From Eremomyces bilateralis CBS 781.70 (taxonomy: Eukaryota; Ascomycota; Dothideomycetes; Eremomycetales; Eremomycetaceae): 64,000 nucleotides of DNA. The notes under the pieces were generated by a model, which saw only the letters and a program-made list of their open reading frames with translations, did not search any database and had not been told where the DNA came from. The stretch spans positions 157,788 through 221,787 of the forward strand of contig NW_022985080.1 of NCBI RefSeq assembly GCF_010015585.1, read 5' to 3'. Numbering within the stretch: the first letter of the stretch is position 1; every line of letters starts with the position of its first letter. The position numbers and the translations under genes are program-made. This document shows, one piece after another, positions 1 to 64,000 of this stretch.

Positions 1-1592
1 TAAAGAGGCCAGAGAGTGAGAAAACTGGAAACCAGGCAAAGGGACGACCTTGCGCACTTGCCGACGGCCTCAAGTTTCATCACCATCATAGGTCCCCGGG
101 TAGGCAACAATATACACCCTTGGATGTCTTTCAGTTTCAATAAAGCCATGACCAGCCACTCGGTTTCCCCATAATATGCTCGCATCAATAATGGCGTTCT
201 CAGCTGATCGAAGATCTCCCCCTTGTCCCTCATCAACTATGCTTTTCAACACCGACTTTCCTTCTGGCTCCGGTTCAAACAGGCATCTGTATACCTGCAT
301 TCTCAATGAGACCAATGAGACCAATGAAACCAATGAAACCAATGAGACCATCTCATCACCGCCATGAAGTCCCCTTGGCCCTTCGTCAGCTTCGCCGGAC
401 GAGGCCGTCAGATTCGCGGGGATACAGAATTACAGATACCCTCCCGCCAGAAAAGGCACTTCGTACTGCATTCTAAGTTGCAGTATCGTCCAACATGCCC
501 GCATTCATGTTTACAGAGTACACATGATCGTCAAGTCCTCATTCGCCCAAGTCATGCTTCTTTCCAAGTACTGTAAGCTGTCATGATCAATCGTACATCT
601 CAGACCTACCCTATCCGTCAGCCCGAAGCGTCCTATGAACACCATCGGCTCCATTCAGATCTAGAGTCCTGGAGAGGATTATCTCCACTCCACTTCACCT
701 GCCTAATGGCCATCGCGGCATCGCCTCCTTACCCAGCTGGTATACCCCGCTAGCGGGGTGGTCCCCCAACCAGGTCACCGGCAACTCCAACAGCGTAATC
801 CCCACGATGCTGATTCGCCCCTCATCCGAACGCCGGTGTGGCAGGCCAGCACCATCGCGAGTTGTGCGACCCTGCAGCGGCAGCCCCGTCAATGCATGTT
901 CTTCCCTGCAGCCTACAGGAAACGGAAAGATTTATTCTTTCTGTTCTCGGATAGCCAGGGCAGCTCAGCCTCAGCTGGCAACCCTGGAATCCGGGAGCAT
1001 GAAGGCGTTTGAGGCGTCTTGTCTCGATCTCTCCGGGCATGGGGTGTGCTCGAGCGACAACAATGGGTCGATGACGGACTACGCTGCTGTATATAGCTTC
1101 TCGGTGAGCTCGAGGTGCGGTGTTCTTTTCTTGCTCCTGTTCAATCTCAAGAGCTATCGAATTCATCCTCCTTGTGTTCGGTTGCATTGTCCCAGCGCCT
1201 TCAAATTTCAGTTATTTTTGAGCAGTACCACTGTTACACTGCCTACCAGCGCTGTCTAATAGCGTCTCGCATTTTTGAATCAAGTAAAGTATTGAGTTAA
1301 GCACGCTTCGAGGCCAATTGCCTCGATTTTGAGTTCGCGAGCTTTATCAAGTGTTCGTGGGGTTGGAGACTGCTCGTCTAAGCACAAAAGTAGGAGGCAC
1401 GACAACTTCCGTGACAGTAGGTGCCTTTATTTCTCGGTATTTCATTGCTTCTGATAGTTGTGGAATTTGGCACATTGAGGAGCTCTATCATACAGGAATA
1501 AAGACTTTCTTCGTGCCATAATATCCACTTGGGCTCGGAGGTCGCTCCAATGGCTAATACATTCCAAGTCCCCATTGGGCGAAACCACCAAA
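1..1592. other. Gene-poor left end, no supported gene
   Basis: Several open frames of 60-150 codons overlap each other on both strands here, but none shows a recognisable domain or a consistent exon structure. The minus-strand frame at 70-351 begins with a Val-Ser-Leu run produced by a minisatellite and has no family I recognise. The last few hundred bases are probably promoter and 5' leader of the oxylipin synthase gene that starts at 1593. Confidence 0.5.
305..349. repeat. 9-bp minisatellite, five copies
   Basis: Five head-to-tail copies of the 9-mer AATGARACC, where R is G in copies 1, 2 and 5 and A in copies 3 and 4. Because the unit is a multiple of three it keeps frames open on both strands, which explains the low-complexity peptides predicted here. 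Confidence 0.9.
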
Positions 1593-4500
1593 ATGTCCGA
1601 CATCAAACCGCAAAATGAGCCGGTCGTCCCCAGCGACATCGAAAAGATCCGTTCCTCGATCGATACCAACTTCAAGAAATTTGCCGAGCTCATGAGCAAC
1701 ATCCGCAAGCCCGTCCCTGACCAGACCGGAAATGGATCGCACCTCAAGTTGCAGGACGATACGCCAGCGATCGTCAAGAAGGTGACGGATAATTTGTCGG
1801 ATCTGAGCCACCTTGGTATCCAGGATATCACCACACTCTTGGAGGCATTTTCGCACACCAAGAATGGAGAATTGGTGGACGACAAAAGCTACTTTATGGA
1901 GCGATTGATCCAGGTACCACCACCTCGTCTTCAGTGGTTGGAGTTGAACATTGATTCTGACTATGGAGGTAGTGCGCCGCAGACTTTCCCGATAACTCGA
2001 AGATGGGCGCCGACATCACGAATAATTTCCTGACACAGCTGTGGAATGATCTGGATCATCCACCGCAATCGTAAGAGCTTGTTACGAGCAGTCTCCAGCT
2101 GTTATCTGACCCCTTATAGATACTTGGGAAAGGACTGGCAGTATCGCTCTGCAGATGGGTCCAACAATGTACCCTCCCGTCTTCCGTACGCAGTACCGCA
2201 CTAACAAGAACAGAGCTTCATGCACCCGAACTTGGGTAAAGCCGGCACACCATACGCCCGCAGCGTTACGCCGCAAACCATGCAACCGGGCGTCCGACCT
2301 GATCCTGAGGTCATCTTCGATAGCCTCATGTCACGGAAAGTGCGCGAGGATCACCCGAACAAGATCTCCAGTGTTTTGTTTTACCTCGCATCCATAATCA
2401 TTCACGACCTCTTCAGGACGGACCGTGAGGATTTTAGGGTCTCGAACACATCCTCGTACCTGGATTTGTCTCCCCTATACGGTAGCTTCTGGGAGGAACA
2501 GAAATCGATGCGTACTTTCAAAGACGGAAAGATCAAGCCGGATTGCTTTGCTGAGAAGAGATTGCTGGCGTTCCCACCCGGCGTTGGCGTCTTGTTGATC
2601 ATGTTCAACAGGTTCCACAACTACATAGTCGATCAGCTCGCTCTGATCAATGAGGGCGGCCAGTTCACCAAGCCAAAGGAGGGGGCGACTGGAAAGAGGG
2701 CAAAAACATGGGAGCAATACGATGAGGATCTCTTCCAAACAGGTCGACTGATCACTTGTGGTCTTTACGTCAACATCATCCTCGCCGACTACGTCCGCAC
2801 CATTCTGAATCTCAACCAGACCAACAGCAATTGGAAGCTCGATCCCCGTGCCGATATCAAAGACCTCGAGAAGGGCAAGGGCAATCAGGTTTCTGCTGAA
2901 TTCAATCTCGTCTACAGATGGCACTCGACAATTTCGGAGCGAGACGAGAAATGGACCGAAGATTTCTTCCAGGAGCTGTTTGAGGGTAAGAAGCCCGATG
3001 ACGTTAGCTGGCATGATTTCGTCGTCCGTCTTTCCGAGCTAGATAAGCAAATCTCCGAGGACCCTTCCGAGCGACCGTTTGCTCGCCTCGAGCGCCAGGA
3101 AGATGGCACCTTCGACGACGATGATCTCGTGAAGATCATCACCGAGGGCATCGAGGACTGCGCCAACTCGTATGGAGCCCAGCGTGTTCCCGCTGTCATG
3201 AAGGCCGTGGAGGTGCTGGGCATCCAACAAGCTCGGGTCTGGAACGTTGCATCCCTGAATGAGTTTAGGAAGTACTTCGGACTCACTCCACACGAGACGT
3301 TCGAAGACATCAACTCCGATCCACATGTTGCGGATCAGTTGAAGCGGCTCTATGACCACCCCGACTACGTCGAACTATATCCAGGACTCATCGCCGAGGA
3401 AGCGAAGATCCCTATGGTCCCTGGTGCAGGTCTCACCCCGTCGTTCACAATTTCACGGGCTGTTCTGTCTGATGCGGTTGCGCTTGTGCGCGGTGACCGA
3501 TTTTATACGGTCGATTACCACCCGAAGAAGCTGACCAACTGGGGTTTCCATGAAGTGCAGGGTGACAATACCATTGACAATGGCTGCGTGTTCTTCAAGC
3601 TATTCTTGAGGGCGTTCCCCAAGCACTTCAAGCAAAATTCGGTTTACGCACACTATCCGATGACCGTCCCGTCCAAGATGAAGGATGTTCTTACCGTCTT
3701 GGAAACCGCCCATCTGTATGACTTTGAGAGGCCGAAGAAGACCAACGACCCGTCTATGGTGTTTAGCTATGCAGCTGCCTCGAAGGTTTTGAACGATCAG
3801 CAAACATTCAAAGTGACTTGGGGGCCTGCCATAGAGTTCCTTATGGGGCCCGCCGCGAAGGACTTCATGCTGTCGGGTGATGGACCGAAAAATGCCGAGT
3901 CTCGCAAAATGATGCACAAGTCTCTGTACGTCCAAGAATGGGAGAAGCAGGTTAAGGAGTACTACCTGGACATCACGAAGAAGCTCATCAAGGAGAAGTC
4001 ATACAAGCTGGCCGGGGTAAATCAAGTGGACATCATCCGCGACGTCGGCAACCTTGCCCACGTCCACTTCGGCTCGGATCTGTGGTCACTCCCTTTGAAG
4101 ACCAAAGAGCGTCCTCTCGGGGTCTTCACCGAATCCGAGATGTATCTCATCATGGCCGGAGTTTTCATCTGCGTCTTCTTCGACCTCGATCCCGCGAACT
4201 CTTTCCCACTCCGACAAAAGGCGTACAAGGCCACCCATGCGCTGGGTCAACTGGTGGAGGCCAACGTCACGGAAGTCAAGCTCGGCGGTATCTTTAACCA
4301 GCTCTTCTCCGCCATATTCCCGAAACCGTCTCCCCTCACTGACTACGGGCTCCAGCTCACTAAACGCCTCCTGGAGTCGGGCATGGATGTGAAGAAGCTC
4401 GTCTGGGGTCATATTTTGGGCACTGCGGGTGGTATGATCCCAAACCAAGGCCAACTCTTCGGCCAGATCCTGGAGTTCTACCTCACGGTCCCAGAGGGAC

Positions 4501-5096
4501 AGAAACACCTTCCTGAAATCCGGAAGCTGGCCCTCCAGGATTCCGACGAGGCATTCGACAAGCTCATGCACTACGTTCTAGAAGGTGCTCGACTGTACGG
4601 AGAGACGGGCGTTTTCCGCGCCGTCGCAACGCCAACTACCGTCCAGGACGGCAACCACGAGGTCCACCTGAAGCCCGGTGACGTGGTGATGGTGAACCTC
4701 CGCGCCGCCTCACACGACGCCGCGGCGTTCCCGAACCCCAAGAAGGTGGACCTGACCCGGCCGATCGACAAGTACATCTTCCTCGGCCAAGGCCCGCACG
4801 AATGCCTGGGTCTGGCGATGACGCGGATTTCGCTCACGTCCATGCTGAAGGTCGTCGGCGCGTTGCCGAACCTCCGCCCCGCGAAGGGCCCGCAAGGGAA
4901 GGTGCAGAAGGTGAAGAAAATCGTGAAGGGCCACGAGGACTTGCCTGAGGAGTGGAGTTATCATGCGTATTTGACCGAGAATTGGGATTCGTTCTTCCCA
5001 TTCCCTTGCTGTAAGTGCATGCCTTTCCAAGTGCATAGAACACAATGGTTTACTAACCCTTTTATAGCTCTCAAAGCAAATTGGGATGACGAGTGA
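1593..5096 (+). CDS. Psi-factor-producing oxygenase (linoleate dioxygenase / diol synthase), PpoA-like
   Basis: Fusion of an N-terminal haem peroxidase/dioxygenase and a C-terminal P450 hydroperoxide isomerase, about 1,097 aa, close to the usual Ppo length of about 1,080. Proposed exons: 1593-1913, 1973-2070, 2120-2168, 2214-5010, 5068-5096; all frames close. The dioxygenase half carries a likely distal His220 in IIIHDLFRTD and the catalytic Tyr390 / proximal His393 in the YRWH motif. The P450 half carries the Asn900-x-x-Gln903 isomerase motif and the haem cysteine, Cys1020, in GQGPHECLG. Family knowledge: PpoC-type 10R-dioxygenases lack that cysteine, so a PpoA-type 5,8- or 7,8-linoleate diol synthase is more likely; product specificity cannot be read from sequence. 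Such oxylipins balance sexual and asexual sporulation. The 45-nt third intron is the least certain junction. Confidence 0.93.
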
Positions 5097-5651
5097 AGGT
5101 AATCTGAACCGGTCAGGATTATCGTTGCTATCTTTGGTGGTGGTCGGATCTAAGCTATTTCTCGCCAGATACTTCCGATTTATAGACGGGTGTCCTTTGG
5201 ATGATCTATGGGGCAAAATTTGGATCGAGCAGCATCGAGATCCTTGCCTCTGGAATTGTTGATGTCCGGTACATATTTTTGGATATGCAGCCCTTTCGTC
5301 TGTAGTTCTGAATGCTTAAGCTATGAACACAGTTCACTCCAAATTAAGTGTTTAAGGAATAATTATCCTTTTCAGCCTTTTCCATTTCAGAGTGCAATTT
5401 GGAGTACCTCGGTTCATGATTTCGTCCCCGCCCATATCTTGCTGTACTGCGAATCGGTTGTATCTCGTATTCAGTCTCCCCTCTTCGGGTTCCGTCCTGT
5501 GTGAAACTCCAGTGTCTGATCCAGCCCGCACCCCTAGTATAAGATAGTTGCACCGCCTGTATGCCACGGTAAGTATAATGTTTGCCCTAGACAAATAGAT
5601 CAGTTTTCCATTAAAGTTTTGGTTTGGTCTTATTTCGATTCCACCGCGAAG
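5097..5651. other. Intergenic region between ppo-like and EthD-like genes
   Basis: No coding frame with family support. It should hold the 3' end of the oxylipin synthase transcript and the promoter of the gene starting at 5652. No specific motif stands out. Confidence 0.5.
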
Positions 5652-6422
5652 ATGCCATCCCCATACATTCTTGTCGCCAACTCCCGTGCCACCACTGTCG
5701 ACGATGACCTCTGGTCCAAGTTCTACAGCGAAGAGCACATCCCCGATGTCATCAGCTGCGGTGTCGCGACCAAGGGGCTGGTTTATAAAGAAACGTTTGA
5801 TTATCCTGGAGCTCCACCTACCAAGCGCGAGCCGCTGAACTTCACCGTCATTTATCAATCGCCTCACCAAAGGCCGCTTTCAACGCCAGGGGCTGCCAAA
5901 ATACGACATGATAGTGACGTTTTGCCAAGGCCATCCTTGGAATGTGGTGAGGTAGACGTGAGGCAGTATGAGCTGATTCAGGAGTATGACCCATTGAAGA
6001 CGGGTGATGGTGAGTTTGATCCATCCCCCTCGGGAGGTATGTATCCTACAAAGATATTGGGCTAAGCTCTAATAGATCCCGCTCCTGTCATTCTCTGGGT
6101 TGAAATTGAAGTTGGGGATGAGGAGGACATGGACCAGTGGTATCGGAAAGAGCATCTTGACATGGTGGCAAAAATCCCGGGGCATCGCCGCTCGCTGAGA
6201 TACAAGGCTGGAAATAAGATCGGGGGTATGACCCAGCCCATAAAATATCTAGGGGTGAATGATTTCGACACCGTAGATGGATTTGGAGGCAAAGAGTTTG
6301 CCGAGAGCGCGGCGACCGAATGGGCCAAAAAGGTTAAAGGGGACGTGAAGGCTGCGAAGATGAGGGTCTTCAAACTCGAGCGTGCGGTGGGGTATGGAGA
6401 ACCCCGAACAGCGAAAATTTAG
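5652..6422 (+). CDS. EthD-like / dimeric alpha-beta barrel protein with two repeats
   Basis: Two exons, 5652-6009 and 6076-6422, give 234 aa. The donor GTGAGT at 6010 makes a 66-nt intron; a second donor, GTATGT at 6037, would keep the frame and add nine codons. The protein has two similar halves, each with a short aromatic/acidic helix ending in E-H: LWSKFYSEEHIPDVI near residue 20 and MDQWYRKEHLDMVAKIPGH near residue 140. This is the layout of tandem ferredoxin-like (dimeric alpha-beta barrel, EthD) domains, in which two such folds pack into one barrel. No signal peptide or membrane segment is visible, so it is probably cytosolic. These folds serve in aromatic-polyketide modification, ring cleavage or stress response; I cannot assign a substrate. 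It lies downstream of the oxylipin synthase in the same orientation, which may be chance. Confidence 0.75.
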
Positions 6423-6550
6423 ATAGTTGGTCATAATGATACAGTGCAGCGACAGTGATACAAGTTACATATACAAGAGCGTGGACTTACGATATCGTAA
6501 CCGCTCCACAGCCTTCCCCAAACGCCATGCTGCTGATGAAGGACCAGGAC

Positions 6551-7491
6551 TCATGAGCCCGAGTCCATTAACCTGCTCTTCATCAGCACCATCGGCTTCT
6601 CCTGATCCACGTGTCCAAATTTCAAGCCCGACTCAATAACCTCTCCGTCGGACAGCTGATCTAGCCCCGCGATGACCCTTCGCATGTAACTCACCACCTG
6701 CGCCAAGGCCACGAAATCCACGTCCTTTTCGCCCTGGAATAAATTCCGCCAAACGGCAGCGGCAAGGGCAGCGTCCCCTTTGACGAGGCCCTCGTCGTAA
6801 GACACCAGACAGCCTCTCCACTGTGTGAAAAGGTCTTTGAGGAACTTATTCCTCATGCCTCGCATCGTCATCAGGTGGAGCACCTCCATTTTCGCTTCGG
6901 CGTCGTGGAAGAAATGGTCCGTTAGATGCTGGTGCCAAGTGGTCGCGTACTCGGGTGGAAACATCCGGAACCGCACGGTCAAAAGATACATGTGTAGGAA
7001 AGTCACATGTGCCCATGTGCTGAAGGTCGGCTCGAGTTTCAATTCGTCGTACCACCACCCTTCGCCCACACCGAGGTGTTTGCCGCTTTTTGAAAGAGGG
7101 ATCTCGCCCAGGGATTTGTCGCGGGCTTGAGGGACGTTGTAGATGGCTTGACTTGCGCATTCTTTATACAGATGTTCCGTGGCGCCAAATGCATGGTATG
7201 TCTCAACCATAGCGGGAGCGCGGTTTTGCAGGACTTTGGCGACACGCTGAACGGGAGTCGGTCGGGAAGGTCGATTCGGAGAGGACCCTTTCGTCTGCTC
7301 TTGGGCCTGGGCTTGGGATTGAGAGGAGTTGAAGCGGGTAAGCGGTAAAAGGGACGATGACGACTGGAAATTCTAGTATCATCAGCATCTTATACCATTG
7401 GATCTAGGCCATTGTAACTCACGGGTATAAAAGGCGCCCATTGGGCTCGGACTGAGCGGAGACATGCTCGACATGTCCACGAGGGGTTCAT
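6551..7491 (-). CDS. cbp3: Ubiquinol-cytochrome c chaperone Cbp3, mitochondrial
   Basis: Two exons on the minus strand, 7491-7423 and 7372-6551, with a 50-nt intron, giving 296 aa. The short first exon (MNPSWTCRACLRSVRA) is a basic, Ser/Arg-rich N-terminus typical of a mitochondrial presequence. The body carries the family hallmarks in order: FSTWAHVTFLHMYLL, DHFFHDAEAKMEV, RGMRNKFLKDLFTQWRG and SYDEGLVKGDAALAAAVWRN. Cbp3 with Cbp6 binds mitoribosomes and newly made cytochrome b for complex III assembly (known for yeast). The gene is divergent from the mitochondrial ketoacyl synthase gene at 7875, and the roughly 380 bp between them probably drive both. I chose the start because the downstream ATG at 7210 would remove the presequence. 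Confidence 0.92.
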
Positions 7492-7874
7492 GCTGCCGAA
7501 GTGCAAAGGAGAGTTGCGATGGAGAAATAGAAAGGGAAGAATAGATCTTGTCGTAATTACAATATGTACATAGCTCACGTTGATGTAGGATTGATTCTGG
7601 TGCGCGGCTTAAGCCTGAATATGTCAATGACCTCGAAACTTTTTGGTTGAAGTCAGAGATCCACAACCCCCGTCTGGCTGATCATCGCACGATCGTTGGA
7701 TATTGGCCTCAGGCTGAAAGGCACCAAGTCTGCTTGTGAGATTGACAGCATCCAACTTGGTTGAGACGTTCTGGTCTCCTTAAATACAAGTAGCCAATAT
7801 TGATCAACAATGCCCCGAGTGTATATTACAGATCCTAAAACTTCTAGCTCAACTGAGCTTCTTGGTGAGGTGAA
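7492..7874. promoter_or_regulatory. Shared divergent promoter region of cbp3 and cem1
   Basis: 383 bp separate the start codons of two genes for mitochondrial proteins transcribed away from each other. No coding frame here has support. No single motif is decisive; shared control is inferred from the layout only. Confidence 0.5.
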
Positions 7875-9302
7875 ATGAGGAGAGTGGTCGTGACCGGGCT
7901 TGGAGCTTTAACGCCTCTTGGAGTCGGTTTGTATATTCTCCTCCATAGCAGACACGTCTCTAACAAACTTAGGTGTCCGGCAATCATGGACTCAACTGCT
8001 CAATAAGAAATGCGGAGTAGTGGCTCTTCGCGATAAAGCCCGCTTCCCGTCCATCCCATCTCAAATTGCCGCGTATGTGCCACTTGGCTCCAAAGCCAAT
8101 GGCGGATGGGATCCTCAGGAATGGCTCTCCTCTTCGGAGCTACGCAAGATGGCCGATTTCGCCCAATTTGCCATGGCTGCTTCCGACGAAGCGCTCACTG
8201 ACTCCGGCTGGGAGCCGAAAAGCCAGGAAGACTGCGAAGCAACTGGGGTATATATCGGTTCCGGCATTGGAAGCCTGGAAGATGTCTACTCAACCTCACT
8301 TGCCTTTGCCAAGTCCGGATATCGCAAGGTATCTCCATTATTCGTGCCCCGTCTGTTGATCAATCTGGCAGCCGGGCATGTGTCCATGAAGTACGGTTTG
8401 AAAGGACCAAATCATGCGGCTACCACGGCTTGCACTACTGGGGCGCATGCAATAGGCGATGCAGCAAGGATGGTGGCATTTGGAGATGCCGACGTCATGG
8501 TCGCAGGTGGAGCAGAGTCATGCATTCACCCATTGGCAATGGCAGGATTTGCAAGAGCGAGAAGTTTGGCGACCGATTGGAATGAGGCCCCTAATCTCGC
8601 GTCGAGACCATTCGATAGGGACCGAGCCGGGTTTGTTATAGGGGAGGGAACTGGGGTTGTCGTGCTTGAAGTAAGTATCTCAATTCAACATCGCGAACAG
8701 TGCCTAACTACTGCAGGAACTGGAGCACGCCAAACGACGAAATGCTCGCATCTATGCGGAAGTCAAGGGATACGGCGTCTCCTCCGATGCATATCATATG
8801 ACTGCGCCTCGTGAAGATGGCGAAGGTCCTTACTTGGCTATGAAGCGTGCATTGAGAAATTCTGGCATAAAGCCTAAGGAGGTTGGCTATGTCAATGCCC
8901 ATGCTACGTCCACCGTGCTCGGTGACGCTGCCGAAAATCGTGCTGTGAAGAATCTCCTTCTCGGAGAGGAAGGCCATGATCGCCCAGAAGACATCAATAT
9001 CAGTAGCGTCAAGGGTGCTATTGGTCATCTTCTGGGTGCGGCGGGCGCAGTCGAGGCAATTTTCACCATTCTAGCTCTCTATCATGTGAGTTGAGATCCT
9101 ATACAAGTTGGTCGTGTAGCTAATAATATGTTAGGGTACACTTCCGCCAACATTGAATCAGGACAACCCAGCGGATCCTCTGGAGCAATTTAATTGCAAC
9201 TATGTCCCGAACGAGCCGCAGAGGAAGGACATCTCTGTTGCCATCACCAATAGCTTCGGGTTCGGCGGGACGAACGCATCGCTCTGTTTCGCCCGGGTAT
9301 GA
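7875..9302 (+). CDS. cem1: Mitochondrial 3-oxoacyl-[ACP] synthase (type II FAS condensing enzyme)
   Basis: Four exons: 7875-7926, 7973-8670, 8717-9085 and 9135-9302, giving 428 aa with 46-50-nt introns. The start [16 protein letters not shown] aligns with the first beta strand of KAS II enzymes. The catalytic triad is complete: Cys171 in [10 protein letters not shown], His312 in NAHATST and His354 in [12 protein letters not shown]; the C-terminal [11 protein letters not shown] motif is also present. This is a stand-alone condensing enzyme, so it belongs to mitochondrial fatty acid synthesis (Cem1), which supplies the octanoyl precursor of lipoate, and not to a megasynthase. No long presequence precedes the fold, so import may use an internal or very short signal. 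The stop is 22 bp from the stop of the opposite-strand nickel permease gene. Confidence 0.93.
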
Positions 9303-9324
9303 GATGGATGAGACTTCCCAGGTG

Positions 9325-10927
9325 TCACCGCTTCGGTGCGACAGTAACTTCGGCCCCTTTTGTTGGGCTCCCGGCTGCTTCCTCATCCAAAGTAGGCTCC
9401 ACAAACAGAATTGGATCATCGGCCTGGACTTCCTCGGCATCAGTCTCCAGCACCGCCGTTTGCCTTCTATCACGAATGCGATCAACTCGTCTCCTCCACG
9501 GCCCATAGACAACCATGCTAAGCAGGCCGAATACGACGAAGGACGCACAGATGGAGCCGCCTGCGTTCGAACCCGCTTGTTAGTTGTACGTAACGAAAGG
9601 GAAATCGTGGAGCTGATTCTCACCTATTACATCATAATGGTCTCCTGCGCTCTCAACGCCATCCCAGAAGTGGCCTTCCGGCTCACCTAGTGCATTCCTT
9701 AATAGCGACAACAGTTGAATGACGCCGATAACGACCGCGACGATCACAGTAATGACGGTCAGCACGATGCTGTAATACAAGATCGCTATCTTGTCGCGAG
9801 CAAGGGATGTCATCGTGTACAGGCTCATCATGAGAGCCCCATCCGTGGTGTCAAGCAGACACATGCCCGCAGTGAACAATAGTGGGAGGACGAGGATCAG
9901 CCACATTGACGTCCCTTTCACCGCCTCTATGGAAGAGATGCCCAGAAGAGCAACTTCAGAAGAAGTATCAAATCCGAGCCCGAAGAGGACCCCGAGGGGA
10001 TACATCTTCCATGGTCTCAACGAAGTCAGCAATGCACAGAACTAGGACTGGATTCCGCACTTACCGGTCGACAATCTTGAAGAGACGCTTCATCAGGTGA
10101 AACAGACATCCTCCACCTACCAGTCGGAACTCTTCATCCTCACCTTCGTAGATGATGGCATTCAACTGCTTGATCAGCTTATACAGAATGAAGCAATTTG
10201 CGACCCCTAAAAGGATCAAGAACGCGGCCGATACCGACGTGCCGATGATCCCTCCTATCCTTGAGAAGTCATCAAACTTGTCAGAGACCGCGGAAGCCGT
10301 AGCGGCAACCGCGATGGAGGTGAGTATGACAATGCTGTCGCGCCAATTGCCGTCAGATCATGAAAGATTTCACATGGAAATAGAGGCAGGGACGTACGTG
10401 GAGTGGCCGAGAGAGAAGAACATGCCCACCGTCACGGGTTTCTGACCCGCTGCGATCAACCGCCTCGTCATTAAATCGATTGCCTATCTATTGTCAACCT
10501 TTCCAGCCTAGTGAGCTGAATTTGCGGTAGCTTACCGAGATGTGATCTGCATCTAAGGCGTGGCGTAGCCCAAGAGTATATGCCAACAAGGCAGTAGACA
10601 CGAGCGATCCATGAAATGACTGACCACTATCAATTCTTGCTGTGTCACTGGCATCTAAGCTTGGGAGCGAATTCATACCAACACCACCCCTACCGCAACC
10701 CACACTACGATGTTCACCAGAGATATCAGTGCTATGATGCCCACTGCCTTTGCTGGTAATCGCCGAATAAGGGGCACTTTCGAGTGTCCCGCTACAAATT
10801 GGTCATAACATTTCGAAAGTAATGTTTTTGATCCTCCGTCAATTGAGTCGATGGACGGAGGCCTTGTTTCGGCTTCATCTTGATACGGCATCGGCGGGGC
10901 TACTGGATTGCCAGCTGAGGTAGCCAT
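9325..10927 (-). CDS. High-affinity nickel/cobalt transporter (NiCoT family)
   Basis: Six exons on the minus strand: 10927-10679, 10619-10536, 10483-10398, 10334-10065, 10015-9624 and 9560-9325, giving 438 aa. All junctions keep frame. Diagnostic NiCoT motifs are present: RHALDADHIS in an early membrane helix (the metal-selective motif, split from AIDLMTRR by intron 2), FFSLGHST, and LGFDTSSEVALLG with GMCLLDTTDG in the later helices. Several further hydrophobic spans fit an eight-helix permease; the C-terminal tail of about 70 residues is hydrophilic. In fungi these permeases import Ni2+ mainly for urease; choice of Ni over Co cannot be read here. Start at MATSAGNPVAPP is the likeliest ATG; a further in-frame upstream ATG (MTILRREIKPIL) is possible. 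Confidence 0.9.
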
Positions 10928-11438
10928 GGCAGTCAAGAGGTATCGGTCGTCCAAGATAGGTTTTATTTCCCTCCTCAATATAGTCATTAAATAAGCTGGT
11001 ATGTATTTCAGACTAGACCACAAGAAAATCGGGATAAATTTGGACGCATCTTAATATGTGCCAGTTATCAGTGCTGTGGGCACATCAAATAATGCCCATA
11101 ATATTTCTTGGCCTTTCTCGGCGTCCAAGCTGAGTGGAGTTGGAGGGGATGCTCTATGATTGGGCGACAAATGCTGCTTGTATCATTCTTGAATTGGTCA
11201 TAACTTAATAGATAATAACAAATAGGATCTGAAAGACTGTGAATTATGAGGGTCTTTCGAGTCTAAATGTATTTGTCAGGGTCGTGAAAGCCATAGCAGT
11301 CGGGGGGCCAAGCGATGGCTTCTTATCATTAAGTAGCGGTTATTGACAATATATTACATGTTTAAACTGTTGTACAAGAAATGCTACAACCGTACCTCAA
11401 TACTCCTAGAGACATCAGACGGGATCCGCCAGCAGATC
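10928..11438. other. Intergenic region upstream of the nickel permease
   Basis: AT-rich 511 bp holding the promoter of the permease gene and the 3' flank of rrg9, both on the minus strand. No coding frame or repeat is supported. Confidence 0.5.
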
Positions 11439-12761
11439 TTATTTTGCTTCTCCTCTCTTGTCATTCCCTCCGGTTCCACCTGGTTGGCTCTCAGGAGGCT
11501 CACCAAATCCCTGCGGCCTCCTCCTCCAAACCGGAGGTTCACCAGGCTCTCCCTTCCCCACTCCTAATATCCTCCACTTCTTCGGCGGCTTCATGCCCTT
11601 CTCCTGCGCATATTTCTCCCACACCTGGATCCCCCGCCTCTCCCACCGTTCCCTCCGCTCCTCCATCTGCTCGTTCGACGGACGCCATTTGGTCTTCAGG
11701 ATCCGCCGAATGGCTTCGGGGGAGACTTCGAACTCCTGGGCGAGCAGGGGCGTGGTGAACGTCTCCGGGGACTGCGAGTGCAGTGCGCGGATTCCTTCGA
11801 TCACGTCGGGGGAGAGGCGTTTCCGTGGATTCCAGCCCTCCTCGCCGAATTTGCGTTTCAGAGCCTCTTTCTGAACCTGCCAGGATTCCGTCTTCTTGAA
11901 AGTGGAAACTTCGTTCTTGGATTTCTTAACGGCCTCTGTCGGTGCCTTGGCCTTCAGATCAATATCCTCATCTGCTCCGTCAGCTTCTTGTCTCTCCTTT
12001 TCCCGTTGTTTGTGCCGCTTGGCCTTGATATCCTTAGGATCTTCACCGGCATCTATAGCTTCCTGTCTCTCCTTTTCTCGTCGTTCGCGTCGTACGCCCT
12101 TCTTCCGCTCGCGGACCTCAGGCAGCATGAATCTCCGGGTGAGTTTTTTTCCCGTCCGCTCCTTTGCCTCGACTGGATCGTCGGACTCATCAACAGCCGG
12201 CTTCCTACTCTTTGAGCTCTTTGCCATATCTTGGAGAGAAGGCTTGCTTCTGCGTATATTCGACCCCCTTGAGCCAATGGCAGAGCTTAGCCGATTGCCA
12301 GCCTTAGTCTTGTTCTTAGAGTCCACGCTGCCCTTGCCCCGAGCGTGTGGCCGCTCTCTAGTGTGCCTCTTCCTACCAGGTCCTGTTCCGCCATCCTGCT
12401 TCTGCGACCGGGCAGGCTTTGTTTTCGAAGACTTGGAATTGGCTCCGGCATCCTGCTTGTGCGATCGGGGAGGCTTTGTTTTGGAATACGTGGATTTTAT
12501 TCCGTCCTCCTGCTTGTGCGATTGAGGAGACTGTTTTTTTGAATACTGGGACTTGGTTCCGTGTTTTTTCGGTGAATCGCTTTTTGTATGTTTTACAACC
12601 GGGGGGACATCCCGTTCTAAGCGAATTGTAGAGCTCGAGAACTGCTGGAGTCGAAGCACATTAGGCCTTGGTGCAAGAAACTGGACCTGGGCAGCCCGGA
12701 GGAAATGTCGAGGATTCGTGTATATAAAGCACGACTTGATCGCGCACGAATTGCAGAGCAT
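11439..12761 (-). CDS. rrg9: Required for respiratory growth protein 9 (neugrin-like), mitochondrial
   Basis: Single-exon frame of 440 aa. The C-terminal third has the Rrg9/neugrin core: [37 protein letters not shown], a winged helix-like stretch with [16 protein letters not shown], and [13 protein letters not shown]. The N-terminus (about residues 1-50) is rich in Arg, Ser and Phe with few acids, as expected for a mitochondrial presequence. Between them lies a long, highly charged, disordered linker of Lys, Arg, Ser and Gln with three 19-residue repeats. Rrg9 is needed for maintenance of the mitochondrial genome and respiration in yeast; metazoan neugrin acts in 16S mitoribosomal RNA handling. 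The protein is about twice the length of yeast Rrg9, the excess being the linker. Confidence 0.88.
12375..12545 (-). repeat. Three 57-bp in-frame repeats inside rrg9
   Basis: Residues 73-129 of the Rrg9 protein are three consecutive 19-residue units of the pattern Y/S-S-K-x-x-P-x-S-H/Q-K-Q-x-G. The copies differ at several codons, so the expansion is not recent. Confidence 0.75.
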
Positions 12762-12935
12762 CGGCTAAATGGCGACAAGAATGCGATGTAGCGTCACGTA
12801 ACTGGAGTGAACTTCTTTAAAATATTGGGTTCATGTTGAGAATTGAGATATCTGAACTTTCTGATATGAAGCACTGACAATTGTGACAAACTTTCCATCT
12901 GTGCTCACAACGGAGGAACCCTCCAACCCTCCAAC

Positions 12936-12968
12936 CCTCAGTGGGTGAAAAAATTGATTGCCCATACA
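12936..12968 (+). repeat. Left terminal inverted repeat of the Tc1/mariner element
   Basis: 33 bp, perfect inverted match to 14379-14411. It contains an A6 run and begins CCTCAGTGGGTG. Just outside it are two tandem copies of CCCTCCAA. Confidence 0.95.
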
Positions 12969-13059
12969 ACCCGCCTTGGCACTCGTCACCCGTTTTCCTA
13001 CACCTATATCCAACAGACCTTAATCTTCAACCCATCTCTAAGTCCATCATTTTCTCTTC

Positions 13060-14325
13060 ATGGAGCGTCAGATTACGCCAGATCGGCCGATTAGGCGCGA
13101 GGAATATACTACAATCCAAAAATCGAGGTTTTTCGAAGCCTATGATAGCCGTACCGCAGATCAACCATTGTCAGACATCCTCCGCAAGCTCGACCTCCCT
13201 CGGCGTACAGCAAATTACTGGCTTTCTCAACGCCGTCGTATTGGAAAAGAGGCTTACCGACGAACGCGCCCTAACAGCGACCGATTAGGGCGACGCCGCG
13301 CTATTACATCTCCTCAGTTAGATGCTATTGTATCTTCACAGAACCCTATAAGAGAGCTTCCATATGAAGCGAATATCACGCATTTCAATCTCGATATTAC
13401 AACCGGTCGCGCCCTCCATAACAATCTAAAAGATCGACGGGATGCAGGCCGTTTCGTTGAACAGCAGGGGAAACCCGTTTCTCCTCGGAATCGCAGGCTA
13501 CGGGAGGACTATGGCCGCTTCGGAAGAGAACAACCTCTTATCGGCTATTGAGACTCAATTGAATTTACAGACGAGATGCACTACGATCCTTCGGAGCAGC
13601 CGAAACAGTGAATTATACGCCAAAAAGGTACACGTTATAATTCGGAGAATCTTCAAAAGCGGCCGCAGAAAACGGGCGTTGCACTTCATATTGCTGCGTC
13701 TTGCAATTGGTACTCAAAGAGCAGTCTTATCTTCTATCACGACAAGTCTGAGGATCTTCCAAAACCACGAAGGCCTAGAAAGCCTAGGCAAAAACAGACT
13801 GAGACAGACGAACAGTTCCCTTCTAGATTGCAAGAGTGGAAGGCAAGAATACCTCACGAGATTCAGGTCAAACGGAAGGGGAATTCTATGACCCAGGAGC
13901 ATTATGCTAAGCATATTCTCCCAGCCTATATCGCGCGTATTGAGGCTGCTCGTTTATACCACCGCGGATCGTTCGGTGCTGACGTCTGTGGACCATTTAT
14001 GATGTTACAAGAGGATAACGATCCATCGCACGGTACACAGTCATTTAACGTCGCGTCGGCATTAAAACATGCCCATTGGATTACATGCATAAAGCATCCA
14101 CCACAATCCCCAGACCTAAACCCGATTGAAGCACTTTGGGGGATCCTAAAGCAGAGGGGACGCAAACGGGTATGGCGATCGATTACGGAGCTGAAGCAAG
14201 TCCTAATTGATGAATGGGACAAGATCTCAATGGAAGAGGTACGCGTTAGGATCGCAGAGATGCCGTCTAGATGTCAATTACTTGTAGATAGCAAGGGGGA
14301 CTTCGTAAAAACTGCGCTGTGGTAA
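13060..14325 (+). pseudogene. Tc1/mariner DDE transposase, broken by two in-frame stops
   Basis: One continuous frame of 421 codons with TGA codons at 13549-13551 and 13606-13608; there is no frameshift. The N-terminal part has a helix-turn-helix (ILRKLDLPRRTANYWLSQRR). The DDE catalytic domain follows: first Asp in EFTDEMHYDP just after the first stop, second Asp in MMLQEDNDPSHG, and Glu in SPDLNPIEALWG. I count 37 residues between the second Asp and the Glu, longer than the 34 typical of Tc1. Both stops could come from single transitions (TGG to TGA at 13549 and CGA to TGA at 13606), judged from the residues expected in related transposases. The second change is in a CpG context, so methyl-cytosine decay fits it better than canonical CpA-type RIP. 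Confidence 0.88.
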
Positions 14326-14378
14326 GATAGCGATATTCAAATCAAGTTTGATATTGGGATTGCGTGCCAAGACCGTGC

Positions 14379-14411
14379 TGTATGGGCAATCAATTTTTTC
14401 ACCCACTGAGG
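14379..14411 (-). repeat. Right terminal inverted repeat of the Tc1/mariner element
   Basis: 33 bp, perfect inverted match to 12936-12968. Confidence 0.95.
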
Positions 14412-14930
14412 ATATGAATTAGTGGCCTTGCTGCCTGAGGCATTACGCGACTTTCACCCACGCCACCCTCAGTTCAGCTGCAGCGCTGGGAGCGCATCGT
14501 ACAAACGGTTGGAAATCGGCAGATCATGGCTGGAGATATTCCATCGATTTCCCACATGGCACAGAAACCTCTTCATTACATACATCTCAAGCCAGACTAT
14601 CACGAGGAACCGAGAGCTATGTACTCACATTGTATGATGTTTACTTTAGATCGACCGGTCCGATGCTTCGGATTGGCTATACCCTGCCAACTGAGACAAC
14701 CCTTGATGCTCGGAAGGCGGTATCTTACCTCTCCGGTCCACATGTCCATGAAACCCGTCATGCCCCCAGATCGTTCCTCTGTGACGCCACTGTATATTCG
14801 ACATGTATCCTAGTATGGGGACCCTCGGTTATATATATGGAAGCCTGTAAATAGGTATATGGATTGGTGACCTTCGTTTGTTTTCCGTTTCCTGTTGCAG
14901 CGATACAGTCTTTTACGTTGAAGTCCCAAC
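14412..14930. other. Intergenic region between transposon and MpaB-like gene
   Basis: Contains overlapping short open frames on the plus strand without domain support. The 3' part should be the promoter and leader of the gene starting at 14931. Confidence 0.5.
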
Positions 14931-16331
14931 ATGGCAACCATGAATCCCCTAGCACCCACGGTCGGAAGTGTCCAGACGTGAGTTTTGAGATGTTAGAGCG
15001 ATAAAATGGAGTTTAACGGTGTCGTTAGAGCCTGGGGCCACTCGTTCATATGGACCGAAGAACATTGGACGTCGGAGCGAATGGCTCCCCTCAAAGTCTC
15101 CTACGACGAGCTCGCCCATGATTGCTACACCATCCTGAAGGATATCAAGGACCCCAAAGCTCCCGCAGGGAAGCGCGATATGTATGCTCTTCTGCGCGAC
15201 AATGCAGACACGCACCCACGGCTAAAAGAGATGTGGGAGGAAATCAACACCGTCCCGGACTGGGTGGATTGGGACCAGATCCAGCGCGGCCAGGATGTTT
15301 TCTACCGCTACCTCGGCGCCAACCTCGTCGGACTTACCTTCCAATCCCTTCTGGGCGGCATGGGTGCTGCTCGTGTGGTAGAGACTCTGGCTCGAACGGG
15401 CGGCTTTTCCACGAAAGTCGCTAGACATCGGCTGCTGGAAACGACGCAGCATATCCTTCAAAGCACTCAGTCACTAGATGCGATCCAACCGGGAGGTGTC
15501 GGATTTGCCTCATCAGTGCGAGTGCGTCTGTTACACTCGGCGGTACGAGAACGCATCATGAAGATGGCAGCACAGCGACCGGACTATTTCGACCTGGAGA
15601 ACTGGGGCGTACCGATCAATGACATCGACCAGGCCGGCACGATTGGAACGTTTTGTTCCACTCTTGTGTTTGTCAGTTTGCCACGACAAGGCATCTATCC
15701 CAGTGACCAGGAGAGCAAGGACTACATCGCTCTTTGGCGGTATATCGGCTATATACTCGGAGCACCTACCGACTTCTTTGAGACTCCGTCGAAAGCAAGA
15801 GCCATCATGGAGAGCCTGCTGCTTTACGAGGTTCAGCCATCGGATATGTCCAAGGTCATGGCCAACAACATCATCAAGTGTCTGCAAGATCAACCACCGA
15901 CGTATTCATCTGGAGACATGTTGACCGTGAGCGCAAGATGGATGAACGGGAGGGAGTTGTCCGATCAGCTAGGGCTGGCGAATCCGAGCTACTACTACTG
16001 GGCGCTCATGGCTGGGCAATGCTTGTTCTTTATGGCGCTCGACTACTCGCATCGGATGATCCCGTGGCTGGATCGCCGGAAGATCCAGGCATCCCGCGAC
16101 TTCATGCAGCAGGCCCTCATCGAAGGCAAAGACGGGCTCAAGGGAGAAAAGAGCCTGTTCCAGTTCAGATACATCCCGGAGTACTCCACCGTCACGGAGT
16201 TAGGGAAGGAGGAAAGTACGAAACGTCATGGGTCCGCGGAATGGAGAAACCTGCAGACACTGTTGGCTGCTGGTGCCTTCATGTTCTTTACGGCTTATTC
16301 GGTTCATCGCGTAGCCAAGCTAGTTTTTTAG
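14931..16331 (+). CDS. MpaB / latex-clearing-protein family oxygenase (DUF2236), ER-membrane type
   Basis: Two exons, 14931-14977 and 15029-16331, give 449 aa. The first exon restores MATMNPLAPTVGSVQT ahead of AWGHSFIWTEEH, a start typical of fungal family members (W-G-Y/H-S-F-x-W-T), so the in-frame ATG at 15006 inside the intron was rejected. The domain is recognised from DIQRG-like QIQRGQDVFYRYLG, the Gly-rich FQSLLGGMGAARVVETL, RHRLLETTQHIL, and VRLLHSAVRERI, where the His may be a haem or metal ligand. A hydrophobic stretch near the C-terminus (LLAAGAFMFFTAYSVHRVA) may be a membrane anchor. Known relatives: MpaB cleaves a farnesyl side chain in mycophenolic acid synthesis, and bacterial Lcp cleaves rubber. 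Substrate here is unknown. A methyltransferase and a P450 lie within 5 kb. Confidence 0.82.
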
Positions 16332-17143
16332 GCGAGTCACGACAATACCTCGTTCATATTCATGTACCTTATGTCCTTATCATACAACTTCATATCGCTT
16401 CTGCATTTGCCGTCTGTTGCCGTGAGTTGTGCCCGACACAGGACTAGCAAACTCTGCCCGACACTATTTCTGCACTGTCGTTCCATCGGCCGAGGACTGG
16501 TGCCGGTTGACTGGAAGCGAGGTAAGTTGAGACACGTAGATCCTTAGCGGTGACGGAAATACTGGCCACTGTGCGCTTAGAACGCATCCGTCGGATTTGC
16601 TCCGTCGGATGAATTTACCAACTCTTAACTATACGGAGATGTTCAAGAATCGTCATGTCATTTCAGTCCAGGGTATCAGATGTTGACCGCATACATCGTA
16701 TGGGATTTGTAGTGGCTAATAAACAATTCATGTCTTACTGCAGGCTGTTGGACCGACAGCGAAATGCTTCCACCGCACACCCTACTATTCCTCCTCACCA
16801 CCAATTGCACCGCCTGATGCTTGGGGAATAATCGAATCTCCCCCGTTTTCAATTAAGGAATGACCGGTTGTCAGGATACAATCTTCCATCTAGCCACCAT
16901 AGGGAAATCCTACTAACAACCCGTCATCGACCAACCCAGGTCCCGCGGTTTCTCCGTTGTAAAGTTGAGTAAAGATTGCGCAACATCGTCGCTGGGATTA
17001 ATGACCGGCCGAAGAGCCCAAAGAGACCTTCCACTTCCCAATAAAGATACGTCTCAGACTGGAGAATCGCCCACTCTCGATCACAATTACAGGAGGTGAT
17101 ACGCTCAATGCTGATGCCATGTCTGCATCTGTCCAAGCATCCA
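16332..17143. other. Intergenic region with a small imperfect palindrome
   Basis: 812 bp with no supported coding frame, lying between the 3' ends of the MpaB-like and methyltransferase genes. At 16585-16611 two 11-bp arms, CATCCGTCGGA and TCCGTCGGATG, flank a 5-bp spacer; they form an inverted repeat with one mismatch and also share the direct 9-mer CCGTCGGAT. Confidence 0.5.
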
Positions 17144-18249
17144 CTACGCAGGCTCGGATTTCGACTCGGGTTTCCGGCCGTAGACGTAGTAAAACGGCAC
17201 ATACAGATGGAGCCTGCGATCTTTCAGTTCGTTGAGGACGTTCGCGATCATTATCTGTGCCTCTTCTTGGCTCCAGCCGAGGATCTTGACAATGAACCCC
17301 AGCGTATACGGCTCGATGCCGGCCACGGCATGTTCTCGTTGATAGCGACCGATCAACTTGTATTTCGGATCCTTGGCCCAGGGCCCGACGGGAACCTTTT
17401 AAGGAAATCAGCCACGGCCAATTGATGAGAAAGGGGGGATAATACCTTAAAGATCTCCTCATGCACGTCAATAAATCCCGCGTCGATCAAGCGCTGTTTA
17501 TGCAACGGGGCACGATCGAGTTCCTTCCCGAATTTGCGTGCCGCCTGATTAATCAGGCCCTGCCACTGTTGAACGGACTCGGCGGCCTTTTCGGTCCCAT
17601 CGTCCCCTCGGAACATAGCCTCCGGCTCATGCAGTTCGAGCCAGCCGCCCGGTTTTAGATTCTTGAAGCTCTGCTGGTACAGCTTGTTCCAGTCCAGGAT
17701 ACTCCCTCCCATCCCTCGGACATGGATGTAATCGAATGCTTCGGAGGGGCTGTACGTCCACTCGGCCTCGATGTCGTCGATGTAGAATTTCAAGTTCGGA
17801 GGTACCCAGCTCGGCTGGGTGGGGCTGAGGTCGTTCCCGATGACTTCGGCGGATGTATACTCGTCGGCGAAGTCGATGGCCCAAATGCCAGTTCCCGTGC
17901 CGATATCCAGGACGCGTTGTACGTCCGGTTTCAGCGGGGCCAGGTGCAACTTGCCGTCGAGGCACAGCCGATAGATGTGATGCATGAGGTCGAGCCGGTC
18001 CTGCTCTTCTTCGTCGTTCGGTAACAAATACGCCCCCTTGCGGTAGGCATGGTATCGACGGCCGTTCTCGTACGTATAGTTGAGGACGGACGAAGCGATC
18101 GAGGCACTCCTAGTCGAGCCTTCCTCGGAAAAGAGAGAGTCGTTGTCCTCGCCGGTGTCGATTTCTAACTGCATCGTGTGCGTCGTCGCCAGGGGGTATT
18201 CTGTGGTCGGCGAAGGGTTTTTGCCTAGGGCGTTCGTGGTGGAAGCCAT
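17144..18249 (-). CDS. LaeA-like SAM-dependent methyltransferase
   Basis: Two exons, 18249-17446 and 17395-17144, joined across a 50-nt intron, giving 351 aa. The class I methyltransferase fold is shown by motif I VLDIGTGTGIWAIDFADEY, an acidic end of beta 2 (VIGNDLSPTQP), FYIDDIEAEWTY (motif II) and a post-motif LKPGGWLELHE. The N-terminal 75 residues are disordered and Ser/Glu-rich, followed by NGRRYHAYRKGAYLLPNDEEEQDRLD, which is typical of the fungal LaeA/UMTA-like group. That group includes both global regulators and cluster-encoded small-molecule O-methyltransferases; no nuclear localisation signal stands out. The gene diverges from the P450 at 19965 across a 1.7 kb gap, and the MpaB-like oxygenase lies downstream, so a role in tailoring a metabolite is possible but unproven. 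Confidence 0.85.
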
Positions 18250-19964
18250 TGGATTTAATACCTCGTGGGATACCAGTGCTCCCCTCGTTCTCGCCGTTTA
18301 GAAGGGTTACCGCGTGATCTGCCGCACAAACCGAATACCGAAGTCCTGGAACCACCGATAGGCAAGAGGAAGCACACGTTCACATAAGAAGCAGGAGGGA
18401 ATTCTCAAGCGAAGTGTATGTGGGTGGAGATATGCGGTGTATCCAAGAGATTGGCGACTGGTGCAGAGGATTCAGGGCCCTGAAGTCTGATCATGGAGAT
18501 TTCAATGTGAAGTTGACACGGGCTCCAGGCCCACGACTCTGGGATTGCCGGTCTCTACATAGTAGGCCGTGCATTAATGTCATGAAGGATGCGCTGCCAA
18601 TTTGATCCCCAGCATGCGACGGTTGCTGTTCACATGGGCGCCGAGTAAGGGCCAACTGCATGAGAGATCGAAATGGTGAACGCGGGCTTAATTGACAATA
18701 ACGGACGCCAACAGGGGCGATTTCGGGCACCAGTCTCCCTTTCGTCTTTGTTGGCGGTGTCGCTTGATGTCTACTATTTAGTCCTATCACTGCCCAATCA
18801 TCGACCTATCAGAACATGATCAGGCAACGATCAGCTGGGGTACTGCGGCGAAGACGTATCGGCCCGCCTCCCCGAGTCGCTAGTCGAGTAAGTCAACTAA
18901 GCTGTCTAGTAGGCGAGGGTCCAGCGTGTGGGATACATATTGGGGTGTTCCGATGTTGTTTTCGCTGCAACTCATGCTGGTTATGCAAAGCCATGCAAGC
19001 CTGCAAAGTGCAAGCCCGTCCCATTTCGGCTTTCAGGCGAAGTCCTGCGGCCAAAGACCCAAATGGCAAATAAATGCTATTATCTTCATTGATTTTGTAC
19101 GAGCTGTTCGCGATAACAGGTGATATGATGATGGGGTCTCACCGGTTCGCGTTAATACTGGTCGTTAGGATTAGAGACGTATCCCTAATGTACCTACATG
19201 CTAGTACGGAGTGTGGTTGGTACATCCCCTGTTGGACTGATGATGATTACCCTCCCTTAAGAGTTATGGCGCTCTCGGATCACGTATCATTCAGTTCCAT
19301 TTTTCAAGAGAGCCTGTGGGCTGTGAAAGCCTCAAAAGCGCCCGATTGTTTCGTGCTTAACGAGCATTCTTAGCCCCTGCTCAACATTTTGTGCACTGTC
19401 AACTGTGGGGGTCCGGCCTCCGGGGATGGTGGATGGATGCAAGTCATGCAGCTACGAGCACTAGAGCAGCCGAGCAGGGAGCACCCGCGGTCTAATCGCT
19501 TCCTTTGCTGAATTGAAGTTTGAATATGCGGACCTTCCAAGTCGTCTCTTTCGTCAGTTCGAGTTTCGTGGTTGTCCAGCATCAGGGCCAGTTCTCGGCT
19601 CTCCACAGTGTCACAGCTGCCTTGTCAATGTCGCTTAGAAAGTATCCGTCCATGGCAGGCGATTCCGTCCAGATTGGAAATGCAGATTGCAGATCTATGG
19701 TTCACTCATACTGTATGACTGGCGCCCGTAGCGGGAAGGCCGGGAGACTAAGTGCCTGACTCGCTGGCCCCCGCCAGTGAAAGGATCCCAATTTCCACTG
19801 TCTTAGATGGTGAAGGTGGACTGTGGAGGCCTGGAGGGTGGAATAAGTTGGGGTTACAGTTTACACCACCCCCAGAAATGATCTCTTTCTTTCTATGAGA
19901 GTTGTGTACCCTACCCATTTCCATCGTGATAGCCGTCACGACTTCAGTCTTCTGCTGTGTCACC
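18250..19964. other. Long divergent intergenic region between methyltransferase and P450
   Basis: 1.7 kb between two divergent starts. Short open frames occur on both strands but none has motif support or plausible exon joins. I see no transposon remnant. Confidence 0.5.
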
Positions 19965-21682
19965 ATGGCCGGTTTGGCTGCCGTCCTGAAGGGCGAACTC
20001 AACGGCTCATGGACTCCCATCATCGGTGGAATTGTTACCTTCCTCGTCGTTTATTATGTCGGTGTCGCCATCTATCGGCTTTTTCTGAGCCCTCTCGCGA
20101 AATTCCCGGGTCCAAAGTTCGCGGGGCTCACGAGGTGGTACGAAGGTTACTATGAGATTATCAAAAGCGGCTCGTACTCGAGGCGGATTGATCGAATGCA
20201 CGATGAATATGGCCCCATCGTCCGCGTTGCGCCCGATGAGATCCACATCCGAGATCCTGACTTCTGGGATGATGTGTACTCGAAGAACCCCAAAATCCAG
20301 GTCGCGAAGATTGGATGGGATACCAGATTTGGCAGCAAGGCTTCGACGTTCACCACGCCAGATGCGACGAAGCATCGTCAACGTCGTGCCGCATTCAGCA
20401 ATATGTTCGACTCCCTATTCTTCCTCCCGAGATTTCTTGTCCTAATCTGAGAATCAGGTTCTCGAAAAGGGCCATTCTGCAGCTCGAACCCGTGATTCGC
20501 GATACAGCCAGCACTCTGATTCGACGAATGGTAGAATTCGCCGAGTCCAAGAAAGTGTTGAATGTGAGAGAAGCGTATTCTGCATATACTGGTGATATTA
20601 TCATGCAGTATTCGTTTGGATTCTGTTACAATCAGCTGGAGACTCCGAATTTCGATTCGTTCCACTATGCCTTTAAAGCTATAGGAGGAATGGGTCATAT
20701 CGCAGCCCAGTGGCCCTGGGTTCTCCCGGTAGGCGGTTATTACTCAACTTTACTCAGACCGAATGCTGACACCATCTAAGTTAATGAATAGTCTACCGGA
20801 CTGGCTTGTCCAGATCCTGGAGCCAGCTTCTGCAGAGCTTCTCCGACTGAAACGGGATCAATGGGATCTTGTCGGTCGTACCATCCGGGGTGAAGAACTC
20901 AAGGTGTCGCACCGCACCATCTTCAATGAAATCGTCGAGAGCCAATTACCTCCGGAAGATAAATCTCAGCAACGCCTTGCAGACGAAGCCCAGACGACAG
21001 TCGGAGCCGGTGTTGAGACCACGGCGAACACGCTGTCTATCGCGACCTTCCACATCTCCAACACGCCCAGCATCTACGAGAAGCTCCACAAGGAGCTTGT
21101 CGAAGCCTTTCCCGACCGGACCGTTGTCCCCAGCTTGTACGACTTTGAAAAGCTGCCGTATCTTCGCGCTTGCATCCAAGAAGGGCTACGCTTGGGTTAC
21201 GGACTGTCTGCACGGAATCCACGTGCTCATGACCGTCCGCTGCGGTACAACGATTGGGTCATCCCTGCACATACCACCGTGGCCATGACCATCGTAGACT
21301 TGCATCATGACGAAAAGATCTTCCCGCAGTCGCACTCGTATATCCCAGAACGGTGGCTGAATAACCCAGTGGCGAGCACTGGCAAAGCGCTCGATCACTA
21401 TTTGGTTCCGTTCGGAAGAGGACCGCGGATGTGTATGGGAATCAAGTACGTCGACAATCATTCTTTTGTCTATCGCCACGATGGAATCGTAATACTGACA
21501 ACGTCATTAGTCTCGCATGGGCGGAGCTGCACTACTGCCTTGGAACGGTCTTCCGCCAGTTCAAATTCGATCTGTTCGAAACAGATGTCACCGATGTGAA
21601 AATGGCCCACGATTTCTTCATCCCGTTTGTCAAATTTGATAGCAAAGGCGTACGAGTGACAGTGTCTGAGACGAAGGACTGA
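19965..21682 (+). CDS. Cytochrome P450 monooxygenase (trichodiene-oxygenase-like)
   Basis: Four exons: 19965-20404, 20458-20728, 20781-21445 and 21511-21682, giving 515 aa with 52-65-nt introns. An N-terminal membrane anchor (GGIVTFLVVYYVGVAIYRLF) is followed by the proline hinge PLAKFPGPK. The I-helix oxygen motif GAGVETTANT, the K-helix ExxR in CIQEGLRLG, the PERW motif and the haem loop FGRGPRMCMG are all present; the last intron lies just after this loop (GI|NLAWAEL). The C-helix RRAAFSNMFSKRAIL and LMNSLPDWLV resemble the fungal trichodiene oxygenase / benzoate-4-hydroxylase-like clans. Exon 1 ends at an unusual GTTCGA donor, but the frame and motif across it are exact. Substrate is unknown. 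ER membrane is the expected location. Confidence 0.92.
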
Positions 21683-22121
21683 AGAACTGATTTTGACGAC
21701 ATACACCTAGCAAGTGGATACCCCCTATTTTTGACTTCTTCATGTTTGTATTTGCGGATGGCACCATCGGCCCACGAGAAACGGATTCTGTCCCCTTTTT
21801 GCTTTACCCCTATTTCACACCATTCGAATCTGTTCAAACAATTCATTGCCATCAAATGGCTGATTCCTCGCCTTCTATGCCTGAGAAAGTGCTCCTCGTG
21901 GCTCGGACCGCTCGAGGAGAAGTTTGCAAACTGAAAAGAGGTGCTCTAAGTACATAAATTTTAGTTCAGCAGTTCACATCAGCAAGGGATATGAATAATT
22001 GCATGGTTCACCGATCCCGTCCAACCAAAGACGTTCAGGCTATGGAATATGAGGAGCGAGGCTCTTTAGTTGTCGAAGCGGGTTTAATGCACGTCTGTTT
22101 CGCAAGCTCCGCCCGTTCCAA
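21683..22121. other. Convergent 3' flank between P450 and Cys-rich membrane protein genes
   Basis: 439 bp between two convergent genes. No supported coding frame, repeat or RNA gene. Confidence 0.5.
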
Positions 22122-23888
22122 CTATGTCGCCACCTCCGAGCTCCTCCCATGATTCTCTTCACCGTCTTCAGACTCACGGGCGTGGACATTGGCCGTATTA
22201 AGTCTGATGAGCTCTTGCTCAGTCATCGACACATCACCTTTGCCTACCATCCTATTGACTACTCCCTCTATGTCTCTATCAGTACACGGACTTGCTGACT
22301 TGGGCTTTATGCTGGCGATCACTCACTCAATTCACCATAGAAGTAATCAAGCAACGGTGGGACCCAGATGGTCACCGCCACAATCTGTCCAAAACTCCAG
22401 TCGGAGAGATTCATCATGTTGAGGGATGTCCCAATCCCAAGGAGCGAGAGCTGCGCTGCCATTCCCACAATCATTCCTAGCGTTGTAGCCCAGAAGGCCA
22501 TGCGGATGACTCGTGGTCTTTCGAACCCTCGAGCATCAACCATTGGCTCCGCATCATCGACTTGCTTTGAAGTAGCCTCTGTGCTCTTCCTCTCCGCATT
22601 CCATTGGTAGAGTTGGAAGCCAAGGAGAGTAACGAGCACTGCGGTGGAGAAAGTCCAAATGAACGGTGTCAGTACAATCAATTTATCCGAAGCAAGCTTG
22701 ACTTCCTTGAAGCCGAGCAAGGAGATATGTGGGCAAACGGCGAGCGCCGAATACCCACCGCATGCTGGGATCGCCGAAAGCTTGAACATGAACTGCTGAT
22801 AGATATCCTGGCGTGAGATGTCCGCTAGGCTGATGATTTGCGCATAAAGGCTCCAATAGACAGCGGAGGACAGTATATAAACGGCGATGGTAAGAAGAGT
22901 GATGCCTGTGGATGACTTCCAGTAGTAGACAAGCAACAAGTAAGCGAATACTACCGGCAGTATCCCGTTCGTTGCCACTGGAATGAACATGAAGACAACA
23001 AGCATGCTGGTTTCGTAGATGCCGTACGACAGCGATGCAATCATCAGCGTTCCGCTAAAATAGCATTGGGTTATGTGGAATTGGAGCAGCAGGTCCATCC
23101 AAGACCGATGGTGCCTCCTGGACGGCAACTTGACGGATGCATTTGCTGCATGTCTCCGACGCTTGCTATTCTTGTATATGCCTGAGACGACCAAACCGGC
23201 CCAGAGCATAAGGATCAACAGGCATTGAAGAATATAAGAGGAGAAAACCTGCAAGGTTTGAGCGCAGTGGTCTCTGAAATGACTGATCTGCAATGGAAGA
23301 ACATACCCCAATACCTATAACATCGACATCGGCGTAAGGGAGCGCGGCATAGTTGCTGTAACAGAGTCTATTCAAACATCGATGGATAGCAGTGAGGTTG
23401 GGCGAAGAATTCTTCGCAAGGAGTTGCATTGGTGAACAGTAGTCGTCATAGCACAGCCTACGTCTCCTTGACGCCCTGCAGGTCGACGAAAGACAGTCTG
23501 TAACCGTGCTCGTGATGTTCCGCAGACTCTCATCACTTGCGTTCTGCGCAATGAACTGCCTGGATGCGGCAGCATTTGCTGGAGTCAGTAGCCCCATCCT
23601 CTGATATGTGGCGATCGAGGGCACGTTTGCACATGCCATGTATCTTCGGATAGGACCCTTGCCATTGCCAGTTAGGTTATCTTGGAGGAACGATGTATAC
23701 ACAAGCTCTTTGCTTTGGCAATCCGCAATGCAGTCCCCACTTTGACAGCCAGCCTGAAGAATCGACTCTTGTCCGAAGAAGCGGTTGCAGACGTCGGTGG
23801 TCTGGTTGCTAGCGTAGCAACAGGAGATCTCATCCGTTTTGTACCCGAGACGAATGCAGGCAATGGGGTCGATCGTTTCGTTCGCCAT
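22122..23888 (-). CDS. Cys-rich ectodomain plus seven-TM protein, function unknown
   Basis: Proposed exons 23888-23307, 23248-22336 and 22267-22122, 546 aa. The first junction (GIG|VFSSYILQ) is firm. The last intron is frame-consistent but its GTGAAT donor is weak; without it the protein would stop at 22319. About 190 residues at the N-terminus are rich in cysteine (roughly 14) and Asn-glycosylation sites (NQT, NLT, NIT), suggesting a disulfide-bonded outside domain, although no classical signal peptide is visible. Seven hydrophobic spans follow, for example LLILMLWAGLVVSGIY and LIVLTPFIWTFSTAVLVTLL. The C-terminal tail is charged and probably cytoplasmic. The topology is receptor-like, but it is neither a recognisable Pth11/CFEM receptor nor a transporter family known to me. 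Confidence 0.72.
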
Positions 23889-24607
23889 GTTATATCATGC
23901 CTCGTCAAATTCTGCTTGTTCAAAAGCTGACTGGGTTTGATACCGGTGAGCTGCGAATGAATGAATCAACTGAAACTGTACGCTTAACAAAACATGCTCA
24001 AAAATAGACTGCGCATGAATTGATGAGCTAGGAAGCGCAGGCGATATTCTTCAAACAACCCAATATTAGAAATGGCTCTTTACTTTATAGAGAACATGCA
24101 GTCTGTTATATGCTTCAAGTATTAACATAGTCGGGAGGGGATCGACGATTTGTTGGGGCGAAATGACGTAATAAGGTCGTGCAGCAGATGGCAGCAGTCT
24201 CCTATATGCCGTGACGGGAGTTAGTGACGCAGTTGTGTTCCTTTGGGTGGCATTTCCACTGGGGTCGTCAGAATGAGAGCAATTCCTACCATGGAGGCAC
24301 ATACAATTAATGGAGGTCCTAAGAGAAATACCGTATCTTTCTCAAAGTTGAACCCAATGGACGTTCTCGCATCTTGAGGGCAGGGAGACTGGATGGAGCA
24401 GCTAAGAATATTCTGTCGCACATGGACTTCATGGGTTTGAAAACGTACTATTGGTACAAGCTTGCAATATGCTGTACATGACATTCGCTAAACCTACCCT
24501 TCGCATTATTAGACAGAACCAATTCAAGACCCGCGCCTTGCTTTGTTCGAAAATGCCACGTCGCTATTGAGAAACACCGCACACCAAAGTATAGCCGTCT
24601 GAGCTAT
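23889..24607 (-). other. Intergenic region with a possible small spliced frame
   Basis: On the minus strand a Met-less open frame ends with two stretches that look like short introns (GTACGT..TTCTTAG and GTATGT..CCCCAG, both under 50 nt). Joined, they give a Cys-containing end with YCSIQSPCPQDA and WKCHPKEHNC. I found no start codon or family match, so this may be a decayed gene end or chance. Confidence 0.2.
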
Positions 24608-25196
24608 TTACAGCGCGAACACGGCCAAGGCACCACCAAGAGCCAAAACACCCGCGCCAATCTTGCTCGCAGCGCCGGAGGGAGCAGGGCCAGCCTCACT
24701 CAAGGTAGCGGCCGGGGGGTTAGCGGATGGGGTGGAGGTTCCATTGCGCGCAGCTGAGCCCGCTTGGGTGGTGGTGGCTGGAGCAGGGGTCGCGGCAGAG
24801 CTTTCTGAGCTAGGAGCGGCCGAACTGGACTCGCCGGGGTTCGGGACTTGAGTGGCGACAGGACCGATAACTTCTTCGCAGAAAGCAGCGGCTCCGGGAA
24901 GCACCTCGTCTAGGGGCAAGTCAGAGGACGTGATACAGGGAGATGGTGGAGGCGGAGAAGCACTTACTGATGGCGACGTCACCACCGCAGGCAGTGAGCA
25001 CGCAGGTTACGCCGGCATCGTAGATGGCACGGTAGTTATCCACCTCACATTGGCACTCAGCTTCGTCGACTGTGCAAGGAGAGCCGGCAGCAACAGCCTC
25101 CTCGAGACATTTGTCCGCACATTCTGGAGTGAAGTCGGTGATGCGCACGGCAGCGGCGATGCCGGCGGCGAACAGAAGAGCAACCTGGTACTTCAT
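24608..25196 (-). CDS. CFEM-domain GPI-anchored cell-surface protein
   Basis: Two exons, 25196-24968 and 24909-24608, with a 58-nt intron, giving 176 aa. A signal peptide (MKYQVALLFAAGIAAAV) precedes one CFEM domain with all eight cysteines: CADKC, SPC, ECQC, TCVLTAC and a final AFC just after the splice junction. A Ser/Thr/Ala/Pro-rich stalk follows, then a small-residue stretch and a hydrophobic tail (IGAGVLALGGALAVFAL), as expected for GPI attachment. Known role of the family: CFEM proteins of the wall bind haem in iron acquisition, and others act as effectors or wall stabilisers. The axial Asp of haem-binding members needs an alignment to place. The gene is divergent from a siderophore transporter, and iron-GATA-like motifs lie between them, which favours an iron role. 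Confidence 0.92.
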
Positions 25197-25740
25197 CTTG
25201 ATGCTTTTGTGTCGAATGGCGAGGGTATTAGGAGTTTGGGATAGACTTGGATTGATTTAATGGACTGAGATGGGGAAGAACAGACAGGCTGAGATTTGAG
25301 AGGAATAACGGAGAAAGCTTTACGAGACTGGCTGAAAGCGGCAAACAGCTCGGACAAGGGGATATATGTGTCACCGGGTAGCGGAAGACCTCGAGGGGTC
25401 TAGGTCTCAAAGTATGTTTTTCCTCATTTTTACATCTGCAATAGCGCCGCTGTGGTAGCCGGTAGAGCTATCCTGATTCCTGAACAGGAGCTGGCTCCTT
25501 CATGGTGAGTTCGTACCGACCAGTGTATTGGTCAGGACTCAGTAGCCCGCAGGCCGAAGCCCACGCCTCACGAAATGCCTATGCCGAATATCGGCGCGGA
25601 AAAGCCCAATCACCACGACTCGACGAGGCACCACGAAACAATTCACGGCAAAATCCTTGCTAGGTGAAGAAATTGCGTGAGGAATTCAAAGGAATCCCAG
25701 GGGAAGAGGTGATGGTGTTGAACGCACGGATCAGCTGATG

Positions 25741-25791
25741 ATCAGATAAGCCATCACATGCAGAGATAAGATGATCAGATTAGCAGATAAG
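25741..25791. promoter_or_regulatory. Cluster of iron-responsive GATA (SreA-type) motifs
   Basis: One exact match to the SreA consensus ATCWGATAA lies at 25741-25749. Within the next 42 bp are GATAAG at 25765-25770, the one-mismatch ATCAGATTA at 25774-25782 and the near match AGCAGATAA at 25782-25790. The cluster sits 545 bp from the CFEM start codon and 564 bp from the siderophore transporter start codon, so it could serve both. Binding by an SreA/Sre1 repressor is inferred. Confidence 0.65.
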
Positions 25792-26354
25792 ATCAAATTT
25801 TCCAGCGCCAAGGGAAGCGCCGTCAGGGGTTGGCGCTCAGAAAGACGCAGCTGGGCTTGGGAGACTGGACTTGGAACCTGGACTTGTCGTCTAACATCCC
25901 AGATTCCTAATATTCCCAAAGCAAGATGCCCCGCTTCCGGTGGGTTCGTGGCCTGTTTGTCAGGGAAGTCGAATTGAAATCGCTTGGATGCCGCGTGGGA
26001 CGGAAAGCTCACTGGTTCATGCGCCGAATCCCGGATAGTTTGACTGGAGTAGTGTGTCCAGCACCGCGTCCATAGCTGACGAAGAGAAGCTCTATGGCTG
26101 TGACGGCAGCAGGTAGGTTAAAGCTTTTAGGGTCGAGGCCTCGAGGGCCATGTTGCGGGTTCGGTCAATGTTCGACAATAATATACCCCCTGCTGGTCGC
26201 CTGCCGTAGTCGCACATCATCGATCCATGGACAGTTGGTTTGACTGTGTCAGGCATTAGTTTTGCTTTCACTTTTCCACTTCAGTCACAGTCTTTGCCTT
26301 TTGTTTCTTCTTGCCGTCGGATCATCTCCATCGTTTTATACCTTTTAAAGGACA

Positions 26355-28221
26355 ATGGCTTCAGTGCCGCCAGGGCCTCAGGCCCCCAATCCGATAGACT
26401 TCTCAGCGAAACCGGAGGAGATCGCCGAAGTGAGGGCGCACGATGGTCCCATCGAGGACGAGGACTTGAAGAAGGAACATAAACAAGCCGGTGTGCAAGC
26501 CGTGGAAGCAACAACGACAATATGGGGGAAATGGGACCTCGTTGCGGCATACGCATTGTACGGTCTCCCTGCGACTTAGTCTCGACCAGAAAGTCCCATT
26601 AACACCGACTGAACAGCATCTGGTTGATATACTTCATCACGTCGGCGTTTGAGGTCGTTGTTCGGTCGTTGACCCCCTTCGTGACGAGCGCGTTCTCCAG
26701 GCACTCGCTAACTGCCACGACAACGATCATGTCGAGTATAATCGGAGGGTTGTCGAAACTACCCATCGCTAAGATTCTCGATACCTGGGGTCGACCTCAA
26801 GGTCTGGCTTTGACGCTCCTTATCTGGGTCCTTGGCTTGATTATGATGGCTTGTTGCCATAATGTGGAGACCTATTGCGCCGCGCAGGTCTTCTCTGCAG
26901 TCGGGTGAGTGCCCTTTTCCCGCCCTGCGAGCCGTGGTTATGGACGAGCCGATGTTGATACGAACTTAGTGCTCAAGGTGTGAGCTACTGTTTGACCATT
27001 TTCATCGCCGATACATCATCCTTGAAAAATCGACCGCTGATGCTGGCCTTCGCGACATCGCCATACATCGTAACAACTTGGATCGGTGGTCCAATCGCCG
27101 ACAGTGTTGTTCAAGGTCCTGGGTGGCGATGGGGGTTCGGCATATTCGCGATTGTGACTCCCGTTGTGGTTTCGCCGCTGATCGCGCTGTTCCTCTGGAA
27201 CCATCAGAAAGCCAAGAAAGCAGGGCTGATCCGGAGTAGCAGAGGGAAACTGACTCTCTCGAGTGTCAAACAGTACGTTATTGAAGTGGACCTGATTGGC
27301 CTGATAATTCTTGCGGGCGGCATGGCGCTGTTCCTCCTCCCGTTCAGCCTCTACTCGTACCAGGCGAAGTCCTGGAGTTCGCCCATGATCATCTCTATGA
27401 TCATCGTCGGTGGCCTTCTCATCATCGCATTCGTCTTGTACGAGCAGTTCCTTGCCCCCGTCAAATTCATTCCTGTGAAGTTGCTAGCCGATCGAACCGT
27501 CTTCTTCGGAGGGTTGATGTTCACCTTCGTCTTCTTCAACTCGGCGGTGTGGAACAGCTATTTCACCTCTATGCTCCTCGTCGTCTGGAACACCGGCGTC
27601 GCCAAAGCCACATACATCACGAACATTTACCGCGTCGGATCGTGTTTCTCGGCATTGATCATTGGTGTTTTCATCAGATGGTCCGGCCGGTTCAAATGGG
27701 TTGCGCTCTATTTCGCGATTCCCCTGATGATGTTGGGAGTGGGACTCATGATCCATTTCCGACAACCGGATGTCGACATCGGCTATGTGATCATGACACA
27801 GATTTTCGTCGCCTTCGCTGGCGGCCCAATTGTAATCGCAGGCGAAATGGCCATGATGGCACCGTCGGACCACCAACACATCGCCGTCATCATCGCCATC
27901 CTCGATTTGTTCAGCAGCGTTGGATATGCGCTTGGGTCCACCGTGTCAGGGGCGATCTGGACGGGAACGTTCCGACCGGCTCTCGAGAAGCATCTTCCGG
28001 AGGGAGCACCGATCGAACGCATTTATAACAACATGTACCAACAGTTAGCGTACCGGGTTGGAACTCCAAACAGGATTGGTATCGGCTATGCTTACGCCGA
28101 TTCTCAGAGGTACATGCTCATCACGAGTGTGTGCCTCTTAGCTGGCGCCGTGGTGTGCGCCGCCCTTTGGAGAGATATTAGGATCAAGGACGTCAAACAA
28201 GTTAGAGGCAACGTCGTTTAA
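26355..28221 (+). CDS. Siderophore iron transporter, major facilitator superfamily (SIT/ARN type)
   Basis: Three exons, 26355-26557, 26617-26904 and 26970-28221, give 580 aa, the usual length of 14-TM siderophore-proton symporters. A 60-residue acidic N-terminal cytoplasmic tail leads into WLIYFITSAFEVVVRSLTPF, then SFSRHSLTATT-like AFSRHSLTATTTIMSSI, the DTWGRPQGL loop (an MFS motif A variant), and GPGWRWGFGIF, all typical of SIT members such as MirB and Sit1. The last extracellular loop contains the tyrosine-bearing YNNMYQQLAYRVGTP, which matches the loop implicated in substrate transport in this family. Which siderophore or haem compound it carries is unknown. It is divergent from the CFEM-GPI gene, and the motifs at 25741-25791 predict repression when iron is ample. 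Confidence 0.9.
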
Positions 28222-28465
28222 TTCCCTTCTCGAAACCGTATGGTAGCAAACGAATATTACGATATCGGAAGCAGGAGCAAGCTTTCCACTGTGAGAAACA
28301 GATGTGAATGTCTGGAATCGCGAGGTCGTCAACCGTCGAATTTCGATGACGGCGAATGCGAACACTTGTGAGACCCGAGGATCAAGCCAGAACAATCTCC
28401 TTCCACATTGGACCAGGAGAAAAAGACCTGCCCACTGCTTCCAGATTTACAGACCCCAACCCGCG

Positions 28466-30465
28466 TCATTCTGAAACCCCACCTTTCGGCTGAAGAAGTA
28501 GAACGAAGAATTGATCGGATTCTGCTCCGACTTGATTGCGGTCCCCCGCCGAGTAATGAAGCGGCTTGAACGGCGACAGCAAAATGAATTCATATACCGA
28601 GCCGATTATGAAAAAATCGTCTTCTTCAAATTCGTCCATGCTGACCGTACCACAATCCGCACCTTGACCATCTAGGATGGTTGCCATTGCACTGAACACG
28701 TCAAACTCTCCTAGCCGCAGATGTATGGCATATGTCCAGAACTGCAACATGGTATATGGACGACGATACTCGCTGATTCCAAGGCGATTCCAAGCGGTTG
28801 GGGTAGATTGCCGTGAATCCCTTTCTGAGGTAGGCACCTGTTGTTCCAAGTAGGCTAAAGAGTCATCACACGGCCCAACATCCGGCTTTCCGACATTCCA
28901 TAGAGGGTCAGCCCGATCGGTCGAATATCTCTGATACCATTTAATCCACGATCGTCCTGTATCATTGCTCCCGTCAAATAGCTTAGATCGGAGACGATAA
29001 TAGGATATGCGACCTATCCAGCCAGCCCAAGAATAACTTGGAAATCCAGCACGGCGACGAAGCGGAGACATAGCCGAAGTGAAAGTAATGAAAAGGTCTA
29101 TATCCTGGCTTGGCAACCCTTCGACTAAATCCCCCAGAAGATCTGGTAGGGTTCGTCTCGAGAGGCCAGCAATGGCATTTAAAGCATCGGCTTGATTTGT
29201 CAATGCGCGAGATGTGTAATCACATATCAGGCGTTGAAATTGTCGCCTTGGGGCCTCCCATATTGTCATTAGCTGTTTCAAAAAAGGATGTCGTGGGAAC
29301 GCATGGAGCAAGTCTTCAGACAGGATGGAATTTTGACAGCGAAAAACCCATTGGTTGTTGATGAAAACAAGCGCTCGACGGGAAACATGTCTTCTTGAAA
29401 CCTAGTATAAGTAAGCAATTGACGGATGTAGGCCTAAACAGTTCATAGGCAACATACGTCCAAGCCCGCTTGGAATAAGTAGAAGATGACAAGAGCACAT
29501 CTAACATAGGGTGGACAACAAATGCGATATTGTCGATAACCTCAAGAAGCTGCCTGTGGAAGCGATTATAGCCGTCCACGCCGGGGAGGCCCGAGTCTGC
29601 GTCGGGCTCATTAGTAGCGATGATTGTCATTAGTGCATTCTCGAAGATGCTGTCCATAACATTGACACCTTGTTGTATGTCCCTCTCATCATTTTGTAAG
29701 AGGCAGATTGCATCAACCCAAAGAAAACGTTCGTCAAGTCCTTTGGTGAGCACGATGGCGTCCTGAATGGTCTTCGGAATCAAATCCCAGATCGTTTCCA
29801 GGACGCCCGTGGTGAACATGGCTGATTTATTGTTGGTAGTGAGTCAAACATTGGGAATGCCACCCCAGACATAGCTAAGAGCGAAGTATCCGCAAGGACT
29901 TGCCGCTTCGACAATGCATTGGTTGACGACATCGATCAGCCGGAGCGGCCAGACAGGATGGAGACTGGATTGTTGTCTCTCACAAATGTCTGAGTGCTTT
30001 AGTTCACATGCCTCCAAGCTCTTTCTTATTTCTTGGATATCGATTTGTTCCCTTACAAGGCGACCCAGTTTCAATCCTTCGGTCGGGATTGGGTCTGCAT
30101 CACGGCTTGATCCCGTTGTGAGAGCAGTAGATGAGGAAGACGCAGGCATAAAGCAGATTTGGAAGATCGAATCCACGGAATCGGTCAAGGTGGCAGCATA
30201 ACATCGGGTCCCAGCGCATTACAAAACTGTCATTTGCGTTCTGCTTGCGAATGCCGTGAAAGGCACAGTCGACGAGCCGGCACATTGGGCAGTGTTTGTG
30301 CCGTCTGTTCTGTTGATTCTGAATATCCCATGTTCGACCAGCGTCATATTCCCCTCGCAGTACGTGGCCTGCATGCAACACAATTTCCTCGTAGACAGAA
30401 CAGACTGTCTCTGTATACTCCATGCATAGACGTACCTCCAAGGCTTGACGATGGCATTGACTCAT
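28466..30465 (-). pseudogene. HET-domain (heterokaryon incompatibility) gene, apparently broken
   Basis: Minus-strand remnants cover a whole HET-type protein. In order they are a Cys-rich N-terminal part with CPMCRLVDCAFHG and MRWDPMLCCHL; the HET core with YFALSYVWGG, LPKTI-like LIPKTIQDAIVLTKGL, RFLWVDAICLLQND and the downstream SKRAWT block; and a C-terminal part with RRRAGFPSYSWAGWIG. HET proteins trigger cell death when incompatible individuals fuse. The core shows at least one apparent break, so this copy looks like a recent pseudogene unless an unusual intron rescues it. Its similarity to the family remains clear, which points to modest age. Confidence 0.75.
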
Positions 30466-31230
30466 GAAATGAAATGGACATGGACAGAGATGGCTGAGAG
30501 ACAGATACACGAAAGCTGTTCAACCTAGATTGATTCAAACTCTTTTTGTCTTGATAGGGCTATAACATATACTGTTCAAGGCGGTGTTGGGACGTGTGCG
30601 AAAAAAGGGATTTCGTCAAGTCAGGTTATTCGTAGTTATAGGGGTACGCTTCATTGCTAAAGAGGGTAAGGAGTGAGGGAATACGACAAGGAGTGAGATA
30701 ACCGAGTGCAATGGTCAAGATACACAGATATTCTGTCATCTGTGATAGGAATCAGAATGCAGTAATTACGGTATGATTTAATTCAACACTTAACAGGCGA
30801 AGGGAGCAATAGGGAATGAGGAATAGGCTACATATCACTAATTAACAACGCATCAATTGGAATCTCTATTCTCTACCCATGTCAGCTGAGTCAGCTCTCC
30901 AATGCTACTTCATACAGGGGTCAGGGCCTCTGCTTCGACGATCATCTCGACCTCCAGCAGCGAAGTGAGCGAATCCGTCCATCAACCATGGATGAATGAT
31001 TCCCTTCCAACCGACTCTTCCACCACCGTGTCGCACGCTGAAAGATGTGTTGCTCATATTAATATCGCTGACTCCCCGCTTGATCTAGAATGACCAATTT
31101 GCCGCCTTCTACACCACTGGATACGGCCACCGCCCCGTCTCCGCGCCTCGTCTAGCTGCCAGGCCCTCCCTCTCCGTCCCTCTCCTTCTCCACCCTCATC
31201 CCTCTCTCCTTTCCACCGCCGCAGCCCACG
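30466..31230. other. Intergenic region upstream of the GT34 gene
   Basis: AT-rich at the left and C-rich with pyrimidine runs in the last 120 bp, as is usual just before fungal start codons. No supported coding frame. Confidence 0.5.
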
Positions 31231-32307
31231 ATGCACTTCGCTTTTCCGCCACGGAAATCCTCCAATCCGCCGCCGTACGCGATGCGGTCAGTGCGGTCGG
31301 TGCCGTTCTTGCGGAAGAGCAAGGGGCAGTCAATAGCGCTACTGTGCATCGGGGTCGTCGCCGCGATCTGGCTGCTGTCGAATCTGTTTGGCGGGTCCGG
31401 GTCGTCGAAGGTTAGGGTGCCGTCGGGGATGCCGCCGGTGGTGGTGGTGACAGCGTTTGATCCGAAAGAGAAGGATAGGTGGACTCAGCATATACGCAGG
31501 AATCGGGAGGAGTACGCGAAGAAGCACGGTGAGTTTGCGTCGGCGTGTCAGTTAGAAATAAGACGTGCTGATGAGGATCCTCCCTACGCATAGGCTACGC
31601 GACCTTCCTCCCCAACGCCACCGCCTATCCCCTCGAAGGCGCTCCCATCTCCTGGGCCAAAGTCCCCGCCCTCCGCCACGCCATGACTCTCTTCCCTTAT
31701 AGCACTTATTTCTTCTACCTCGACCCCCACAGCCTGATCGCCAACCCCTCCCTCTCCATCGAGGCGCATATCATGAATCCCCGCCGCCTCGAGTCACTCA
31801 TGATCACCAGCATCCCCGTCGTCCCGCCGGACTCGGTCATCAAGACCTTCGGCCACCTAAAGGGCGACCGCATCGATCTGGTGATGACGCAGGATCACGA
31901 GGGACTGGGGCGTGATAGCTTCGTGGTGCGGCGGGGGGAGTGGGCGCATTATTTGCTGGACGCGTGGTTCGATCCGCTCTATCGGACGTATAATTTTCAA
32001 AAGTCCGACGTCCACGCGCTGGAGCATATCGTGCAGTATGTATCCTCCCTTTGGCAGACCTTTCTCTCACCGTCCTTTGGTTGACATCGTGTGACTTAGA
32101 TGGCATGGCACCATCCTCGCAAAACTTGCCCTCGTCCCCCAGCGGATACTGAACGCGTACACCGCGAAAGACTCCGCCGTCGCGGCCCTCGACGGCGTGT
32201 ACAAAGACGACGATTTCATCATCAGCTTCCACACCTGCGACGAGGAAGGGCGGAGTTGCGAGGAGGAGATGACCCGGTTCGCGGAGAAGCAAGCGATAAA
32301 GCCATGA
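31231..32307 (+). CDS. mnn11: Golgi alpha-1,6-mannosyltransferase subunit, GT34 (Mnn10/Mnn11-like)
   Basis: Three exons, 31231-31528, 31594-32035 and 32100-32307, give 315 aa. A basic cytoplasmic tail (MHFAFPPRKSSNPPPYAMR) and one membrane anchor (SIALLCIGVVAAIWLLSNLF) make a type II Golgi protein. The luminal domain has VVVVTAFDP, GYATFLPN, SWAKVPALRHAMTLFPYSTYFFYLDP (given here only as the GT34 core region around residues 115-140), TQDHEGLGRDSFVVRRGEW and the closing ISFHTCDEEGRSCEEE, all characteristic of GMA12/MNN10 enzymes. In yeast these are subunits of mannan polymerase II, which extends the alpha-1,6 backbone of N-glycans. The acidic motif in this copy is YLDP in place of a clear DxD, as in several Mnn11-type subunits. 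Mnn11 is preferred to Mnn10 on overall resemblance; the symbol is tentative. Confidence 0.85.
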
Positions 32308-32955
32308 TGCCCCCGCGGTGATATAAGGCGTCAATTTCCAGCTTGGGTTCGCGTGGTTTCAAACGGCGCGCATTGGATGTTTGGAGAATACTTGGGGGTG
32401 GGTGAAAGACGGGCGGACTATGTTTCTGGGACTTTGTTACAGCATTGATAGAGGCGTTTTCACCGGGAAGCGACGCGGAGTGAGATGGATAAGAAACTCT
32501 TTGTATGATTGATATACGACGGGGAGCGGAGCTGGATCAACGGATCTTCTGTCCTGGGATGTCGGGGCGGTAAAATAATCTGAGAAATTTCCGAAAGAAG
32601 CCTACAGGAGCGGACGGGGATACTTTATAATATGATATTTGCGGCGGGAGGAATCCATTTGCAACAAATATGCGCCATTTCCATTTCATTGACACCCAAA
32701 CTATTTACCAATCAAAAAGTTCCCCTTTCTACATCTTTCTCGCCGCTCTCCGCCGCCACATCGATCGACCGCCGTGAAGTTCTACAGCCTGGATAGCGGT
32801 ATCCTCTCGCCGACACGATCTACTACATGTCCGTTCTGAGCAAGCTACAAACACCAGAAATGCGCAGAATCCTCCATGGACTCATATACTCCAATGCGAT
32901 GGAAGACAGCACCCGCACAGCCAACGGAAAGCATTTAAAATATGCCTCGCACAGC
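32308..32955. other. Convergent 3' flank between mnn11-like and Utp12-domain genes
   Basis: 648 bp between two convergent genes. Short frames only, with no domain support. Confidence 0.5.
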
Positions 32956-34674
32956 TCATCTGCTTCCCTTCCCTTTGCCCTTGCCCGACTTCTTCAACTG
33001 GATCTTCGGCATTTCCACCTCGCTCTCCAGCTCATCGACATCCATCCCATCATCCACAATGCTCTCCCCTTCATCGAAGACATCGTCATCGTCCCCATCA
33101 CTTCCGTCATCGTCGCTCGTTTCCTCCGCCTCGTCATCCAATAGGCTCGCATCGTCGTCCTCGCTCTCCTCGTCCTCCTCTTCCTCCTCTTCCTCCTCGT
33201 CCGTCCCCACGCCGTTCAGCATCCCCGTCGTCGGCATCTCGTCATCGTCCGAACTGCCCGCCGAACCAAGCCCATCGTCCATGCCGAGCCGTTCGTACCG
33301 ACGTCGCGACTTCGCGAGTATGTCGTCATTGGCTTTCCGTCGCGCGGACCCCTTGCTCGGTTTCGGCACTCGCGACTCCGCGGCATCCATCCCCGCCGCG
33401 ACCAAGTCCGCCCGAACCGCCGCCTCAACGTCGATCAGATCCTCCTCCCCTTCGGCACCCACGATCGCCTGGATCCCCCGATCGTCACTCGAGTCCCATC
33501 CTTCATCGCCCTGCCCCTCCACCCACACGCGCTCATCCTCGCGCCTTCTTCTCCGCTCCTCCTTCCGCCCCTTCCGCACCTCCATCTGCGCGACCAGCAG
33601 GTCCAACTTCCCCTTCAGCGCCAGCAGCCGCTCCAGCCCGCGCGCCCGCTCGTCGCACACGCGCTCGAGCGCCCGCAGCTTCTTCATCAGCTCTACTACC
33701 TCCTGCGCCTGCGCGCCGACGTGCTTCTTGCCGCGGGGGCCTTTGCCGTCGGTGGCAGCGGCGGCGAGCAACGAGGCGAGATAGCCGCCGTGGGAGACGA
33801 GGATCCATTGAACCCAGACCATGAGGCTGCCGGCGCGGCCCGGGCGGCGGTGCATCGTGTTGGCGAGGTGGGAGAGGAGGGGGATGGTGAGGGGAGAGGA
33901 GAGGCGTTCAATTGTGAGGCGGATGGTGGTGAGGGAGGGGGTGAGGAGGCAGGTGTTGAGAAGGGTGGGGTCGGAGGTGCGGAGGGCGGTGGTGAGGAGG
34001 GCGGTGAGGTGGGGTGGGGTGGGGTTGTCGAGGGGGGCAAGGGCGCTGGCGGTGGGTTGGGGGCCGGGATGGCTGAGGGAGGTAAATGGCGGCGGAGAGG
34101 GGGAGTGCACGGGGATAAGGGTTGGTGAGCGTGCTTTGAGGAGGTCCGCGAATGACGGGACGTCGGGGTCGCGGAGCGTGGATGTGGTGCCGTCGTCGGC
34201 ATCGAGGTCTCCCTCATCCTCTTCTCGCTCCCGCTTATGTGCTCCAAAGCCGTTGACATTTGGTGCCTCGGTCGGATTGACCGATTTTTTCTGCACCCCT
34301 AGGAGTTTTTCTTGTGCTGGCTCCGCTTCGTCGTCTTCTGCACCGTCTTCACTGCCATCCGAGGAACTGGCGCTCGAGATTTCGACCACTTCCGGGGCGT
34401 CTTTCATTTCCACATCGTTTTTCACGTTGCCGAAGCCTTCACTGAACTTTGTCCCCACGACCGCACGCGATTCGTCCGTCCGCGCGTTCCGCTCTTTGCG
34501 AAACCCATTCATCGTGGTCGAGGTCGCCGTTAGTTTTTTCCCCTTGTTCTGCAGCAGCGCATTTTCGAGGGCCGAAGATGGTTTTGTTGAGGGTTTGGCG
34601 GTGCCATTTGAATGCCGTGCCTTTTTCGACGGCCGTGCCGACGGAGAGGTCTGTGATCCGTTGACTGCGGGCAT
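32956..34674 (-). CDS. Utp12-domain SSU processome protein (Utp5-like, no WD40 part)
   Basis: Single-exon frame of 572 aa from the ATG at 34674; the frame is open upstream but that part has no matching protein features. Residues 1-175 are disordered and basic, then acidic. The domain core begins near PSFADLLKA and contains TPPHLTALLTTALRTSDPTL, RLTIERLSSPLTIPLLSHL and LMVWVQWILVSHGGYLAS, which is the Utp12 helical fold of t-UTP/UtpA subunits. A Lys/Arg-rich helix (KGRKEERRRRREDERVW) and an acidic C-terminal tract of Glu/Asp runs end with a Lys-rich tail. Yeast Utp5 carries WD40 repeats before this domain; none is present here. Fungal homologues of this shape are annotated as Utp5-related, so a nucleolar role in 18S rRNA processing is likely. 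Confidence 0.78.
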   Translation of the reverse strand: MPAVNGSQTSPSARPSKKARHSNGTAKPSTKPSSALENALLQNKGKKLTATSTTMNGFRKERNARTDESRAVVGTKFSEGFGNVKNDVEMKDAPEVVEISSASSSDGSEDGAEDDEAEPAQEKLLGVQKKSVNPTEAPNVNGFGAHKREREEDEGDLDADDGTTSTLRDPDVPSFADLLKARSPTLIPVHSPSPPPFTSLSHPGPQPTASALAPLDNPTPPHLTALLTTALRTSDPTLLNTCLLTPSLTTIRLTIERLSSPLTIPLLSHLANTMHRRPGRAGSLMVWVQWILVSHGGYLASLLAAAATDGKGPRGKKHVGAQAQEVVELMKKLRALERVCDERARGLERLLALKGKLDLLVAQMEVRKGRKEERRRRREDERVWVEGQGDEGWDSSDDRGIQAIVGAEGEEDLIDVEAAVRADLVAAGMDAAESRVPKPSKGSARRKANDDILAKSRRRYERLGMDDGLGSAGSSDDDEMPTTGMLNGVGTDEEEEEEEEDEESEDDDASLLDDEAEETSDDDGSDGDDDDVFDEGESIVDDGMDVDELESEVEMPKIQLKKSGKGKGKGSR

Positions 34675-36949
34675 CGTGTCGAAGGATGAATGAAGATTCG
34701 GGGTTGGAGATAAGAGGATGGTGAGAGAGGAATTGAAGAGTCGAATGGATACTCTGTGGCTGTGTAATTTATGTGATGGTGGATTTCCAAGCTCCAAGTG
34801 GAAGAACGTATAAAAGTTTAGATAAACGTCTATCGCGCCTTTCCGGGTATCTTTAGTGTAGCGGATGCTTCTGTTTCCTAGAAGCTACTTGGTACACGTG
34901 GTAAATGCCCTTCTCGCGCTTTCCGTTCCGATTGGAGATCCGTCAATTAGGAAGCGTCGAGGGGTAGCAACTCCCAGCAGTATTCACGGTCCCTTCCTTC
35001 TTTTTTGCACCTCGACTTCTTCACCTGCTCATCGAATAGCAATTGCTACGGTTGCTGAATGGCCCAAAGGAAAGACTGGGTAAGGGGAGAAGACGACGAG
35101 CACACACGACAGCGATGTAGTGGGCAGACGGAAAGGAAAAAAGTCGGTGATGGATGACGGGCGTCCAATGTTTCCAATTTGCAACGGATGCTTTGGAAGG
35201 GTTGGAAAAATTTCGGACATGGGCTGGGATGTATGACGCTAAGACGGATTGGGGATCGCGGCAGGCAGGAAATGTTGACGTGAAATGTTTCCCGTGTGTG
35301 TGAGGCGAAAATTTGGAGCGAGGACGCACAGACGGGAAGGAACCATAAAGGGGTTGTTGATGCTGGATCTCTCAGCCACCATTCTTCCATAAAAGTGACA
35401 GATATTTTTAATGAAATCCACAGCAAGATATCCCGACAGGAATTAGGTACTTCACTGAAGCAGTAAACCGAAAATCATGTCCATCGCTGTCCAGTCCGAT
35501 GGGAATTCTGGGTGCCCAAGGCCGCTCTTTCCTAATCCCGGACCAGGGTCTCCTTCCCGATTCCCAATTCCCAATTTCTAATTCACTTCTCGTTCGCTGG
35601 ATCTGGAATGATCACTCACTTCACAGTGTAACACCGAGCAAGACTAACAAGAATCTGTAATGATGGTTTCAGACAATCTGATATCCCAGGATCCGGAGTG
35701 TCGGGGCTTAGGAAGAGCGCGTCATCCATCCAGATTGGCGGTAGTGAGACAGGTCTGGTTGAAGAACCACAGAAAATGGATTCTATCACCAGCTCCCAGT
35801 CAACGCGACACGGGCAGGCGACGCGTCGCAATTGGACGTTGGGTAGGTATGAAGCAGACATGCAGTAGTACAGCAGGCTTTATTGTCACTTTATTTTCAT
35901 AGCTACACTTCGTTTACCCCGGATGGCCGCGGTATTAAGTATTCGGTAGGTATTCCTCAGTTCCGTTGATCCGCGTCTGTCCATAAATCCTCCAGTTTAT
36001 GTTGGAGCCTTGGTGAAGTTGCGAGGGTTGTGATGGGCCCAAGAGAGCGCGGTGACCAATCACACCCGCCACAGTAGCAGATCCAAGGAGGCGCAGGGTC
36101 ACGTGCCTAGGCCGGGCCCCTCCCGTATCACGACTGACCAGTCATCATTTAAGCTGCGCATCTCCCCAGCCGCGTTAAAAAGTTGAACCTCCGTCCTCCG
36201 AACAAAAAGTCCCAAGCTCGGATTTTGGAAGTTGCGATTTCGACCGGTTCACTTCCTTCCTTCTTTACATCACTACTTCCCCACCACCCCTGCACTCTAC
36301 CACTCTCTTTCATCTTCACCAGCTTCATTCATCGTCGCCTGCACATGTGCCGTGGATTGTAACAGAAATCATTTCGCCCCCATTTCATCATCACCGTCAG
36401 ATCCACCTCCGTCACTACGCGCTCCACTGCTTCGGATCCTCCCTCATCCGTCACGGAACTCCTTCCGCGACTTCTGCAACCAGAAGAACCACCATACGCC
36501 ACCACGCGATTTCCTTTCACTTAACTCGGGCGACAACCGTCTGTTTATCTTCGAATCCGTTGCACTATCTTGAATCTACGCGATCGCCGTTGAAAGTCGC
36601 GTCCGAATCCATCAGGTCCCTATCACCCGCCATCACGCCGCGCCGAATCCGTTTGTTTGCCGCAAACCTCCATCTGCGCACCACCACCGTACACCCGTCA
36701 ATCCGGCGCGTCGTATTCGCAGACGGTCGTCGACATCGTAATACCACTACCGAATCGTTCCGAGTCGCGCCTGTCACCTTTGCGATCCATCGCGTCAGAG
36801 CCTGAAACCATCCCAAAGTGAGTTTCCACTGGTCGCAACGCCTACATGCGCGCATCGTGAACTCCGCATTCCACCCGTTCGGATCTCACTTTGGACCATC
36901 CATTTCCACTCCCTCGGATCTGGAATCTCACTTGGCGCAATCAATATTG
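34675..36949. promoter_or_regulatory. Long divergent region between the Utp12-domain gene and bdf1
   Basis: 2.3 kb without supported genes. It holds CACGTG boxes at 34895-34900 and 36100-36105, a CCAAT box near 36054 (GACCAATCAC), and a CT-rich tract from about 36230 that resembles a fungal core promoter. The 600-700 bp after that tract are probably a long 5' leader of the bdf1 transcript; open frames there are C-rich and lack domains. Confidence 0.5.
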
Positions 36950-39900
36950 ATGGACATCATGGCATCCCAACCTCCAGCGCCGGAGAGGCAACCGTTCGAG
37001 GAGAGCAAAGAGGACGAGTCGCAGTCGCATAACGAAACGGTGTTGAAACATGAAGGGTACGTAGAACCTGAGTTTTCTATTTCCATTACACTTTCATGCC
37101 TGTTGTCATTCGCGCAGTGGGAAACGCGCGACAAGGCGATGTGGTTTATCTCCCTTCCCCTCACCTCCACATATCTGACTCAGATCGCCACATTCGTTGC
37201 CACTTCCTGAACATGTGCTTAAACTTCTTGCGTACTTGCAGAACCTCCAACCGTCAAGACTACGACATGTTCGCCGAGTCCACTCCATCTGCATCGCCTG
37301 CCCTTGACACCGCCGACGCGACAAATTCCGCATCGATAGCTGTTGACCTCGCACCTGCGCCGACTTCTTTGACGGCAACTGCACCTGAAGACGAGCACAA
37401 AGACACGATTGCAGCGCGGCTAGAGAGTGAGAACAGCGCGTCTATCGCGCCAACGACAGCGACGGATTACATTCCCGAAATGAAAGACCATGCGTCGCAA
37501 CAATCCGCGCTTCTTCCCACCGCGCAACCCGATCCTGTTGATCACGCTGCATCGACCGTCGAGCCGGCCAAGACAGAACCAGATCCAATCGCGACCATAT
37601 CCGTCCCACCGCCCATTGAACAACCCACGTCGGATGTGAGAGACGAACCGGTAGCAGAACAAGTAGCTCTGGAAGAAGCGCCGGTTGTGAAACCGGACTT
37701 GGCTTTTGATGGCGTACCGGATGCAATGGACACCACAGAAGATGTAGCAAAACAAACTGCAACGGAGGAACCGGCCACGAATGGCACGGCGAACCGTTCA
37801 TATCCGTCACTTTCCGAGTCAGTTCCACCTGTCACGGAGTCGCCCCAAATGGACGACAGTGCCCAGAGTACTACTGCGAATACGTCTATGATGGATACTC
37901 AGCCGACCGATGTCAGCGAAAAGCTTCAAGTGAATGAACCAGCCTCCAGTTCCGCTCCCCCAGATACCGCCACTGGCACAGATATGGATGCGACAATGAC
38001 CGATGTACCCGCACCCAGCAAGGTGCGCGCAAGGGAGGATGAGGACGATGCAGAGCCGGCAGCAAAGCGCGCAAAGACTGACGAGGGCTCGGCTCCTGTT
38101 CCACCACAGTCATCAGATGCGCAGAAGTTGGATGTGCCGGTGGCCGAACAACCGGCTACTCCATCGCCAGCTCCTGCGACAAATGGTACCCCTCAAGCAG
38201 GGCCAGCACCCCCCGCGGCCACTCCCAGCTTCGCGGACGAGATCATGGCCAAGCGAGATTTCGACTCCAACCCCATCTCGGATGCACAGCACCGGTACCT
38301 GCAAGAATCTCTTCGCAAGGCCAAAAAGATCAAGGCCGGTGCCTCTTTTGCCGAGCCTGTTGATCCCGTCAAACTCAACATCCCTACGTATTTCGAATTC
38401 ATCAAGCGCCCAATGGATCTCACAACCATCGAGAAGAAGCTTCGTGAACGCGAATATTCCTCCACAAACGATCTTATGGACGATTTCGACACCATGGTCC
38501 GCAATTGCATGACCTTCAACGGCCCGAATCATGCAGTTACCCTCTCGGGCTACGATTTGAAAGCCTACTTCATCAAACTTCTCAACGTCATGCCCAAGTC
38601 GGGTGACCCGCTGCCAGCTCCGAAAAAGCTGTTAAAACCTCCCACGGCGCCGACTCGTCTTTCGCAACCGCGACGAGAATCGCGTACAAAGTCTTCGCCC
38701 CCGGCGCCCCCTGCGCCCGCCGTGGTCCCAACCGCCATGCCACCTCCTTCCGGCAGTGCTGGGTCGCCTCCAGCGTCTACGGCATTCGCACTCAAACCTG
38801 ACGGGCTTCCTCTGATTCGCCGCGATAGCGCTGCCACGGATCGACCAAAGCGCGAGATCCATCGACCACCGTCCAAAGATCTCATCTACAACCAGCCCAA
38901 GCCGAAGGGCAGGAAAGCGGTGGAACTGCAGTTCGCCGAGCAGGTGGTCAATGAATTCTACAAGCCCAAATACGAAGCTGTCGCAGCCTCATTTTACTAT
39001 GAAGTCGACCCTGTGGCTCTCCAGATCCCCACCTACCACAAGGTCATCAAAAAGCCAATGGATCTTGGTTCCATCCGAAGGAACGTTGAACAAGGCCACT
39101 ACCATAACGCCAAGGATGTGTATCGCGACTTCAAGCTTATGCTCAGCAACTGCTACAAGTTCAACGGACCGGATCATCCTATTAGCTTCGCGGGCAAACA
39201 GCTGGAGAAATACTTCGAGGACGAATGGAGTAAACTGGACGACTATGTCTCGAAGAACACACCCGCCAGCCCCACGGAAGTCGACCTCAGCGACGAAGAG
39301 GAGGAAGAGGAGAGCGACGTGGAGGATTCTGGAGTATGGATGAAGCGTCAGATGGACGAATTGAACGCCGTCCAAGCCGAATTGCAAGCTTTGGCGAAGC
39401 GGCAGTTTGATCTCCAAAACCGACATGGAGACCTTCTAAAGGAAATCCAAGAGGGTCAGCTCAAAGGGAAGGCGGTCAGTCCCAAGGTTGGAGGCAAGAA
39501 GAGCAAGACCAAGAAGCCCAAGCTCGAAGGGGGTAGCAAGGGTGGAAAACGGGGAAGTGGAGTTGGGGTGGCGAAAGATGACACCAAGAAGAAAGGTGGG
39601 GCCGCGGCGAAGCCGAAGAAGATCCCGACCTTGGGATTGCCGCAGAAGACGGAGATCAGCAATTACATCGACACTCTCACGGACAATGACAGGGTGCAAG
39701 AAGTACTAGGGATCATCAGGGCGGGAATGCCGTCCGTAGCGGTAAGTTACCCAACCTTCAACCCTTTCACTTTATCCGCCTTGAGAATATCTATATAACT
39801 AACGTAACGCAACAGAACCTCGACACCCAAGAGATCGAACTCGACATTGACCAAATCCCCAACCACGTCCTCTATGACCTCTACGTCTACATCTGCAAGT

Positions 39901-40271
39901 CCCGCGGCGAGAAACCCAACTTCGGCACGTCCACTGGCCGGGCCTCCACCGTCGACGACGGCGCATACGACCGCGACCTCGAGGACGCCGACTTCCAGCC
40001 GCGCAAGAAGAGCGGCGGCGGGCGGCGCGGGCGCAAAGGCGGGTCGGGCGGCACGGGCGACGACAGCGCGGCGGCAGCGCAGCGCAAGAAGAACAAGCCG
40101 ATGAAGCCGGCGGAGCAGGAGGCGCGCATCAGCGAGATCAAGCAGGCGCTAGGGGGGTTCAGTGGGAATGGGGGAGCGGGGCATGGGGTGGTGGAGAGTG
40201 TGGAGGGGATAGGGCACGATGAGGACAGCGAGGATGATAGTGACGATGAGAGTGAGAGTGAAGAGGAGTAG
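36950..40271 (+). CDS. bdf1: BET-family double-bromodomain protein (Bdf1)
   Basis: Three exons, 36950-37056, 37242-39741 and 39816-40271, give 1,020 aa. After a disordered, acidic and Thr/Pro-rich N-terminus come two bromodomains. The first (about residues 370-487) has PTYFEFIKRPMDLTTIEKKL and acetyl-lysine Asn in CMTFNGPNH. The second (about 595-700) has PTYHKVIKKPMDLGSIRRN and Asn in CYKFNGPDH. An acidic linker, a coiled coil (MKRQMDELNAVQAELQALAK) and a Lys-rich region precede the NET/ET domain (LPQKTEISNYIDTL, split by the last intron, then IELDIDQIPNHVLYDLYVY). A Glu/Ser-rich tail closes the protein. Bdf1 reads acetylated H4 and partners TFIID and Swr1. The first intron of 185 nt is long for this window and the N-terminus is the least certain part. 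Confidence 0.92.
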
Positions 40272-42843
<2,572 letters not shown>

Positions 42844-43316
42844 GACGGTTAATTAACCTGTGGGGTCGGACGCGCTTTCAATGGGATGGTGCAAGGCGTA
42901 TGGCTTAGAAAACGGTGTCCAGATAGATCGTGGTCTTGTACAATGGAGTGGAATCCGGATGGGCACGGCGGAATATCAAAAGCTTTTCTGGTTCAATTAG
43001 GTTGTTTTATGGTCTTCTTGATCTAGATTAGGAATTGAAGTCGTAAATCATAACTTATTCATCTGGGAACATAGACCTGTAACGGTGGCGAATGAATATG
43101 TGACGACTGTCGGACAGGGGAGCATCCTCATCTGTCTCACGACTCGCCGAACTTCGCCGAGGGACTGGCCATCTCCAACTTCGATGACTTTTTTCACCAC
43201 CTACTACTTACTTTATTATCCACCTGCGACAATCATCACGTAGAAGCCTCCTAACTACTCCCTCCATCCAATCCTTGAACCCCTCCATCCAACCCTTTAA
43301 TCTCCCCTCACCCACC
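42844..43316. other. Intergenic region between rvb1 and sdh8
   Basis: 473 bp, AT-rich in the middle and C-rich near the next start. No supported gene. Confidence 0.5.
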
Positions 43317-43838
43317 ATGCGCCGCTCCCTCCTTACCGTGCTCTCGCGCTCCCGCCACCCCCTCCGCGCAACCTTCACCACGACCTCCTCCCTCCTTTCC
43401 AGCCGCTGGAACCCCGGCCCTGCCCCTCCTCGCCTCCCCAAAGAAGAACAGGAACTCTTCGAATCCCTCCAACGCGCCTCCACCGGCGCCTTCAGCACCC
43501 CATCCTCATCCCTCCCGCCCACCGCCGACCTACCACCCACATCTACATCCCCATCCCCCTCTGCCTCCGACTCCACCCAACCACCCTCGACGACCGCCAC
43601 CGACGCCAACCCCGCGCGCCCCGCATCCGGCCCAGAGATGCTAGCGAGCCTGAAGGCGCGGCTCCAGGCGGTGGAGGGGGGCGAGGAGATGCATCCGAAC
43701 GTGCGGAAGGGGGCGCGGCCGGAGTTCGAGGGGGAGACAAATCCGACGACGGGGGAGGTGGGGGGCCCGAAGAACGAGCCGCTGCGGTGGGGGGTGGGGA
43801 GTGATTGGAGTTATAATGGGCGGGTGACGGATTTCTAA
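43317..43838 (+). CDS. sdh8: Succinate dehydrogenase assembly factor 4 (Sdh8/SDHAF4), mitochondrial
   Basis: Single exon, 173 aa. The N-terminus MRRSLLTVLSRSRHPLRATF is a classic Arg/Ser-rich mitochondrial presequence. The diagnostic C-terminal motif (DUF1674) is intact and reaches the last residue: EFEGETNPTTGEVGGPKNEP, then LRWGVGSDWSYNGRVTDF. Between them is a low-complexity Ser/Thr/Pro linker that lengthens the protein relative to yeast Sdh8 (about 138 aa). Sdh8 binds the flavinated Sdh1 subunit and protects it until complex II is assembled. The motif normally reads LRWGDWSYNGR; here V-G-S is inserted before D-W, a small variation. Strong GC bias at third positions matches the neighbouring rvb1. 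Confidence 0.93.
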   Translation: MRRSLLTVLSRSRHPLRATFTTTSSLLSSRWNPGPAPPRLPKEEQELFESLQRASTGAFSTPSSSLPPTADLPPTSTSPSPSASDSTQPPSTTATDANPARPASGPEMLASLKARLQAVEGGEEMHPNVRKGARPEFEGETNPTTGEVGGPKNEPLRWGVGSDWSYNGRVTDF

Positions 43839-44973
43839 GGGGGTGCGATGGAGAACTGAACGGTGGTGGGGAGGATGGATGCGAAGGGGTGGTTTGTTCA
43901 CGGGGGATGAAGTTAGTGATTCGGGATATGTACATCTTTGGGAGGATTGATGGGCATTTGCGGCATTGGGATATGGGATTCATGTTTAGGATTGCATGGG
44001 ATGGAGTTGAGCTGGATTTGATACGGATACCTGTCCTATACATCATAGTTTAAGGGAAACTGCTACAATGCGCTGTATCATTACTGCAATATCCAACTGC
44101 AATATCCAACTGCAATATCCAACTGCAATATCCAACTGCAATGTATAGGCACATTCTCAAATGCCTTGATTCTCGTTTGGCATGCCAACCGATTCGTCCT
44201 CAGAGTCATTCATCTGTATGATGTCCATTTGTATGATACCTATTCGAATATACGGAGAGCAGGCACCAATAAGATGCTCAGTATTGCCAACAACTAAATT
44301 CATTGCTTTTCATCATGTCTAATCATTAATGTCCAGCGTACACCACAGTATCAATTTAATTGTTAATATAAGAGCATGATATGTCTGTTGTGGTAATGAT
44401 TCCTTCCGCCTTCCGGGCTTCCCACGCAATTCCGTCATTGTCGGCTGGGTCCGAGATCGCACTAATCCCCAAAAGAATTGAAGCTGTCGCTATCCATATT
44501 CCCCAAAGGCCGAGACCTCATGCAATTTCAGGCATTTTCAGCATATAATCGATCGTGTGCTAATATAAAACGCGACGAGATATTCCATCCGTGTAATATC
44601 TCATTCGAATAATCATCGATTAGAGTGTATGACTGTAAGTGTTGTCCCGGTTTCATTCGAGATGCGTCCTTGCAAGCCCGATCCTTCATCCTTGGCTTCG
44701 CGGCTCTTCGGGATGGACTTGTCCAATATTCGGATGATTCATTGATTTGTTATTGCAATTTTCCTTTCTTGTCTCTATACATCACAGGCATCTGGCCTTG
44801 GAGAATTTTTATTTGGATGTTCTTCCAATTGACAAGTAACCATACTGACTGAAACAAAGATCCAGTCAACCTACTGCCCCGCGCGTACTCACAACTACCG
44901 GCCTGTCTATGGACTGTTGTCTTAGACAATACTCAGAAAAATCTACTCGGTCTCGGAACGTAAGGCGGAGAGC
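43839..44973. other. AT-rich intergenic region with a tandem repeat, upstream of ade12
   Basis: 1.1 kb, clearly more AT-rich than the genes on either side, with no supported coding frame. The right end is the ade12 promoter. Confidence 0.5.
44084..44142. repeat. 13-bp tandem repeat, four full copies plus part
   Basis: Four identical copies of CTGCAATATCCAA from 44084 to 44135, then a partial copy. There are no spacers, so it is not a CRISPR-like array. The identity of the copies points to recent slippage. Confidence 0.92.
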
Positions 44974-46550
44974 ATGTCGACGACTATAGTATTAGGATCC
45001 CAATGGTATGTCTGAACGTTGAGCGGCATCACATTTGTCTAACAGCGATATAGGGGAGATGAGGGGTAATACTCTGATGAAGCGCGGGATAGAAGCAGTC
45101 GAGTCTAATATGATGCAGGAAGGGGAAGCTTGTAGACATATTGTGTGCAGACGCGAAGTTGTGCTGCCGAGCCCAGGTACATATCACCCCATTGACTCGA
45201 GATCCGTTTCAATTGACCTCAGATAGGGCGGCCACAATGCAGGCCACACCATTGTCCACGGGGACAAGACGTTTGACGTCCACATCCTCCCATCCGGCGT
45301 ATGCAGTCCGGGTTGCATGAACCTGATCGGCAACGGCTGCGTCGTCCACGTCCCGACCTTCTTCAAGGAAATCGCAGCGCTGAAACAGCACGGCATCGAC
45401 CTGGTCGATCGCTTGTTCATCAGCGACCGCGCCCATGTGATCTTAGACCTGCACACCATCATCGATCGGCTGCAAGAGGTGAGTGACCCCCCGTGGAGAC
45501 CGGATCAGACGCTGACCATCCCAGGGCGAGCGCGGCAAGAAACCCGTCGGCACCACCGGAAAAGGCATCGGCCCGACCTACAGCTCCAAAGCGACGCGCT
45601 CCGGGATCCGCATCTCTGACATCTTCGAGAAAGGCGTTCTGGAAGCCAAGATCCACCGTCTCGCGGATGGCAACAAGAAGCGCTTCGGCGAGCTGCTGGA
45701 CTACAGCGTGGAGAAGGAGATCGCCTATTTCGACGAGATCCGCGAGCAGCTCCGCCCGTATATCGTCGACCAGGTGCCCCTCATCAAGAGCGTGAAAGAG
45801 GGGAAGATCCCCGTGTTGGTGGAGGGCGCGAACGCGCTGATGCTGGATTTGGATTCCGGGACGTATCCATTCGTCACGTCGTCGAATACCGGGCTGGGCG
45901 GTGTGCTCACGTCGCTGACTGTCGGGTGGAGATCCATCAAGGAGGTCATCGGCGTGGTCAAAGCATACACGACTCGCGTTGGATCCGGGCCATTCCCGAC
46001 GGAGCAAATCAACGAGATTGGCGACTGGTTGCAGTCGGTCGGACGAGAAGTGGGAGTCACCACCGGCCGAAGACGGAGATGCGGCTGGCTGGATCTGGTA
46101 GTGTTGAAGTATTCACACGAGTACGTTCTGCCCTGCATCGATTTTCATACAGTTGAATTCGTCTAATCTAACACGGGATGTAGATGCAATGATTACACCT
46201 CCATCAATCTGACCAAGGTACGTTCGCTGGGTACTCAGCATATGGACAATCTCTAACCCGAACCCTAGCTCGACATCCTCGATGACTTTGAGGAAATCAA
46301 GATCGGTGTTGCGTACAAGCACCAAGGGCATGAGCTCCCCTCGTTCCCGGCGGACGCCGCGGTTGCCGAGCAGGTCGAAGTCGATTACGTGACGATGCCC
46401 GGTTGGAAGACGTCGACGAAAGGCGCCAGGACCTATGGGGAGTTGCCGGAGAACGCGAGGCGGTACATCGAGTTCATCGAGCAGCAGGTGGGGGTGAAGG
46501 TCAAGTACATCGGTACCGGGCCTGGGCGGGAGAGCATGATCGTCCGATAG
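44974..46550 (+). CDS. ade12: Adenylosuccinate synthetase
   Basis: Seven exons: 44974-45005, 45054-45065, 45119-45176, 45227-45478, 45525-46120, 46184-46217 and 46269-46550, giving 421 aa, the family length. It joins IMP and aspartate using GTP, the first committed step to AMP. The GTP/IMP loop G-D-E-G-K-G-K is assembled from exons 1-3; exon 2 is only 12 nt. Other motifs are [12 protein letters not shown] (normally NNAGHT), [68 protein letters not shown] and the C-terminal [20 protein letters not shown] with YIGTGPGRE. All seven junctions keep frame, and removal of any would break a conserved motif. The gene ends 141 bp from the convergent sec6 end. Confidence 0.95.
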
Positions 46551-46691
46551 ATCATACATGCTGCAAAGTAGACGTCCACTGGACGACAGCACTTCATCGT
46601 TGTGTAACTAGTGCTATTAGACCGTCATTCATGCGCCATCAGCAGATACAGCGCTCCAGAAGAATCGTCTGTCAGAATCATCGGGTTTCGT

Positions 46692-49298
46692 TCATTTGAC
46701 CTTGGCCATCACAGTGTCGGGCCCGCGGACCACTTCTATTTCACCGGCGCGTGCCTTCACAGCGTTAAGCAAGCTCCGGTCGAAATCATCTCTTGCTCGC
46801 AGCACCGCTTCCACCCAGCTCATATTGACGTCCCAATAATCCGTCTTGAACTGCGCGTACACATCGGGCAGTTGAGCCTTGTCTGACTCGAGCAGCCGAG
46901 TGAACCCATCCACCACTCGCCATTTCTGCTTGATGGCCTCGAACGCCTCGAACTTCTCGAAGTATCCGAAAACGGTCAGGATATCGTCGCGGATCTTCTG
47001 CACGAACGGATCGGAGCGCCGGAACTTGACCGACTTGTTCCGCACGGACGAGAGGTAGTGAATGAGAAGCTCGTCGGCAAGTTCTTCGACCAGGATGTCG
47101 CGGAGGGACGGATGGAGAACGGGAAGGTAATCGTTTAGGTAGTCCTCAAACGTGCTGACGGCCTGACCGATGGCCTTCTTCGAGTACCATGCGGGCGTGA
47201 AGAACTCGGACATGAGGTTGCGGAAGTCGATGGAGAAGATGACCTGTGCAAAAGTGTTCAGACAATGCGTGCTGAGATCGACGTATCCGTCCCGGAGCGT
47301 TTCGGTTTGAGAAGTGACGGTGATGCTATACGCAGAGGACACGATTGGATTTATCGCCCGTGAGAATTGGGTCAGGTAGCTTGGTGACCCACCCTCGTCT
47401 TCCGCGTCATCGATGCAAGCAATTTGGTCATTGGCAATGGCGACAAGGAAGTCTTGGAGTGGCTGCAGTCCCTCCTGATCGGCGTTTGGCTGAAGGTATT
47501 TCTGCAGCTCGGACGAGACCAGTTGCTCCCACATGCGCTGGCGGGAAATCAGCGAGCGGAACATCGCCTCAACGACCCCTTCCGCGACATCGGTCCGCTT
47601 GCTCGACTCCGCGACGTCCAACTGCTCGCGAAGCATGCGCCACATGTCACCCATGGTTTTGGTGCGCAGACATCCGTTTTCGTCGGTGTCGAGGGATGAT
47701 TCGTCGCGGGAGAGGAAGTTCTTCTTGTCGGTGACGACCATGCGGTCCATCCACTCTTCCACCGCCTTGACGATGAGCTGTCGATATTCTCGAATCAGGT
47801 CGGCGCTGCGATTGTCGATGACGGGAACCTTCATCATGTCCCGAGGAACACCGAGCTTTTCCATCTTGGTATAGTACTTGTCCGCCCACTGAACGATCGC
47901 GAGCATCTGGGGGGGCGTAAGTTGCGGGTTGTCGATGAGCGCAACCAGCCAATCGTGCATCTGCTTGTGATAGATCTGCACATATGTCTGAAATATCTTC
48001 CACTTCTTCGGCGTCAATCGCTGCATACCTAGCTTGACGGTGTTGAGGTCATTGAAGAACCAGCGCACGCTCTTCTCAAGCTTGTCGGGGTCGTCTTGGA
48101 ACATGTCGTTCGACTCGTCCATCTGGTTATCCGCGTACATTTCGATGGCCTTCAGGAACTTCTCTTTGTAACCCCGAGTCTCCTTCGGCCCGGCGGTGAT
48201 GGACTTGAAGCGACTTGCCAGGTCCTTGTACTCTTTCTGTGCGTCCTGTAAAGCTTTGGCTTTATTATCACTCTTCTCTTCCTCTGAGATGACCAACGCG
48301 AGCCGCACAACCATGCTGTCGTTCCCTTGTTGGACTAGAGGGATGATGTTCATGCACGCTGTGCCGAGATGCTCGTCGAATGCATCGATAACTTCGTCCA
48401 GTCGTTGAAAGGTCTCGGATAAAGTCATGCCGCTGGAGAGTTGTAGGTTGTTCATAAGCTCCATGGCTTTCTCGGATCCCTTCGCCTGCTCCATTGCGGT
48501 ATCTCTGATATCTCTCAACTTCGTAAGCTCCATATGGATTGCTAGAAGGTTCGGCTGTTGCTCGATATTCTGGCTGTCTTCGTCCAGCAGCATCTCCAGC
48601 TGCGTCAGCCTGGCGTCAAAACTCTCGATATCATTCTTCAGCTGCAACACCGCGGTGAAGTTCCGGTGTGCCTGGGCCACCGCATTAATCTGCCCAAAGT
48701 CCTTGATCATGTTCTGCTGCTCGGAGCACATCTTGTCGACCTTCTGCATCTCCTCCTTGATCTGTTGGAGGATTCGCGACGCATCGTGGATGGAGTTCAT
48801 GCCCGTCTGCGTCACCTCCAGCTGATCTTTCAGCCCGGCCTGGAGCTGAGCATCGACGCCTGCTTTCTTCCGTTGCAACTCGGCTTTGAGCGACGGGATC
48901 TTGTCGAGGTCATCCGGATGCCGCAGCAGAGGCGCGAGCTTGCTCGCAACGGAATCGACATCGTTCATGATGGCTTGAATGATAGGACTCGTTGACGGGA
49001 ATATGTTCTCATGTTCCCTGGACGGAGGAGTCTCGGCATGAGGTTTCCCCGGCGAGGAATTGGAAGCATCGTCATTTAAAGATGCCCTTCGTGATGCTCC
49101 TGAAGTCTGGGGGACTTGAGACGGATCGACAGCTGGAGTGGCTGGAGCTTGTGGCGTCGAGCCCAGGTAGGCGGCTTGGGTCGCTCCTTCCAGCACTACT
49201 TCCCGCCCGAAATATTGCCGAAGCCCCAGTCGCTCGAACATCTTGCGATAAGTTGCGACTTTGCCGTCCGTGGGCCCAACATCTTCAATTCCTTCCAT
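46692..49298 (-). CDS. sec6: Exocyst complex subunit Sec6
   Basis: Single-exon frame from the ATG at 49298, 868 aa. From residue 111 on it matches fungal Sec6: LAPLLRHPDDLDKIPSLKAE, KDQLEVTQTGMNSIHDA, long coiled-coil helices, AILQ-type VQWADKYYTKMEKLGV, and the C-terminal Sec6 bundle (HPSLRDILVEELADELLIHY, FRRSDPFVQKIRDDILTVF). The exocyst tethers secretory vesicles at the hyphal tip. Canonical fungal Sec6 proteins begin near the internal ATG at 48968 and are about 758 aa. The 110 residues ahead of it (KVATYRKMFERLGLRQYFG, then a Ser/Pro-rich stretch) are therefore either a genuine extension or a translated leader. The gene is divergent from mrpl33 with 201 bp between starts. Confidence 0.9.
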   Translation of the reverse strand: MEGIEDVGPTDGKVATYRKMFERLGLRQYFGREVVLEGATQAAYLGSTPQAPATPAVDPSQVPQTSGASRRASLNDDASNSSPGKPHAETPPSREHENIFPSTSPIIQAIMNDVDSVASKLAPLLRHPDDLDKIPSLKAELQRKKAGVDAQLQAGLKDQLEVTQTGMNSIHDASRILQQIKEEMQKVDKMCSEQQNMIKDFGQINAVAQAHRNFTAVLQLKNDIESFDARLTQLEMLLDEDSQNIEQQPNLLAIHMELTKLRDIRDTAMEQAKGSEKAMELMNNLQLSSGMTLSETFQRLDEVIDAFDEHLGTACMNIIPLVQQGNDSMVVRLALVISEEEKSDNKAKALQDAQKEYKDLASRFKSITAGPKETRGYKEKFLKAIEMYADNQMDESNDMFQDDPDKLEKSVRWFFNDLNTVKLGMQRLTPKKWKIFQTYVQIYHKQMHDWLVALIDNPQLTPPQMLAIVQWADKYYTKMEKLGVPRDMMKVPVIDNRSADLIREYRQLIVKAVEEWMDRMVVTDKKNFLSRDESSLDTDENGCLRTKTMGDMWRMLREQLDVAESSKRTDVAEGVVEAMFRSLISRQRMWEQLVSSELQKYLQPNADQEGLQPLQDFLVAIANDQIACIDDAEDEGGSPSYLTQFSRAINPIVSSAYSITVTSQTETLRDGYVDLSTHCLNTFAQVIFSIDFRNLMSEFFTPAWYSKKAIGQAVSTFEDYLNDYLPVLHPSLRDILVEELADELLIHYLSSVRNKSVKFRRSDPFVQKIRDDILTVFGYFEKFEAFEAIKQKWRVVDGFTRLLESDKAQLPDVYAQFKTDYWDVNMSWVEAVLRARDDFDRSLLNAVKARAGEIEVVRGPDTVMAKVK

Positions 49299-49499
49299 TG
49301 TGCTGAATTTGAGGGCGTCCAAAAGTTAATACAGTGAACTTGGAAGTGAAGTTGAGCGCGGATGACATTTTGATTGCTTGAGGCAGTCCGTCTGCTCGCC
49401 GTTTGTCACATAACACACTCACCCTTCTGCAAGACCTCCAACACCAACGACCACCACGATAATCCATCCCCGAATCGTTACCACTGCCACCTCCTCCTC

Positions 49500-49778
49500 A
49501 TGGCGTACTTCAAAATCACGCTTATGCGGTCGGCCATTGGCCTTCCGAAACCCATCGGTGGAGTCCTCAAGTCGCTCGGACTCAGGAAACGCATGGCGAC
49601 TGTGTATCAACCTGTTCGACAAGACGTGGCAGGAAAAATCATGGCCGTCAAGGAGCTGGTGGATGTGCAAGAAGTCGAGAAACCGCTCACGAATGCGGAG
49701 ATGCGGGCATTACGGCGCCCCGATCCGGGGTTCTATGTCGAGAGCCGAGGAGTACAACGTTTCGATACCACCGAATGA
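49500..49778 (+). CDS. mrpl33: Mitochondrial large-subunit ribosomal protein uL30m
   Basis: Single exon, 92 aa. FKITLMRSAIGLPKPIGGVL followed by LKSLGLRKRMATVYQPV is the uL30 fold with the conserved R-S-x-I-G-x-P and L-G-L-x-K/R motifs; QDVAGKIMAVKELVDVQEVE matches the second half. Length agrees with yeast Mrpl33 (86 aa). No separate presequence precedes the fold, as in yeast. I chose the ATG at 49500 because the upstream in-frame residues have no conservation. It shares a short divergent promoter with sec6 and converges on sec31 with 326 bp between stops. Confidence 0.92.
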   Translation: MAYFKITLMRSAIGLPKPIGGVLKSLGLRKRMATVYQPVRQDVAGKIMAVKELVDVQEVEKPLTNAEMRALRRPDPGFYVESRGVQRFDTTE

Positions 49779-50104
49779 ACGCAGCTTCATAACACATCGA
49801 GCACGAATCGACTACTGGAAATTGGGGACGTCTCGAGCCTAGGGGAATATGGCAAATAATATGAATGAAGCCAGGCTCTACTCACGGCACTACGACGAAT
49901 GTGCAGCTGGGAACACTGGGAAAGGAGAGCATTGTAGTCACACCACATACGCTGTTGGAAGATATCCAAGGACGAGAGCTGGGATCAGGATGGATGATGC
50001 ATTGGAATCTATGTGATTTAGCATCGAGACAGACATGGAAGCGCTGCGTGGTATATATGCCAAGCTGCTGGCTTTACCAAACCACCAACCGAGCTTTTTC
50101 AAAA
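49779..50104. other. Convergent 3' flank between mrpl33 and sec31
   Basis: 326 bp with no supported gene; it carries the two 3' ends. Confidence 0.5.
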
Positions 50105-53100
50105 TCAATCTCGCGTATTGCGACTCATCACCACCAACCGCTTGACTCCAACCTGCATCGAATCTATTAGCCTCGAGTCATGAATTATACTACGACGTGA
50201 ATCATAACTTACCAGCCACTTCCCACCCTCTTCCGCCTTCCGACTCATGATATTGGTAACAATCGACTGCGCACCATCGTAGTTCCGGTTCTTGACTGCC
50301 TCTGCAACCTCCAACATCTCGCCAACCGTGTCTGGCTTAAGCAGATCCTCGTTGTTGAGATGGTCGAAGAGAATGTCAAGCCGTTTGACCGTATCGTTGA
50401 CTTCCCGCTCGTATTGCGCGGGAGCTTTTGATTTTACTCGTCGCATATCCGCGCTGAGAATCTCGAAGATCGGCATTGAGCGGGGCGGGATGTGCGAACG
50501 ATCTCCTGCTGCTGTGAGGGGTTAGCATCCCGACTTTGGCGCTAGTGTATTAGGACTTACGATAGCTCTTCCTCTCCACCGGCGGAGTCGGAGTCGCCTT
50601 GTACGTGGAAGGCGGGCCGGCTCGTGGAGGACCACCTGGAGGCGGGCCTCTTGGAGGAGGTGCCAGGGGTTGGGCGGGAGGTGTTGGAGCGCCCATGGTT
50701 ACAGGCGGAGGCTGAGACGCTATGGGACCTGCGCCGGCACCTGCGCCTCCAATAGTAGCATAGGGATTCGGCGGAGGCGCAACGGGGGTGGGTCCTCGGG
50801 GAGGAGGCCCAGTCCCAGGAGGAGGGGGGTGTCCTACACCAGCAGCAGGCTGTGGGCTCGGTGCTGGAGCGTAGCGGCCTCCATGGGTAGCTGAACCGGA
50901 AGAGGATGGAGGTGGTTGGTAGGGCGATGGACCGCGAGCAACCGGCGGTGCCATCGGCGGTGGTATGGTTTGCATTGGTTGGGTCGGGGGCGCGTATTGT
51001 CTCCCCGCTGAAGACGCCGGTCGATCAGATGCAAGAGACTCTGTTGGAGCTGCGGTAGGCGGTGATGAGAGGCGTGATGGGCCTCTCGGCGGGGGAGCGA
51101 GCGGCGGGGTTGCTCTTTGTTGGGGCGAGAAAGGCGATCCCATTGGAGGTGGCGGAGAGGTGACTGCTTGGCCATAAGCAGGGGGAGTGTAGGTGTTAGA
51201 CGGAGGGCCATTCATAGGTGTTCCTCGTCTAGGAGTGGGTTTGCCTCCAAAATCAGGCGTGTCGTTCCAATTGGTCGCTGACGATGACCTAGGCGGGGGT
51301 GGAGCTGTCGATGCGGAATTGAAGTTTGACGGCGGAGGCGGTACAGCGGAAGGCTGCTGTTGACCCGGAGGTTGATATCCAAATGGCTGAGGGGGAGGAA
51401 TGGCTTGCCCTGGTGGTTGATATCCCATTGGAGTGTACGAGTGATTTGAAGGCTGCGAAAGCATCGGCGGAGCAGCAGCAGCACTCCCAGTAGGCTGATA
51501 TGGCTGCGGGTATCCTCCTGTATTCAGTGGTGCCTGAGCCGTAGGGTAAGTTGGCGCAACACGGGATCGAGAGGCTCCCGATTGGGTTTGCTGAGCCGGA
51601 GCTTTTCTGGTGGCTTGCTTGACGCGACTTCGGGCCAATTCTGCCTCGGGGTAGCTGGTCGGTAACAAATCCAAGTACTTCTCGGCGATCTTGAGGTTCC
51701 CATGCGACGCTGCGATATCAGCGTACTCATTATATTTTGCGTAGAGGGGAGCCAGTTTCCATCCCGAAGTAGCGCTTGTTTCCGGATCTTGGTAGTTGGT
51801 GACCTGTCTGAAGACGGTGACCTTTTCAATGAAGCTCTGAAGGGAGTATGCATGAATCGAGAAACTGTCATCGGTTTCGGCGGATTTCAGGGCAGCCTTT
51901 TCGCGCTCTTGCAATTCCTGTGCCCAGTTCGTAACCGCCTTCTCCAACTTGGAGCCAGCCATGAAGCAGAAGGTGGCATCCTTTCTGAGTGATTCTTCGT
52001 CTTTGGCGTTCGGGATTGACTCTTCGAGCCTATCCCCCAGAGCTTCACAGAGATCCGGAAATTCAGTTTCATCTGCAAATGTACACAGGGTTGCCATGAC
52101 CTCTTTCCAATTTTCCAAATTAGCGTTGTGGACGACATCCCATAGATTCTTGCCGACGATTGAAGCGAGTAGGCGTAGGTAACTTGGGCCTTTCGACTTT
52201 TGCTTGAAGTATGCAGATTGGGTCTTATCGATGCATTTCTGGCCTCCGCAAACCGCGATCATGAATGCGTCCGACATTCGGTCCTCCTTCAGGCAGATAT
52301 CAACTGCTTCTTCAAACGAGCCCAACATAAGCGCCTTAGTGATTTGCCGGTCGGCATCACTCTCGGAGCCTGTGTAGAGTTGGAACGGATTGTTCGTCTT
52401 AACTCCCTTCGACAAGGCAAGGCTCGAGAGGAAATCGTCTCCGCTCCCAGCACCGTCAAAGAACGAGGACTCGCCTTCGGCAGCTTTTTGGCCATTGGTC
52501 TGCGGCACATCCTCCGCATCCACACCTGACTCTTTTGCCGTTGAAAATCCAAGGTAGTCTCTCAGCTTTTGCCGGGAGTTGGAGGAGACGAGCGTTTCGA
52601 TAACCGCCCAATCTGCCTTTTCTTCCTCAGATTTGGCAGCGGAGATCCTCGATTCACAAATCTCCACCAGGTTCCCCTTTTGGAAAGCCTCTTCGAATGC
52701 TTGGCCGGCGGCGCCAACATCGGAGCTCACGGCAAAGGTCGAAATGCTAATGGTGGACTTCCTCGTCTCGCCCTTCGACGGGGCAAATCTAACCAGCTTG
52801 CCACCAAATCCGAATGACGCGCCTACAGGTCGCTCAAGCCACTTTGGAGCTTTAGGAAGGGAGAAAGGAACCCCTTGTAGCTGTGACTGGGCACTGGCAA
52901 AAAAGTCCGCCGCATCGACATTCAGATTAGCTTCTTGGGCCGCCTTCTCCTTATCGAAGTTGGTATTCTGGATCGTCTGAACCGCTATCTTGCCATCGAA
53001 TGCTGCCGTGGCCAAGATATTAGGGTTATGCGGATGGAACTTGGTCTCGAAGGTCCAATTAGTCACGACGGGGAACTCGCCAAGTACGTCGCCGGTGTGA

Positions 53101-54079
53101 GGGTTCCAGCAAATTGTCCGGTGGTCTTTACCACAGGACAGAAGCAAATCCGGATCCTGAAGACACCAGGAAACTGACAGTACTCCTTGATCATGGGCCC
53201 TCAATTGACGCTCCGGTCCAGCGTTCGAGTTTCGAAGGTCCCACACCAGGATTACGGGCTCCTGGTCACTTGGTATCGCAGTAAGGAGTTTCGTCGGATT
53301 GGTGGGATCCCATGCAACAGCGCTGACTGGCTTCCGCCCGGGGATCATCAACGTCATGTTCTCTTTCTTGGCTTTCACGTCCCAGATTGTAACATATCCT
53401 CCGCTGCTTCCGGTTGCCAGGATATGGGGGACATTTTTGTTCCAATCCAGCGCGTCGAAATCATCAGCACGGCCGGTTGCGGTGCTCAATTTGGTAGAGT
53501 TGGCGGCATTGTTCACGTCGGTGAGGAACACCTCTCCTTTCGCACCAGCTGTGGCAAGGAGCTCGGGTCGGAATGGATTGAATTGCAGGGTCTTAATGGG
53601 CCCTGAATGTTTCGAGGCCCGCGATACGAAGGCGTTGCTACAGGGAGTAAGATATTGGTTGCGGCAGTATATTTGGATTTCATCCATCGTACCTCGAGCC
53701 GTTCTGGAGCTTTTCCGCATCCCAAAGATCCAATGATCCATTCTCAAGCGCTCCTGCAATCAGTCCTCGGGGGTGAGCTTCGCTTGGCTGACCCCATGCG
53801 ATATCATGGAATCTGCAATAGAGAGTATATGAGCCACTGCACACGCAGAAACGCCAGAGTAGTCACATACCTGGAGTCCGTATTGATCTTCCCAACCGGG
53901 CTGAGCTCCCCCTTCTGGTCAGCATCGTCGAGAGCTAGGTCCCACAACTCCAGCACCGTTTCATTTGAGAAGTCGGCATCAACCGCGCCGGCTCGAGTAC
54001 CGGTCGCGATTTGGGGATTCGCTGGGCCCGGAGACCAGGCGAACGTAGCTGTCCGGGGGATTTCTCGAAGACGCACCAT
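50105..54079 (-). CDS. sec31: COPII coat outer-layer protein Sec31
   Basis: Five exons on the minus strand: 54079-53871, 53812-53693, 53637-50561, 50511-50213 and 50152-50105, giving 1,250 aa. It starts [18 protein letters not shown] and runs through a seven-blade WD40 propeller ([54 protein letters not shown]). An alpha-solenoid follows ([20 protein letters not shown]). A long Pro/Gln/Gly-rich disordered region covers about 350 residues and recruits Sec23. The C-terminal helical domain has [19 protein letters not shown] and ends [15 protein letters not shown]. Sec31 with Sec13 forms the COPII cage on ER exit sites. Exons 2 and 5 were found by frame: without them the propeller loses a blade and the C-terminal helix is cut short. 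Confidence 0.94.
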
Positions 54080-54527
54080 ATCGCTGGCGGGATATGGAGG
54101 GGAACAAGGAATCGCGATGGAAAAGATTACGTTGGTGGACTCCGAGACCACACCATCCACAAGAATGACACAGGAATGTCCACGAGTTGGTAATATGACA
54201 GAGTAGAAGGCCCTCGGATGGTGTATGAAGGATCGGGGAGTCGGCAGCTATTATGATGTTGTTATTGAGGACACGATGACCTTGAATTGAACTGGGACAG
54301 AGCGGACAGGGAGCTATGGGTCTTGGCGTCCTAGCGAACCAGATATACACACTATAGCTTATTAATACTGCGACTTTTCGTAATTTATTACGAAATTAGC
54401 AATTTCAGGTCAACCTAACGACTTAACTTCTCGATGGTTTCACGTGATATCAAATCTCACAATTCTTTACGGACGGCATTTCAACATCGAATATCCGCAG
54501 TCAACATCCAGGTATCGATCAATATTA
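54080..54527. promoter_or_regulatory. Divergent promoter of sec31 and the RRM gene, with TCACGTGA
   Basis: 448 bp between start codons. An 8-bp palindrome TCACGTGA lies at 54440-54447, 87 bp before the RRM start. It is the classic binding site of bHLH factors of the Cbf1/USF type; use in vivo is inferred. Confidence 0.5.
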
Positions 54528-55098
54528 ATGTCGGATGCAGCTCGACTGAAGGCCACCGTGTACGTCGGTGGTCTCGACCTCGGCGTCACGACGCAAACAC
54601 TCCATGCAGCCTTCGTTCCCTTCGGTGACATAGTCGACATCACCCTCCCCAAACCAGAGCTACCGTCAAACAAAGATCCGCACCGTGGCTTTGGATACGT
54701 GGAGTTTGAGAGCGCGGAAGATGCACGAGAGGCAATCGATAATATGGATAAGAGCGAGCTCTACGGACGAGTTATCAAAGTGGCACCGGCCAAGCCTCAA
54801 AAGGAGCAGAATGAAGGACTCGGGAGCAAGACGGCGATTTGGGAACAGGTATGTTCAATCCTTTTTCAACGGTGGTTTCGGCTGTTGGCATCGCCGAATT
54901 TTGCGCTTCCCCTATCCTTCTCACTCATAGCTTGGACTCCAACTTACCCCCGCTCAGGAAGGCTGGCTTGCAAAAAATGCCGTCAGCGATGAAGATAGGT
55001 TGGCCGTGCAGGATGCAAGAGGGGCAGCAGAGGAAGGGCCAATGGATCCGATGCAAGGTTTAGAAGGGCTGGACGTCGCAGGGCCGAAGCAAGCATGA
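54528..55098 (+). CDS. Small RRM protein related to the N-terminus of cyclophilin E (CYP33)
   Basis: Two exons, 54528-54848 and 54958-55098, give 153 aa; the 109-nt intron is longer than most here. One RNA-recognition motif fills residues 8-90: RNP2 is TVYVGGL and RNP1 is HRGFGYVEF, with both aromatic positions present. VTTQTLHAAFVPFGDIVDI and the K-x-D-P-H-R-G-F loop match the RRM of PPIE/CYP33, a spliceosome-associated cyclophilin. The isomerase domain of PPIE is absent; the C-terminus is a short acidic tail (PMDPMQGLEGLDVAGP). In many ascomycetes this RRM is encoded as a stand-alone protein, so this is probably not a truncation. A nuclear role in splicing is inferred. Confidence 0.85.
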
Positions 55099-55296
55099 TT
55101 TGATATCCCCGATCATGCCTCAGTCAGCAATAAATGCAAGCATTCAGTGGGAGTTTCAGGTCAAGCGGGTTCTGATTCCGAAGGAATAAGAATATTTACA
55201 ACATTGTTTAGCACTAGGTGCAGAAGGCGCAGAAGGCTTCCTTGTTGCGACCCAAATATATAGCACACTGAGAGTATGGTTTCCATTGTTTACCAT

Positions 55297-55832
55297 CTAT
55301 TGTCCAGCCGGTCCCTGTCGAGACAGACGAAGGGTCTTGTCGCTTACAAGCTTGTTGCCCAATGAGTAGCCGGCGGCACCAAGTGCGACACTGTGTGAAG
55401 GTGAGATATTGGCCTTTATAAGTTACTCTGGGGGACATACGCAAGGACGACACCTGTTTATCATTCCAAGGTTAGCGTGTTGCTCTCCCACCGTCATCCG
55501 TCATGAAGGGACACTCACCAAGGGGAATCAACTCCGGTGGGATCTTCTTGAGCGTGCGAATACGCTGCGAGATGGTATGTGCTACACCAAGGGCATCAGC
55601 ATCCGCCAACATATACTTCTGATGACAAAATGTTCAGGTCGGGGCCACCGTACCGCTTTGATCCTCTTTCTAAAATGACCTGTCAGCATTGAAACCATAC
55701 CAATCGCCTCCACCAAAAACATACAGGAACCGGTCCCATCGCCCTGCGCGAGGGCTGGATCATGGAAACCCGGGTTGGTTGGATGCGGAGTGCCTTCGTG
55801 GGCAGCATCCTCAGCGCTCGCGTAGCCTGCAT
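55297..55832 (-). CDS. B12D/MLRQ-like small mitochondrial inner-membrane protein
   Basis: Five exons on the minus strand: 55832-55725, 55669-55654 (16 nt), 55581-55519, 55453-55441 (13 nt) and 55390-55297, giving 97 aa. The N-terminus MQATRALRMLPTKALRIQ is an Arg-rich mitochondrial presequence. Then come TISQRIRTLKKIPPELIPLG and one membrane helix (VVLAVALGAAGYSLGNKLV) ending in DKTLRLSRQG. This layout (P-P-E-L-I-P-L before a single Gly/Ala-rich helix) resembles the B12D / NADH dehydrogenase MLRQ (NDUFA4) family; exact membership is an inference. No contiguous frame longer than about 30 codons carries it, so automatic annotation may miss it. All four junctions keep frame and have GT..AG ends. 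The gene is divergent from cox12. Confidence 0.72.
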
Positions 55833-56376
55833 GGTGTAATTGAAGGTCGACTGGAAGCCGGATGAAGGAGCGGAGATGAATTGGTTGGACGGTTAAGTTC
55901 GAGAACTCCAGAGGTCAATCCAGGCGACGAGAATCCAGATATGTGAGGTGGTGCCAAAGAGAAAGAAGCTGAGACGTCAGGATGAGGGAAGCTCGCGAGC
56001 TCCCGGTATGTCACGTGATCCTTGTTTTCGCCAACCGACAGCAAACGAAGGGCAACAGAGTGTTGAAATACGTTGATATTTGAAGGTAAGATAATTGATA
56101 GCACTAACCCGTAACAGACTGTGGCATATTCTCTTGACGAACCTCACTGTCTATCAATTGCTGCCGCGGTTCCAACCGCTGATTGCTGAACTGTTTCGAC
56201 CAATCGGTGCTAGCGCCTGCCAAGATTATCAGGTCACCAACTCGTGGGAACTTGGATCGTAAACCTCACCTCACTACAGAAGAGCTTCAGCATCCGCAAG
56301 CGACCAAGCGCCATCCGTCAATTGACCTGTGTCCATATCCCCAACCGTCGAGAATCCAGTTCTTGATCCCGTCGCC
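55833..56376. promoter_or_regulatory. Divergent promoter of the B12D-like gene and cox12
   Basis: 544 bp between starts of two respiratory-chain-type genes. It contains the palindrome TCACGTGA at 56011-56018 and a CCAAT box at 56200-56204 (CGACCAATCGG). CCAAT boxes recruit the HAP complex, a known regulator of respiratory genes; joint control of the pair is inferred. Confidence 0.55.
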
Positions 56377-56981
56377 ATGTCGGACGCTAGCGAAGATGAG
56401 CGCGTCACCAAGCCGTTCAAGTTTGTCACAGGTACTTCGAAATCATCCCATGGCAGAGATGCTTCTTGCCGGCGCGGTTAGCTAACTCCAGAGCAGCTGG
56501 TAAGAGATATACGACCATGTCGCCGAGCCCTCAATGCGAAAGGATATCGGAAGGTGTATGAGAAGTGAGACTAAGCGATGAATTCCACAGGCTTCGACGC
56601 CCGGTTCCCGAACATGAACCAGTACGTATCAGCTACAGAATCCTCGACAACGCGATATACTGATCCATCCACAACAGGACCAAGCACTGCTGGCAAAACT
56701 ATGTCGATTACCACAAGTGCGTCCTGGCAAAGGGCGAGGACTTCAAGCCATGCCTTCAGGTGCGTCATCCGGCACATTAATGGCCTTCCGACACCAAGTC
56801 TGCGACAAATATCTGACGACAGCTACAGTTCAAAGTCGCTTACCGAACCCTCTGCCCCAGCTCCTGGACCGAGCGATGGGATGACCAGCGTGGTGAGTTT
56901 CGCTTCCGGATGTGGATTTACCAGGTTGACTTATACATTTCTGCAGATAACGGCACCTTCCCGTCTCGTCTCGATCAATAA
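56377..56981 (+). CDS. cox12: Cytochrome c oxidase subunit VIb (Cox12)
   Basis: Five exons, 56377-56431, 56591-56621, 56678-56759, 56829-56892 and 56947-56981, give 88 aa. The core reads [31 protein letters not shown] and [20 protein letters not shown], so the twin pair is C-x9-C plus C-x10-C as in Cox12/COX6B. The ending is [14 protein letters not shown]. The protein is folded by Mia40 in the intermembrane space, caps the dimer interface of complex IV and needs no presequence, which fits the acidic start [14 protein letters not shown]. The first intron is 159 nt, the others 54-69 nt. No long contiguous frame exists, so the gene is visible only after splicing. Confidence 0.93.
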
Positions 56982-57416
56982 GTCAATCTAGATGAACATC
57001 GGCGGAGCACTTAGGGCACCCGTTGGTTACTTCTATAGATATCTGTATCATACCAGAATCGAGTCTTGCTATTGAGTTACAATTCTGATACCACGAGACA
57101 AGCGTGAAGTCGTAGTCCTGATCTCTCCGTTTCATTCGGACAGTATGGTAGTGCCGGTTGTATTAAGCTGCTTTGCCTTGAGATATCAACCCCATAGCGC
57201 CAGAGTATTCTGGCCCATGCCATCCGTCGCACCACAATGCTCGACTCCACGTCCAAGACGAAGCTGTTCGAACGGCAGCTGCGGATGGGAGACTTCCCCA
57301 TATCGATGATCCGTTTGAAAACCATGTTTTACTTGCCGCTGATTCGGACATCCCCATGACGACTTGGACGAGAACCAAGCCTTTTAAAAATGAAGAACCG
57401 CAATCTCGACAGGTTC
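56982..57416. other. Convergent 3' flank between cox12 and utp7
   Basis: 435 bp. Overlapping minus-strand frames of 80-85 codons here have no domain support and are probably 3' flank of utp7. Confidence 0.5.
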
Positions 57417-59118
57417 TCAACCTTCCTTTCGTGCAAACCTGGCGAGAGCCGGCCCATATTCCTCTTGCTGTCTCTTCACCCTCTCCATTTCCTTTTTGCT
57501 CTGTGCCTTGAACGCCGCCTCAACCCTCACCCTCTTCTCATCGATGACGTTCTTGTTCCCGCTCTTCCTTAAGAATTTCCTCAAGGCGCTGTTCCTCCCT
57601 CTCCCTCTATTCTTCATCTTTTCCACCGCGTCTCCCTCTCTCCGATCGAGGTCGGCTTCCTGCTTCCTCGTCTCGTGCGACGCCAGATCCAAGTTCCCGA
57701 TGAAATTCGGGTCCAGAGAGATCATGCCGGGCTGGAGCTTGTTGAGCAAGGACTTCACCTCGCCTTCTTGCCGCTGCTTCGTGGTTTCGTACGGGTTCGC
57801 CTCCAACGCGTCGAAGTTCGGCTCACCGGCGCCGGGGACGAGGATACTAGCGAACCCCTTGTTGTGGCTCACGCCTAGTATATCCTCAAATGGACACCAC
57901 TGCACACGTTCGATGTGGTAACCATCGCCTCCCCAGTGCATGTAAGGACTCTGCACCTTAACCTGGTCCTTGACATGTTTGTTGAACAGCCCATTCCACA
58001 CCGTCGTCTGTGTGCCCCACCCAACTGCCGTCGACCCTCTGTCACTAATCGCAACGCTTGAACCAGGCTGCCGCAGGAAGTAGTTGTTCACTTCTTTCAT
58101 CGTCCGGATGTCCCAGACCGCCATGCGCATGTCCTGCCCTGTCGACACCATGTATCGCCCTTCCCGATCAATAGCCATATCCCGTACAGGACCACGATGC
58201 GCCAAAAGCTTCACGAGAGGTGTGCTGGAGTTCGGGGACCAGAGACTGACCTGCCCGTTCTGGTGTCCGACATGTATGACCGCATTGTGAGGGTTTTGCG
58301 CAAAGGCGGTAGGTGAGCCTTGCTTCGTGGCGTGCTCGGCGACAAGTTGGCCGGTTGATGTGTCCTGATATTTGAGGTATCCTGCATTTCCCTGCATCTG
58401 TCGTCAGCAAGAGATCCTCACATAGATCGGCTCGGGTACTCACTATTGTCGCTAGCAAGAAATGGTAGGGTAGAAACTCCATATTCGTCACTTCGATATG
58501 TTTCTGCAGTTTATGCAGCTCCACACCAGCCGAATCGTAGATGTGGACGTATTTCTTTTGCGCCACTGCAAAGAACTGATTGTTATGCAGCCATTTAGCA
58601 TCCCTCACTGTCTCATTGAGATGCAGTTCACAGCCTAGCTTTCCGTCTCTCCAGTCCATGGTCGCAATATGCCCTTTGCGCCCAGCAAGTAATAGATGCC
58701 TGCCATTTCTTGTGTACTCGGCCTTGTACGGGCCAAGTTCTTCTAACCGGAGTTCAAATCCCTTTCGTGCCGTTTCTTCTGCAACACTCTCTCGAATGTC
58801 ATCCTGGCGGACTTTGTACGTCCTCTCCAATTCGGTTTCGGGTTCCAGGACCCCCGAGTTGTTCTCCAAGAGAATTTCGGCATCTTTCGCTCGGACCGCA
58901 GCGTCGCGGTACTTCTTCTCGAGCGCTCGGAGGTTCGACCGCAGTTTCTTGTCTCGGATATTGCGAGTTTGCACCGCTTTGCCTCTGCCATATTTGAGCT
59001 GAGCTTCCGCAACCTGCTTCTTCCTCGCAATCTCCTGGGGGCTCAGGAGCGCGGTGGGTGATTTCGTAGGCTTTCCTAGACGCAGCGCGCCATGTTCTTG
59101 TCCCTCCTCTTCGGCCAT
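57417..59118 (-). CDS. utp7: SSU processome WD40 protein Utp7 (WDR46/BING4)
   Basis: Two exons, 59118-58444 and 58391-57417, with a 52-nt intron, give 549 aa, close to the yeast length of 554. The N-terminal helix-rich part (KYGRGKAVQTRNIRDKKLRS, AEILLENNSGVLEPETELER) is the Utp7-specific extension. The propeller follows: EYTRNGRHLLLAGRKGHIAT, HVGHQNGQVSLWSPNSSTP, HRGPVRDMAIDREGRYMVST and MRMAVWDIRTMKEV. The BING4 C-terminal domain has VQWCPFEDILGVSHNKGFAS, LVPGAGEPNFDALEANPYE and SLLNKLQPGMISLDPNFIG, then a basic tail. Utp7 works in the nucleolus in early 18S rRNA processing and connects to Sof1 and the U3 snoRNP. Confidence 0.95.
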
Positions 59119-59668
59119 GGTTAAATTGAATGTGGGAAAAGGTCAATCATCAGGCATGGGTTGAGATCGAATCTTCATTCTGTGATGGCGAACCTCGTCG
59201 AAAATTAAAGTGGGCCAGGCGAGCCAGGTTCACATTAATGGTCTAGCCGGCTGTATTAATGGCTCGTATTACTCTTTAGTGTAATTTATATACATACCAG
59301 TCGACAATATCAACTCCTCAACTTTCACCCAATGCTTCAGTTGTTCACCTCAGTGTATCTGCCTGTCATGTTATATTTGATGGTGTCTTACTTGGGCTAA
59401 GTACTACGATTATATCTACTAAGACGAGGAGCCATGGTGGCCCGTGGACGGTATATATCCACATGGTTCTCCTCAGGATAGCAGAACGAAGAGCACACTA
59501 TAATGGCTCAGCAAAACCCGACGTTCCCACCACCAAAGACATCGAAATATGCAACAAGACCGTTCATGTTGATACCTAATTCCGTCAGATCATACATGCC
59601 GTTTAATAATGCGAGAAAAGATTCGTCCAACATCAAGTTCGTATCCTAAATTCTGGAGACGTAATGTT
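59119..59668. other. Intergenic region between utp7 and the secreted-protein gene
   Basis: 550 bp, AT-rich, holding the utp7 promoter and the 3' end of the minus-strand gene that ends at 59669. No gene supported. Confidence 0.5.
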
Positions 59669-60532
59669 TCATTCCTTTGCTGGCTGCCACCAGCACGATG
59701 ACGAGCCACTCGTGTCCACAGCCGGGAGTGGCTTCTTCGAATTGTAGTTATTCACCACCTGTTCCTTGCTCGATCCTCGGACCACATATTCTCGCGCGCC
59801 GCCGCATTTATGCAAGTGACCGATCTCCTTATGGGTCACCGAGATGGGACCGAATGACTGCTTCTTGCCGGAGTTATCCCAGTTGTATCGGTCGAAGATG
59901 TGCGCTTTCCATTCCAGCTTGACTTTTCCGGTGCCTCCGTTGGTGAGGACGCCGGTGACCGCGTAGCTGTATTCGCCCAGCGCGTAGTACCAGTCCAGGT
60001 TATGGGCTTCGTTCTTCTCTTTGTTCCACGCGTGCCAGACCTTCCAACCGCTGTTGAACGTCTTGGTCACCCAGGGGCCGATGAAATCGACGGCGTCCTT
60101 CGCCTCCTTCTCAGCAAGAGCATGGACGGCTTTCTTGAACGCGGGGGTGTCTTCCATCATGTTTGCAACGTTCTCGTTTAGGTCCTTGCCGTTGTCAAGA
60201 AGATAATGGTTCATGGCTCGAGACGCTTGGCACTGTTCATATCGTTAGTAAGGAGCCTAAGAATAGGGTCTCGGAGACCATACCCAGCCTTTCGCGGCGA
60301 ACGCTAGCACTCCGCCTTCAAGGAGCGCTCTAACTTTGTAATCGTTTGGACCGCAGAGCCATATGGTGTTATATTCGCCGGACCCGTCACCCGATGGGAG
60401 CGGTGGGTCCTTAGGAGGGCCAGGCACTGAGGCTCGAGGCGCAAGGACAGGGTTGGCGATGGCCAGAGGAAGGAGAGACGAAAGGGTACCAAGGAGCACC
60501 ACGGCAACACGAGTGACTGACATGGACCGCAT
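59669..60532 (-). CDS. Secreted protein of unknown function
   Basis: Two exons, 60532-60284 and 60232-59669, with a 51-nt intron, give 270 aa. A clear signal peptide (VAVVLLGTLSSLLPLAIANP) is followed by a Pro-rich stretch. The mature domain reads NYNTIW-like EYNTIWLCGPNDYKVRALLE, MNHYLLDNGKDLNENVANM, KEAKDAVDFIGPWVTKTFNS, LDWYYALGEYSYAVTGVLTN, then IFDRYNWDNSGKKQSFGPIS and IGHLHKCGGAREYVVRGSS. The aromatic WYYALGxxSYAVTG and the DRYNWD..LH..G..REY pattern give a compact, probably beta-rich domain. I recall similar patterns in uncharacterised bacterial and fungal secreted proteins but cannot name a family. Five cysteines are present in the mature part. No GPI tail is seen. An effector or antimicrobial role is possible but only a guess. 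Confidence 0.75.
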
Positions 60533-63118
60533 TGTGATAGATAGAAAACTGACGACCTGACGATGATAAGATTGTATTGACTTGATCTACTGAAGACTTT
60601 CTATTGTCAAATGGTCAAACCAAGGCGAGTCTTTATACTGCTATCGAGCCACCGATATCATTTCAGATAGGCCCACAACTCGGACGCTAAAATTTTAAAG
60701 ACGATCGAATTTCTCAAAATGATTCTATTTTGATCTTTAATCCATTCCAGTTCCCCAAATTCTTCGATGACATTGAAACACTTAACTGTGGATTTGTGGT
60801 ACTATACGATGTGAACTCGTGTTTGATCCCGGTAAGGCAGAGAAAGAATGCTCAGCCTGGGGGCGATCACTTCGTGTTGGGGAACGATCAACAATATGAG
60901 GTTGATCGGTCAACAGCCAGTATCTCCTTTGGTATCGGAAAGAACCCACGGCATTTAACAGGCAGTAACACGACATTTGGCTCGTAAAAGCATTCCTTAA
61001 TATCCTGAATGGCATGCACTTCGACGCAAAGGGGTCGGTCCGATGATACGATACCGATACTGGGGTTTGAGCCTCGTAGTCATTGGCGGAATGGCCAAGG
61101 ATGCGGATAAATATAGTATTTTCCGAGATATCAAAAACCAGAAACCTGGATACATACGACCGATGGAGTGCTTCGTCTTCTATGCTTTGGCACCGCCCGC
61201 CTCTGGAAGAAGGATGAAGTCAACCATGAGGTTGTATGAGTCACTGCCCGGTTGCCCGGAGAGACCAATAGTGACGCGTGGAAGATCGACTGACGTCGCA
61301 TCCATGGCGATCTTCTCCTTTTCATTCCCAACCCCACATTCTTCTCCAACAATTGCAGACTAAACCTCTGGAATTGATCATCTGAACCACCGTATGGCAA
61401 TGAACCACTACAGAGACCTGCTTGTCCTCTTGTACCCAAGCATAGCCAACGTACATACCTTAAACCGCCGTAGTGGCAATGAAGCCCCATCCCAACCAAT
61501 GGTAGACTCTCGTCTGCGTTCTTGACTTCTTGCATACGCTCAGCGGGAGCAAGGGAGTTCAAGGCAGTAACGGCCGGGTGGCGCAATCGTGTTGATCATA
61601 ATAATGTTTATTGACGAGGTGTGGTTGTACAATACTCCGTACGCCCGGTGACTACCTCCACGATTCGCCCTTGGGGAGCGATATCGTCCAGTTCATCGAC
61701 TTTCGGGTCAAGTTGGTGTCAATCTTCAAAGAGATCTAGACGTTAACTGAGGAAGCCTTGGCCGTGATTCTACTAGAATGTCCCTCAATACGGTTTATTC
61801 AAGGCACTATCCTCTACGCGGCTAAGTCCCCTTGCTTGCGTGACCTCCCTCTCATTGATTCAACTGAATTGTAATCACCGACTTCACTACAACAACAATA
61901 CGGGCGCTTATCTAGAATTTGGGTAAAGGGACAAAGACCTCCTGCAAAAACTAACGAATTTTTCATAATGCGCTGAGTTCCTGGTTCTCAGGTCGGGGAT
62001 ATTCGATTGGAGCTATTAAGTTGTCGATTAGTTGACAGGACATTCTCCGGAAAACCACCAGCACTGCATAATAGGCAAAATTTAGTTTGGGAAGAAGCTT
62101 TCTATTGCTCAGTATATGTAGCTTGTCAAGTTAAGGAGCCCCTTCTTCCCCTTCCGACAAATCGACAATCTGGAGCATGATAATAGTGCTTGACTAAATC
62201 GAACCATCCTCCCAAAGTCAAGGATCACATCCATGTATGTACAAGAAAAAAAATCCGTCGGCACAGTGCAGCTCGTCGCATCTGCAACGCTAGACCACAC
62301 CACCGAGCATATCTTCAAAGAAAATAACAGATGAGCCAACCCCCAATCCTAGGGACGGGGACGCCTTGCATCAACTATACACAGCTCATCTTCCTCGTAC
62401 GCTTGTTATCAAACTCGGAAAAACACCATCCGCCGAGCCCTCCGTTCGCACCGCCGCGCCAGGGTCCGAAGATACAATCGCAGGTGAGCAGTGCTGGAGG
62501 CAAGGTTATGGACGGTGGAGCGAGCGATCACACCCAATAAGTCCGGCGAGCGCACCGACGCGACGCCTCCTGGACGCGCATCCGTTGCGGTTGTCCAGTT
62601 TCCGCGGAGATGCTCACGCGGAAAGGGAAACAGGAAAGGATGGGTCGACGGGAGGGCGAGGGTCAGTGCGGTAGGTCGCGGGATGGAAAGGGCGAGGAGT
62701 ACCGTAGACATACCGCGGAGGGGTCTCAGGATTTCTGGGGCAGGCTTTGGAGAGGGGGGGTTGGGGCGACGCGTCCGAGGAGAAAGGTGGGCCGGGTCGC
62801 CGTGCTCCAGAGCGAGCCCGCGGAAATGGGAAACGCGTCCAACGCACAACGCGCAAGATGCAGCAACATAACGCAATAAGCCTCCGAAAACGCAAAGGGA
62901 CCATACGGCGTGGAAGAGGCCGGAGCCGTCAATCCCACGGCCGTTCTCAGCAAAATGAAAACCTCAGCAACCCAGATATCAGGCATATGCAAGCTCGACT
63001 TGAAATGACGCGCAGATCTGTGGGGTATATATCGCAGGGAAAGGCAAAAAATCAAAATCAACCGCATAATGTTTGTGGAACTATCCTATTGAAAGCAAAA
63101 TCTGAACGTGGTCGTTCA
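60533..63118. other. Long intergenic region, 2.6 kb
   Basis: Mostly AT-rich to 62.3 kb, then a GC-rich block (62.44-62.90 kb) with frames open on both strands that look like compositional artefacts. The one stretch that resembles real coding sequence is listed separately at 61180-61359. No repeat or transposon remnant stands out. Confidence 0.5.
61180..61359 (-). other. Possible 3'-terminal exon of an unannotated gene
   Basis: Directly after a GTTTAG acceptor the minus strand has 59 codons ending in TAG: SAIVGEECGVGNEKEKIAMD, ATSVDLPRVTIGLSGQPGSD and then MVDFILLPEAGGAKA. It has ordinary protein composition and a normal stop. A candidate upstream exon ending in HWLGWGFIATTA would join in phase, but its donor is weak and I see no start codon. 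No family recognised. Confidence 0.25.
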
Positions 63119-64000
63119 TCACACCCATCCTTCTCGCTCTCCCTGCACGCTTTTCCGTGTCAAGCTCCGCGACGTCGTCCCACGCCCGACCGGGACCCGT
63201 AGAAATTTCTCGCCGATGGTGTCGAATATTGCGCGCGTGTTGCGCGTCTCGGACGTATTATCGGAGGTGTACGGGCTATCGTTCGGGTGGCGCGGGAATT
63301 CGCGGGACTCCAATGTGTATGGAGCATAGGGGTTAACGCCGACGTCCTTGAGATCTCGAGTGTAGGTGGGTGGAGCGGGGGTGTCGTCGGACGTGTATGC
63401 CGCGCCAGGTTGTTTAGCGCGAGTCCCATCGGTGACGCCGGACCATCCTGGATAAGTTTGGCCACCCTCTCCTCGCATTTTGTCGTGGCGGACGACGAGG
63501 ATGACGGTGCGGATGGTACCGATGAGGACGATGAGGACCCACACGAGGAGTATCATAGTCGAGATGATGGCTTCTTGTCGGATGGCAGATGCAAGTTTGT
63601 CGGTGACGCGGAAGACAGCCGCAGAAATATCGTCGTGCCCGCTGCCAGGATTGGCGAGGAGCTGGTCGTCGTCTTTGGAGTCAGAGACCGAAGCGAGAGC
63701 TCCAAGAGAGAACGTATCGTTAGCAAGCTGTGGGAAGTTGATGTGCGCATTGTCGTGGACCCAGGTAAGACCTTGCTGAACGCCTTGAACTTTGAGTCCG
63801 ATCAGGCAGTTGAATACTTCCTTGACCGGGTCGAAAAGGATCGTGCCGCCAAATGTATCGTTGAGCGCGCCGATAGTCTTGTCGATAAAGACATTCAGAG
63901 TGTCGTTGACTGCATCCGTGGAGGTCTTCACCCACCCAAAAAGCTCTTGGTTGAGATGATCGCTCTCGTTCCGGATCGCCGCGTTGGTGCCAACAGACCA
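63119..64000 (-). CDS. prm1: Plasma membrane fusion protein Prm1, 3' part only
   Basis: The frame runs from the right edge of the window to the stop at 63119, 293 codons; the 5' part lies beyond 64000. Family features: a luminal segment with VNDTLNVFIDKTIGALNDTF, FGGTILFDPVKEVFNCLIGL and GLTWVHDNAHINFPQLANDT, then the last membrane helix (AIISTMILLVWVLIVLIGTI). A disordered cytoplasmic tail of about 115 residues follows, rich in Pro, Thr and Tyr (SDDTPAPPTYTRDL) and ending in basic residues. Prm1 stabilises membrane merger when mating cells or hyphal germlings fuse. The conserved Cys in FNCLIGL may be one of the disulfide cysteines known in yeast Prm1. Confidence 0.9.
   Translation of the reverse strand, partial: WSVGTNAAIRNESDHLNQELFGWVKTSTDAVNDTLNVFIDKTIGALNDTFGGTILFDPVKEVFNCLIGLKVQGVQQGLTWVHDNAHINFPQLANDTFSLGALASVSDSKDDDQLLANPGSGHDDISAAVFRVTDKLASAIRQEAIISTMILLVWVLIVLIGTIRTVILVVRHDKMRGEGGQTYPGWSGVTDGTRAKQPGAAYTSDDTPAPPTYTRDLKDVGVNPYAPYTLESREFPRHPNDSPYTSDNTSETRNTRAIFDTIGEKFLRVPVGRGTTSRSLTRKSVQGEREGWV

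What the first reader, a model, noticed from the sequence alone, without database searches (positions are those of the whole stretch)
24608..28221. Divergent CFEM-GPI protein and siderophore transporter around an iron-GATA motif cluster
A wall-anchored CFEM protein and a SIT-type transporter are head to head across 1.16 kb. Almost midway (545 and 564 bp from the two ATGs) lies a 51-bp cluster with one exact ATCWGATAA and three near matches, the site known for SreA-type iron repressors. This suggests a two-gene iron-uptake module in which the surface protein could hand over haem or siderophore iron to the transporter.
Basis: partly seen in the sequence, partly recalled or inferred. Interest (0 to 1): 0.72.

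Follow-up and report, generated by a model that had tools for sequence, protein, structure and literature searches.

The report
Iron-switch promoter between two genes
In an unnamed fungus, a likely siderophore (iron-carrier) importer gene and a small surface-protein gene lie back to back across a promoter that carries the iron-switch DNA motif found at other siderophore genes of the same fungus, so the importer is probably iron-controlled and its neighbour may be switched with it; whether the two proteins work together is untested.

Summary
In detail: a 176-aa CFEM protein (25196-24608, minus) and a 580-aa MFS transporter (26355-28221, plus) stand head to head across 1158 bp, with an ATCWGATAA site and near matches midway. 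Inside the same genome the motif marks siderophore genes: four loci with iron genes hold 12 exact sites in 39.6 kb (0.43 expected); 25 comparison loci hold 6 in 83.7 kb (0.91 expected). The paired form seen here occurs at 10 places (16 matches; reversed control 2); of 7 places whose genes I read, 4 flank siderophore-type genes, this one included. The transporter keeps the Tyr-x6-Arg-x6-Tyr of siderophore transporters. SreA-type iron repression of the transporter is therefore well supported; co-regulation of the CFEM gene is inferred; hand-over of iron is untested. Against haem relay: the Asp that binds haem iron is Glu here, while 8 of 8 other CFEM domains read keep Asp. Head-to-head CFEM/haem-uptake pairs are known (PGA7-FRP1); a CFEM-SIT pair was not found in my searches. 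Conservation could not be tested.

The parts
24608..25196 (-). CFEM-domain gene, 2 exons, intron 24910-24967, 176 aa: hydrophobic N-terminal segment, eight-Cys CFEM domain (Pfam match residues 23-87), Ser/Thr/Pro/Ala-rich stalk, hydrophobic C-terminal tail that looks like a GPI signal
   Evidence: gene model; Pfam CFEM 4.2e-7; hydrophobic ends and Cys positions; weak match to Csa2 (4y7s, E 9.6e-4)
26355..28221 (+). SIT-type MFS transporter gene, 3 exons, introns 26558-26616 and 26905-26969, 580 aa, signature Y525-x6-R532-x6-Y539
   Evidence: gene model; Pfam; signature; paralogues
25197..26354 (.). shared 1158-bp divergent intergenic region
25739..25790 (.). iron-type GATA cluster: one exact ATCWGATAA, a second ATCWGAT half, three AGATAA in one direction
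25741..25749 (+). exact ATCAGATAA
25774..25782 (+). ATCAGATTA, one mismatch; with 25741-25749 it makes the pair ATCWGATAA-N0-30-ATCWGAT
25782..25790 (+). AGCAGATAA, one mismatch

Best explanation
A two-gene divergent unit under iron control. In iron-rich cells the SreA-type GATA repressor binds the 25739-25790 cluster and shuts off the SIT gene and, because the region is shared, probably the CFEM gene; in iron-poor cells both are released. The SIT imports a ferric hydroxamate siderophore through the plasma membrane. The CFEM protein is exported, anchored to membrane or wall, and holds a ferric ligand near the cell surface. Shown here by sequence: gene identities, motif cluster, presence of the motif at other siderophore genes of this genome, an encoded SreA-type factor, the SIT loop residues. 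Inferred: binding, repression, CFEM co-regulation, export and anchoring, substrate. Speculative: physical hand-over of a ligand from CFEM to SIT.
For: Four regions with iron genes: SIT paralogue C4, SIT paralogue with an esterase C3, sidA-type gene with NRPS C8, SreA-type gene C18; 4 of 4 hold exact sites (4, 5, 2, 1), 12 in 39.6 kb against 0.43 expected; for C8 and C18 alone, chosen before any motif position there was known, 3 in 19.8 kb against 0.22. 25 comparison loci: 6 in 83.7 kb against 0.91. Tandem exact pairs: 7 matches against 0 in the reversed control; exact site plus half site: 16 against 2, at 10 places. Of the 7 places whose genes I read, 4 flank a SIT (C4), an NRPS with a GNAT Acetyltransf_8 gene (C10:625k), a full ABC transporter 12 kb from it (C10:637k, counted for that nearness) and this SIT. 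Sites lie 641-678 bp from the C4 SIT start and 233-1343 bp from the putative C3 SIT start. PMC2610380 (passages) found the motif over-represented upstream of SreA-regulated genes of the same kinds. SIT loop residues present. Of 10 other CFEM loci checked, 0 have an exact site within 1.5 kb of the domain; 3 more were not checked.
Against: No expression or binding data. The window has no excess of the motif. Triple AGATAA is not enriched genome-wide (3 against 4 in the control). One exact site here, against three and four near the starts of the two SIT paralogues. 3 of the 7 pair places read flank genes not known to me as siderophore genes (oxidoreductase, MFS_1, OPT), and three looser groups of sites that I also fetched (C4:419k, C5:54k, C5:296k) flank mannosyltransferase, ESF1-type, PPR and GHMP-kinase-type genes. 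The comparison loci are themselves above the genome average: two distant MFS loci and one other GATA-factor locus hold one exact site each, and L039 holds three. The C4 SIT does without a CFEM neighbour, so the cluster may serve the SIT alone. The haem-iron Asp is Glu.
Confidence: 0.6

Rival explanations
1. The cluster is the SIT's own iron promoter and the CFEM neighbour is a bystander, for instance a structural wall protein; head-to-head placement is ordinary in a compact genome.
For: The C4 SIT paralogue has a stronger cluster at a similar distance and no CFEM match near it (one search says its counts are lower bounds). The three A. fumigatus GPI-CFEM proteins are reported to act on wall stability without helping infection (one sentence and a reference title seen in PMC9684206). 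Glu at the haem-iron place.
Against: The cluster is midway, and 0 of 10 other CFEM loci checked have an exact site within 1.5 kb of the domain. Head-to-head CFEM/haem-uptake pairs exist elsewhere (PMC9635878, passages).
Confidence: 0.31
2. A haem-uptake pair: the CFEM protein captures haem and the SIT-family transporter, like Str3 of fission yeast, takes it in.
For: A SIT-family member reported to transport haem is known (PMC8470733, passage). The genome has one haem oxygenase-family match. FRP1-PGA7 and FRP2-CSA1 are head-to-head CFEM/haem-uptake pairs.
Against: Tyr-Arg-Tyr of siderophore-transporting SITs intact; whether Str3 keeps it was not checked. Glu in place of the haem-iron Asp, while 8 of 8 other CFEM domains read (of 13) keep Asp. 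No exact motif site in the 3.5-kb haem oxygenase locus.
Confidence: 0.1
3. The GATA cluster serves another GATA factor, for instance the nitrogen regulator AreA, and has no link to iron.
For: Seven GATA-finger matches at six places in the genome; AGATAA is also the core of AreA-type sites (recalled). Motif pairs also stand at genes not known as iron genes.
Against: The ATC-extended form tracks siderophore genes in this genome.
Confidence: 0.08

Closest known systems
SreA regulon of Aspergillus fumigatus (ATCWGATAA; PMC2610380, passages)
   Same: Motif, two-finger SreA-type factor, kinds of genes carrying the motif (SITs, sidA, NRPS, ABC, a SIT with an esterase)
   Different: The word CFEM does not occur in that paper's main text; A. 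fumigatus has ftrA, while this genome gave no FTR1 match, which recalls A. nidulans, said there to lack reductive iron assimilation
PGA7-FRP1 and CSA1-FRP2 head-to-head pairs of Candida (PMC9635878, passages)
   Same: CFEM gene head to head with a membrane haem-uptake gene, shared promoter region
   Different: Partner here is a SIT-type MFS protein, not a ferric-reductase-like protein; haem-iron Asp is Glu; synteny not testable here
SIT transporters Str1, Str2, MirB, Sit1, Arn1 (PMC11840675, PMC8470733, passages)
   Same: MFS family, Tyr-x6-Arg-x6-Tyr in the last loop
   Different: Substrate unknown
SIT with esterase (EstB and a putative SIT in A. fumigatus cluster SRGC4; here the C3 locus)
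   Same: A SIT near a second gene of iron-carrier handling, motif sites between them at C3
   Different: Partner in the window is a surface-type protein, not a cytoplasmic esterase

Membership tests
SIT (siderophore-iron transporter, MFS) | MFS profile match | tested here: met
   MFS_1 6.7e-17, residues 69-486
SIT (siderophore-iron transporter, MFS) | Tyr-x6-Arg-x6-Tyr in the last loop (SITD) | tested here: met
   Y525, R532, Y539; present in paralogues C4 and C3; not found in six frames of L019-L023, loci of five more distant MFS proteins (a motif split by an intron or outside the locus would be missed); residues named in PMC11840675
SIT (siderophore-iron transporter, MFS) | 12-14 membrane helices | tested here: inconclusive
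   12 by a plain hydropathy scan; no topology program run
SIT (siderophore-iron transporter, MFS) | transports ferric siderophore | not testable with these tools
   needs uptake assay
CFEM domain protein | Pfam CFEM over cut-off, eight Cys | tested here: met
   30.3 bits against cut-off 22; Cys 26, 30, 41, 48, 50, 65, 70, 87
CFEM haemophore (Rbt5/Csa2/Pga7 kind) | Asp three residues before Cys4 that binds ferric haem iron | tested here: not met
   Glu at that column against Csa2 and against 8 of 8 other CFEM domains read, of 13 in the genome; an Asp lies one residue earlier
CFEM haemophore (Rbt5/Csa2/Pga7 kind) | export signal and GPI anchor | tested here: inconclusive
   hydrophobic segments at both ends, residues 5-23 and 158-176; no dedicated predictor run
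SreA-regulated promoter | ATCWGATAA upstream | tested here: met
   25741-25749
SreA-regulated promoter | motif tracks iron genes in the same genome | tested here: met
   4 of 4 regions with iron genes, 12 sites in 39.6 kb (0.43 expected); 6 in 25 comparison loci, 83.7 kb (0.91 expected)
SreA-regulated promoter | SreA-type factor encoded | tested here: met
   C18: two GATA fingers in one frame with C-x5-C-x8-C-x2-C between
SreA-regulated promoter | binding and iron repression | not testable with these tools
   needs footprint, ChIP or RNA data
CFEM/membrane-partner head-to-head pair (PGA7-FRP1 kind) | shared promoter region, divergent | tested here: met
CFEM/membrane-partner head-to-head pair (PGA7-FRP1 kind) | partner of the ferric-reductase family | tested here: not met
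   partner is MFS/SIT
CFEM/membrane-partner head-to-head pair (PGA7-FRP1 kind) | pairing kept across species | not testable with these tools
   no relatives of this genome held

The most novel reading that the evidence does not exclude
The CFEM protein is not a haemophore but a wall-anchored relay or concentrator for a ferric siderophore, its altered ligand site fitting that role, and it feeds the SIT encoded beside it; CFEM-SIT would be a filamentous-fungal counterpart of the Pga7-Frp1 haem relay.
Probability: 0.13. Interest if true: 0.78.

Novelty: new variant of a known kind. Interest (0 to 1): 0.42.

Why it matters
How ferric siderophores reach membrane importers through the fungal wall is usually put down to free diffusion (recalled). 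A CFEM surface protein switched together with a SIT would be a concrete, testable candidate for a surface step in siderophore uptake. Even without that, the window adds a probable member (the SIT) and a candidate member (the CFEM gene) to an iron regulon in a fungus whose genome gave no FTR1 iron-permease match.

Tried and rejected
Calling the cluster significant from the window alone: rejected, the window has no excess of the motif. Counting GATA triplets: rejected as evidence of its own, 3 genome matches against 4 in the control. HapX: the Pfam model rang nowhere, controls included, and says nothing; one CBC:HapX-like word lies at 25970-25989, by a pattern recalled from memory, so not used. 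RNA families: no match in the window at gathering scores. Relatives of the SIT in viral and prokaryote contigs: none, as expected for a fungal gene. PDB search with the SIT: no match at E 0.1. Looser motif groups at C4:419k, C5:54k and C5:296k were fetched too; no iron gene was found in the frames scanned there. Papers: no paper in the library was found to join CFEM with a siderophore transporter in a head-to-head or divergent pair, by searches (CFEM, siderophore transporter, bidirectional promoter: 1 paper, whose shared promoter is ftr1-fet1; 0 papers; at least 2 of 3 terms: 31 papers, 25 listed, seen as titles and opening lines of abstracts apart from those named here; 1 paper, PGA7-FRP1). 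One search (CFEM, SreA, iron) listed 16; I looked up passages in five of them and saw no CFEM gene named as an SreA target there; the other 11 were seen as listing only. Most subscription papers are not held. One search translated the third exon in a wrong frame and was not used.

Rows dropped before counts: the comparison set (24 loci, 3 sites) left out L039, which the search for sidA-type genes had brought in and which holds three sites of the C1:111k group; one search counts it in (25 loci, 6 sites) and that is the figure used. Loci of the window itself, of the SITs, of the SreA-type and sidA-type genes, and those fetched for a motif (L009-L011, L044-L048, L051-L060) are not in the comparison set; nor are L049 and L050, the flanks of the sidA/NRPS locus (0 sites each). 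Adding L009 and L011 gives 27 loci, still 6 sites.
Full report
What is there. The window is G000:C14:157788-221787 of a 26.6-Mb genome in 62 contigs. GT-AG introns and CFEM, HET and SreA-type genes mark it as a fungus (no call names the organism). On the minus strand a two-exon gene (25196-24608) encodes a 176-aa CFEM protein; on the plus strand a three-exon gene (26355-28221) encodes a 580-aa MFS transporter; 1158 bp lie between the ATGs. The gene models rest on introns and open frames, not on transcripts.

Motif. ATCWGATAA occurs exactly once in the window, at 25741-25749, midway between the ATGs. A second ATCWGAT core (25774) and another one-mismatch site (25782) follow within 50 bp, and three AGATAA stand in one direction. 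The window as a whole has no excess of the motif (1 against 1.04 expected; with up to one mismatch 16 against 25.35), so the argument must come from place and clustering.

Genome tests of the motif. Exact sites: 291 (164+127) against 163 (82+81) for the reversed pattern (only the first 100 places are listed). Tandem exact pairs within 30 bp: 7 matches against 0. Exact site plus half site, the form found here: 16 matches (14+2) at 10 places against 2; this locus is one of the ten. I read genes at 7 of the 10: a SIT paralogue (C4:201k); an NRPS with an Acetyltransf_8 gene and an AMP-binding gene (C10:625k); a full ABC transporter 12 kb on (C10:637k, counted as siderophore-type only for that nearness, so these two are not independent); this SIT (C14); and, not known to me as siderophore genes, an OPT transporter (C8:578k), an MFS_1 transporter (C1:2295k) and a pyridine-nucleotide oxidoreductase (C1:111k). 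Three looser groups from the list (C4:419k, C5:54k, C5:296k) flank mannosyltransferase, ESF1-type, PPR and GHMP-kinase-type genes, no iron gene among the frames scanned. The triple AGATAA alone is not enriched: 3 against 4. So the motif, and its paired form, mark siderophore genes but not only them.

Iron loci against comparison loci. Four regions with iron genes were fetched: the C4 SIT, the C3 SIT, the sidA-type gene with its divergent NRPS (C8) and the SreA-type gene (C18). All 4 contain exact sites: 4, 5, 2 and 1, together 12 in 39.6 kb against 0.43 from the genome density. For C4 and C3 the genes came from the protein search, but the motif list was in view when the regions were fetched; for C8 and C18, which that list does not reach, the figure is 3 in 19.8 kb against 0.22. 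Where the C18 site lies relative to the SreA-type start codon was not settled. In 25 comparison loci (8 CFEM, 5 distant MFS, 5 other GATA-factor, 6 oxygenase-type, 1 haem oxygenase) there are 6 in 83.7 kb against 0.91; three of the six are the C1:111k group in L039, which an earlier count left out. So comparison loci too lie above the genome average, and the contrast is about fourfold, not twentyfold. The C3 SIT stands next to a putative esterase with sites in between, which recalls EstB with a putative SIT in A. fumigatus SRGC4 (PMC2610380, passage); orthology was not tested.

The regulator. The C18 gene encodes two GATA fingers with C-x5-C-x8-C-x2-C between them (read from the translation). 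PMC2610380 (passages) gives two fingers and an interjacent Cys-rich region as the SreA build and reports ATCWGATAA as 5.4-fold over-represented upstream of 49 putative SreA-regulated genes.

The transporter. The last loop holds Y525-x6-R532-x6-Y539; both SIT paralogues (C4, 45-56%, and C3, 30-31% identical over the matched stretches) hold the same spacing, and a six-frame search of five loci of more distant MFS proteins (L019-L023) found none, with the caveat that a split or out-of-range motif would be missed. PMC11840675 (passages) names the corresponding residues of Str1, Str2, MirB, Sit1 and Arn1, several shown by mutation to matter for siderophore use. PMC8470733 (passages) calls phylogeny of limited value for predicting the substrate of a SIT, so the substrate stays open.

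The CFEM protein. Eight Cys are in place, and Csa2 is the one meaningful PDB relative (E 9.6e-4). At the column of the Csa2 haem-iron Asp this protein has Glu, with an Asp one residue before. Eight other CFEM domains of this genome that I read (of 13) all keep Asp there. PMC9635878 (passages) describes the Asp as the ferric-haem ligand, reports that Asp-to-His mutants are inactive in vivo, and that Asn replaces it in some reductase domains; nothing I saw tests Glu. This lowers, but does not exclude, haem binding.

Co-regulation of CFEM. The cluster is equidistant, and of the other 13 CFEM loci 10 were checked and none has an exact site within 1.5 kb of the domain (8 held loci; two, on C1 and C4, by the coordinates listed); three on C6 were not checked, and for long proteins 1.5 kb may not reach the promoter. 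So this CFEM gene is singled out only by sharing a SIT's promoter region. The C4 SIT has a stronger cluster with no CFEM match near it, so a SIT does not need one.

Setting. The genome gave no match to the FTR1 iron-permease family, a model that rang in 4 of 14 control genomes, none of them fungal as far as named, and one haem oxygenase-family match. If FTR1 is truly absent, siderophores would be the main high-affinity route, as PMC2610380 says of A. nidulans lacking reductive assimilation. Of 28 other window frames scanned with Pfam none gave an iron-uptake family and 9 gave no family; not every open frame was scanned. The unit looks like two genes, not part of a larger cluster.

Precedent and novelty. 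FRP1-PGA7 and FRP2-CSA1 are head-to-head CFEM/haem-uptake pairs sharing a promoter region, the synteny kept in 75% and 70% of the yeast genomes compared (PMC9635878, passage). The pair here has the same layout with another kind of transporter. My paper searches found no CFEM-SIT pair; that covers an open-licence library only, and most listed papers were seen as titles and opening lines of abstracts.

Verdict. Iron control of the SIT: about 0.85. Iron control of the CFEM gene through the same cluster: about 0.6. Working together on one ligand: about 0.25. The first two were lowered slightly from the draft (0.88, 0.62) after L039 was counted in.

Noticed in passing
genome G000 C8:578053-578081 (L058:4954-4982): Tandem ATCWGATAA pair about 0.5 kb before the open frame of an OPT-family transporter gene, a possible further iron-regulated transporter.
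   Followed up: partly
genome G000 C1:111363-111422 (L044:4864-4923): Three exact ATCWGATAA in 60 bp between a pyridine-nucleotide oxidoreductase frame and a HET-domain frame; iron link unknown.
   Followed up: partly
genome G000 C10:620400-642200 (L059, L060): NRPS, Acetyltransf_8, AMP-binding and full ABC transporter genes with two motif-pair places: looks like an extracellular-siderophore gene cluster.
   Followed up: partly
genome G000, whole: No FTR1 iron-permease match, which may mean loss of reductive iron assimilation.
   Followed up: partly
window 2205-5093 (+): Haem peroxidase plus P450 domains in one frame, as in Ppo-type fatty-acid oxygenases (family name recalled).
   Followed up: no
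window 13612-14322 (+): DDE_3 transposase match, perhaps a transposon remnant.
   Followed up: no
window 29319-29843 (-): HET (heterokaryon incompatibility) domain about 1 kb beyond the end of the SIT gene, opposite strand.
   Followed up: no
genome G000: All ten motif-pair places have a plus-strand match on their contigs; the two minus matches are at the palindromic C4 place. Probably coincidence; single sites are 164 against 127.
   Followed up: no
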